From NCBI GenBank assembly GCA_020852075.1, contig JADZBN010000212.1, forward strand, positions 1-38,725: a stretch of 38,725 bases of DNA. Reading direction: 5' to 3'. Below the pieces are notes generated by a model. That model did not search any database and was not told the origin of the DNA. It worked only from the letters and a program-made list of their open reading frames with translations. This document shows positions 1 through 38,725 of the stretch, one piece after another. Source of the stretch: Bacteroidia bacterium (GTDB lineage: Bacteria > Bacteroidota > Bacteroidia > AKYH767-A > 2013-40CM-41-45). Within the stretch, counting starts at the first letter, position 1, and the number at the start of each line of letters is the position of its first letter. Position numbers and translations under genes: made by a program.

Positions 1-1
1 A

Positions 2-817
2 AAATCAAAATCGAAACCCAGGGTGAAGGCAAAAGCGAAAATTAAAACCAAAGCAGCCTCACGGCCCGTAAAAAAAGCCAGCTCTGCATCATCCCGGAAA
101 TCAAAGCATGTAGTAAAAACCAGCGGAAAAACCCGTTCCGCGAAAAGCATCAAGGCCAAGACCTCAGTAAAACCTGCTGCCAGGCCTAAAGCTGCGTCAC
201 CCTCAACGTCCAGGGCAAAACCGGCATCAGGACCTTCTGCAAAAAAACCAACGACTAAGGCCGTTACCAAAGCCGAGGTGAAGCGCAAAACTACTGTTGA
301 GCAAAAACCGGTTGAGCAAAAACCGGAATCTGTTGCGACAAAATCCGCAGCCAATGTGTATAATCCCAAGCCTAAACCATTGCCTTTTCCGCCCAAGAAT
401 GAGCCGGCGCGTCAGATTGTGAGAACTCCGGAGGATCCGAATAAAACAAGATACTCGGATGCTGAACTGGACGAGTTCAGGGATATTATCATTAAGAAGC
501 TGGATGAAGCAAGGAGGGAACTCGGCACACTGCAGGCACAACTTACCGCTTCCAACGATAATGGGACGGATGATACTGCCGGCACCTTCAAGATGCTGGA
601 AGACGGTTCAGAGTCTCTTGCCAAAGAAGAGGCCGGTCAGCTTGCAGGCCGCCAGCAGAAATTTATTGAACAGTTGGAGAATGCACTGGTCCGGATTGAA
701 AATAAAACGTATGGAATCTGCCGTGTTACCGGCAAGCTGATTCCCAAAGAAAGACTGCGCGCCGTACCGCATACCACCCAGAGTATTGAAGCCAAACTCA
801 ATCAGTACAGGGATTAA
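2..817 (+). CDS. DksA/TraR-like regulator with Lys/Ala-rich N-terminal tail (5' partial)
   Basis: The last ~120 residues form a DksA/TraR-type module: a helical coiled-coil (from about YSDAELDEF) and a C-terminal region YGICRVTGKLIPKERLRAVP. In DksA this region is a four-Cys zinc finger. Here only the first Cys remains (C-x2-T), as I recall for Bacteroidota homologues, so zinc binding is probably lost. The first ~130 residues are low-complexity K/A/S/P, resembling a histone H1-like tail, with a short EQKPVEQKPE repeat. The frame is open to the left edge (K and S codons before the GTG at 23), so the true start probably lies outside the window and GTG 23 is only the first possible start inside it. 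lspA follows 59 bp downstream; a DksA-like gene before lspA is a familiar Bacteroidota order. By family, it would act on RNA polymerase; the tail's role is unknown. Confidence 0.85.
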   Translation, partial: KSKSKPRVKAKAKIKTKAASRPVKKASSASSRKSKHVVKTSGKTRSAKSIKAKTSVKPAARPKAASPSTSRAKPASGPSAKKPTTKAVTKAEVKRKTTVEQKPVEQKPESVATKSAANVYNPKPKPLPFPPKNEPARQIVRTPEDPNKTRYSDAELDEFRDIIIKKLDEARRELGTLQAQLTASNDNGTDDTAGTFKMLEDGSESLAKEEAGQLAGRQQKFIEQLENALVRIENKTYGICRVTGKLIPKERLRAVPHTTQSIEAKLNQYRD

Positions 818-876
818 TCTTCCCGGCAGTGTGCGGGTTGTCAACCGGCTGCTTTTCTTAATGGGTTACTGAATTC

Positions 877-1563
877 ATGCCCCTGAATATATCACTCGCC
901 AAACGGGCTGCACTGATTGTTATCCTCGTGCTGCTGATTGATCAGACCGTTAAGATCTGGATTAAAACGCACATGTACCTGGGCGAAGAGTTTCATGTTA
1001 CACGGTGGTTTCTCATACATTTTACCGAAAACAACGGAATGGCCTTCGGGTTTGAGTTGGGAGGATCCTTTGGAAAAATATTCCTCAGTGTATTCAGAAT
1101 CCTTGCCTCTGTCGGTATCGGCTGGTATCTGATTCATCTTATCAGGAGAAAGGCTAATGTATGGGTGGTTACCTGTTTCTCTTTTATTTTTGCCGGCGCA
1201 ATCGGCAATATCATTGACAGTGCCTTTTACGGATTGCTGTTTTCCGATAGTATGAACGGAGTGAGTACCTTCCTGCCTGAGGGTGGGGGTTATGCTTCAT
1301 TTCTGCATGGGCGCGTGGTGGATATGCTCTATTTTCCGCTGGTACAGGGCGTATTTCCCTCCTGGATGCCTGTCTGGGGAGGTGAGTCATTTCTCTTTTT
1401 CCGGCCGGTATTCAACATTGCGGATTCGTCCATTACCATCGGCGTTTTTATTTTTATTCTTTTTCAAAAAAAATTCACGCATACTGCCGGTATGCCTGAA
1501 TCATCACAGGCAGCAATAACGGATGCATCAGGGGAAACCCTGAATCCGGAGAGTGGGAAATAA
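877..1563 (+). CDS. lspA: Lipoprotein signal peptidase II
   Basis: Inner-membrane aspartyl protease that removes the signal peptide of prolipoproteins after diacylglyceryl transfer. The 228-aa product has hydrophobic segments at about 11-28, 68-90, 97-115 and 178-196. It carries the family signatures DQTVKIW (22-28), NNGMAFGF (52-59), GAIGNIIDS (107-115), GRVVDM (145-150) and FNIADS (179-184). The catalytic aspartates are D149 and D183. It is longer than proteobacterial LspA (about 160-170 aa) because of an extra stretch at about 120-145 and 155-175 between the catalytic motifs, plus a hydrophilic tail of about 25 residues; both fit Bacteroidota LspA. It lies 59 bp behind the DksA-like gene and may be co-transcribed with it. 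Confidence 0.96.
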   Translation: MPLNISLAKRAALIVILVLLIDQTVKIWIKTHMYLGEEFHVTRWFLIHFTENNGMAFGFELGGSFGKIFLSVFRILASVGIGWYLIHLIRRKANVWVVTCFSFIFAGAIGNIIDSAFYGLLFSDSMNGVSTFLPEGGGYASFLHGRVVDMLYFPLVQGVFPSWMPVWGGESFLFFRPVFNIADSSITIGVFIFILFQKKFTHTAGMPESSQAAITDASGETLNPESGK

Positions 1564-1679
1564 TTTACCTGCCATTCTGTTGTACTGAAAATTCAAGATG
1601 TAAACCCTTTACATTCACGACACAACTTATTTATTCGGGATTTCCCGGTCCCTGAACTAATTCGGTATTTCAAAAAGTT

Positions 1680-1687
1680 TATTTTTG
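1680..1687 (+). promoter_or_regulatory. Bacteroidota -7 promoter element (TATTTTTG)
   Basis: Exact match to TAnnTTTG, the -7 element of the Bacteroidota primary sigma factor. Only 4 nt separate it from the ATG of the M28 peptidase at 1692, so transcription would begin at or next to the start codon (leaderless mRNA). I see no clear -33 TTTG. Confidence 0.5.
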
Positions 1688-1691
1688 ATGC

Positions 1692-3065
1692 ATGAAATCA
1701 TTTTTAATAGTATTGCTCCTCATTGTCCCTTCCCCCGATCTGTTTTCACAACAGAGTGACAGCACGGTTATCCGGAGCATTTATACTGAAGCCCTGGATA
1801 ACGGCAAAGGCTACGAATGGCTGAGAGACCTGACCCAGCACATCGGACACCGGCTCAGCGGATCACCTGAAGCGGCAAAAGCCGTGGTGTGGGCAGAGAA
1901 ACTGATGATTGAAGCAGGAGCCGATTCTGTCTGGCTGCAAAAAGTAATGGTTCCGCATTGGGTACGTGGTGCAAAAGAAAAGGGAGTGATTATTGACGGG
2001 AGCAATCACTCACAGCAGGTTACCATAACAGCACTTGGAAATTCCGTTGCTACGCCCGATTCGGGAATTACGGCACCCATAATCGAAGTACACGATTTCA
2101 GCGAGCTACCATTACTCGGAAAGGAAAACATTCAGGGAAAGATCGTCTTTTACAACCATCCTTTCGACCAGGCTTTTGTCAATACATTCCATGCTTACGG
2201 AGAGGCCGTTGAATACCGGTGGTCTGGTCCAAGTGAAGCAGCCCGATACGGTGCTGTTGCCACAGTTTGCCGTTCCATGACCAATTCAACGGATGATGTT
2301 CCGCATACGGGCGCGATGGACTACAATGATTCGTTGCCTGAAATTCCCTGCGTTGCCATCAGTACCACAGGGGCAGACCTGCTCAGCAGGATTATAAGGG
2401 CAGACAAGGGAGTAAAATTCTTCATGCAAATGAATTGCCGCATGCTGGACAGCGCCACGTCCTATAATGTAATTGGTGAAATAAAAGGCAGGAGTCATCC
2501 GGAGGAGATCATTGTGAACGGAGGACATCTTGATTCCTGGGATGTGGGTCAGGGGGCCCATGATGACGGAGCCGGAGTGGTTCAGGCAGTGGAGGTATTA
2601 CGGCTTTTTAAAACACTGGGGATAAAACCCGAGCGGACCGTACGTGCGGTTGCGTTTATGAATGAAGAAAACGGATTGCGCGGCGGGGTTACTTATGCTG
2701 CCCGGATTGACACGGTAAAGGAAAAGCACATTGCTGCGATTGAAAGCGATGCGGGAGGATTCACGCCCATGGGCTTCGGTCTGGATATGAGCGAGGCAAA
2801 GAAATTGAAAATACAAAGCTGGAAACCATTGTTCATTCCATACAATGTATGGAGCTGGGATCAGGGTCATGGCGGCGCGGACATCGGACCGATGAAGCGC
2901 CGGCTTCAGGTACCTCAGATCGGTTTGGCGGTGGACTCGCAGCGGTATTTTGATTACCACCATTCTCCCGCCGACACATTTGATAAAGTCAACCGCAGGG
3001 AATTACTGCTGGGCACCGCAACGATGGCATCATTGACCTATCTGCTGGCGATGTACGGATTATAG
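1692..3065 (+). CDS. Secreted M28-family zinc metallopeptidase
   Basis: A 457-aa exopeptidase-like protein with an N-terminal signal peptide (hydrophobic 4-18, cleavage near FSQ-QS), so periplasmic or exported. The M28 di-zinc site is intact: H279 in NGGHLDSWD, D291 in HDDGAG, the catalytic/ligand pair E325-E326 in NEENG, D353 in ESDAGG and H424 in YHHSPADT. Residues about 120-250 form an insert that looks like a protease-associated (PA) domain. No T9SS sorting domain follows; the protein ends soon after the last helix (LLAMYGL). The family cleaves N-terminal residues or dipeptides (aminopeptidase/carboxypeptidase Q type); the exact specificity cannot be read here. It is probably monocistronic, and the SGNH gene converges on it with a 31-bp gap. 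Confidence 0.93.
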   Translation: MKSFLIVLLLIVPSPDLFSQQSDSTVIRSIYTEALDNGKGYEWLRDLTQHIGHRLSGSPEAAKAVVWAEKLMIEAGADSVWLQKVMVPHWVRGAKEKGVIIDGSNHSQQVTITALGNSVATPDSGITAPIIEVHDFSELPLLGKENIQGKIVFYNHPFDQAFVNTFHAYGEAVEYRWSGPSEAARYGAVATVCRSMTNSTDDVPHTGAMDYNDSLPEIPCVAISTTGADLLSRIIRADKGVKFFMQMNCRMLDSATSYNVIGEIKGRSHPEEIIVNGGHLDSWDVGQGAHDDGAGVVQAVEVLRLFKTLGIKPERTVRAVAFMNEENGLRGGVTYAARIDTVKEKHIAAIESDAGGFTPMGFGLDMSEAKKLKIQSWKPLFIPYNVWSWDQGHGGADIGPMKRRLQVPQIGLAVDSQRYFDYHHSPADTFDKVNRRELLLGTATMASLTYLLAMYGL

Positions 3066-3096
3066 CCGGGAAGAAAACAGAAATGCAATTATTCCC

Positions 3097-4344
3097 TTAT
3101 TCCACCAACATCTTCAGGTATTTTACCGCTCCCTTTTCATCGCGAAGATTCAGTACATAGATACCGGATCTCCACGGGCTGTAATCAATTACCAGGCTGC
3201 CTTCGGGAGGGATGTGGTATTCAGAAATCCGGCTGCCGGCCAGACTGAAGATCGTCATCTGCAGTGAAGTTTCCGGTGATAATCCTTGAATTTTCAACAG
3301 GTATTTTTTTTGTAATGGTACCGGTGAAAGCGTGATGTTTTGCTGCCATAAAATTTCGGGAACGGAAATCATTCCGGCCTGAATACCCTGTGTTGCCGAA
3401 TCACATCCGCAACTGTCACAGACAATATGCGTAACCGTATAATTTCCCGGGGCAGGAAAGGAATACGAAGGGTCGGGACTTGTCCCGCCAAAGCTCCAGC
3501 TATGGGTGAAACTGCTTCCGGCAATTGAGGAAAATTGTGCATTCAGACCATTCAGGGTATATGAAAATTCAGCACGTTTTCCAATAAACCAGTTTCCAAG
3601 ACTGTCCAGAACTGTACTTGCGGCGATCTGCTGAAGAATGGCGGCGGTATTGGGGCTGAGTGAGGAGATATAGGGATTACCCACGGGGCTTCTCCGGTAC
3701 AGGGTGGCATAAAACGTACAGGCTGCAAGGTAAGTACCGGCAACATTTGGGTGGCTGAAATCCCCCTGGTAAAGGTCCAGGGTACTGTCGGCAGAAATAG
3801 AATTGCTGAAAGAAACACCCACAGGTGCCACCACAGCACCCACGCTGTCAGCAATGTGCAGGTAACTGTAACGAAGCTGTTCCTGCATACCGGCATAGGT
3901 ACATACAGGGGGCCAGGATGCACAGTTGGAAGCATCGCCATATTTCCGTCCCCAGGTCATAAAAAATACCGTACGGGTACAGGGGCCGGCAGCATGAACC
4001 AGGCTGTCGAGAAAAACAGCATAAGGGTACATATCCTGTTCAACCTGTGACTGCGGAAAGGATGGAATCTGACTTTGTTCCTGGAGGATCACAAAATCCC
4101 AGTCACCCGAAGCGATGCCGTTTAGAGTAGCAGGTAGTGTGGAATGCCCCTGCAGGGTGTATCCTCCCGGTGCGCTGGAAGCATAATACAGGCTGTCACC
4201 CGATGCGGAAACAAGCCGTGAAATCATATCCGGGAGGTTGTTTACATAGGTATAGCTGTTGCCGATGAAGAAGGCTTTTTTCATGGCAAAGACCTGGAAT
4301 GTACCTGCCACCATGAGGCAAAGCAAAAAAAGATTTTTTCTCAT
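3097..4344 (-). CDS. T9SS-exported SGNH hydrolase with PKD-like domain
   Basis: I chose the ATG at 4344 because it opens a signal peptide (MRKNLFLLCLMVAGTF...VFA); the frame is open further upstream but not protein-like. The mature protein starts with an SGNH esterase fold: the nucleophile motif FIGNSYT (S30), a QEQSQ segment (88-92) and D195/H198 in DFSHPN. The arrangement resembles DUF4886-type SGNH proteins. After about residue 260 comes a PKD-like domain (SWSFGGTSPD, then PAPGNYTVTH). The last ~80 residues (from ILWQQNITLSPVP to the terminal KYLKMLVE) look like a type A T9SS C-terminal sorting domain, so the enzyme is expected on the cell surface or released. The likely substrate is an ester such as an acetylated polysaccharide; this is not determined by sequence. 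415 aa. Confidence 0.85.
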   Translation of the reverse strand: MRKNLFLLCLMVAGTFQVFAMKKAFFIGNSYTYVNNLPDMISRLVSASGDSLYYASSAPGGYTLQGHSTLPATLNGIASGDWDFVILQEQSQIPSFPQSQVEQDMYPYAVFLDSLVHAAGPCTRTVFFMTWGRKYGDASNCASWPPVCTYAGMQEQLRYSYLHIADSVGAVVAPVGVSFSNSISADSTLDLYQGDFSHPNVAGTYLAACTFYATLYRRSPVGNPYISSLSPNTAAILQQIAASTVLDSLGNWFIGKRAEFSYTLNGLNAQFSSIAGSSFTHSWSFGGTSPDPSYSFPAPGNYTVTHIVCDSCGCDSATQGIQAGMISVPEILWQQNITLSPVPLQKKYLLKIQGLSPETSLQMTIFSLAGSRISEYHIPPEGSLVIDYSPWRSGIYVLNLRDEKGAVKYLKMLVE

Positions 4345-4666
4345 CCCGACAAGGTAATAAATTATCCTGAGGTCATCCGGGGAAGAACCCGCCCAACATT
4401 TCCTGAATGATTTGCAAGTGCTTTTCATTTCAGAACCCTTAGCCGGTTGATCACAAAAACCCTGTGATATACAACGGACGCACAGATCAGGTAATAAGCG
4501 GGTACATCTTTTTTCAGACTCAACCACACCGGATGAATGAAAATCGCCGGTACGGGATTCGTTTCAGGCATTGAATCAACAGAAATGGTGCGGGCATGAC
4601 ACGGGTATCCGGGCGAAGCCGTACTTTTGTACTGCCTGAATGCAACATTCCTTCCGGCAGGAAGAC
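4345..4666. other. Divergent intergenic region between the SGNH hydrolase and uvrC
   Basis: About 320 bp separate the two divergent starts. The only element I can support is the TACTTTTG core at 4622-4629 before uvrC. For the minus-strand gene a weaker core (TACCTTGT) sits just upstream of 4344. A 48-codon minus-strand reading frame (4571 to 4425) with hydrophobic content exists but has no other support. Confidence 0.5.
4622..4629 (+). promoter_or_regulatory. Bacteroidota -7 promoter element before uvrC (TACTTTTG)
   Basis: Exact TAnnTTTG. It lies 37 nt before the preferred uvrC start at 4667, giving a leader of about 30 nt, and 10 nt before the alternative in-frame ATG at 4640. This spacing favours 4667. 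No convincing -33 box is seen. Confidence 0.5.
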
Positions 4667-6466
4667 ATGTCAGAACACATCGAGCGCATCCTTTCCACAC
4701 TTCCCGACCGTCCGGGAGTGTACCAGTTTTATGACCGGGAAGGTACATTGTTGTATGTCGGTAAGGCAAAGTCCCTCAGAAAAAGGGTAAGTTCCTATTT
4801 CCAGAAAGACCGTCATGAAAGCGGGAAAACCACGGTGCTTGTCCGGAAAACCGAAGACATCAAAACACTTCTGGTAGATACCGAGATGGATGCATTGTTG
4901 CTGGAGAACAGTCTTATCAAAAAACACCAGCCGCGGTACAATGTCAACCTGAAGGATGACAAGACCTATCCGTGGATTTGTATCAAGAAGGAACGATTTC
5001 CCCGTGTATTCATCACGCGCAAGCTGGTTCGCGACGGGTCGGAATATTTCGGGCCCTACACGCCGGTGAAGATGATTCATACCCTGCTGGATCTTATCGG
5101 GCAATTATACAAGTTACGAAACTGCACCCTGAACCTGTCAAGGGAGACCATTGAAAAGAAAAAATTCAGGGTTTGCCTGGAATACCATCTCGGAAATTGC
5201 AAAGGACCCTGTGAAGGGTTACAGACGGAGGAGGATTACAATCAGTCCATAAAAGAAATCAGGCAAATTCTGAAAGGCAACAGCAGCAACCTGATTCTTC
5301 ACCTGAAAACGCTGATGCAGGAATATTCAGCCAGTCATGAATTTGAAATGGCCCAACAGGTGAAGGAGAAAATCGAACAGCTTGAAAAATTCAGGTCAAG
5401 GTCGGTGGTAGTGAATCCTGCCATACACAATACCGATGTGTTTTCGATTATCACCGAAGAGGATGCAGCGTATGTGAATTTCCTGCGTATCATGAACGGG
5501 GGCATCATTCAGGGGCACACCATTGAGCTGAAGAAAAAACTTGATGAAACTCCGGAAGAATTGCTGGAGATTGCCATTACCGATCTGCGCACCCGTTTTG
5601 AAAGTGATGCTACGGAAATCATAGTACCCTTTAAGCCGGACATGGAGCCTGCCGGGGTGACCTTCACTGTTCCGAAAATCGGTGACAAGAAGCACCTGCT
5701 GGAGCTTTCACTCACCAATGTCCGCAATTACATACGCGAGAAAAACCTCCAGTTGGAAAAGCAGCATCCTGAAAACCGGGTCAACCGGCTGATGGACAAA
5801 ATGCAGAAGGATCTTCGGCTGAAAGAATTTCCACGACGCATAGAATGTTTTGACAACAGCAACATTCAGGGAGCCTATCCGGTAGCGGCCATGAGCGTAT
5901 TCATTGACGGGAAGCCGGCAAAGAAGGAATACCGGCATTTTAATATTAAAACCGTAGAAGGGCCGGATGATTTTGCTTCCATGGAGGAGGTGATATACCG
6001 CAGGTACAAAAGGATTCAGGATGAAGCCCTGCCATTGCCGCAGTTGATCGTGATAGACGGAGGCAAGGGTCAGCTCAGCGCCGCCCTGGATAGTCTGAGT
6101 AAACTGGGACTGGAGGGAAAAGTTGCCGTAATCGGGATTGCAAAAAAACTGGAAGAGATATACTATCCGGGTGATTCATTACCGCTTTATATTGATAAGA
6201 AAAGTGAAACATTGCGGGTGATTCAGCACCTGCGGGATGAGGTACACCGTTTTGGTATAACCCATCACCGGAAGCGCCGTTCGAGGGGTGTGGTAAAAAC
6301 CGAATTATCAGAAATTGAGGGCATAGGCCAGGGAACGGCGGACACCCTGTTAAAGCAATTCCGGTCGGTAAAGCAGATCCGTGAAGCAACGCAGGAACAA
6401 CTGGCGGAGGTCATTGGAAAATCGAAGGCAGGAAAGGTATTTGAATACTTCCGAAAGGGAGCATGA
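4667..6466 (+). CDS. uvrC: Excinuclease ABC subunit C
   Basis: Dual-incision nuclease of nucleotide excision repair; it acts in the cytoplasm on the UvrB-DNA complex and cuts 3' then 5' of the lesion. From the ATG at 4667 it is 599 aa, normal for UvrC. Domain order: GIY-YIG nuclease (about 10-95; PGVYQFYD and LLYVGKAKSLRKR), a four-Cys cluster region (C153, C170, C178, C182, matching the Fe-S ligands of E. coli UvrC in the last two spacings), a UVR motif for UvrB contact (about 205-235), the RNase H-like nuclease (FDNSNIQG and VIDGGKGQL), and tandem helix-hairpin-helix motifs at the C-terminus (IEGIGQGTADTLL). I preferred 4667 over the ATG at 4640, nine codons upstream, because the family starts close to the GIY-YIG domain and because of promoter spacing. 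Confidence 0.97.
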   Translation: MSEHIERILSTLPDRPGVYQFYDREGTLLYVGKAKSLRKRVSSYFQKDRHESGKTTVLVRKTEDIKTLLVDTEMDALLLENSLIKKHQPRYNVNLKDDKTYPWICIKKERFPRVFITRKLVRDGSEYFGPYTPVKMIHTLLDLIGQLYKLRNCTLNLSRETIEKKKFRVCLEYHLGNCKGPCEGLQTEEDYNQSIKEIRQILKGNSSNLILHLKTLMQEYSASHEFEMAQQVKEKIEQLEKFRSRSVVVNPAIHNTDVFSIITEEDAAYVNFLRIMNGGIIQGHTIELKKKLDETPEELLEIAITDLRTRFESDATEIIVPFKPDMEPAGVTFTVPKIGDKKHLLELSLTNVRNYIREKNLQLEKQHPENRVNRLMDKMQKDLRLKEFPRRIECFDNSNIQGAYPVAAMSVFIDGKPAKKEYRHFNIKTVEGPDDFASMEEVIYRRYKRIQDEALPLPQLIVIDGGKGQLSAALDSLSKLGLEGKVAVIGIAKKLEEIYYPGDSLPLYIDKKSETLRVIQHLRDEVHRFGITHHRKRRSRGVVKTELSEIEGIGQGTADTLLKQFRSVKQIREATQEQLAEVIGKSKAGKVFEYFRKGA

Positions 6467-6902
6467 AGGTTGCGTCATGAGAGAAGGGGCAGATGAACTT
6501 CCTGGCGCGATTTCTTTCACGATATCTTTTCAACCCGTCGTTGACTCCGCCATTCCTGCCGGCGTAATGAAAATTTTTGGGTAGAACTTTTCTATATTTG
6601 TGAGATAGCGGTCAGCCTAAAGAGGACGATTAAGCAGAAAACGGACAGACAATATGAACAGAATATAATATCAAACAATCAATCATTAATGCTTCCATTA
6701 CTCAAACATGTTTCGGACAAATAAGTGCAATTTTTCTTGAGAAGACTTGGTCAGGTGATTGATAAATAAATTATTTACAGGCTCTTATTATTGAAAACAG
6801 ATGTCGACAATAAAATGGCTGTGAGAAATGACGTTTACACAAAATTATTTACAGGCTCGCTCAAAATAAAAAAATATTACTCAATTTATTTATAATAATG
6901 AG
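6467..6902. other. AT-rich intergenic region
   Basis: About 435 bp with no credible gene. It holds one exact promoter core (TATATTTG, 6593-6600) with no gene directly downstream, and a 17-bp direct repeat. Base composition shifts strongly to A/T after about 6570 compared with the flanking genes, which suggests degraded or transferred DNA. Confidence 0.6.
6768..6858. repeat. Pair of 17-bp direct repeats (AAATTATTTACAGGCTC)
   Basis: The 17-mer occurs at 6768-6784 and again at 6842-6858, a 74-bp period, with no further similarity between the flanks. It lies just upstream of the broken surface-protein gene. It could be a scar of a small insertion or a duplicated regulatory site; no transposase or inverted ends are visible. 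Confidence 0.7.
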
Positions 6903-7213
6903 ATGACCTGGTTGAAACGGCTGATTATTCAAACATTACTTCTTGTTGCCTTTCATTCTATTGCAAGCGGAAATTGAGAAACGCTGTATGGTGTTTTGGA
7001 GACAGTGCGGGAATTGACTTTTCAGACTTGAGTAATGTGCATCCCATCACTTCCGCTATGGATGGGCGAGGTACCTGTGTTTTTATTGCAGACTCTACAG
7101 GTCAGCTCTTGTTATATGCATACTCATACGGAAATGGCGCTGTTGGTTCTTCAGGAAAAGTCAGAAACAAGTATCATAGGCTGATTCAGAAAGGTGATTC
7201 CATTGTTGGATGA
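6903..7213 (+). pseudogene. Frameshifted, truncated remnant of a secreted surface (FG-x-AGLDF type) protein
   Basis: An ATG at 6903 encodes a good signal peptide (MTWLKRLIIQTLLLVAFHSIASGN) that hits TGA at 6975. The adjoining frame then reads NAVWCFGDSAGIDFS, GRGTCVFIADSTGQLL and finally RNKYHRLIQKGDSIVG before a stop at 7213. From memory, this matches the beginning of a common Bacteroidota secreted family that starts with WYFG..AGLDF, a cluster such as ISDANGNLLFYTDG, and NKNHQLMQNGDSIVG, and then continues for hundreds of residues to a T9SS domain. Here only ~100 residues remain, in two frames, and the coding ends 3 bp before the tRNA-Ser gene. I read this as a dead gene with one frameshift and a 3' deletion. 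The alternative is programmed frameshifting, which is unlikely given the missing remainder. Confidence 0.75.
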
Positions 7214-7216
7214 AAG

Positions 7217-7304
7217 CGGAGAGAGTGGGATTCGAACCCACGAGACCCTTTTGGGGCCTACACACTTTCCAGGCGTGCCAGTTCAACCACTCCTGCATCT
7301 CTCC
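7217..7304 (-). tRNA. tRNA-Ser (anticodon GGA)
   Basis: On the minus strand a 7-bp acceptor stem GGAGAGA/TCTCTCC closes a class II cloverleaf with a long variable arm (stem around GGCCCC and GGGTCTC), as in tRNA-Ser. The anticodon loop reads CTGGAAA, anticodon GGA (UCC/UCU codons). The T arm GTGGGTTCGAATCCCAC is canonical. The discriminator is G and no CCA is encoded. Its 3' end abuts the truncated surface-protein gene. Confidence 0.96.
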
Positions 7305-7366
7305 GGTTCCTTTTAATCAGCGGAAATCAATGCAATTTCTGCTGAAAGAGGCACAAAATTAGGGAT

Positions 7367-8305
7367 TTATTCGCTGGGAAGCAACCGGGTTTTTGACGCT
7401 GTATGCCATACATACCAAAGCAAGACCACCGTCAGAAAGGCACTTGAAATCAGCAATAGCGTCTGGCCTTCTCCGATCCCAATGGTGTCTGCATTGAAGT
7501 TGCCCGTGCCGGGCTTGTAAAAATAGGTAAACAGTACCGCCAGTGCATTGTTGGAAAAATGAGCAATTACCGGAAGCCACAGACTTCCGCTCCATACCAA
7601 CAGGTAGCCGAGCATGGCGCCCATCAGCATCCGCGGAATAAAACCGTAAAACTGCATGTGCATGGCACTGAATAAAAAGGCCGTCAACCAAACGGCGGTA
7701 TGATTGTTCTTCAGCCAGCCGGTGAATATTTTTTGAATGACACCGCGAAACAGCAACTCCTCACCGACTGCAGGAATCAGCGCGATTATCAAAAGTGTGG
7801 ATAACAGGTCAGCAGTGTTTTTCATATTCATAAACATACCGGTAATCCTTGCAGCATTCTCCTCGGATTGTTTCATCCAGGTTTCCAGTCCGTGCATAAA
7901 GGAGGGCAACTGCATACGGGTGTTCAGTTCACCCAGAAAATTGATGCAGGGCAGAGCACCTGCCATGAGTACAATGACAGCAAGGGCGCTGATTTTTCCC
8001 GGACTTTTCCGAAGGGAAAGGTAAGAGGAGGGTTGTCCGTCAAACAGCCAGGCCAGCACAAAGGGGGGAATAACAAAGGTTCCTATGGCGGTAACAAGTT
8101 GTATCAATTTATAGACGGAGATGCTTTGCGGATTCTGCAGGTCGTTTTGCATGGACTGAATGTCGGATGTGGTAATGCCAAAAATGGCTGTGGCGAGGAC
8201 CGTACCAATAATGGTAAAAAAAACCGCAGAAATAAGAATGATCCCTACGCTTATCAAAAATTTTGAATAGGGACTGTTATTTGTCCAGATTGCCTTGAAA
8301 CTCAT
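7367..8305 (-). CDS. CPBP-family intramembrane glutamic protease
   Basis: Multi-span membrane protein of the CAAX prenyl protease 2/bacteriocin-processing (ABI, CPBP) family, 312 aa. The family motifs are all present: EELLFR (E182, E183, R187), an FSAMH motif (H216) and HFSNN (H249, N253). Hydrophobic segments are visible at about 18-42, 68-88, 105-125, 165-180, 205-220, 225-240 and 245-262. I chose the ATG at 8305 (MSFKAIWTNN) over upstream in-frame starts because the extra 37 residues are not protein-like and overlap the promoter of the divergent dus gene. Substrates of bacterial CPBP proteases are mostly unknown; nothing nearby looks like a peptide substrate. Confidence 0.9.
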   Translation of the reverse strand: MSFKAIWTNNSPYSKFLISVGIILISAVFFTIIGTVLATAIFGITTSDIQSMQNDLQNPQSISVYKLIQLVTAIGTFVIPPFVLAWLFDGQPSSYLSLRKSPGKISALAVIVLMAGALPCINFLGELNTRMQLPSFMHGLETWMKQSEENAARITGMFMNMKNTADLLSTLLIIALIPAVGEELLFRGVIQKIFTGWLKNNHTAVWLTAFLFSAMHMQFYGFIPRMLMGAMLGYLLVWSGSLWLPVIAHFSNNALAVLFTYFYKPGTGNFNADTIGIGEGQTLLLISSAFLTVVLLWYVWHTASKTRLLPSE

Positions 8306-8312
8306 CTTATTG

Positions 8313-8320
8313 TACCTTTG
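8313..8320 (+). promoter_or_regulatory. Bacteroidota -7 promoter element before dus (TACCTTTG)
   Basis: Exact TAnnTTTG just outside the start of the divergent protease gene. Transcription to the right would give a leader of about 145 nt before the TTG start of the dus gene and excludes any start at or before 8320. Confidence 0.5.
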
Positions 8321-8470
8321 CATCCCTTCCGGAAACGCGAAGATAGACCATTCCTGATTCATAGAACGGAGAAGCGGGGTATAAACGGCAGGGACCAGAA
8401 CGAAACAGGATCTCAACCTTATTTCCGGCGGGATTCAAAAACATTTCATAAGCACCTCGGGAATAACAAA

Positions 8471-9460
8471 TTGGTAAAAATAGGAACGATAGAACTGCCG
8501 GAGTTTCCGCTCCTGCTTGCACCCATGGAAGATGTGAGCGATCCTCCCTTCCGGTATGTGTGCAAGCAGCAGGGAGCAGATCTGATGTATACCGAATTCA
8601 TCAGCAGTGAAGGACTCATCCGTGATGCGTTGAAAAGCCGGAGAAAACTGGATGTGTTTGAATACGAAAGGCCCATCGGAGTCCAGATCTTCGGAGGAGA
8701 TATGGAGGCAATGGTGGAAGCTGCAAAAATTGCCGAGGCCGTTCACCCCGATCTTATTGACATCAATTACGGTTGTCCTGTGAAAGCTGTTGCCTGCCGC
8801 GGTGCCGGCGCAGCCCTGTTGCAGGATATACCCAAAATGGTGAAGATGACCGAAGCTATTGTGAAGGCGGTGAGCCTTCCGGTGACGGTTAAAACCCGCC
8901 TTGGATGGGATGAGTTCAGCCTGAATATTGAGGATACCGCCGAACGTCTTCAGGATGCAGGGATACAGGCCCTTACCATTCACGGACGCACCCGTAAACA
9001 AATGTATAAAGGTTCGGCGGACTGGACACTTATCGGACGGGTGAAAGCAAATCCCCGGATGCACATTCCTGTATTCGGTAATGGAGATCTTGATTCTCCC
9101 GAAAAAGTCCGGCAAATGAGGGATCGTTACGGCGTGGATGGAGTGATGATTGGAAGAGCCAGCATCGGATATCCCTGGATATTCAGGGAAATACGGGAAT
9201 ACCTGTCCACAGGCCTGTCAGCTTCTGCGCCGGACATCAGCCACCGTGTGGAAGTATGCAAAATACACTTTCAAAAATCTCTTGAATGGAAGGGCGACAG
9301 AACAGGGATTTTTGAAATGCGCCGGCACTATGCCAACTATTTCAAAGGGATGGATCACTTTAAGGAGTTCAGGATGCGTTTGGTTACTGCGGATACTCCT
9401 GAATCCGTGTATGAAATTCTGGAAGAGGTTCTCAGGAAGTATCAGGAGGCTTTTGCCTGA
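8471..9460 (+). CDS. dusB: tRNA-dihydrouridine synthase (DusB-like)
   Basis: FMN/NADPH enzyme that reduces uridine to dihydrouridine in tRNA D-loops. The TIM-barrel half shows PLLLAPMEDVSDPPFR (14-28), the catalytic-Cys motif DINYGCPVKAVAC (C102), VTVKTRLGWDE, LTIHGRTRKQMYKG, PVFGNGDL and GVMIGRASIGYPW. The C-terminal helical tRNA-binding part follows. The frame is open back to 8318, but no ATG fits. Bacteroidota DusB proteins begin with MVKIG..LP, and the codon just before VKIG is TTG at 8471, so I take TTG 8471 as the start (329 aa). No strong ribosome-binding site is visible. The subfamily (DusB rather than DusA or DusC) is inferred from the motif style. Confidence 0.9.
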   Translation: MVKIGTIELPEFPLLLAPMEDVSDPPFRYVCKQQGADLMYTEFISSEGLIRDALKSRRKLDVFEYERPIGVQIFGGDMEAMVEAAKIAEAVHPDLIDINYGCPVKAVACRGAGAALLQDIPKMVKMTEAIVKAVSLPVTVKTRLGWDEFSLNIEDTAERLQDAGIQALTIHGRTRKQMYKGSADWTLIGRVKANPRMHIPVFGNGDLDSPEKVRQMRDRYGVDGVMIGRASIGYPWIFREIREYLSTGLSASAPDISHRVEVCKIHFQKSLEWKGDRTGIFEMRRHYANYFKGMDHFKEFRMRLVTADTPESVYEILEEVLRKYQEAFA

Positions 9461-9521
9461 TGTTCAGACTCCGGCTGACAGACGTACCATTCATCCGCAG
9501 CATCTTCCCGGTTTAAAACAT

Positions 9522-10757
9522 TCAGTTTTGAACCTTCATCAGCTTTTTAGTGCAGGTTTTACTGCCGGTATTCACCGAAATAAAGTACATGCCCGCGGGA
9601 ATCCGGTTCAGGCTGATGACCGTGTGACTCAGTGCAGGAATTGTGTACGATTCAGAAAATAATTCTTTACCTGTGACATCACGTACCGTAATTTTATGAA
9701 TCCTCTCTCTACCTGCATCCACCTGTACCATCGTCGAAACGGGATTCGGATACACTGATACGGGATTCAGGTTCAGATACGGCAAGGGGCCGGTCCACAG
9801 GTTTTCATCGAAGCGGACTACTCCCTGTGATTCCGTGCCTGCCCATACAAGGCCAGTCCTTTCCACGGCAACGGAAAATACGGCATCATCAGGTACTCCG
9901 CTGTTGGAGGTGTTCCAGAAATAGAAATCATTGTTCACTCTTTTCACAATGCCTTTGTCGTTTGATCCCATGTAATCATTCCAGAGTGAATCATGAGTGA
10001 GTGAGGTAAGGCTGTTGGTCGGAATAAGCGACCCCGATGTGTTATAGGAAAACCAGGAGCCCTGGTAGAAACGAACCAAGGCGCCGGTAGGGCATGCCAT
10101 CCACAGGATGCCGGAAGTGTCGAGAAACATCTGAAGGATGGAATTATCCGGGAAGCCATTTACCGGAACATTCCAGTTGGTCATGGCGGTTCTGTTCATT
10201 TTTACCAGGCCACCATTGATGGTTCCCAGCCAGGTAACTGAATCATTTTCCTGTACGGCTGACGTTATATTATTCACCGGGAGGGACGAATTCAATATGT
10301 CATAATTTTCAAAAAGGGTATCATTGAAAATACTCAGGCCGCTGTCGGTGCAGATCCATTTTCTGCCCGAACGGTCAATCATCACACTGCGTACATAGTC
10401 CGACGGCATACCTGAATTTGAATGATTGTAAACGGTCCAGTTTGTTCCGTCGAATTTGCAGATTCCGCCGTTTTGTGTGGAGATCCAGGCATTGCCCAGG
10501 CGGTCAAAGGCAACATGCTTGACAGAGTTGTCGGGAATTCCCGAATTGGAAGTCTGATAGACCTCCCAGGTTGTATCGTTGTAAATGGCCAGGCCGTACT
10601 CGGTGCAGAACCACTTTCGCCCGAGGGAATCTATGGCGATATACCTGCACTGGTTATCGGGAAGAGGAGAATTAAAACGGTTAAATACCGTAAAGGTCTG
10701 CTGTCCCTGTGTTGCCAGAGACAGGAACAGAAAAATCATCCAAATACTGTTTTTCAT
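9522..10757 (-). CDS. Secreted two-component-type beta-propeller protein with T9SS sorting domain
   Basis: 411 aa. A signal peptide (MKNSIWMIFLFLSLATQGQQ) is followed by about six repeats of the Reg_prop/two-component propeller type, each with the pattern PDN...I..D..G..W..T..GL..(F/Y)(N/D).T.W. Examples are DSLGRKWFCTEYGLAIYNDT, DRLGNAWISTQNGG and DRSGRKWICTDSGL. The C-terminal ~85 residues (SVYPNPVSTMVQVD, then GKELFSES, IPAGMYFI and the basic KLMKVQN end) form a type A T9SS sorting domain. There is no kinase or DNA-binding part, so it is a stand-alone surface or secreted propeller, probably binding a ligand or glycan. The promoter core sits 4 nt before the ATG. Confidence 0.88.
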   Translation of the reverse strand: MKNSIWMIFLFLSLATQGQQTFTVFNRFNSPLPDNQCRYIAIDSLGRKWFCTEYGLAIYNDTTWEVYQTSNSGIPDNSVKHVAFDRLGNAWISTQNGGICKFDGTNWTVYNHSNSGMPSDYVRSVMIDRSGRKWICTDSGLSIFNDTLFENYDILNSSLPVNNITSAVQENDSVTWLGTINGGLVKMNRTAMTNWNVPVNGFPDNSILQMFLDTSGILWMACPTGALVRFYQGSWFSYNTSGSLIPTNSLTSLTHDSLWNDYMGSNDKGIVKRVNNDFYFWNTSNSGVPDDAVFSVAVERTGLVWAGTESQGVVRFDENLWTGPLPYLNLNPVSVYPNPVSTMVQVDAGRERIHKITVRDVTGKELFSESYTIPALSHTVISLNRIPAGMYFISVNTGSKTCTKKLMKVQN

Positions 10758-10761
10758 AATA

Positions 10762-10769
10762 CAAAGATA
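10762..10769 (-). promoter_or_regulatory. Bacteroidota -7 promoter element (TATCTTTG) 4 nt before a start codon
   Basis: On the minus strand an exact TAnnTTTG ends 4 nt before the ATG of the propeller gene, the same spacing as at the M28 peptidase. A leaderless transcript is implied, unless the true start is the ATG six codons further in. Confidence 0.5.
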
Positions 10770-10834
10770 CTGTTATCCCTGTTTCCTGAAATGATACCTG
10801 CAGTACATCTGTGTCACAGACTCAGAAGGGGAAT

Positions 10835-10869
10835 AAAAAAAGCACCTGTTTCCGGCAGATGCTTTTTTT
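10835..10869. terminator. Bidirectional intrinsic terminator
   Basis: A 14-nt arm AAAAAAAGCACCTG pairs with CAGATGCTTTTTTT at 13 of 14 positions around a 7-nt loop, with A and T tracts at the base. It lies directly downstream of the lysyl-oxidase-like gene (minus strand, stop at 10884) and serves as its terminator. Confidence 0.85.
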
Positions 10870-10883
10870 GTGTTTCACAGGGC

Positions 10884-12953
10884 TTACTGGATAATCAGTT
10901 TATGATAGAAATTTTTCCCTTCGGAAAGAATATGTATGCTGTAAACTCCTGCTGCCGTACCTGATACATCCAGCATTTCCTCGTAAGAGCCTTTCAGCTC
11001 ACCGAGGTGGCGGGAAATGACCACATTTCCGATGGCATCTGTCAATTCGAGCAGGGGAACATCCGTGTCGTTCCATATAAAGGAAACGGTTACATTGTTA
11101 TGGGCAGGATTCGGATAGGCCTTTAGTGAGTTCAGTTCATTTACCCCTGCAACCAGTGTCGGGGAAGAAACATAAGCGATGGCTTCGGTACGCGAACTGA
11201 TGCAGGAATTGTCAGGAAGTCTTACATCCCAGTCATAAAAGAAATAATAGTATCCGGCACCGGCGGTGGTTCCGGTGATAGTACAAAAATTATCAATGGT
11301 GAAGGGAAAGCCGATACCGGATCCGGGATTGTTCCGGTACATATCCCCGCCGCTGCGTGTAAGCTGGTAACCCGTACCCGGTGCAACGGAGAAATCAAGG
11401 ACAAGGGTGTTCAATCCGGCGGTAACGGTTACGTTTTGTGACTGAAGAAGGTTGTTCTGGTTGTCACGGAGTTCGATGGTTCGGGTTCCTGCAGTCTGAA
11501 CATAAACATTCACCGCATGCAGTATAAACGGGTTGAAACAATCGAACACCAGCGACTGATCGCCTGTGTAATATCCCCCTCCCGCTATGGTATTGTCCGC
11601 CGGACCGACATGAAACATACTGCCTGCGTGGTTCTCCTGGCTTTCGGCCCAGAACGAAGTGGTGGTGCTGATGAGAGGTGTCGTGAATGTATTTCCGGTT
11701 CCGAGGAGATTTCCGCCCACGGGTGCGTCATACCAGTTGATGGCACCGCCGGCGGTAGCGCTCAGTGTTGCCTGGCCGGCAACCGGAATCGTATCATCAG
11801 TGGTAGCGGGTGCTGCGGGGTGAGCAAACACATTTACGGTTACGGGCAGGGAGGCGCCGGTGCCGCAGGCATTGGTAACCTGGACGGTATAGGTTCCACC
11901 CTGGCTAATGGTTGTAGTTGATGTGGTGTCTCCGTTGCTCCACAGGTAGGATTCTCCCGGATTTGTCTGGGCAGCACTTAACGTTACGGTTTCGCCCTGA
12001 CATAAATTCAGTGCAGAATTGGCAATGGCGACATTCACCGGATTGGTAGCAGGATTGGGTTCCTGTTTGGTAAGAGTAAAAGGAACAGCAAAGATGTTGT
12101 TGTTCTCATTTTCCTCAACGAAATTATTGTTTGGATCTACCTCGCAGACAATCCAGTATTCTCCGTTGCAAATACCGGGAGGAATGTCAATCCACATTCC
12201 GTCAAGGCTGGTCCAGTAGATATCCACATACCCTGAGCTGATTCCCTGTACGGTGGGAGAACAGTTGTATCCTCCGCCACCCAGTCCGTAATTCGGGAAA
12301 TTACTGTTGCTGTTGAGCGAATTTCCAAGGCTGTCAAGGCAGTGATCCGGATAGCCTGCACAAGTGCCGTAGTCTTCCACACAGAACGCCAGTTTGGTTC
12401 CTGTGCCGATGACCTGCCAGTGCAGAGGATTGGGATCAAGGGTATCACGAATGCGGAGGCTGTAATTGCCCCAGTTGTCAACGTGCATGTGGCCGTGGGT
12501 GGGATGGTAGGTCATGGTGCCTGCAGCCCTGTCGTACCAGGTCATGTTGTTTCCGCCCTTGTGATAGATGCGCTGGTTGATCAGAATTTTAGGATAGGAA
12601 ATGCCATCAGGGCAAATGCTGGGGGCGGTTCCCACAAATGTATCGGTACCGCATACAAATATGTTCGTTGCCCGTAATTCAAGAGGTCCGAATCCGGTAT
12701 TGGGTGTGGAAACCGTAATCTTTAATCTTCCGTCATCGGCACCGTTTCCGGTTTGGGAATATTCGATCACACCATAGGTTGCCCCCAGATCATAAAACGG
12801 AGGGTGACCAACCTCAATATCGGGCAGCAGGTCGCAGTCGGTCTGGCCTGGAATTTTGCATTGGCAAGAGGTGGCGTTGGTAGTAGTGCATTGGGAGAAG
12901 GAAATAACGGGTAATAGAAGAACCGTTACTACGCTGAGTAGAACTTTACACAT
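10884..12953 (-). CDS. T9SS-exported lysyl-oxidase-like protein
   Basis: 689 aa with a signal peptide (1-20). Residues about 40-290 match the lysyl oxidase domain. The copper histidine cluster is THGHMH (H153, H155, H157). GTKLAFCVED gives K187, and VDIYWTSLDGMWIDI gives Y246. By alignment from memory, K187 and Y246 correspond to the Lys and Tyr that form the lysyl tyrosylquinone cofactor in animal LOX. The domain closes with EVDPNNNFVEENENNN, the usual LOX end. Then come two Ig-like modules (about 305-370 and 375-435), a jelly-roll-like region, and a T9SS sorting domain (LKAYPNPAHNNV ... FYHKLIIQ). It would be a cell-surface copper amine oxidase acting on lysines or other primary amines; the substrate is unknown. 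A strong terminator follows. Confidence 0.9.
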   Translation of the reverse strand: MCKVLLSVVTVLLLPVISFSQCTTTNATSCQCKIPGQTDCDLLPDIEVGHPPFYDLGATYGVIEYSQTGNGADDGRLKITVSTPNTGFGPLELRATNIFVCGTDTFVGTAPSICPDGISYPKILINQRIYHKGGNNMTWYDRAAGTMTYHPTHGHMHVDNWGNYSLRIRDTLDPNPLHWQVIGTGTKLAFCVEDYGTCAGYPDHCLDSLGNSLNSNSNFPNYGLGGGGYNCSPTVQGISSGYVDIYWTSLDGMWIDIPPGICNGEYWIVCEVDPNNNFVEENENNNIFAVPFTLTKQEPNPATNPVNVAIANSALNLCQGETVTLSAAQTNPGESYLWSNGDTTSTTTISQGGTYTVQVTNACGTGASLPVTVNVFAHPAAPATTDDTIPVAGQATLSATAGGAINWYDAPVGGNLLGTGNTFTTPLISTTTSFWAESQENHAGSMFHVGPADNTIAGGGYYTGDQSLVFDCFNPFILHAVNVYVQTAGTRTIELRDNQNNLLQSQNVTVTAGLNTLVLDFSVAPGTGYQLTRSGGDMYRNNPGSGIGFPFTIDNFCTITGTTAGAGYYYFFYDWDVRLPDNSCISSRTEAIAYVSSPTLVAGVNELNSLKAYPNPAHNNVTVSFIWNDTDVPLLELTDAIGNVVISRHLGELKGSYEEMLDVSGTAAGVYSIHILSEGKNFYHKLIIQ

Positions 12954-13094
12954 GTTTTGTTGGGGTTTTGTGAAAACTTCTGAAAGCTAATAAAATCAAT
13001 GGCTTAGGAAACAAGGTAAAATCCGTAATATTAGTAAAATACAATAATATAATGGTAAAACACAAATAATGGCTATCCTATTTTTGGGAAGCGC

Positions 13095-13403
13095 ATGAAA
13101 TTGACAGCCACACAGACGATAATCAGGCAGGAAAGGAAATGCATCCCCGGAGGTGCTGACTTTTCCACACAAACAGTTCTCTATTCTAAAAGTTTTGTGA
13201 ATGGTTTGAGCCAACCTGTTGAAATCCATGATAAGAGGCCAGGAAAAAAAAATACAGAAAGACAATCTTACCGGCTACTGGATTCTAATTACTCTGAAGT
13301 AATTATACCATTCATCACAAATGAAATTCCGAAACCGGATGGTATAGACTTGGAAGGAGATCGGTTTTTCATTCTTTTGGATTCCAAAATCAAACAGGTA
13401 TAA
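13095..13403 (+). CDS. Doubtful hypothetical protein (102 aa)
   Basis: Not recognised. The ORF begins at an ATG, encodes 102 mostly polar residues without a signal peptide, membrane segment or known motif, and is followed 20 bp later by a GC-rich hairpin with a T-run that could terminate a plus-strand transcript. That terminator-like context is its only support. An overlapping minus-strand frame (13275-13580) is equally open, so chance is the simpler explanation. Confidence 0.2.
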   Translation: MKLTATQTIIRQERKCIPGGADFSTQTVLYSKSFVNGLSQPVEIHDKRPGKKNTERQSYRLLDSNYSEVIIPFITNEIPKPDGIDLEGDRFFILLDSKIKQV

Positions 13404-13423
13404 AAAGGCGGGTAACGACCTTG

Positions 13424-13494
13424 CCGGCAACAGGAACCCCGCCTCCTCAGCCGGGTGATGCACATGTAACAGGAGCCTGCCGCCGGATGTTTTT
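13424..13494 (+). terminator. GC-rich hairpin with T-run, terminator-like
   Basis: CCGGCAACAGG (13424-13434) pairs with CCTGCCGCCGG (13476-13486) at 9 of 11 positions, an inner CTCCT/AGGAG pair adds to it, and ATGTTTTTT follows. An alternative stem AGGCGGG (13406-13412)/CCCGCCT (13438-13444) would compete with it. It could end any transcript coming from the left. Confidence 0.4.
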
Positions 13495-13500
13495 TGGTAT

Positions 13501-13530
13501 TTTGAGATATGGATTTTGCTATTAACTTTG
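13501..13530 (+). promoter_or_regulatory. Bacteroidota promoter: TTTG, 18-bp spacer, TAACTTTG
   Basis: This is the best promoter in the window: a -33 TTTG at 13501-13504, an 18-bp spacer, and an exact TAnnTTTG at 13523-13530. It would give a leader of about 60 nt for the gene starting at 13598. Confidence 0.65.
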
Positions 13531-13597
13531 GAACAGAAACATATTAAAGTTACCGTATTAATTATAAACAGATCCAACATACCATAAAATTACTTCT

Positions 13598-14506
13598 ATG
13601 AAAAAATTATTACCTGTCATTCTCATCCTCATTTCTTCCGGTGCCTTTACTCAACCCGTTATGCTCAATGGAAACAACCTTCCGGCTGCCGGTAATTCCT
13701 TTAATGTTACTGTAGCTTCACTAAGCCCTGCCGGAGTGGGAAGTGCAGGAGCCAATCAAATCTGGGATTTCAGCTCGCTGACATTCTCTCAGGCCGGAAC
13801 CATTGATGTGATATCACCGGCTGCATCACCCATAGGAAGTTCATTTCCTACGGCAAACTACTGCATGGCATTTTCAGGCACATATAGTTTTTTTAAAACG
13901 AGTGCGACCGACATGGAAGTACAGGCCTGGAGAATTACCCAGCCGGGTTTTGGAAGTGATTATACTCCCGATCCCAGGACGCTGTTGATTTTTCCTTTTA
14001 ATTTTAATGATTCCGTAACCGACAGCTACCAGAAGGTGGGAGGTGTACAGAATACCGTAACCATCACCTACGACGGATACGGTACCTTAATTACACCAAC
14101 GGCCACATACAACGATGTAGTGCGTATCCGGGCCGATTACGGAAACGGATTGGTGGATTACCAATGGTGTACCTTAGCCCCTTTATTCTGGGTTGCTGTG
14201 TTTGACCATGACAGCAATACCCTTACCTATGTGGATATTATGTCATCAGGAGTATCTTCTCAGGAACTGAATGATTTTTCCTTTGATGTCAATACCGATC
14301 CATCAGGCAATGCACTGACGATCCCCAAAATTCCCACAGGATCCAACCTCCGGTTTACAGACATTAACGGAAAAATTCTATGCGACATGGTTACCAGCCA
14401 TGAATCTGCCCGGCTCGACATTTCGGGATTTGCAAACGGACTCTATAGTATTCAGGTGGTGAATAAGGGACGGGTTGAAAACAGAAAAATAATCATAAAC
14501 AGATAG
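13598..14506 (+). CDS. Secreted protein of unknown function with T9SS-like C-terminus
   Basis: 302 aa. A signal peptide (MKKLLPVILILISSGAFTQP) is followed by a beta-rich body typical of Bacteroidota secreted proteins. It has a conserved-looking GANQIWDFSSL segment (from about 54), where many such proteins have G..G.NQTWDFS. The C-terminus (SNLRFTDINGKIL, then LDISGFANGLYSIQV and the basic RKIIINR) resembles a sorting domain but lacks the usual YPNP opening. I recognise the style (Bacteroidota T9SS cargo) but not a function. It is transcribed alone from the promoter at 13501-13530. Confidence 0.8.
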   Translation: MKKLLPVILILISSGAFTQPVMLNGNNLPAAGNSFNVTVASLSPAGVGSAGANQIWDFSSLTFSQAGTIDVISPAASPIGSSFPTANYCMAFSGTYSFFKTSATDMEVQAWRITQPGFGSDYTPDPRTLLIFPFNFNDSVTDSYQKVGGVQNTVTITYDGYGTLITPTATYNDVVRIRADYGNGLVDYQWCTLAPLFWVAVFDHDSNTLTYVDIMSSGVSSQELNDFSFDVNTDPSGNALTIPKIPTGSNLRFTDINGKILCDMVTSHESARLDISGFANGLYSIQVVNKGRVENRKIIINR

Positions 14507-14868
14507 CAGGAATCTGTTAAGCCATCAGGCGGGCAGGCAGCCTAAGCCTGTTACCGGCACCAGTCACTGGCCGGGTTTGTGGAATAACGATCTTCCGGAT
14601 TAAGGATCGGGGCGGTATTACAACAGGAGAAATTCCCTGGATACAATCCATGAGGTAGCGGCAGGCTATCCCATCATCTCCTGCGTACGGTATCAGCGCT
14701 GCATCAGATGTATTTTCCTTATCTGAAATTCTGCAGGGAATCCTTTTTCAGAAAATCTGTACTAAGGGGTCTTCCCAACACCGGATATATACCATTCGGT
14801 TACGATGTTCAGTTGTGAATGATATAAACACGGGAAAACAGGATGATTTCAGCAGAAACTCAGGTGGT
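14507..14868. other. Intergenic region with a structured patch
   Basis: About 360 bp between convergent genes. No credible coding sequence is present; a plus-strand frame from 14815 is a shadow of the cupredoxin gene. CAGGAGA (14624-14630) pairs with TCTCCTG (14677-14683), enclosing GGTAGC (14654-14659)/GCTATC (14665-14670). It could be an RNA structure or the 3' end signal of the gene at 13598, but there is no T-run. Confidence 0.45.
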
Positions 14869-15477
14869 TCAATTCAAAACGCATCGTGCAACCTGTCTTC
14901 TGTTGCCGGCAATGGCCTCAATCAGATAAATACCTTTTGGAATTTCTCCGGTTTGGATAATTGCTGTGGAGTTTCCGGCAGGATAATTTTCACTATGTCG
15001 TTGAATGATTTTACCGTCCAGATCCATGATACACAGTTGTATTTGTTCGGGCGCTGATAAAACATAGTTCAGCATTATAGCCCCGGAAGGATTACTGTTA
15101 CCTATTGTAAAAAAAACATCTGAAAATTTCATTGAAGGAATTCCTGTACTGCTTGTTGCAGTAATGGTTCCGATCATTCCCATGGAAACGTGCACAGTGC
15201 AGATATAGGAATAGATTCCTTCTTCTGTTACAATGTATGAAAAGGAAGGTGAAGCAGAAGTTATTGGATTATTCCATGAAAGGGCACCAGCAGGTACTGA
15301 ATCAGAAGTGGTTGTATGGTTTCCGTTAACCCAGTTCCAGGTAATGGTATCGCCTACGTTTACAAAAAGATCCTGTGGATCGAATTCAAAGTTTTTCACC
15401 TGAACCACATGGGTGGCGGCTTGCAGCGTGGTGGACAGCAGAAATGCTGTAACCATTGTGAGTAGAGTTGTTTTCAT
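14869..15477 (-). CDS. Secreted type I blue-copper (plastocyanin-like) protein
   Basis: 202 aa. A signal peptide (1-20) is followed by a cupredoxin domain of about 90 residues. VQVKNFEFDPQDLFVNVGDT opens it, the first copper ligand is H54 in NGNHTTTSD, and C93, H96 and M101 lie in YICTVHVSMGM, the classic C-x2-H-x4-M type I site of pseudoazurin/plastocyanin proteins. The remainder (about 115-202) looks like a T9SS sorting domain (MLNYVLSAPEQI, DLDGKIIQRH, IPKGIYLIEA), although it ends in RCVLN rather than a clear basic tail. It should be a small extracellular electron-transfer or copper-binding protein. It lies on the same strand as, but about 195 bp from, the next secreted gene. Confidence 0.9.
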   Translation of the reverse strand: MKTTLLTMVTAFLLSTTLQAATHVVQVKNFEFDPQDLFVNVGDTITWNWVNGNHTTTSDSVPAGALSWNNPITSASPSFSYIVTEEGIYSYICTVHVSMGMIGTITATSSTGIPSMKFSDVFFTIGNSNPSGAIMLNYVLSAPEQIQLCIMDLDGKIIQRHSENYPAGNSTAIIQTGEIPKGIYLIEAIAGNRRQVARCVLN

Positions 15478-15672
15478 TTGGGGTGCGTTTATTTTTAATT
15501 GAGGAGCTAATATTAATTATTTTTTAAAAATTCTTCTAATCTATTTTGGCGAACAGGAATGAAAATTTGTCGAACCGAAATTTTCCAAACGGCAAAGAAT
15601 TGGCATTTCCGTAAAAAACCGTGTCACCGGTTGTGCTTAGTCAATATATTGCAGTCTTCTGCCAGCATAAAT

Positions 15673-16629
15673 TCAATGAAGAATATTGATTTTTTTGAAG
15701 ACCATCCCGGCTTCGCATGGCAAAATCAGAAAATACAAACCCGAATCCACACCGTGCAGGTCGAGTACTGTTTCGCCATTAAGAACCTGTGGCCGGCAAA
15801 ACGTCCTGATTGTTTTTCCACAGGTATTTATAAGAATAATACAACCATGCTGAATCGCAGGAGAAAATGAAAGCCGAATCTCATTGTATGCAGGATTGGG
15901 ATATGCTTTGATCCGTGTGCCGTTCATTTCCTGCTCTTCAATACCGTTGGTGCATGAACTCACTGAAACGTCGTCAACCTGGTAATATGCAGAAAGGCTG
16001 CTGCTGTTTGGATTGATGATTGTCAGGGAAGTATTTGCATCATTATAGAAATTCCCGATCACGATATGAGCCTCTCCACCGGTGGCTGTATAAATACCAC
16101 TTATCTCAGTCCATACCGGGGGTGACAGGGAGACGGAGTCCGGGTTTTCGATTTGAGGCGTTGCGTTAATGGGTCCGGAAGTAGTCAGGTGGATATCACC
16201 GGAAACAAGGTATGCTCCCAGTTTGCCCACTGCATATTTGTAAGCGGCGCATTTTACCCAGAAGGAAACGCAGTAAGTGCGGCCGGTCACAAGAGGTGAG
16301 TCAAGTGCAGCGGCAACATACTCGCGGTAATTTGGTGCAAGGTTATAGGCATACAGGCCTGCACTGCCCCATCCCGTTCTTGGACTGATGTTTTGCGTGG
16401 GACACAATGCGTTGAAGAGATCCGGACTATTGGCATTTGGTGAATGCCAGGGAGGAGCGAGACTAAGTTGCCCGGAAGAAACCGGACAGGAATCCTGAAT
16501 CTCAAATCCGGGGTTGGGTACGAGAGTCTGTGCAACTGCCGGTTGTGCAACTCCCGTTACAATGAATATCAGGAGTAACAGACAACCGGGAAAATTTTTC
16601 CTGCTGTGTTGTGTTTTCCGGAGACGCAT
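15673..16629 (-). CDS. T9SS-exported protein, jelly-roll/carbohydrate-binding-like
   Basis: 318 aa. A basic N-terminus and hydrophobic core (about 15-33, ending AVAQ) form a signal peptide. LVPNPGFEIQDSCP followed by PPWHSPNANSPDLFN and later GRTYCVSFWVKCA is a pattern I know from Bacteroidota secreted proteins with a carbohydrate-binding-like (CBM4/9-type) or gliding-related jelly-roll. The C-terminal region (IKAYPNPAYNEIRLSF ... VDSGLYFLILP ... FKKINILH) is a type A T9SS sorting domain. Binding specificity cannot be read. It may share a transcript with the downstream cupredoxin gene, but the 195-bp gap argues for a separate promoter. Confidence 0.85.
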   Translation of the reverse strand: MRLRKTQHSRKNFPGCLLLLIFIVTGVAQPAVAQTLVPNPGFEIQDSCPVSSGQLSLAPPWHSPNANSPDLFNALCPTQNISPRTGWGSAGLYAYNLAPNYREYVAAALDSPLVTGRTYCVSFWVKCAAYKYAVGKLGAYLVSGDIHLTTSGPINATPQIENPDSVSLSPPVWTEISGIYTATGGEAHIVIGNFYNDANTSLTIINPNSSSLSAYYQVDDVSVSSCTNGIEEQEMNGTRIKAYPNPAYNEIRLSFSPAIQHGCIILINTCGKTIRTFCRPQVLNGETVLDLHGVDSGLYFLILPCEAGMVFKKINILH

Positions 16630-16810
16630 TCTTAAAAATACAACATCGGCTCACGGGGTGGTGGATGATTTCCGGTAATTTGTTACATATACATTGTTAA
16701 AAACACTTTTGACTTGATACTTTACCTTACCGGCTGTAACCTGTCAATCAGGAAATCCCTTGTCCGGAAAGGTCAGTACGGGAGTAATAACCACATTCCT
16801 CCAAAAGCCC

Positions 16811-16818
16811 TATCTTTG
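16811..16818 (+). promoter_or_regulatory. Bacteroidota -7 promoter element (TATCTTTG)
   Basis: Exact TAnnTTTG 22 nt before the ATG of the PIG-L deacetylase gene. It probably drives the three-gene unit 16841-21177. I see no clear -33 element. Confidence 0.55.
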
Positions 16819-16840
16819 AAAATCCCCATTTCAAACCGTT

Positions 16841-19330
16841 ATGAAAAAGAGTTCCCTGTGGCTGCTGCTTTGCCTGTGTGTTTACCAAATCCAGGCACAA
16901 CCTGTTGCTTACAATACATCAGACATCCTCCTCTCTCTTGAAAAACTGAATACACTGGGTTCGGTTCTTTATATAGCCGCGCACCCGGACGACGAAAACA
17001 CAAGACTTCTCGGATATTATGCGAATGAAAAGCACCTGCAAACCACCTATCTTGCCATAACCCGTGGTGACGGAGGGCAAAACCTGATTGGAAACGAGCA
17101 GGGTGATTTACTTGGGGTAATACGTACCGAAGAGTTGCTTGCAGCAAGGCGGATAGACAGGGCGGGTCAGTTTTTCACCCGTGCTATTGATTTTGGATAT
17201 ACCAAAAGCCCTGAAGAAACATTTTCCATCTGGAACAAAGACAGTATTCTCAGTGATGTGGTTTGGGCTGTCCGGAAATTCCGCCCGGATATAATTATAC
17301 TCCGTTTCCCGACAACCGGTGAAGGCGGGCACGGACATCACACAGCTTCTGCGATTCTCGGACTGGAGGCCTTTGACAGGGCCGCGGATAAGAGTGCGTT
17401 CCCCGAACAATTCCAATGGGTGGAACCCTGGCAGGCTACGAGGATTTTCTGGAATGTATTCCGGCCCAAGCCGGAAGATATCAGTAATCCACAGGAAGTA
17501 TGTGCGGTAGATGTTGGCAGTTACAATCCGCTGTTGGGGAAATCGTATGGAGAGCTTGCCTCAGAAAGCAGGAGTATGCATAAAAGTCAGGGATTCGGTA
17601 CTGCCCGGAGCAGGGGGAGTCAGAACGACTACCTGAAATTTTTAAAGGGTCAGGCATTCTCAGGCAATGAATTAAGCGGGATCAATACTTCGTGGACAAG
17701 GGTCCGGAACGGAGAAATCGTCGGTAAATTGATTGAGGGAATCATCCATGAATTTAAACCTGAAGATCCGGCGGCATCCGTAAAAGGCCTGCTTGAGGTA
17801 CGAAGTGCCATTGAAGAAAACATCACCGATGAATACTGGAAGTCGAGAAAGTTGCTGGAAACGGATCAGTTGATAGCCGCCTGTTCCGGTTTATTTGCAG
17901 AGGCGGTTGCCGGCCAGTATTCTGTTGTTCCCGGTGATAGTATTTCGGTGTCGGTGAGCAGCATCATCCGATCAGATTTTCCACTCACAGTGAAATCCAT
18001 CATGATACCCGGAAAGGAAACCCTTACTACGGATACGGTTTTACCCTTCAACCGGCTGGTATCTTTTGATGTAAAAGTCAAGGTGCCTCCTGATGCCAGG
18101 TACACAAATCCTTACTGGTTAGATCTTCCTGCATCCAAGGGTACATTTACCGTAAAAAGCCGTTTGTTGGAAGGCACTCCCGAAAGTCCACCGGCCATAT
18201 CGGCAAAAATAACCCTGCTTGCCGGAAACCAAAGCATTACCATCGAACGTCCGGTGCTGTATAAATGGGTGGATCCTGTAAAAGGGGAACAGTACAGGCA
18301 ACTGGAAATACTTCCTCCGGTATCGGTTAATCCCGTTGAGGATGTCAGCATTTTTGTCAGGAGCAGGGAAAGAAAGATCAGTGCCGTGGTACATGCCAAT
18401 AAAGACGACCAGAAAGGGGAGGTCTTTCTCAGGGCACCGCAGGGATGGACTGTAAAACCCGCCTCCATACCTTTCGGCTTCACAAAAAAAGATGAGGAAA
18501 AACAGTTTACTTTCAGTGTTGTTCCTTCCCGTGGATACAATGACGGTCGTTTTCTGTTCTCTTCCATAATTTCTGGACGCGAATACGGTAAGAAGACGGT
18601 GATGATCGAACACGATCATATCCCTATCCAGACGCTGGTGCGCAATGCAGATACCCGGTGCGTTTCCATCAACCTGCAGACCGTACCGCTGAAGATCGGG
18701 TATATTACAGGCGCAGGAGATAAAATCCCCGAGTGCCTGGAACAGGCAGGATACAAGGTAACCACTCTGGGGGATGACACACTGACGGGTGGCAACTTAT
18801 CGGTATATGATGTAATCATCACCGGTATTCGTGCATATAACACCAATGACCGGATTGCTGTATATCAGCAGCGGCTTATGGATTTTGTAAAAGCAGGAGG
18901 CACCCTGCTTACCCAGTATAATACCAGCAATTTTCTCAGTAGTGTGAAAACCCGGCTTGGCCCCTATCCCTTTGATATTACCCGCGACCGGGTGACGGAT
19001 GAAAACGCGGAAGTCCGGTTTATTCATCCCTCGGATCCACTGCTGAAATCTCCTAATGCAATTACCGGAAAAGATTTTGATGGCTGGATTCAGGAGCGCG
19101 GGTTGTATTTTGCCGGAAATGCCGACTCAGCTTATACATCTGTATTTTCCATGAATGATACGGGAGATAAGCCACTTGACGGTTCACTGATTTATGCACG
19201 ATATGGAAAAGGTATATTCATTTATACGGGGCTTTCCTTCTTCAGAGAATTGCCTGCCGGAGTACCCGGCGCCTACAGGTTGTTTGTGAATTTAATGGCT
19301 GCCGGCTATCCGGTTCATGACAAGGAATAA
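16841..19330 (+). CDS. Secreted PIG-L/LmbE-type deacetylase
   Basis: 829 aa with a signal peptide (MKKSSLWLLLCLCVYQIQAQ), so periplasmic or exported. Residues about 38-250 form a PIG-L (LmbE) metal-dependent N-deacetylase: LYIAAHPDDENTR with the AHPDDE motif at 47-52, TRGDGGQN, RTEELLAAR, and GGHGHH with HGHH at 164-167. The long remainder has beta-rich modules and, near residues 625-800, a Rossmann-like segment (KIGYITGAGDKIPECLEQ ... VYDVIITGIRAYNT ... VKAGGTLLTQYN) resembling a glutamine-amidotransferase-like fold. The family removes N-acetyl groups from amino sugars. The stop codon is directly followed by the ATG of a 41-aa membrane protein and then a symporter, which suggests coupled processing and import. 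Confidence 0.9.
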   Translation: MKKSSLWLLLCLCVYQIQAQPVAYNTSDILLSLEKLNTLGSVLYIAAHPDDENTRLLGYYANEKHLQTTYLAITRGDGGQNLIGNEQGDLLGVIRTEELLAARRIDRAGQFFTRAIDFGYTKSPEETFSIWNKDSILSDVVWAVRKFRPDIIILRFPTTGEGGHGHHTASAILGLEAFDRAADKSAFPEQFQWVEPWQATRIFWNVFRPKPEDISNPQEVCAVDVGSYNPLLGKSYGELASESRSMHKSQGFGTARSRGSQNDYLKFLKGQAFSGNELSGINTSWTRVRNGEIVGKLIEGIIHEFKPEDPAASVKGLLEVRSAIEENITDEYWKSRKLLETDQLIAACSGLFAEAVAGQYSVVPGDSISVSVSSIIRSDFPLTVKSIMIPGKETLTTDTVLPFNRLVSFDVKVKVPPDARYTNPYWLDLPASKGTFTVKSRLLEGTPESPPAISAKITLLAGNQSITIERPVLYKWVDPVKGEQYRQLEILPPVSVNPVEDVSIFVRSRERKISAVVHANKDDQKGEVFLRAPQGWTVKPASIPFGFTKKDEEKQFTFSVVPSRGYNDGRFLFSSIISGREYGKKTVMIEHDHIPIQTLVRNADTRCVSINLQTVPLKIGYITGAGDKIPECLEQAGYKVTTLGDDTLTGGNLSVYDVIITGIRAYNTNDRIAVYQQRLMDFVKAGGTLLTQYNTSNFLSSVKTRLGPYPFDITRDRVTDENAEVRFIHPSDPLLKSPNAITGKDFDGWIQERGLYFAGNADSAYTSVFSMNDTGDKPLDGSLIYARYGKGIFIYTGLSFFRELPAGVPGAYRLFVNLMAAGYPVHDKE

Positions 19331-19456
19331 ATGATTCAGCCGAACGAAGACAAGCCTCCGTTTTTTTCAACATGGAAGCGGATGTACCTGTTTTTACTGG
19401 CTTATCTGGCCGGATTGATTTTCTTATTCACTCTGTTTAAAGATTATTTTTCATGA
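19331..19456 (+). CDS. Small single-span membrane protein (41 aa) in the deacetylase-symporter operon
   Basis: The ATG directly follows the TAA of the deacetylase gene, and the TGA overlaps the ATG of the symporter in an ATGA, both signs of translational coupling. The product starts with a polar segment (MIQPNEDKPPFFSTWKR), then one hydrophobic span (about 19-36, YLFLLAYLAGLIFLFTLF) and a short KDYFS tail. The W..MY...L...L.G.I..F..F pattern is one I recall from short ORFs placed before sodium:solute symporters in Bacteroidota, but I cannot verify a family name. It is probably a symporter accessory subunit or assembly factor; that function is inferred from position only. Confidence 0.75.
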   Translation: MIQPNEDKPPFFSTWKRMYLFLLAYLAGLIFLFTLFKDYFS

Positions 19457-21177
19457 GTCCTGCTGACTGGATTGTTCTTTGCGGGACCCTGGCATTTATT
19501 GCCTTGTACGGCATGTGGAAAAGCCGGGGGAATAAAACCATTGACAGTTATCTGCTGGCGGATAAAACCATGCCCTGGTATATGGTAGGAATATCCATCA
19601 TGGCTACACAGGCCAGTGCGATTACCTTTCTGTCAGCACCCGGGCAGGCCTATGTGGACGGAATGCGTTTTGTTCAGTTTTACTTCGGGCTTCCACTTGC
19701 CATGATTGTTCTTTGCATCACATTTGTCCCGATTTTTCACCGGCTGAATGTTTTTACCGCCTACGAATTTCTTGAATCCCGTTTCGACCTGAAAACCCGT
19801 GCCCTGACGGCATTTCTTTTTCTGATACAAAGAGGTCTTGCGTGTGGCCTGACCATATATGCTCCTTCCATTATTCTGTCATCCATTTTGGGATGGAATA
19901 TATACTGGACGATTCTTGCCACGGGAGGGATAGTGGTAGTTTATACCGTATCGGGCGGGTCCCGTGCGGTGAATATCACCCAGCTTCACCAGATGGCTGT
20001 CATATTCATAGGCATGTGTCTTGCCGGAATCATGGTGGTTAAACTCCTGCCCGACAACATGTCTTTTTGGGATTCGCTCAGGGTTGCCGGTTCGCTGGGG
20101 AAATTAAATGTAGTGGATTTCAAATTTGATCCGCAAAATCAATACAACATCTGGTCGGGGCTGATCGGAGGTTTCTTCCTGGCACTTTCGTATTTCGGTA
20201 CCGATCAGTCACAGGTCGGGCGTTACCTTTCCGGTAAAAGTATCGGCCAGAGCAGGCTGGGGTTGTTGTTCAATGGATTTATTAAAATCCCCATGCAGTT
20301 TCTGATACTGATGATCGGAGCGCTGGTCTTTGTGTTTTACCAGTTTAACCGGCCACCGATGCATTTCAACAATGTTGAAGAACAAAAAATTCTGAGAAGT
20401 CCTTCGGGAGGTCAGTACACAGAACTGAACAATACCTACAATAAAATATTTAATGAGAAACAGGAATATTTATCGCAGTTGACTCAATCCATAAAAACCG
20501 GAGATGAGAAGGGTTTGCGGAGGAATGCTGAAATCGTTGACAGCAAGGAGAAAGGGATGAAGGAAATCCGTGCGAAAGCCCAGTCGCTGATGAAAGCCAA
20601 TGATCCCATGTCTGAAACCAATGATACCAATTATATTTTCCTGTCATTTGTTACCCATTATCTTCCAGCCGGTTTGATTGGCTTACTGATTGCAGTAATC
20701 TTCAGTGCATCCATGTCATCTACTTCCTCCGAGTTGAGCGCATTGGCAGGTACCACGGTAGTGGATATTTATAAACGCCTGTTTGGCCGAGACAGGGGAG
20801 CGCTGCATTACGTTCATGCTTCGAGGTGGACAACGGTTTTCTGGGGTGCTTATGCCATCGGAGTCGCCATGTTTGCAAATCAGCTCGGAAGCCTCATCGA
20901 AGCGGTGAATAAACTTGGGTCCTTGTTTTACGGAACCATTCTTGGGGTATTTGTCATCGCCTTTTACATCAGGATGATCAGGGGTACCGCAGTATTTTAT
21001 GCCGCACTTCTTGCGGAGGCGGTGGTATTTGCCGTCTATTTTGCCGGTGACATTGCTTTTCTCTGGCTCAATATGGTCGGATGTATTATGGTAATTGCAT
21101 TTGCTTTTCTGATACAACCATTCCTACAAAATAAAAACGGGGACACGCCACCGGTATCCCCGTTACAAAATGACTAA
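19453..21177 (+). CDS. Sodium:solute symporter (SLC5/SSS family)
   Basis: 574 aa, inner-membrane Na+-coupled transporter with about 13 hydrophobic spans. Family features: SYLLADKTMPWYMVGISIMATQASAITFLSAPG at the N-terminus, YTVSGGSRAVNITQLHQM and SYFGTDQSQVGRYLSGKS in the core, and IFSASMSSTSSELSALAGTTVVDIY near residues 417-441. A charged insert (about 300-390, rich in Glu, Lys and Gln) separates two membrane spans and is probably cytoplasmic or periplasmic coiled-coil-like; I have seen this in Bacteroidota SSS proteins. The substrate is likely the sugar or amino sugar released by the upstream deacetylase, an inference from the operon. The end of the gene contains the terminator of the opposing gene. 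Confidence 0.92.
   Translation: MSPADWIVLCGTLAFIALYGMWKSRGNKTIDSYLLADKTMPWYMVGISIMATQASAITFLSAPGQAYVDGMRFVQFYFGLPLAMIVLCITFVPIFHRLNVFTAYEFLESRFDLKTRALTAFLFLIQRGLACGLTIYAPSIILSSILGWNIYWTILATGGIVVVYTVSGGSRAVNITQLHQMAVIFIGMCLAGIMVVKLLPDNMSFWDSLRVAGSLGKLNVVDFKFDPQNQYNIWSGLIGGFFLALSYFGTDQSQVGRYLSGKSIGQSRLGLLFNGFIKIPMQFLILMIGALVFVFYQFNRPPMHFNNVEEQKILRSPSGGQYTELNNTYNKIFNEKQEYLSQLTQSIKTGDEKGLRRNAEIVDSKEKGMKEIRAKAQSLMKANDPMSETNDTNYIFLSFVTHYLPAGLIGLLIAVIFSASMSSTSSELSALAGTTVVDIYKRLFGRDRGALHYVHASRWTTVFWGAYAIGVAMFANQLGSLIEAVNKLGSLFYGTILGVFVIAFYIRMIRGTAVFYAALLAEAVVFAVYFAGDIAFLWLNMVGCIMVIAFAFLIQPFLQNKNGDTPPVSPLQND
21131..21164 (-). terminator. Minus-strand intrinsic terminator inside the symporter 3' end
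   Basis: Read on the minus strand, AACGGGGA and TCCCCGTT form an 8-bp stem (plus-strand 21136-21143 and 21157-21164) followed by TTTTTAT. It lies 23 bp beyond the stop of the DUF2911 gene and overlaps the last codons of the symporter gene. Confidence 0.7.
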
Positions 21178-21186
21178 CAGGTAAGA

Positions 21187-22029
21187 TTATTTTTTTGCTC
21201 CTGAAAGGTCGGCAATAGCCTTTTCCACCTGATCTTTAAAGAAGAAGCCTTCTGATTTATCACCCAGCATTTTGGCGGTTTGTGCATACTTTAATGCATC
21301 CGCTTTTTTGCCGAGTTCAGACAACACCTGAGATTTTGTCCAGTTGTTGAACCAGTCGCTGGTAAGGTTGATGGATTTGTCCACATATTCCAGGGCTTTG
21401 TCGTAGTTTTTCTTTTCCATCATGTAACGTGCGGCCGAATTATAGGCTCTCCAGCTTCCGCCGAGTACATTATTAATATTTTCTTCAGCAAATTTTTCTG
21501 TCGGTGTCTTAACAACGAAGGAGACCCGGGTTTTGTCCCATTCGAGGTTAATGGTTCCCTGATTATCGGTAAAATCCGAAAACAGAAACGCCATCCTTTC
21601 ACGGAAGGGGGAAGCCTGGGGTTTTACCTTGATGCGCATCAAATCCTCAGCCTCCTTGTAATCTCCGGTAGATGCGGTTTTGTTTTTATTCAGGATAACA
21701 AGCCATCCGGCTTCTCCCGGGATGGTAAAAACCGAGTAGGTACCTTCGGGGACGTTGGTACCTTCAATTTCCACAGGGTTACTGAAGGTGATGGTTGTGG
21801 CAGAGTTAGCACCGGTTCTCCAAATCTTATCATAGGGAACCAGTCCTCCGAAAATGGTGCGACCCTTTACTCCCGGTGAGCTGTAATCAATGGTGATATC
21901 GGTTAGTCCGATGGTCTGGCTGACGGTTGCATGAGGACTGGGTTGGGGCAAACGCAATTGGGCGGTGGCGGAATGAGATCCGAACCATACAAATAGCAAC
22001 AGAAATGCGAAGGTGGAGAGATGTTTCAT
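21187..22029 (-). CDS. Secreted DUF2911-family protein
   Basis: 280 aa from the ATG at 22029, chosen because it begins the signal peptide (MKHLSTFAFLLLFVWFGSHSATAQ); the frame extends 12 codons further without support. Residues about 25-175 match DUF2911: PSPHATVSQTIGLTDITIDYSSPGVKGR, FGGLVPYDKIWRTGAN and EGTYSVFTIPG. The C-terminal ~90 residues are helical and TPR-like (MMEKKNYDKALEYVDKSINL, then KADALKYAQTAK). There is no sorting domain, so it is probably periplasmic. No biochemical role is known for the family. Confidence 0.88.
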   Translation of the reverse strand: MKHLSTFAFLLLFVWFGSHSATAQLRLPQPSPHATVSQTIGLTDITIDYSSPGVKGRTIFGGLVPYDKIWRTGANSATTITFSNPVEIEGTNVPEGTYSVFTIPGEAGWLVILNKNKTASTGDYKEAEDLMRIKVKPQASPFRERMAFLFSDFTDNQGTINLEWDKTRVSFVVKTPTEKFAEENINNVLGGSWRAYNSAARYMMEKKNYDKALEYVDKSINLTSDWFNNWTKSQVLSELGKKADALKYAQTAKMLGDKSEGFFFKDQVEKAIADLSGAKK

Positions 22030-22273
22030 GTGTATGTTAGTTAAGTATCCCGCGAAATTACTCAAATAAAATAATAAAACTGCAGATATATCGAGTCAGA
22101 ACAAGGGGGGAAACGGGATTTTTTCAGATTTCAGAAATATGAAATTCAGGAAATTCATAACAGGAATCTGCTGGCAGGAAATGCAACAAATTCTTACTTT
22201 TAGCGTTATATTTAACCTTGTAAAACATCATTTGAACCTGAAAATCAACAGGTAATTATTACCCCTCATCTTT

Positions 22274-24583
22274 ATGAATCTGATTCAAATTCGGTTGATT
22301 CAATGTATTGTACTGATAAACCTGTGTGCGGGTATTCCGTGCTATGCGTTTGCCACCGACGGGTTGGAGTCGCAGTATTCGGTGTATGCATCCGAGCCAA
22401 CATTTCCGGCGAGTTTTCTCACTGTCGATCCCTCGGTTTGCAATCAGGCAGAACTGAACTGGATATCGGGTGATGGTGCGAGGAGGCTGGTGATTGCAAG
22501 AGCCAACGGCCCCGTGAGCCAGATGCCTGTGGATGGAACTACCTACAATGCTGCTACCAATTTCGGTGGAGGGAGCAACCTGGGTGACGGGAACTATGTT
22601 GTGTACAACAGCAACGGCACCAATGTCGTTGTAACGGGGCTGAACGGTGGCGTACATTATTATTTTGCCGTATTTGAGTTTAACGGAACCGGCTTCGGAA
22701 TCAATTACCTTACCTCTGTTTATCCCTCGGTAGATACCATTGCTACGGGAATCGTACTGAGCGTGGTTGCTGCTGATACCGCATTATGTGTTGGGGAATC
22801 CACGACCATTGAAGCCAATGGAGCAAACAGTTATTTCTGGAATCCCTCCACGGGTTTATCTTCCACCACAGATTCAGTTGTAACAGCAACACCCGCGTCC
22901 ACCACTACCTATACGGTCTATGGTTCAGACACCATGGGCTGTCAGGTTTCACAGAAAATCACCATTACGGTTTCTTCACTTCCGTCGGTCAGTCTTTCCC
23001 AGTTTCCTGACCATTGCCGGAACGATGCACCCTTTGCACTTTCGGGAGGGTTACCTTCGGGCGGTGTGTACAATGGCCCGGGAGTTACAGGAGGTATATT
23101 TGATCCTGCCGCGGCCGGCAGTGGTATTCTCACTTTATATTATACCTATACCAATTCCCAGGGCTGTTCGAATACAGCAAGCAATACCATTCGGATATTT
23201 TCACCACCTTCGGTTACCCTGGGAAGTTTCAGTGACCAGTGCAGTAATGGTTCTCCGCTGACATTGACAGGAGGCAGCCCTTCCGGTGGTATATACAGCG
23301 GCACCGGTGTCAGTGGCAACCAGTTTGATCCGTCGGCAGCGGGATCCGGTACACATGATATCATTTATACTTTTACCAATATCAACGGCTGTTCATCTTC
23401 AGATACCAGCAGTATTACCGTTCATTCGCCGCCGAATGTTTCGCTATCCTCATTCTCCGGCGTATGTGTTGATGCACCCGCATTTTCACTCAGCGGAGGC
23501 AGTCCTCCGGGAGGAACCTATTCAGGGATCGGAGTTTCGGGGGGCAGTTTCACCGCTTCGGTTGCGGGTACCGGCTCCACCACCATTACCTATTCTTATA
23601 CAGACGGTGACGGCTGCACTTCTTCTGATTCCCGGACGATTCAGGTTTATGGCCTGCCCACAGTAACCGTAGCTCCTTTTGACCCGGTATGTGAAGGATC
23701 GGCTCCGGTAGCATTGAGTGGAGGGTCGCCGCCGGGAGGAACCTATTCCGGTCCGGGGGTAACCAATAATGAATTCAATGCCCAGGTTACGGATACAGGA
23801 ATCTTTATCCTGACGTATACTTATGTGGATGGAAACAGTTGTGTGAACTCCGATTCTTCCGCAATCACAGTGAATGCATTACCCGTTGTCACACTTTCCC
23901 CATTTCAGGATGTATGTGTGAATACGGGGCCGGTAGCATTAATCGGAGGCAATCCTTCGCCGGGTATTTACTCCGGTACAGGCGTAGGCGGATCAACATT
24001 TTACACCGGTATAGCCGGCGCTGGCATACACACCATTCAATATTCTTATACGGATTCGAATGGTTGCAGCAACAGTACATCCGGTACAATTACGGTTCAT
24101 GATATTCCGGCAGTCTCTCTGGGTCCTGATACCCTTACCTGTTCAGATGTACCCATAGTACTGACACCAGGCGCAGGGTATTCATCGTATTTCTGGAATA
24201 CTGGTTCCAACGCATCTTTCATCACCGTAGATACGACCGGCCACGGGATCGGAACGTTTCCCTTCTGGGTTTTGGTGACCAACGCATTCGGGTGTGTAAA
24301 CCGGGATACCATTGCGGTAACGTTTGATCCATGCTCCGGGATTTCCGGTCCGGACGCTGCCCTCATGCAGGTGTATCCAAATCCCTTTTCGGGAACATGC
24401 ACCGTAGTACTCCATAAGGTTTCAGATGTCAGGGTGTACACCATGGAAGGCAGGCTGGCAGAGGAGAAATGCCAGGTAACCGGTGTGTTATCTATTGGAA
24501 ATTCCCTGCCTTTCGGGCATTACCTGCTTGATATTTTACAGGGCGGAAAGCAATATACATTCCGGCTTTTGAAATCCCGGTAG
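22274..24583 (+). CDS. T9SS-exported repeat protein (five 75-aa Ig-like repeats)
   Basis: 769 aa. A signal peptide (about 1-26) is followed by a fibronectin/Ig-like region (to about 235) with a PKD-like module (TALCVGESTTIEANG). Then come five tandem repeats beginning at residues 236, 311, 386, 461 and 536, each 75 aa, with the pattern V.L..F..VC......LSGG.P.GG.YSG.GV....F......G...I.Y.YTD..GC..S. They are followed by a shorter module (from 611) and a type A T9SS sorting domain (LMQVYPNPFSGTC ... GHYLLDILQ). It is a surface adhesin-like or structural protein; each repeat has paired cysteines that could form disulfides. No enzymatic domain is seen. Confidence 0.88.
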   Translation: MNLIQIRLIQCIVLINLCAGIPCYAFATDGLESQYSVYASEPTFPASFLTVDPSVCNQAELNWISGDGARRLVIARANGPVSQMPVDGTTYNAATNFGGGSNLGDGNYVVYNSNGTNVVVTGLNGGVHYYFAVFEFNGTGFGINYLTSVYPSVDTIATGIVLSVVAADTALCVGESTTIEANGANSYFWNPSTGLSSTTDSVVTATPASTTTYTVYGSDTMGCQVSQKITITVSSLPSVSLSQFPDHCRNDAPFALSGGLPSGGVYNGPGVTGGIFDPAAAGSGILTLYYTYTNSQGCSNTASNTIRIFSPPSVTLGSFSDQCSNGSPLTLTGGSPSGGIYSGTGVSGNQFDPSAAGSGTHDIIYTFTNINGCSSSDTSSITVHSPPNVSLSSFSGVCVDAPAFSLSGGSPPGGTYSGIGVSGGSFTASVAGTGSTTITYSYTDGDGCTSSDSRTIQVYGLPTVTVAPFDPVCEGSAPVALSGGSPPGGTYSGPGVTNNEFNAQVTDTGIFILTYTYVDGNSCVNSDSSAITVNALPVVTLSPFQDVCVNTGPVALIGGNPSPGIYSGTGVGGSTFYTGIAGAGIHTIQYSYTDSNGCSNSTSGTITVHDIPAVSLGPDTLTCSDVPIVLTPGAGYSSYFWNTGSNASFITVDTTGHGIGTFPFWVLVTNAFGCVNRDTIAVTFDPCSGISGPDAALMQVYPNPFSGTCTVVLHKVSDVRVYTMEGRLAEEKCQVTGVLSIGNSLPFGHYLLDILQGGKQYTFRLLKSR
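22979..24103 (+). repeat. Five in-frame tandem repeats of 225 bp
   Basis: Units start at 22979, 23204, 23429, 23654 and 23879 and end at 24103. Every unit is exactly 225 bp (75 codons). Identity is clear in the motifs (GG.P.GG.YSG.GV) but diverged at the DNA level. Confidence 0.9.
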
Positions 24584-24666
24584 CTGCATCGTGTGTAAAG
24601 ATCCCGGATTTCAGAAAGTGAGACGGGCATTTGTACAGGTTCGTCCGGTCTGAATATTCAGTTTAA

Positions 24667-24674
24667 TACCTTTG
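24667..24674 (+). promoter_or_regulatory. Bacteroidota -7 promoter element (TACCTTTG)
   Basis: Exact TAnnTTTG 24 nt before the ATG of the adenine deaminase gene. A TTTG at 24630-24633 is too far away to be its -33 partner. Confidence 0.5.
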
Positions 24675-24698
24675 AACTAAAATTTACCGGTCCATTTC

Positions 24699-26330
24699 AT
24701 GGCTGATAGCGCATCTGTTCAGGGCAGGATCGTTGATATTTTTCAACAGCGTATTTACCCGGGTACAATTACAATTCGCGACGGGAAAATAGAATCTATT
24801 CGCGAGGAACATCATTCCGATAACCTGTACATTTTACCGGGTTTTATTGACGCGCATATACACATCGAGAGTTCCCTTCTTACGCCCTATGAATTTTCCA
24901 GACTTTCACTGCCTCATGGGACGATTGCAACCGTAAGCGACCCTCATGAGATGGCAAATGTATTGGGAATGGAGGGTGTAATTTATATGCTGGAAAACGC
25001 CCGTAAAACGCCGATGAAGATTTATTTCGGAGCCCCTTCCTGTGTACCTGCAACGGCTTATGAGACCAGCGGTGCCACACTTACAGCATCGGAAATTGAA
25101 ATTCTTTTCAGAGACTACCACCTGAAATACCTGGCGGAGATGGTGAATTATCCAGGAGTGCTTTCCGAGGATCCTGTTGTCATGGAAAAAATCCGGATAG
25201 CACAACAATACCGGAAAGTCATTGACGGCCACGCCCCGGGGCTGAGAGGGAGTGATGTGACCAAATATTCCGGGGCTGGTATTACAACCGATCATGAATG
25301 TTTCACGCTTCCCGAAGCATTGGATAAACTCAGACAAGGAATGCAGGTATTGATCCGGGAAGGATCCGCTGCCCGGAATTTCGACACGCTGATTCCCCTG
25401 ATTGAGGAGTACCCGGGGCAACTGATGTTTTGCAGCGATGATAAACAACCCGACGATCTGGAAGAAGGTCACATCAACCAATTGGTAGTGCGGGCAATCA
25501 GGCGGGGCTACGACCTGTATAAGGTGCTGCAATGTGCCTGTCTGAATCCGGTGAAACATTATGGTCTTGATGTGGGACTACTGAGGCCGGGAGATCCTGC
25601 GGACTTTATTATTGTCGAAAATCTGCATTCATTCCAGGTTCACAGAACCGTAATAAACGGAAATGTCGTGGTAAAAAACGGCAGGTGCGCGCTCTCTTCC
25701 GATACACACCGCATTATGAACCGGTTTCATGCAAGTCCGAAAACTCCTGCTGATTTTGAAATTCCCATTCAGGAAGGTAAGGTTAATATTATTGAGGCAC
25801 TTGACGGACAACTGATCACTCTTTGTGTTACAGGAGAACGAAAGCAGACAGGAAATGTTGTTGTTTCAGATACAGCTTCGGATATTCTCAAGATTACGGT
25901 GGTGAACCGTTATCACGATGCTCCACCTTCACTGGGGCTGATCAGGAATTTCGGGATAAAGAGAGGAGCCATTGCCTCATCCGTAGCGCATGATTCGCAT
26001 AATATAATTGCCGTCGGTGCCAGTGATGAAGAACTCTGCAGGGCTGTAAACCTGCTGATCGGGAATAAGGGAGGTTTGTGTGTTGTTGACGGGAAAAAAG
26101 AGTGGACACTTTCCTTGCCCGTGGCAGGGCTGCTGTCGGATAAGGACGGGATAACCGTTTCACGCGAATATGCCAGGCTTACCGTGAAAGCCCGTGAACT
26201 TGGGTCGGAATTGACATCTCCGTTTATGACACTGTCATTTATGGCGCTATTGGTAATTCCTGAGTTGAAGATCAGCGACAGGGGCCTGTTTGATTCGGCC
26301 AAATTCAGGGCAACGAAATTGTTTTCCTGA
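24699..26330 (+). CDS. ade: Adenine deaminase
   Basis: 543-aa amidohydrolase that converts adenine to hypoxanthine and ammonia in purine salvage (cytoplasm). Metal-site motifs are present: PGFIDAHIHIESS (H53, H55), DGHAPG (H178), a TDHE motif (H199) and FCSDDK (D247/D248). The C-terminal part has GIKRGAIASSVAHDSHNII and PVAGLLSD, also characteristic of the Ade family. Length and domain order match prokaryotic adenine deaminase. It appears monocistronic, preceded by its own promoter core. Confidence 0.95.
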   Translation: MADSASVQGRIVDIFQQRIYPGTITIRDGKIESIREEHHSDNLYILPGFIDAHIHIESSLLTPYEFSRLSLPHGTIATVSDPHEMANVLGMEGVIYMLENARKTPMKIYFGAPSCVPATAYETSGATLTASEIEILFRDYHLKYLAEMVNYPGVLSEDPVVMEKIRIAQQYRKVIDGHAPGLRGSDVTKYSGAGITTDHECFTLPEALDKLRQGMQVLIREGSAARNFDTLIPLIEEYPGQLMFCSDDKQPDDLEEGHINQLVVRAIRRGYDLYKVLQCACLNPVKHYGLDVGLLRPGDPADFIIVENLHSFQVHRTVINGNVVVKNGRCALSSDTHRIMNRFHASPKTPADFEIPIQEGKVNIIEALDGQLITLCVTGERKQTGNVVVSDTASDILKITVVNRYHDAPPSLGLIRNFGIKRGAIASSVAHDSHNIIAVGASDEELCRAVNLLIGNKGGLCVVDGKKEWTLSLPVAGLLSDKDGITVSREYARLTVKARELGSELTSPFMTLSFMALLVIPELKISDRGLFDSAKFRATKLFS

Positions 26331-26382
26331 TTTGTAAGGTCATCAACGCCTTCCTGAAGGGTAGCCTGTATCATAAGTGTAC

Positions 26383-28296
26383 TCAGTATTCACCCCCGAC
26401 TTTTCTCAGGTTCAGGCTGTCGCCTTTTGGAAATTCCGGAAGTGAAACGGGAATGGCTGTGAGTCCGGCAGTATCGGTAAGTGCATCCATAAATGCAATC
26501 AGATCCGACTTCTCTTCCTCCGATAAAAGAAGAGGTTTGTCCTGCAGGGTTTGATTGGGAATAGGAATTCCGAGGCCTCTGCCGCCTCCTTTGTTATAAA
26601 AATCCACCACTTCCTTCAGCGTCTTGTAAACACCGTTGTGCATATAAGGAGCGGTGAGCGCAATATTCCGTACTGTGGTGGTCTTGAAAGCATGTCTGTA
26701 CAGGTCGGTATTGTATACACCTCCCCTGCCCTGATCGGGATCAATTTGAGGGTGTATTGTATCGGTGGTTGCAGGAACGCCGATTACCTCCCAGTCAACA
26801 CTCTGATAAAACGGAGGAACCAACCCGCTGAACAGGGGGAGGAAATGGCAGGTAGCACAATTTGCCTTGCCCGTAAAGAGATTGAAACCCCGGATTTCGT
26901 TTTCTTTCAGGGCCTGCCGGTTACCCCGGATGGCACGGTCGAAGGGAGAATTCAGTGAAACCAGTGAACGTTCATAGGTAGCAAGACTGGCAATTATATT
27001 TTCTTCGGTAATCTGGATATCATCATCATCCCCAAATGCACTGTTGAACAATTTTACATATTCTTCAGACCGGAGAAGCTTCTCTGCTGCTTCTCCGAAG
27101 TTTCCATGCATTTCAACCGGATTGTTTATTACTTCAGAAGCCTGCCGTTCCAGGGTAAAGGAACGTCCGTCACGAAACAATTTCCGGTCAAATCCCGAAT
27201 TGAGCAATGATGGAGCATTCCGGGTTACGCTCTCCGAAGGATTCATGGCGGTACTCCGGGCCAAACCATCGGTAAATCCTGCTTCGGGCTTATGACAGGA
27301 TGCACAGCTTCGCTTGTTGTTTGACGATAGTACCGGATCATAAAACAGGAGAAAGCCCAGGTGAATTTTTTTGTCCAGGTTTTTGTCGTTATAATATGTC
27401 ATGAAGAATTCACTTCGGAATGCATCGCGACTGAAGATAGAAACCGCTTCCAGGTTTACGGCACTCATCCTGTAAACATCCGGGGCGACAACGTGCGTCC
27501 GGAGGGTGCGCAACTGATCACTCAATGGAATATACCAATTGGAATACAGCGTGAAATAATCAAAGTCAAGGTATGAATGTGTTCTCAGGAATTGGGTTGT
27601 ACCGCCTATGGTTTCATGGAACACATCCATGACCTTCATCCGGTCATCATAGGGAGGAGGGAAACATTCATGAAGCAGGCTGTCCATGGATTCCAGTGAA
27701 CAGGCGGTTTCCGACAAACCGGTTTTGCTGTCAGGTGTTTCAAACTGAACACATGTAAGTGTAAATAAACGTATCAGGTGAAACTGGCAGGCTTCCAGTA
27801 CTGTTCGTGCGTTGATATCAGAAATTTTCAGACCTTCCGTTATCTCGTAAATGGATTTTAAAAGGTCTGCAATTTCCCGTTTCATTGCCTCGCGGTGAAG
27901 TTGTGGGATGGAATCGTACAACATGCGGGAAATCACCTGCAGTCCCCGCGGCGGGATGGGGATATTGGAATCATCTTCATCCTCAACTTCAGGTACATCA
28001 GCGCCGTTAATGTATTTATGATCTACCCTGAAGAAATAGGAAACAAAGGGTTCGAGGGTTTTGTAGGCTATCCGTGCGTCTTCAAGAATCTGCTGCATCG
28101 TATCAATATCCCATTCGGTATTCTCCTGGTACAAAATGGCATTGAGCTGGTCTATCCTGAACAACATCCGTTTTTCAGCACGATCCATAAAATCCAGTAC
28201 TTTTTCCCTGACTCCATGATCCCCGTCCGGACGGGAAGTGTTTGCAGAAAAAAATACAACAGCAAGGAGAATAATCAGTACGGAAAGGGTTCGCAT
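26383..28296 (-). CDS. Di-heme cytochrome c peroxidase fused to an imelysin-like N-terminal domain
   Basis: 637 aa from the ATG at 28296 (signal/anchor MRTLSVLIILLAVVFFSA); the frame is open further upstream without support. Residues about 30-270 are helical. The stretch AYKTLEPFVSYFF ... KYINGADVPEVE ... IPPRGLQVI resembles the imelysin-like (iron-regulated protein A) family, though GxHxxE was not seen. Residues 290-620 are a MauG/CCP-type peroxidase with two c-type hemes, CASCH (331-335) and CATCH (480-484), and M552 in YMHNG as a likely distal ligand. It would act in the periplasm, reducing H2O2 with electrons from a c-type cytochrome or oxidising a protein partner. It converges on adenine deaminase with a 52-bp gap and no clear terminator. 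Confidence 0.9.
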   Translation of the reverse strand: MRTLSVLIILLAVVFFSANTSRPDGDHGVREKVLDFMDRAEKRMLFRIDQLNAILYQENTEWDIDTMQQILEDARIAYKTLEPFVSYFFRVDHKYINGADVPEVEDEDDSNIPIPPRGLQVISRMLYDSIPQLHREAMKREIADLLKSIYEITEGLKISDINARTVLEACQFHLIRLFTLTCVQFETPDSKTGLSETACSLESMDSLLHECFPPPYDDRMKVMDVFHETIGGTTQFLRTHSYLDFDYFTLYSNWYIPLSDQLRTLRTHVVAPDVYRMSAVNLEAVSIFSRDAFRSEFFMTYYNDKNLDKKIHLGFLLFYDPVLSSNNKRSCASCHKPEAGFTDGLARSTAMNPSESVTRNAPSLLNSGFDRKLFRDGRSFTLERQASEVINNPVEMHGNFGEAAEKLLRSEEYVKLFNSAFGDDDDIQITEENIIASLATYERSLVSLNSPFDRAIRGNRQALKENEIRGFNLFTGKANCATCHFLPLFSGLVPPFYQSVDWEVIGVPATTDTIHPQIDPDQGRGGVYNTDLYRHAFKTTTVRNIALTAPYMHNGVYKTLKEVVDFYNKGGGRGLGIPIPNQTLQDKPLLLSEEEKSDLIAFMDALTDTAGLTAIPVSLPEFPKGDSLNLRKVGGEY

Positions 28297-28431
28297 CAGC
28301 CAACAAGATACGAACAACCATTTTATTGTGACACCATTTCCAAAACAGGTGGGCATGAATGATTTATCTTCAGGAAACGGATGTTTGTGAATTATTATTA
28401 CCTTAACACAACCTGTAGGACCGCTTGCAGA

Positions 28432-28439
28432 TACTTTTG
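28432..28439 (+). promoter_or_regulatory. Possible -7 promoter element (TACTTTTG)
   Basis: Exact TAnnTTTG about 155 nt before the NRDE-family gene at 28595, in the 298-bp gap between it and the peroxidase. No -33 element is seen. It could drive that gene with a long leader, or be a chance match. Confidence 0.25.
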
Positions 28440-28594
28440 GGTTTGATGCTACCCAGCCTGCTGAGTCGAAACAAGGCGGGATCTTGCAGGGTAATGCTGC
28501 CATGGATGGAACCTGATACAGCGATAAACACTAATAACATGTAACGGCTGCAGGGGAAAATTCATACAGGATTTCTGAGTGATTAAGTAATACC

Positions 28595-29344
28595 ATGTGT
28601 ACAGTCACCTATTTACCGGGAAATGGGAAAATTTTCACCCTGACCTCCAACCGCGATGAACGGTTTGAGCGCAGCATTGCAGATCCTCCCGATTTTTATT
28701 TCCGGAACGGCCGTTCCCTGCTTTATCCGAGAGACAAGGATGCTTTGGGAACCTGGATTGCAACCGATGGCAGCAGGTTTACCCTTTGCCTGCTGAACGG
28801 GGCATTTCATCCGCATAAACACGAACCACCCTACAGGCGAAGCAGGGGGCTGGTATTGCTGGATTTCTTTGATACCGGCAAGCCGGAAGAATACTTTGCA
28901 AACTATGATTTCAAGGGTATAGAACCGTTCACATTATTATTAATAGACATTGGCAAGGAGCGGAAGGTACATGAAGCAAGGTGGGACGGAACCACACTGT
29001 TTCATTCCATGCCTGATCCGCGGGCTCCCCATATCTGGTCATCGGTTACTTTATATTCTCCTGAAACAATCGGGATGCGGGAAAACTGGTTTTCGGCATT
29101 TATCCATGGATCGGATAACTATAAGGGCTACTCTGCATTTGATTTTCACCGTATGGCAGGATCAGGTGATGCCGCAAACGGATTATTAATGAACAGAAAC
29201 CATAAAGTATTTACCGTCAGTGTAACCAGTATTCAACGTGAGGAACATGATGTTACCATGCTTTACTATGATACGCTGAGTCAGAAGCTTTTTGAAAATA
29301 TTTTTGCCATACATAATGCGGAATTCGCCGGTCAAAGCCGATAA
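28595..29344 (+). CDS. NRDE (TANGO2-like) family protein
   Basis: 249 aa beginning MCTVTYLPG, with the signature motif NRDE at 19-22 (TLTSNRDERFERSI). This matches the NRDE/TANGO2 family, in which a conserved Cys2 and the NRDE motif sit at the N-terminus. Other family-like segments are GTWIATDGSRFTLCLLNG and LLLIDIGKERKVHEARWDG. Eukaryotic TANGO2 has been tied to heme handling; for bacterial members the activity is not firmly known. No signal peptide is seen, so it is cytoplasmic. It lies 298 bp from the divergent peroxidase gene. Confidence 0.88.
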   Translation: MCTVTYLPGNGKIFTLTSNRDERFERSIADPPDFYFRNGRSLLYPRDKDALGTWIATDGSRFTLCLLNGAFHPHKHEPPYRRSRGLVLLDFFDTGKPEEYFANYDFKGIEPFTLLLIDIGKERKVHEARWDGTTLFHSMPDPRAPHIWSSVTLYSPETIGMRENWFSAFIHGSDNYKGYSAFDFHRMAGSGDAANGLLMNRNHKVFTVSVTSIQREEHDVTMLYYDTLSQKLFENIFAIHNAEFAGQSR

Positions 29345-29749
29345 CCGCAATCATCCGTCCAATATATCCTGCCAGGACTTAGCTAATATTCGCGGTCGTA
29401 TAATAAGAACAGGAGATCTTGCTTCGGGTTCGTCTCCCGGGGGCAGGATCTCTGAAATATTTTTTATTTCAATATCCGAAAACGAAAAATCTTATCTTCG
29501 ATAATCCAATTGGAACTGGCCTGAAGAAAGGAAGAGTTTACCGGGGAGGGTACAAAAAATACAGCAACCGGGAATGATAAACTACCTGTCCGGTCAACAG
29601 ATCAGGATGGGAAAAAATGTGTTGACAGAATGGCCTGGTAAAGCCGAGTATGCAGAGGCACATTTTCCACTTCGGCTAAGAGCCTGGAATCAACCGGCGG
29701 AGGGAGTTCCCGGAAAGCCGGGGTTGCATACAATTTTTCAAAACGGCGG
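29345..29749. other. Intergenic region after the NRDE gene
   Basis: About 400 bp. It holds a hairpin (29412-29453) and, in its right half, a short reading frame (29574-29753). No promoter core matching TAnnTTTG is seen before the TfoX-like gene. Confidence 0.5.
29412..29453. terminator. Hairpin, possible terminator of the NRDE gene
   Basis: GGAGATCTTGC pairs with GCAGGATCTCT (two G-U pairs), with an inner CGGG/CCCG stem. A T-rich tract (ATATTTTTTATTT) follows a few nucleotides later rather than immediately. It lies about 70 bp after the NRDE stop codon. Confidence 0.45.
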
Positions 29750-29753
29750 ATGA
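29574..29753 (+). CDS. Doubtful small ORF (59 aa) overlapping the next start
   Basis: Not recognised. An ATG at 29574 opens 59 codons whose TGA overlaps the ATG of the TfoX-like gene (ATGA at 29750-29753), an arrangement typical of translational coupling. The residues show no signal peptide, membrane span or motif. The overlap alone could occur by chance. Confidence 0.25.
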   Translation: MINYLSGQQIRMGKNVLTEWPGKAEYAEAHFPLRLRAWNQPAEGVPGKPGLHTIFQNGG

Positions 29754-30187
29754 AACGCGAACCGGCATTTTCATTTGTACTCGAATTGTTGCATACCTGT
29801 GAACCGGTTATAAGGCCGTTGTTCGGCAGTCATGCCGTATACATTGGCGAAAAAATAATGCTGGTATTGAGGAATCGCCCCGGTTCAAATGAATCCAACG
29901 GAGTCTGGATAGCTACTCAATTTGAACACCATGATACACTGAAAACGCAACTTCCCTCTTTATGTTCAGTGGTGATTCTCAGTGAAGGTAAATCAGAAAC
30001 AGCCTGGCGGATGATACCGTCAGAGAGCGAAACTTTTGAAGAAGAAGTAACGATCTTGTGTGAATTGATTTGTAAAGGAGATGCAAGAATCGGAAGAATC
30101 CCTTCAGGCAAAAAGAAAAAATCCCTGCAACATACAGATCATTCTGTAAGCAGACGGTCCAAAAAGCCCCGAAACCGGTCTGTATAG
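29750..30187 (+). CDS. Conserved small protein, TfoX N-terminal-domain-like
   Basis: 145 aa. The first ~115 residues (MKREPAFSFVLELL, RPLFGSHAVYIGEKIMLVLRN, GVWIATQFEHHDTLKTQLPS, then EEVTILCELICKGDARIGRIP) match a conserved Bacteroidota hypothetical family that resembles the TfoX N-terminal fold (an R-x-MFG-type motif and Y...K...L). The C-terminal ~30 residues are strongly basic (GKKKKSL ... SRRSKKPRNRSV), which could bind nucleic acid. Its 3' end overlaps the thioredoxin gene on the opposite strand by 49 bp; the basic tail lies largely within that overlap. Function unknown. Confidence 0.7.
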   Translation: MKREPAFSFVLELLHTCEPVIRPLFGSHAVYIGEKIMLVLRNRPGSNESNGVWIATQFEHHDTLKTQLPSLCSVVILSEGKSETAWRMIPSESETFEEEVTILCELICKGDARIGRIPSGKKKKSLQHTDHSVSRRSKKPRNRSV

Positions 30188-31344
30188 GCTTCATATTCTG
30201 CACCTGTTGCCGGGCCACTGAAGCCGGTATAGATTTCCCGTACCGTTCCTTTTTTATCCAGGATAATCGTCGTGGGGAGAGCCACAATGGCACTGAGCAT
30301 AGGCAGTGATTTTTCACGTGCACTCCTGTCACTGTTTCCTGCGTACAGTACCGGATAATTTATACCCAATTGTTTTTTAAAACGGATCATATTTTTCCGG
30401 ATCTCCATGGTATCGCTGATCCGTTCATAATCCAGGGCAACAATCTCCACACCCCGGTCATGATATTGTGCATTAATAGAGGTAAGAAACCGCGTTTCAT
30501 CCAGGCAATTCGGACACCACGAGCCCATCAGTTGAATGATTACCACTTTATTGTTAAATTTTATATCAGGAAAGGAGATCCAATTGCCATTTTCATCACT
30601 AAACCGGAATTCCAGTTTGTTGAATGAAGGCTTGAAAAAGCTCAGGGATTCGGGATCCGGCAAAGTAGCAGAGTCATTTTTCCATCCGGTCCAGGTATCA
30701 TGCCAGTGTGTCCCGGAAAAAAACTCACCCTGGAGCATACTGTCTCCGCGGATCACGGCGGTATGAAGGAATACATGAGAGCCGTCAAATGCCGACAACC
30801 ACAGCCGGTCGCCATTGAGTTCACCATCCAGAAAACGGTGGTCACCGGTTGGAGTGAGGATTGTTCCGGTAATCCTGGCGCCTGCCTGTTTCAGGTCTGC
30901 AATACCCATGGATGTCTGAGGTTCTTCACCGTCAAAATGAATCTGCCACCTTCCGGTAATATTTTCGACAGGCTTTTCAGGTTTATCCGAAAAACGGTAG
31001 GTTATGCCGAATTCAAAAGTGGCGGGAATGACTGCATTTGATTTTCTTCCGTGGTTTATAAACACACCTTTTGCGCCAAAGTCGGTTTTCTCCATCCTGA
31101 ATTCAGAATCAAAAAATGGCATTTTGATAAAAACCGAATCACCCAGGGTTTCTATTTCAGTAACGGTAATTTTTTCTGTATTGTTCGACAATACAAGGGT
31201 GTCGTTCGCAACCATAAATGTAAATGGAAGCATGGTTGTATCGTTCAGGGAAAGAAGCCCCCTCCATTGACCATCCCTGAGAATTGTTCCGGCAGACAGG
31301 TACGCAGGCATCGTCATCAGAAAAAGAAATATCCGGAGTCTCAT
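30139..31344 (-). CDS. TlpA/AhpC-type thioredoxin-like protein, periplasmic
   Basis: 401 aa from the ATG at 31344 (signal peptide MRLRIFLFLMTMPAYLSAG). Residues about 25-230 are a beta-rich N-terminal region. Residues about 245-398 are a thioredoxin-fold redoxin with the active site WCPNC (C277, C280) and a cis-Pro (P357, in ALPTTII). It should be a periplasmic thiol-disulfide oxidoreductase, reducing disulfides or serving cytochrome c maturation; the long N-terminal region is a recurrent Bacteroidota variant. I preferred 31344 because the signal peptide begins there; the frame extends 26 codons upstream. The core TACTTTTA upstream of the start is a near match to the promoter motif. Its end overlaps the TfoX-like gene tail to tail. 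Confidence 0.9.
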   Translation of the reverse strand: MRLRIFLFLMTMPAYLSAGTILRDGQWRGLLSLNDTTMLPFTFMVANDTLVLSNNTEKITVTEIETLGDSVFIKMPFFDSEFRMEKTDFGAKGVFINHGRKSNAVIPATFEFGITYRFSDKPEKPVENITGRWQIHFDGEEPQTSMGIADLKQAGARITGTILTPTGDHRFLDGELNGDRLWLSAFDGSHVFLHTAVIRGDSMLQGEFFSGTHWHDTWTGWKNDSATLPDPESLSFFKPSFNKLEFRFSDENGNWISFPDIKFNNKVVIIQLMGSWCPNCLDETRFLTSINAQYHDRGVEIVALDYERISDTMEIRKNMIRFKKQLGINYPVLYAGNSDRSAREKSLPMLSAIVALPTTIILDKKGTVREIYTGFSGPATGAEYEAYTDRFRGFLDRLLTE

Positions 31345-31696
31345 AATCCATAAAAGTACAAACGCCTTATGAATTAGAACTGAATATTTGAAGGTATTCA
31401 ACGGAATCAGGAAACCCTTCATTTTACGGAAAGTGTAACTTGAAACCCTGCGATTTATAAATTCCGGTTGAATAACGGGTTCTCAACAGGAAGACAAACA
31501 ACAGGGTACCTAAGAGACCTTCAGCAAAATGGGGATATAAAAAACACTGCTGGGAGCAACATGCTGCTGAATTGGTCTTCCGTACAGGAATTTCAGGGAA
31601 AAGGAAATGCGTTTTCCGGATATTTTACTGAATTTCTGCCGTTGTAAAATTGCAGGATGAATAGTATTATTGTTAGGTAATTTCATTCACGCAACC
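31345..31696. other. Divergent intergenic region
   Basis: About 350 bp between the thioredoxin-like gene and the CotH gene. A possible promoter for the latter is TTG (31642-31644), a 20-bp spacer and TATTATTG (31665-31672; one mismatch to TAnnTTTG). I see no other feature. Confidence 0.4.
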
Positions 31697-34240
31697 ATGT
31701 TCTCACGTATTCTTTGTGTCCTGTTTTCGGGAAGTATCCTGCTTCTGTCAGCCGCCGCACATTCACAGGTTGTCATCAACGAATATTCCTGCGCCAACCT
31801 TCAGCAAACTCCCGACAATTTTAATGAATACGAGGATTACATTGAATTGTACAATCCTTCAGCCAGCGCAGTGAATATTGGAGGATTTTTCCTGAGTGAT
31901 AAAATCACCCAGCCGCTGAAATGGTCGTTTCCGGCAGGAACCATGATTTCAGCCAGTGGCTTTATCCGTGTATGGGCATCGGGAAGAAACCAGAATTCAG
32001 GAAATCATTATCATTCTAACTTCAGGCTTTCCCAGACCAAAAGCAATCCGGAATTCATTGTTTTGTCCGATAATACCGGTACTCTGATTGATTCACTTAC
32101 CAGTCCGCGCACCCCACCGCACCAGTCACGTGGCAGGTATCCTGATGGAAGTGCAACCTGGAAAATTTTTACGGCACCAACTCCTAACACATCCAATAAT
32201 GCCGCAGCTGTATTTACACGGTATGCAGCAATGCCTGTAGTAAGTTCCGGAGCCGGTTTTTACGGCGGCTCCATTTCGGTCAGCCTGAGTACGACCGAAC
32301 CCGGAGGCAGCATACGATATACATTAAACGGAACGGAGCCGACTACCTCCTCTCTGCTTTATTCAGGTCCCATCCAGATTGATTCAACGAAAGTATTAAA
32401 AGCCGTTACCTTTCCTTCATCGCCCGGAGTATTGCGCAGCTTTACCGAATTCGACACCTATTTTATTAATGTGAATCATACGTTCGCCGTAGTTTCCATT
32501 GCCGGCGATAATCTGGCTGATCTTGCAAATGGAAATTCTTCCCTGACTCCACAGGGGTCTATTGAATACTTTGATCTGAACCGTGTACGAAAAACCAAAG
32601 GGTATGGTGAGTTCAACAGCCACGGACAGGACTCCTGGGCAAATGACCAGCGTAGTATTGATTATATCATGCGGGACGAACTAGGGTACAACTATGCCGT
32701 GCAGGAAAAACTGTTCCCGCTTTCCGACCGGGATGAATTCCAGCGGGTCATCCTGAGAGCAGCCGGAGATGATAATTACCCTGCGGCTCATCACAGTGCC
32801 AATGCAGGCAGTGCGCATATACGAGATGCGTATGTGCACAATCTTGCCAGGGCAGGGAATCTTGATCTGGATGTCAGGACAGCCGTGAAGGCCATCGTGT
32901 ACCTTAACGGAATATATTGGGGAGTGTATGACCTCAGGGAAAAGCCCGATGATCATGATTTTACGGAATACTACTACAACCAGGGGAAATACGACATTCA
33001 GTACATAGAAACCTGGGGAAGTACCTGGGCTGAGTATGGGGGGAATCAGGCGTTATCAGACTGGAACACTCTGTACACATATATCATGTCGCACGATATG
33101 TCCGTACCGGCAAACTACCAGTATGTTACCTCACAATATGATGAAAAAAGCCTGGTTGATTACGTATTTGTCAATTCCATCACGGTGTGTTCTGACTGGC
33201 TGAATTACAATACGGGATGGTGGCGTGGCCTGAATCCCGATGGCACGCACAGAAAGTGGGGATACATTTTATGGGATAATGATGCCACCTTCGGGCACTA
33301 TATAAACTATACCGGAATACCGGACACCGGACCCGGTGCGGATCCCTGTAATCCGGAAGGACTGGGCAGCGGTTCAGATCCTGAAGGCCATATTCAGGTA
33401 CTAAACCAGTTGAGGATGAATCCTGATTTTGAACACTACTATATTTCACGTTTCATTGACCTGATGAATACCTCATTCAGTTGTGATGTCATGCTTCATA
33501 CCCTGGACAGCATCATTACCCTGCTGACGCCTGAAATGAATATGCATGCTCAACGCTGGTATGGTACGTTTACAGAATGGCAATCCAACGCACAACAACT
33601 GAGGGATTTCATCAGTCAGCGGTGCAGCCTGCTGCCGGCAGGAATGAATTCCTGTTACAACCTAAACGGGCCCTATCCGGTTGCATTTGACGCCTTGCCA
33701 TGGGGAGCAGGATCATTGAAAATCAATTCATTGGTTATTCAGGAATTTCCCTGGTCAGGAATGTACTACGGGGGTATAGACCTGTGGCTGGAAGCATTGC
33801 CTGATACCCTGAACGGATTTTATCTGGACCACTGGACGGCCGTGAATCATCCATTGCTTCCCTCGTCAACAGTTATTAATCCGGTAGTATCGCTCGGCCA
33901 GTCCGACACCATTACTGCCTATTTCTCCCAGGTTATGGTGAATACGCCTCTGCCGCTTACCGGTGATAAAGCGTTACTTAACGTTTATCCTTCTGTTTTT
34001 TCAGGGCATACGACCGTTGAGCTGAACTTTCCTGAAATAACCAATGCCACCCTTCAACTGTACACACTGGGTGGAAAGAAGGTCTTTGAATTCGGGGAAC
34101 AACACTTGCATCAGGTTACAGGACATTACAAAATCGAACTGAACATTCCTGCCGGATTAATTTCGTCAGGAACATATATTCTCCGGTTGGCGTCAGAGAG
34201 TGGGGATTTAACGCAAAAACTCGTGTACCTTGAAGAGTGA
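31697..34240 (+). CDS. T9SS-exported CotH-like protein with lamin-tail domain
   Basis: 847 aa from the ATG at 31697 (signal peptide MFSRILCVLFSGSILLLSAAAHSQ); a TTG nine codons upstream also fits the frame. Order: lamin-tail domain (about 27-150; VVINEYSCANLQ, EDYIELYNPSASAVNIGGFFLSD), a chitobiase/FN3-like module (about 195-255; GGSIRYTLNGTEPTTSSLLYSGP), a CotH kinase-like domain (about 260-620; with GIYWGVYDLREKPDD and ILWDNDATFGHY), and a T9SS sorting domain (LLNVYPSVFSGHTTV, then the LTQKLVYLEE end). CotH proteins are atypical protein kinases in spore-coat and surface proteins; whether this one is active cannot be told without alignment of the catalytic residues. It is probably surface-attached. 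Confidence 0.88.
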   Translation: MFSRILCVLFSGSILLLSAAAHSQVVINEYSCANLQQTPDNFNEYEDYIELYNPSASAVNIGGFFLSDKITQPLKWSFPAGTMISASGFIRVWASGRNQNSGNHYHSNFRLSQTKSNPEFIVLSDNTGTLIDSLTSPRTPPHQSRGRYPDGSATWKIFTAPTPNTSNNAAAVFTRYAAMPVVSSGAGFYGGSISVSLSTTEPGGSIRYTLNGTEPTTSSLLYSGPIQIDSTKVLKAVTFPSSPGVLRSFTEFDTYFINVNHTFAVVSIAGDNLADLANGNSSLTPQGSIEYFDLNRVRKTKGYGEFNSHGQDSWANDQRSIDYIMRDELGYNYAVQEKLFPLSDRDEFQRVILRAAGDDNYPAAHHSANAGSAHIRDAYVHNLARAGNLDLDVRTAVKAIVYLNGIYWGVYDLREKPDDHDFTEYYYNQGKYDIQYIETWGSTWAEYGGNQALSDWNTLYTYIMSHDMSVPANYQYVTSQYDEKSLVDYVFVNSITVCSDWLNYNTGWWRGLNPDGTHRKWGYILWDNDATFGHYINYTGIPDTGPGADPCNPEGLGSGSDPEGHIQVLNQLRMNPDFEHYYISRFIDLMNTSFSCDVMLHTLDSIITLLTPEMNMHAQRWYGTFTEWQSNAQQLRDFISQRCSLLPAGMNSCYNLNGPYPVAFDALPWGAGSLKINSLVIQEFPWSGMYYGGIDLWLEALPDTLNGFYLDHWTAVNHPLLPSSTVINPVVSLGQSDTITAYFSQVMVNTPLPLTGDKALLNVYPSVFSGHTTVELNFPEITNATLQLYTLGGKKVFEFGEQHLHQVTGHYKIELNIPAGLISSGTYILRLASESGDLTQKLVYLEE

Positions 34241-34342
34241 AAATCCTTTTCGGACAAGACAATTCATCCCGAATCGTGGCCTGGTATTTTCACCAGGTTG
34301 AAACTACTGTGTATTATTGACGTATGATTCAGAATCATTGAA

Positions 34343-35314
34343 ATGAAACAAAACAACACGAATTTTCTTTTAGCTGTTTGCCTTCTTACAGGGCTAATTT
34401 CGTTTTTATCAGCCGGCGCACAAACGACAGTTACTATTCAACCGAATGCAGTCACGGGTAAAGACGCTCAGCTTGCAAGTTGTGTTGCCTGCGGCTATTC
34501 GGTCAGGAATTTCGGAACCAAGCAGGATTTTTCTGCATTTTCCTGGACAAACGGTGGTCATTCTTCCGACTCGCGAAGTATTCTGGAATTCGACCTTAGC
34601 CAGATACCTTTCGGTGCAACCATACTGACGGCAAAATTATCCCTATACTATAACCCCAACAGTGCAGAAGGGGGTCATGTAAGTTTTCCCATCAGCACCA
34701 ATGCCTGCTATTTGCAACGGGTAACCTCTGCCTGGAATGAAAGTACCGTTACCTGGAATACTCAACCCACGACTACCACACTTCACCAGGTTACGATTCC
34801 CGCTTCCACATCATCCACCCAGAATTATCCGAATATCAATGTCAGGCAGTTGGTTCAGGATATGGTCAATAATCCCGGTTCAAGTTTCGGGTTTATGCTC
34901 CGGCTCAAGCATGAAACCTGTTATAATAAAATGATTCTCACTTCCACGGATCACCCCAATGCCGCACTGCGACCAAAGCTCGTGGTTACCTATTCCGTGC
35001 CACAGCCAATGCCGGATCCATCTTTCCGTTTGAACGGCCAGGACGAAAACCAGGTTGGACCTTCCGTTACCATAGGAGTATTCCCCAATCCGGCCAATTC
35101 TGTACTCACGTTGAACATCAATACGCACCGACCATCCATGGCGGAAATTTCCATATACAGTTTATCCGACCGTGAAATTTTTACATGGAAGGGAATTCTG
35201 CATACAGGTCCCAATGAGATAAAAACAGAAGTCAGCAACTGGCCCAGGGGAATTTATATGTGTATCCTGAGAACAGATGAAGAAGTTAGAACAATGAAAA
35301 TAATGATTGAATGA
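34343..35314 (+). CDS. T9SS-exported DNRLRE-domain protein
   Basis: 323 aa. A signal peptide (about 1-26, ending SAGAQ) is followed by a DNRLRE-type domain (about 30-220). Its marks are DSRSILEFDLSQIPFGATILTAKLSLYY, SAWNESTVTWNTQP and the closing RPKLVVTYSV. The C-terminal ~80 residues (IGVFPNPANSVLTLNIN ... WPRGIYMCIL ... MKIMIE) form a type A T9SS sorting domain. DNRLRE domains are beta-rich, found in surface polysaccharide-associated proteins, with no defined activity. It follows the CotH gene by 102 bp on the same strand and may be co-transcribed; a strong terminator lies 35 bp downstream. Confidence 0.9.
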   Translation: MKQNNTNFLLAVCLLTGLISFLSAGAQTTVTIQPNAVTGKDAQLASCVACGYSVRNFGTKQDFSAFSWTNGGHSSDSRSILEFDLSQIPFGATILTAKLSLYYNPNSAEGGHVSFPISTNACYLQRVTSAWNESTVTWNTQPTTTTLHQVTIPASTSSTQNYPNINVRQLVQDMVNNPGSSFGFMLRLKHETCYNKMILTSTDHPNAALRPKLVVTYSVPQPMPDPSFRLNGQDENQVGPSVTIGVFPNPANSVLTLNINTHRPSMAEISIYSLSDREIFTWKGILHTGPNEIKTEVSNWPRGIYMCILRTDEEVRTMKIMIE

Positions 35315-35349
35315 CGAAATGCGTAACAGGCATGATCTATTCTGAAAAT

Positions 35350-35381
35350 AAAAAACCGCAGGATGTTGCCTGCGGTTTTTT
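35350..35381. terminator. Bidirectional intrinsic terminator
   Basis: AAAAAACCGCAGG and CCTGCGGTTTTTT form a perfect 13-bp stem around the loop ATGTTG, followed by further T residues. It separates the convergent DNRLRE and aldehyde dehydrogenase genes and can stop both. Confidence 0.92.
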
Positions 35382-35411
35382 TTATGTACGCATTGTTATT
35401 TGTACGCCTTG

Positions 35412-36977
35412 TTAAATGTCAAAATGAATACCCTGTGCGAGCGGAAGATCCGTGGAGTAGTTGATGGTATTCGTTTGCCTGCGCATATAAGCTTTCCAGG
35501 CATCTGATCCGGATTCACGGCCACCGCCTGTTTCCTTTTCACCTCCGAATGCACCGCCGATTTCAGCCCCGCTGGTTCCGATATTGACATTGGCGATACC
35601 GCAGTCGCTTCCTTCACAGGAAAGGTATTGTTCGGCTTCAAGGAGGTTACGGGTGAATATAGCACTTGATAATCCCTGCGGCACATCATTCTGAAGACGG
35701 ATGGCCTCATCTATGGATTTATATTTCATCAGGTAAAGCAAAGGAGCAAAGGTTTCGTCGCAAACAATCGGAAGATTTTTTTCAACTTCAGCAATGGCAG
35801 GGCGAACGTAACATCCGCTCTCAAATCCTTCGCCGGTCATGGTTTCACCACCATAAATAATTTTTCCGCCTTCTTTTTTCACGCGTTCCTGTGCATCTGC
35901 AAATCCCTGAACGGCAGCCTTGTCAATCAGCGGACCCACAAGGGTTTTGCTGTCAAGAGGATGCCCGATCCGGATATGCCGGTATGCATTTACCAGCTTG
36001 TCCCGGAACGTGTTGTAAACGTTTTCCTGAATAATTAGCCTCCGGGTTGAGGTACACCGCTGCCCGGCGGTTCCTACAGCACCAAAAAGAACGGCCCGGA
36101 TCGCGAGATCCAAATCTGCATTTTCAGAAATAATGATTGCATTGTTCCCACCGAGTTCAAGAAGCGACCGGCCCAGCCGTTCGCCGACAATTTTACCAAC
36201 CCGGCGACCTACTTTGGTTGATCCGGTTGCTGAGATCAGGGGAACACGGTGGTCGGCAAGGAAATTATCGCCGACATATTTCGATGATGCAGCCAGCAGG
36301 TTGAGAACCCCTTCGGGTACTTCATTTCGTTTCAGGACATCCGCTATAATGCGATGAACTGCAATGGCACAGAGCATCACCTTTGAACTGGGTTTCCAAA
36401 CTACCACATCGCCACAAACCAGCGCAATCATGGCATTCCATGACCAGACCGCAACGGGAAAATTAAACGCTGATATTATCCCTACAATACCCAGCGGATG
36501 GTATTGCTCATACATACGGTGGCGTGAACGCTCGCTGTGCATGGAAAGTCCGTACAACTGCCGGGAGAGACCAACGGCGAAATCGCAGATGTCAATCATT
36601 TCCTGAACTTCCCCGAGTCCTTCCTGATATATTTTCCCCATTTCATAGGATACCAGTTTGCCCAACGGTTCTTTGTATTTTCGAAGTTCTTCGCCGATCT
36701 GACGTACAATTTCACCCCGTTTTGGTGCAGGTACTGACCTCCATTTCAGAAAAGCCTTCTGTGCCTGGGTGATAACCTTTTCGTAATCGGAGGTGGTTGC
36801 CTGACGGATTTTGGCGATACATTGTCCGTCGCAGGATGACCAGGATTCAATAATTTCGCCTTTCGTGTCAAGCCATTCCAGTCCTGTGCAGGCACCGGGG
36901 TTTATGTCGTGTATTCCTAATACTTTCAGGGTTTCGGAAATTCCGAAATCTTTTGCTTCTAACGTTTCTGATTTCAT
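35412..36977 (-). CDS. Aldehyde dehydrogenase, ALDH7 (alpha-aminoadipic semialdehyde dehydrogenase) type
   Basis: 521-aa NAD(P)+-dependent enzyme, cytoplasmic. I chose the ATG at 36977; a longer frame runs 40 codons upstream through the promoter core. Catalytic features: [11 protein letters not shown] (N172), KPSS (K195), [18 protein letters not shown] (general base E274) and [13 protein letters not shown] (nucleophile C308). The segment [36 protein letters not shown] is characteristic of ALDH7/antiquitin, which oxidises alpha-aminoadipic semialdehyde in lysine breakdown. The substrate here is inferred from the subfamily; no other lysine-catabolism gene is in the window. Confidence 0.93.
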
Positions 36978-36999
36978 CTTTATAGTAATTTTCAGAATG

Positions 37000-37007
37000 C
37001 AAAGGTA
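37000..37007 (-). promoter_or_regulatory. Bacteroidota -7 promoter element (TACCTTTG)
   Basis: On the minus strand an exact TAnnTTTG lies 22 nt before the ATG of the aldehyde dehydrogenase gene at 36977, which supports that start over upstream in-frame codons. Confidence 0.55.
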
Positions 37008-37101
37008 CGAAAAAGGAGGAAACATCTTTTTGAACAGGAATGTGCAGTTGCATGCAGCCGTTTTATATTTTGCACGCTGACGGACACTGACCGACAACCG
37101 G

Positions 37102-38724
37102 ATGAAGCGATATTCACAACTGATTGCTTTTACGCTGCTTTGGCTGGTCTGTATGTATTATTCGGCATGGTATGCTGAAAATCCGGATACCTTTCAATAC
37201 CTCAGCATTGCGCAGAAGTACGCCTCGGGAAATATTTCACTGGCCATAAACGGTTACTGGAGTCCTCTTATCAGCTGGCTGATCGCACCTTTTTTGCTGA
37301 CAGGTCTTCATCCCATTCTGTCTTTTAAACTGATTCAATTTCTGCTTGCGGTGTATGGCCTGCATTGCTGGAACAGGCTGGTGACCCTATGCATTTCTGA
37401 GAAGTTGTATGCCTCCTGGCTGAAATGGATGGCAGTGCCTTTCATGCTCTCCTTCTCCCTGTTAAACCTTACACCGGATTTGCTTTTTCTGGTATGTATG
37501 CTGCAACTGCTGAGGTTGGCCATGAAAGCAGATTGGCTGATGTCCTTTGACTCAGTGATAAAAACGGCCCTGACCGGAGCGCTTCTTTTCTTCTCAAAGG
37601 CATTTGGCTTTCCCTTTTTTATTGCCTTTGTACTTGTACTGGCTGTCAGGGGGAGACGGATGAAAAAATCTGCACACCTCTTCCGGAATTACTTTTTTTC
37701 AACCGGACTATTCCTGATGGTTTCGTTGATCTGGATTCTTCCCCTCAGTCTGAGATACGGACGACCCACAATCAGCCGTTCTGTTTCGTTTAACCTTTCC
37801 AGGGAGGTGGCGCCTTTACCCGGGCGAACGGTTCAACTGCCTGTACTGTCGGGCGGCCTCATTGCCCCATCCGGTGAGCAATCGGCTTCAGCGTGGGAAT
37901 CTCCGGGTGATGCCATACCGGTACACACGATGCATCCGTTGCAATCCGCAGATGACGCAAAATATTACACCGGAGTTTTGAATAGAAATCTTCTGACGAT
38001 ATGGTATTATGATTTCAGAAATCAGGCAGGATTGTTTTTTCTATTATCAATTGCGGGCCTGTTGGTTTCGCGCAGGAGGAAAGAATTGATGTCTGATGAA
38101 AAGTTGTTTATTCCCCTGCTTGTGGTGGTTCTGGTGTATGGAGGGTATTCATTGATTCTTGTACATACCCGATATGTATGGATTTGTACCTTATTGATGT
38201 TATTACTCATCTTTCGGATTGCGGGTATTTTATTTCCCCACACGGTACATTCTGTATGGATGCGTATCCTGTTGGGTGTTGTACTCCTTCTTGCCGTGAA
38301 AAGACCGGTTAAAGAAATATTTTTTATTCAGGATAAAGATATACCGCTTCAATGGATATGGAAGGCTGTCAGAAACCCTTTGACTACACTGGATATAATG
38401 TACCGGCCCGACAGGCAGTTGCATGAGATTAGCCTTGAAATGAAGGCAAAGAATATCCGGGGAACGGCCATAGCTTCGGGGAGAGTGGATGAATTTCCCA
38501 GGGATTCCTATACCGCCGCACTGTATCTTTCGTATTGTTCAGGGAACCGTTACTTCGGACAAACAACATTTGATTCAGGTACAAGTACGGAGACGGACCC
38601 ACTGGGCATTCAGTATTATATCAGCTTCAGTAAGGATAAAACACAGGCCGGGTGGATACCTGTGATTTGGGATGAAAAATACCCCTGTACTGTTTTTAAA
38701 AGGGATAATGAAAAAGGGGAATAA
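37102..38724 (+). CDS. Multi-span membrane protein, GT-C glycosyltransferase-like
   Basis: 540 aa, complete (TAA at 38722-38724, one base before the window end). It has about ten hydrophobic segments: an N-terminal span (about 7-25), further spans to about 225, and a second block from about 310 to 400. [17 protein letters not shown] in the first periplasmic loop and [16 protein letters not shown] resemble the D-x-(F/Y) loop and first-membrane helices of ArnT/PMT-like (GT39-type) enzymes that use polyprenyl-phosphate sugars. The last ~120 residues are soluble and presumably periplasmic. Function as a lipid-linked-sugar glycosyltransferase is likely by topology but not certain. A TATATTTTG stretch (37065-37073) lies upstream. 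Confidence 0.75.
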
Positions 38725-38725
38725 T

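Follow-up and report, generated by a model that had tools for sequence, protein, structure and literature searches.

A divergent lysyl oxidase-like protein of a Bacteroidia bacterium that retains the complete catalytic residue set and carries a type IX sorting domain

We examined a 38,725-nucleotide contig of a Bacteroidia bacterium (this whole stretch is referred to as the window) in order to ask whether one of its genes encodes a genuine lysyl oxidase (LOX) that is exported by the type IX secretion system (T9SS) and has kept the residues for amine oxidase activity. A preliminary description, based on an alignment made by eye, had assigned H153, H155 and H157 to the copper site and K187 and Y246 to the lysyl tyrosylquinone (LTQ) cofactor. 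All five residues are found at these positions in the translated open reading frame. The features of the gene and of its downstream neighbor are as follows.

10884-12953 (-): open reading frame of the LOX-like protein predicted to be exported by T9SS, 689 aa, ATG start
12894..12953 (-): likely Sec signal peptide, residues 1-20, read by eye
12048..12890 (-): LOX-like catalytic domain, residues 22-302, from domain and profile-profile alignments
12504..12506 (-): H150, at the position of LOXL2 His623 as judged by spacing
12483..12497 (-): predicted copper-site triplet H153-x-H155-x-H157, aligned with the canonical LOX histidines
12393..12395 (-): K187, predicted LTQ lysine (LOXL2 Lys653), from profile-profile alignment
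12381..12383 (-): C191, four residues after K187 (LOXL2 Cys657), from column conservation
12261..12263 (-): C231, 15 residues before Y246 (LOXL2 Cys673), from column conservation
12216..12218 (-): Y246, predicted LTQ tyrosine (LOXL2 Tyr689), within a fully conserved D-x-Y motif, from alignment
12069..12269 (-): the sole part matched by PF01186 (Pfam)
11871..12023 (-): weak PKD/Ig-like domain, residues 311-361 (Pfam, below cut-off)
11634..11819 (-): Ig_7 (CHU_C-associated) domain, residues 379-440 (Pfam)
10890..11117 (-): T9SS type A sorting domain, residues 613-688 (TIGR04183, PF18962)
9522..10757 (-): neighboring Reg_prop beta-propeller gene with a T9SS tail, 126 nt downstream of the LOX gene

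Homology to lysyl oxidase

Pfam assigns the protein a Lysyl_oxidase, an Ig_7 and a Por_Secre_tail domain, and NCBIfam matches the T9SS type A sorting domain only, with no LOX family. The PF01186 match is above the cut-off (35.9 bits, cut-off 20.4) and covers residues 229-294 alone, so that both the histidine triplet and K187 lie outside it. This confinement would be expected if the match were spurious, reflecting a CARDB/Ig-like half found in many surface proteins, with the histidines and the lysine in place by chance; CARDB weakly matches the same stretch, and many of the weak matches in our survey of the class (see below) cover only this region. Because the C-terminal half of the catalytic domain resembles CARDB, we cut the domain in two and aligned each part separately with canonical LOX. 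The His/Lys segment, deprived of the CARDB-like half, still aligns at E 4.4e-7 (residues 120-214) or 9.9e-7 (residues 60-214), and the Tyr segment alone at 4.3e-10, whereas the reversed controls give 0.038, 0.049 and 0.16. On these alignments, the match to LOX is not due to chance and the homology covers both halves of the catalytic domain, leaving a spurious match very hard to credit.

The residue assignments were compared at the level of profiles. An alignment of 35 window-type domains with 16 canonical domains of the type of L001, a paralogue in the same genome (prob 98.2, E 3.8e-14), sets H153/H155/H157, K187 and Y246 on the canonical copper and cofactor positions, and thus bears out the residues picked by eye as well as the LOX-like identity proposed with them. 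Other sets (69 and 18 domains) give E 1.3e-13, with a reversed control at 0.037. When the window-type profile was compared with solved structures, LOXL2 (5ZE3) was matched at E 1.3e-6 and the other three matches were at 0.07 or above. L001 itself aligns with human LOXL2 (5ZE3) at E 1.4e-18 across the histidines, lysine and tyrosine. Judged by these comparisons, the window protein is a true member of the LOX superfamily, of a divergent class, with the full catalytic residue set and a T9SS tail.

Animal LOX and LOXL1-4, represented here by LOXL2 (5ZE3), share with the window protein the H-x-H-x-H copper triplet, an LTQ lysine with a conserved cysteine at the fourth position after it, an LTQ tyrosine within D-x-Y, and the beta half that comes next. 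The K187-C191 spacing (4) equals that of LOXL2 Lys653-Cys657 (4), and the C231-Y246 spacing is 15 versus 16 for Cys673-Tyr689, whereas the stretch between the two cysteines, and with it the Lys-to-Tyr loop, is longer in the window protein (40 residues versus 16). Since Cys657 and Cys673 are reported to form a disulfide in LOXL2 (PMC9180022), a C191-C231 pair, if formed, would hold the Lys-Tyr loop in the same manner. Three further cysteines that are paired in LOXL2 according to the catalytic-domain pairing given in the same report (PMC9180022), Cys625, Cys685 and Cys695, correspond to T152, Y242 and G252. The window protein thus lacks the full set of ten catalytic-domain cysteines in five pairs by which the animal LOX/LOXL subfamily is recognized, and falls outside that subfamily. 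It also has threonine (T186) in place of LOXL2 His652, a position at which only 4 of the 122 window-type domains with a histidine triplet carry His; in LOXL2, the three copper histidines are described as essential for LTQ formation, and a His652 mutant as keeping less than half of the LTQ (PMC9694262). The missing cysteines and the missing histidine both weigh against a copper- and LTQ-dependent enzyme. Unlike the animal proteins, it has neither SRCR domains nor a propeptide and carries Ig_7 and a T9SS tail instead.

The preliminary description had suggested that a model placing K187 and Y246 far apart would refute the assignment. Such a distance would be no clean refutation, because the corresponding residues are reported to be 16.6 Å apart in the solved LOXL2 precursor (PMC9694262). 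Our single-sequence AlphaFold2 model of residues 19-302 is too low in confidence to be used (pLDDT 31.5, pTM 0.23).

Conservation of the cofactor pair and loss of the copper site

From 162 domain hits, 26 were dropped as same-place copies, leaving 136 distinct window-type domains. The LTQ lysine is present in 136/136 and the tyrosine in 135/135 (one further domain is cut by a frame break), so that the other check proposed earlier, for loss of these residues in orthologues, turned up no loss in any homologue. A first set of 69 distinct domains had given 69/69 for Lys and 68/68 for Tyr, with one further domain cut, and the canonical set carries His, Lys and Tyr in 16/16. The copper triplet is complete in 122/136 window-type domains, including the orthologue group of the window protein, while in the other 14 two or all three of the histidines are missing and both Lys and Tyr are retained. 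Because the pair is kept in these 14 domains, its conservation is weak evidence for LTQ or activity; for the same reason, with Lys and Tyr kept in all homologues examined, the tests put forward in the preliminary description discriminate poorly.

H153 and H155 occur together in 122 domains and are missing together from 14, and neither is lost alone; among the His-less domains, one has a gap at 153 and four retain H157. This joint presence or joint loss supports the view that, where present, H153 and H155 behave as one site. H150 is His in 101 of the 122 triplet domains. The C191 column is Cys in 121/122 triplet and 14/14 His-less domains, and the latter retain the conserved cysteines, save for a single serine at C30. 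Thirty columns reach 98% conservation or more among the triplet domains; 24 of them are still invariant in the His-less ones, the six that vary being the three histidines, W161, C30 and I238.

These patterns bear on two other readings of the protein. In the first, it would be a LOX-fold surface protein devoid of oxidase activity, with a binding or surface-layer role, in which K187 and Y246 would have a structural part and metal, if bound, would be incidental. The invariance of Lys and Tyr in all 14 domains with a broken triplet fits such a protein, as does the parallel between their retention and that of the other fixed columns; so does the fact that relatives join the LOX-like domain to Ig_7, PKD, fn3, P-domain and SprB-repeat modules. 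Relaxation would not, however, leave the triplet complete in so large a majority of the domains and throughout the window protein's orthologue group, and we regard this reading as rather unlikely. In the second, the protein would bind copper or zinc without forming LTQ, the triplet having some other use, for instance the capture of copper at the surface. The linked gain or loss of H153 and H155 agrees with a metal site of this kind, but this reading leaves unexplained why Lys and D-x-Y are invariant precisely where the cofactor residues belong, and we consider it improbable. Our preferred reading, a copper- and LTQ-dependent amine oxidase, is probably correct.

The source genome itself encodes a fourth LOX-like, T9SS-tailed protein (L018, G000:C130) that, when aligned to residues 143-163 of the window protein, shows only H157 of the copper triplet and retains Lys and Tyr elsewhere in the domain. 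The His-less forms would either bind metal in another way or use Lys and Tyr for a role beyond LTQ. It is possible, though we think it unlikely, that in a copper-free branch the Lys-Tyr pair serves a purpose not known in LOX, such as forming another kind of cross-link, binding a substrate, or letting the protein act as partner or decoy to the active form. One cell would then export both copper-triplet proteins (the window protein and two others) and a copper-free LOX-fold protein (G000:C130) in which almost all the remaining fixed residues are kept. A 2015 survey reports strictly conserved Lys and Tyr in LOX, and one red alga without the histidine core (Grau-Bove 2015, PMC4448552).

In a tree of 134 of the 136 domains (two shorter than 200 residues were left out), the window protein groups with the orthologues of four genomes of its family (support 97) and, more widely, with two more (support 99), and the 14 His-less domains fall into three patches. 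A topology test was run on 72 of the 136 domains, the others being left out by a hand-made list, with the copper-site columns removed. The resulting tree needs four changes, but the test does not reject one common clade for the 14 (p-AU 0.081); we therefore do not claim several independent losses of the copper site.

Relatives and gene neighborhood

PF01186 matches three places in the source genome: the window gene, L003 (C123) and L001 (G000:C205). L001 encodes a 783-aa protein with a T9SS tail that scores 85.9-88.5 bits, compared with 35.9 for the window protein. It has the same catalytic residues and the same export signal, and differs from the window protein in being nearer to animal LOX, with GHK and extra cysteines.

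Full-length orthologues with 63-67% identity are encoded by four other family genomes, and one with 54% by a fifth. A whole-protein search matches 11/11 family genomes at E 1e-3, many of these matches covering Ig or tail parts only, and PF01186 matches 31/42 genomes of the order. With the domain profile, 111/395 genomes of the class are matched at E 1e-3 and 66/395, counted by hand, at 1e-30 or better, which corresponds to a match across most of the domain. A survey of the phylum at E 1e-20 or better retrieves 3/395 genomes, namely the window's own and two of its class; this sample was drawn unlike that of the class and gives little information on other classes. Scans of genome contigs yielded three loci matching only residues 449-653, 256-336 and 255-295, outside the His/Lys region. 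No usable relative was found in the viral-contig scans and no match in the plasmid search, while PADLOC gave the LOX protein a single weak match, attributable to chance, and the propeller none.

Some relatives have unusual architectures. SprB is a gliding adhesin, and one gene (L055:1-2370(-)) fuses the LOX-like domain to SprB repeats. Genome G005 has 18 places, on 18 contigs, with genes that combine a P-domain, the LOX-like domain, PKD and a T9SS tail (L017, L025, L035, L071-L074, L076-L085 and L087), one of them split over two frames; the architecture was taken from one copy, L017, and some of the 18 may be strain copies, as the assembly is listed with 7% contamination. In these copies H150 is replaced, mostly by Asp.

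The next gene downstream of the LOX gene, on the same strand, is the Reg_prop propeller gene. A propeller gene is present in 9/11 family genomes, and in seven of these nine it is preceded, on the same strand, by a LOX-like gene. In G008 an opposite-strand open reading frame separates the two, in G006 the propeller and the LOX gene are about 6 kb apart, and in G030 (L099) no propeller is found within 1.5 kb after the LOX gene. G004 (L200:3211-5892(-), G004:C117) has an FG-GAP and UnbV_ASPIC gene upstream of the propeller instead of LOX; by sequence, this is a swap of the N-terminal module upon a similar Ig_7/T9SS C-terminal half.

A plastocyanin-like Copper-bind domain with a T9SS-like tail is encoded 2 kb from the LOX gene (14869-15477). 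It would suit a protein that binds metal without LTQ, but no such gene was found near the five orthologues examined (stretches of 19.9 kb; 9.2 kb for L189). We also considered this neighbor as a copper donor and rejected it on account of the same absence. Scans for promoters (12 candidate sites, against 7.0 in shuffled sequences, sd 3.2) and terminators (5 candidate sites, against 4.5, sd 2.4) were of no use for interpretation.

Export, proposed activity and earlier work

The N-terminus has, by eye, a short basic start followed by a hydrophobic core and ISFSQC. The C-terminus scores 31.8 bits with TIGR04183 (cut-off 23) and 44.8 bits with PF18962 (Por_Secre_tail, cut-off 27), and SprA is found in the source genome (580.5 bits, positions 1588-2318 of 2319, cut-off 200); the export signal named in the preliminary description is thereby confirmed as a sorting domain. 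Since the genome contains SprA and 146 T9SS tails, a functional T9SS is very likely present. By hand count, 9 of the 146 tails fall within window positions 3103-35308.

We infer copper binding, LTQ formation, activity and surface location from these features, and propose that the protein is probably a secreted, surface-exported amine oxidase that depends on copper and LTQ and belongs to a divergent LOX class. Its amine oxidase activity is plausible. The Sec signal would take the protein into the periplasm, where it would fold with disulfides, and the C-terminal sorting domain would direct it through T9SS, after which it would either remain bound to the cell surface or be set free. Copper would be bound by H153, H155 and H157, and Y246 would be oxidized and then joined to K187 to form LTQ. 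The enzyme would act on primary amines, either small molecules or the lysine side chains of proteins outside the cell, and oxidize them to aldehydes while releasing ammonia and hydrogen peroxide.

As for substrates, no collagen-like protein was found in the source genome (assembly 85% complete), and cross-linking of the organism's own collagen is accordingly not supported. Because of this result and because the characterized archaeal enzyme is promiscuous, we favor broad oxidation of exposed amines over cross-linking of the collagen type. That enzyme, from Haloterrigena turkmenica, is described as active, copper-dependent, sensitive to 3-aminopropionitrile and relaxed in specificity, and its cultured host is reported to show no amine oxidase activity, the latter speaking against the activity proposed here (PMC6452851). 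As a secreted prokaryotic enzyme it is reported to share the copper histidines and LTQ residues of the family (PMC6452851). Unlike the window protein, it is archaeal and without T9SS, a system not known from archaea.

LOX in Bacteroidetes, the phylum of the window protein, was already published in 2015, with His and Lys/Tyr reported as conserved (Grau-Bove 2015, PMC4448552). According to that survey most prokaryotic members consist of the LOX domain alone, unlike the multidomain window protein (PMC4448552). The earlier remark that prokaryotic LOX homologues are little studied is fair as a general statement, and needs to be tempered by the active archaeal enzyme (PMC6452851) and by these Bacteroidetes sequences. 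In the open-licence literature, we found nothing joining lysyl oxidase with Bacteroidetes and type IX secretion; lysyl oxidase with T9SS led to an oral cancer topic only, and with pseudoenzyme to hypoxic cancer cells only.

Prokaryotic LOX enzymes are without a settled function. The class described here is predicted to be exported by T9SS, counts multiple paralogues per genome and has natural members devoid of the copper site, and would offer a direct test of the separate roles of the copper histidines and the Lys-Tyr pair. It also bears on whether bacteria oxidize or cross-link proteins at their own surface.

Follow-up and report, generated by a model that had tools for sequence, protein, structure and literature searches.

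A conserved one-helix membrane protein gene directly before an SSS symporter gene in a Bacteroidia bacterium: a probable symporter subunit

Sodium:solute symporters of the SSS (SLC5) family are studied as single polypeptides. In the VC_2705-type sodium/substrate symporters a small subunit (TIGR03647/DUF4212) is encoded by a gene preceding that of the SSS large subunit, and the small proteins of the DUF485 and DUF3311 families span the membrane twice. The words subunit, accessory, MAP17 and YjcH are all absent from a 2021 review of the prokaryotic SSS members. A protein of the DUF485 family has 72 aa (PMC6692424), and a DUF3311 gene and its symporter gene drop together in a regulator mutant (PMC9100948). 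The SLC5 transporter SGLT2 (SLC5A2) has an essential auxiliary subunit, the single-helix protein MAP17 (PDZK1IP1), which packs on TM13, the C-terminal helix of human SGLT2 (PMC10803289). In Pseudomonas putida a short ORF, CbrX, lies upstream of the SLC5-containing kinase gene cbrA, and the identity of its peptide is not needed (PMC6591292). Small proteins beside SSS symporters are thus already known; what appears to be new at the locus described here is a one-span, phylum-wide family that falls outside the models listed above. The window (the whole stretch of DNA analysed, 38,725 nucleotides of a Bacteroidia bacterium contig) carries a member of this family between the genes of a deacetylase and an SSS symporter, and the features of the operon are shown in Table 1.

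Table 1 Positions of the operon features in the window
Feature	Coordinates	Strand	Details
Secreted PIG-L/LmbE-type deacetylase, 829 aa	16841..19330	+	PF02585 at residues 43-177, 2.1e-13
Probable PIG-L signal peptide	16841..16897	+	MKKSSLWLLLCLCVYQIQA; predicted from sequence
TAA-ATG junction, PIG-L stop abutting small-ORF start	19328..19333	+	read from sequence; PIG-L TAA at 19328-19330, small-ORF ATG directly after at 19331
41-aa single-span membrane protein ORF	19331..19456	+	41 codons; MIQPNEDKPPFFSTWKRMYLFLLAYLAGLIFLFTLFKDYFS
ATGA overlap, small-ORF stop/symporter start	19453..19456	+	small-ORF TGA at 19454-19456, symporter ATG from 19453; same overlap in 63/85 relatives
SSS/SLC5 sodium:solute symporter, 574 aa	19453..21177	+	SSF 5.5e-36; helices read as 13 spans
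Symporter helical hairpin, residues 307-383, spans 8/9, probably periplasmic	20371..20601	+	AF2 pLDDT about 95

The deacetylase was assigned by its match to PF02585 (51.3 bits, cut-off 28.2) together with the AHPDD and second His motifs, the residues of which (AHPDDEN and HGHH) vary little or not at all in 36 relatives. Its best fold match in the PDB, from an AF2 model with a pLDDT of 90.3, is N,N'-diacetylchitobiose deacetylase, covering roughly the catalytic domain only. The symporter was assigned by profile (PF00474, 124.8 bits against a cut-off of 22.8; TIGR00813, 218.4 against 184) and by fold, its AF2 model (pLDDT 88.6) matching the PDB structures of SGLT2-MAP17, SMCT1, NIS and, most closely, the sialic-acid symporter SiaT (Foldseek TM-score 0.88 by target length), and the chain stops a few residues past the last span. 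No plasmid records matching the symporter were found. A tie between the hairpin of the symporter and PIG-L was considered and rejected, a region of similar length being present in all relatives measured, in symporters without PIG-L (82 residues) as well as in those with it. A DUF2911 gene (21187-22065, minus strand) lies convergent to and just downstream of the symporter gene; it recurs beside the operon in 53 of the 213 fetched loci as well as in the window, and at one locus (L144) it stands directly upstream of the PIG-L gene on the same strand. Beyond the DUF2911 gene, and only just past it, the minus strand has a terminator-like stem of 11 pairs (21136-21164), which falls within the 3' end of the symporter gene. 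The plus strand encodes at 22274-24583 a secreted protein of 769 aa that contains several repeats, similar to one another and ~70 residues long, and has a weak type IX secretion tail.

The small protein has a single hydrophobic stretch, with a Kyte-Doolittle maximum of 2.56 over 17 residues, and no Pfam or NCBIfam model matched it even at E values up to 10, so that it was not placed in DUF485, DUF3311 or DUF4212/TIGR03647. None of these families was among those listed for its 76 relatives (the first 25 of 51 Pfam families), which gave scattered weak matches, and a MAP17-type Pfam family was likewise missing from the matches listed for the window protein and its relatives. In the alignment of the 76 family members Y19 is invariant, W15 is kept in at least 90 %, and elsewhere it is chiefly hydrophobicity that is retained. 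The 12 residues ahead of the span core contain on average 2.3 lysines and arginines, compared with 0.5 following the core, and no family member carries more of them after the span than before; since these residues are concentrated before the span, the positive-inside rule suggests an N-in/C-out orientation.

Conservation of the ORF was assessed by gathering symporter orthologs, with 6 of 11 genomes of the family and 100 of 198 genomes of the class positive, and reading the DNA upstream of each symporter. To estimate chance occurrence, the 200 nt that precede the symporter were shuffled in a dinucleotide-preserving way at the 104 ortholog loci with enough upstream sequence. An ORF of 31-57 aa with one span precedes the symporter at 85 of the 104 loci (82 %) and in 4.9 % of shuffles, a figure that is slightly circular because the ORFs were picked by hydrophobicity; two further loci (L036 and L067) hold such an ORF by eye that falls below the thresholds, and these are additional to the 85. 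The ORF stops exactly at the symporter start, as in the window, at 63 loci (0.5 % of shuffles), and a one-span ORF with a W-x(2-4)-[YW] motif is present at 78 (0.6 % of shuffles). The sole named locus that came from the symporter scan of genome contigs, that of a Chitinophagaceae MAG (L038), also has the small ORF. When 11 close pairs were pooled, the pN/pS was 0.25 (bootstrap 0.21-0.29), and differences at the three codon positions numbered 80, 44 and 155. This result and that for the exact overlap are independent of the hydrophobicity-based choice of ORFs. With the frame kept at most loci and changes mainly synonymous, the pattern is that of a protein-coding gene under purifying selection, and on this evidence the 41-codon ORF is a true gene under protein-level selection and not a chance ORF. 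The preliminary description of this locus had read the ORF as a single-span protein with a TAA abutting its ATG and an ATGA overlap at its end, a layout that the sequence bears out, and its supposition that the ORF is conserved at this position was upheld by the excess over shuffles. Codon-level conservation, which it had proposed as a check, took the form of purifying selection; a lost frame or internal stop codons, which it had named as contrary evidence, were seen in none of the close relatives. The motif that it had offered for searches, W..MY..L.AYL.GLI, proved too narrow, as W15 and Y19 are its only conserved positions.

The overlap of stop and start codons suggests translational coupling of the small ORF and the symporter, and the ORF might then be a coupling leader only, its peptide being inert and its role being to deliver terminating ribosomes to the overlapping ATG of the symporter for re-initiation. 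The ATGA overlap in 63 of 85 loci is consistent with such a leader, and CbrX provides a precedent, in that CbrA was still synthesised when the peptide was replaced by a frameshifted one of equal length (PMC6591292). A mere leader is nonetheless unlikely here, given the constraint at the amino-acid level with its near-invariant W and Y, and given the 22 of 85 loci with other stop/start arrangements. It is also at odds with genomes in which the two genes have been separated. In four species of one genus (G225, G234, G246 and G287 of g165) an insert of ~15 kb lies between the small ORF and the symporter; all four retain an intact small ORF, and pairwise pN/pS values are 0.07-0.30 in a post-insert test that rests on few substitutions (8 synonymous and 2 nonsynonymous differences in the pair L205-L204, for instance). 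In a further genome (G456) an intact copy of the small gene lies 108 kb from the symporter. Re-initiation is not possible over ~15 kb or 108 kb. Selection therefore appears to act on the peptide as such, and the small ORF appears to be more than a coupling leader; where the genes do overlap, coupling may operate in addition to the function of the peptide. The window protein resembles CbrX as a short membrane-type ORF overlapping the start of an SLC5-domain gene, but CbrX has 58 aa, two predicted helices, a 17-nt overlap and a histidine kinase as partner, whereas the window protein has one span and belongs to a family whose sequence is under selection even when uncoupled. Judged by selection, a function independent of peptide sequence, as in CbrX, would not apply to it.

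The partner of the small protein was sought with a 76-sequence profile, built from the small protein alone and run on 297 genomes of the phylum. Matches were obtained in 104 genomes, almost always one per genome, and 97 of the 109 matches are followed within 120 nt, on the same strand, by an SSS gene of the same symporter type, which ties the small membrane protein genetically to that gene. The remaining 12 comprise five intact copies, those described above, that are on the strand and contig of the symporter at a greater distance, one (in G226) with a broken symporter frame downstream, and six weak matches with no adjoining symporter. The small gene and SSS occur together in 101 of the 297 genomes, which are related and hence not independent counts, and 22 of these 101 have no PIG-L ortholog. 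Only three genomes have a match without SSS, namely G226 and the weakly matching G281 and G435, and an intact small gene with PIG-L and without SSS was found in none of the 297. In G226 (L144/L199) PIG-L and the small ORF are present and the symporter is apparently frame-broken, its first residues only being readable in frame. The operon occurs twice in another genome (G475, two places on contig C1; L165 and L166) with matching small proteins; of the copies there, one PIG-L gene is fragmented and one symporter gene has an in-frame TAG.

Alternatively, the small protein could act on behalf of the deacetylase, anchoring PIG-L to the membrane or offering it a docking site, for instance; its place next to the symporter would then follow from the operon only. 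At 64 loci PIG-L is at most 220 nt upstream, and the small ORF is present at 60 of these; an analysis of correlated distances did not separate the two partners, the correlation with PIG-L (partial r 0.28) being as good as that with SSS (0.21). Such a role is very unlikely in view of the 22 genomes that hold the small gene and SSS with no PIG-L ortholog, the lack of any intact pair of small gene and PIG-L without SSS, and the loci at class level where PIG-L is not adjacent, at 25 of 38 of which the small ORF stays with the symporter (where the flank was limited to 1.5 kb, "not adjacent" means absent from that flank). As far as gene linkage can tell, the small gene goes with the symporter rather than the deacetylase, because 22 genomes have the first two without the third. 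The preliminary description had cast the small protein as a dedicated accessory subunit of a deacetylate-then-import system; the linkage favours the subunit role for the symporter, and since its occurrence follows that of the symporter, the small protein is not specific to the deacetylate-then-import pair.

Some lineages keep the symporter and have no small ORF. Of 14 SSS genomes without a profile match, 10 carry a diverged small ORF at the same place and four lack it (L181-L184); it is likewise missing at L090, L042, L045, L050, L082, L092, L094, L095, L098, L104 and L106, so the small ORF is not universally required. The other SSS genes of the window genome (L002-L005) have no such small ORF in front. 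An additional C-terminal symporter helix in place of the missing small ORF was considered and rejected, as it was seen in no such lineage; no further C-terminal hydrophobic segment was present in the symporter relatives, with or without the small ORF. Absence from some symporter-keeping lineages would fit a dispensable modulator, that is, a switch or adaptor acting conditionally on the symporter in place of a constitutive structural subunit, and AcrZ on AcrB is a known small transmembrane protein that tunes a transporter (PMC7267776). That the small protein is a conditional regulator of this kind is nevertheless quite unlikely, as the tight linkage and the overlapping stop and start codons suggest a fixed stoichiometry and not independent control.

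The small protein is therefore best regarded as a probable one-helix inner-membrane accessory subunit of the SSS symporter encoded directly after it. By analogy with MAP17-SGLT2, its helix would lie in the membrane packed against the 13 spans of the symporter and would support the folding, stability or turnover of the symporter, and the ATGA overlap would keep the synthesis of the two proteins in step. In the operon of the window they would probably import the product freed in the periplasm by PIG-L, plausibly a de-N-acetylated amino sugar or a related compound. The fold matches of the two partner proteins, diacetylchitobiose deacetylase and SiaT, point to N-acetylated sugars, and on these sequence and model comparisons a deacetylate-then-import role for acetylated amino sugars is plausible. 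A search of the literature on PIG-L together with a symporter found nothing relevant. The insert of genus g165, read in G225 (L208, G225:C17:6000-25900), has its genes divergent to the symporter; they encode a PIG-L protein (288 aa), a Glucosamine_iso-family protein (glucosamine-isomerase/6-phosphogluconolactonase), ROK and MFS proteins, SusC, SusD, an ECF sigma factor, FecR, a PcRGLX-like protein and a Na_sulph_symp transporter, in what is apparently an amino-sugar or glycan utilisation locus. The spacing of small ORF and symporter in G234, G246 and G287 is the same as that at L208. A link to bacillithiol via BshC was dropped, as BshC is present in 186 of 198 class genomes and, on shared contigs where coordinates were compared, is separated from the symporter by tens of kb or more.

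Where heterologous expression of such transporters has failed, the reason could be a conserved partner that profile libraries overlook, and the 76-sequence profile provides a searchable family for re-annotation. The family could also provide a tractable system in bacteria for studying how one-helix subunits of the MAP17 kind support SLC5 transporters. Among the described systems, the locus shares with the DUF485 (YjcH)/ActP-type and DUF3311/MctP-type pairs a small-protein gene adjoining a bacterial SSS gene (PMC6692424, PMC9100948), and with TIGR03647/DUF4212 a small gene in front of an SSS gene; the window symporter scores 41.7 bits against the corresponding large-subunit model TIGR03648, far below the cut-off of 320.75. 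The locus resembles MAP17-SGLT2 in that a protein with a single transmembrane helix goes with an SLC5/SSS symporter, and the symporter fold matches that of SGLT2-MAP17. MAP17 is an animal protein, and this likeness is a functional analogy only, with no homology claimed. Unlike SGLT2, the window symporter has 13 spans and no C-terminal helix of the TM13 type, and it is conceivable, if somewhat doubtful, that an N-in/C-out helix from a gene of its own complements a transporter which has 13 spans and is devoid of the last SGLT helix. Tentatively, this unnamed phylum-wide one-helix family could represent dedicated subunits of bacterial SSS symporters, and thus a bacterial counterpart of the MAP17-SGLT2 arrangement.
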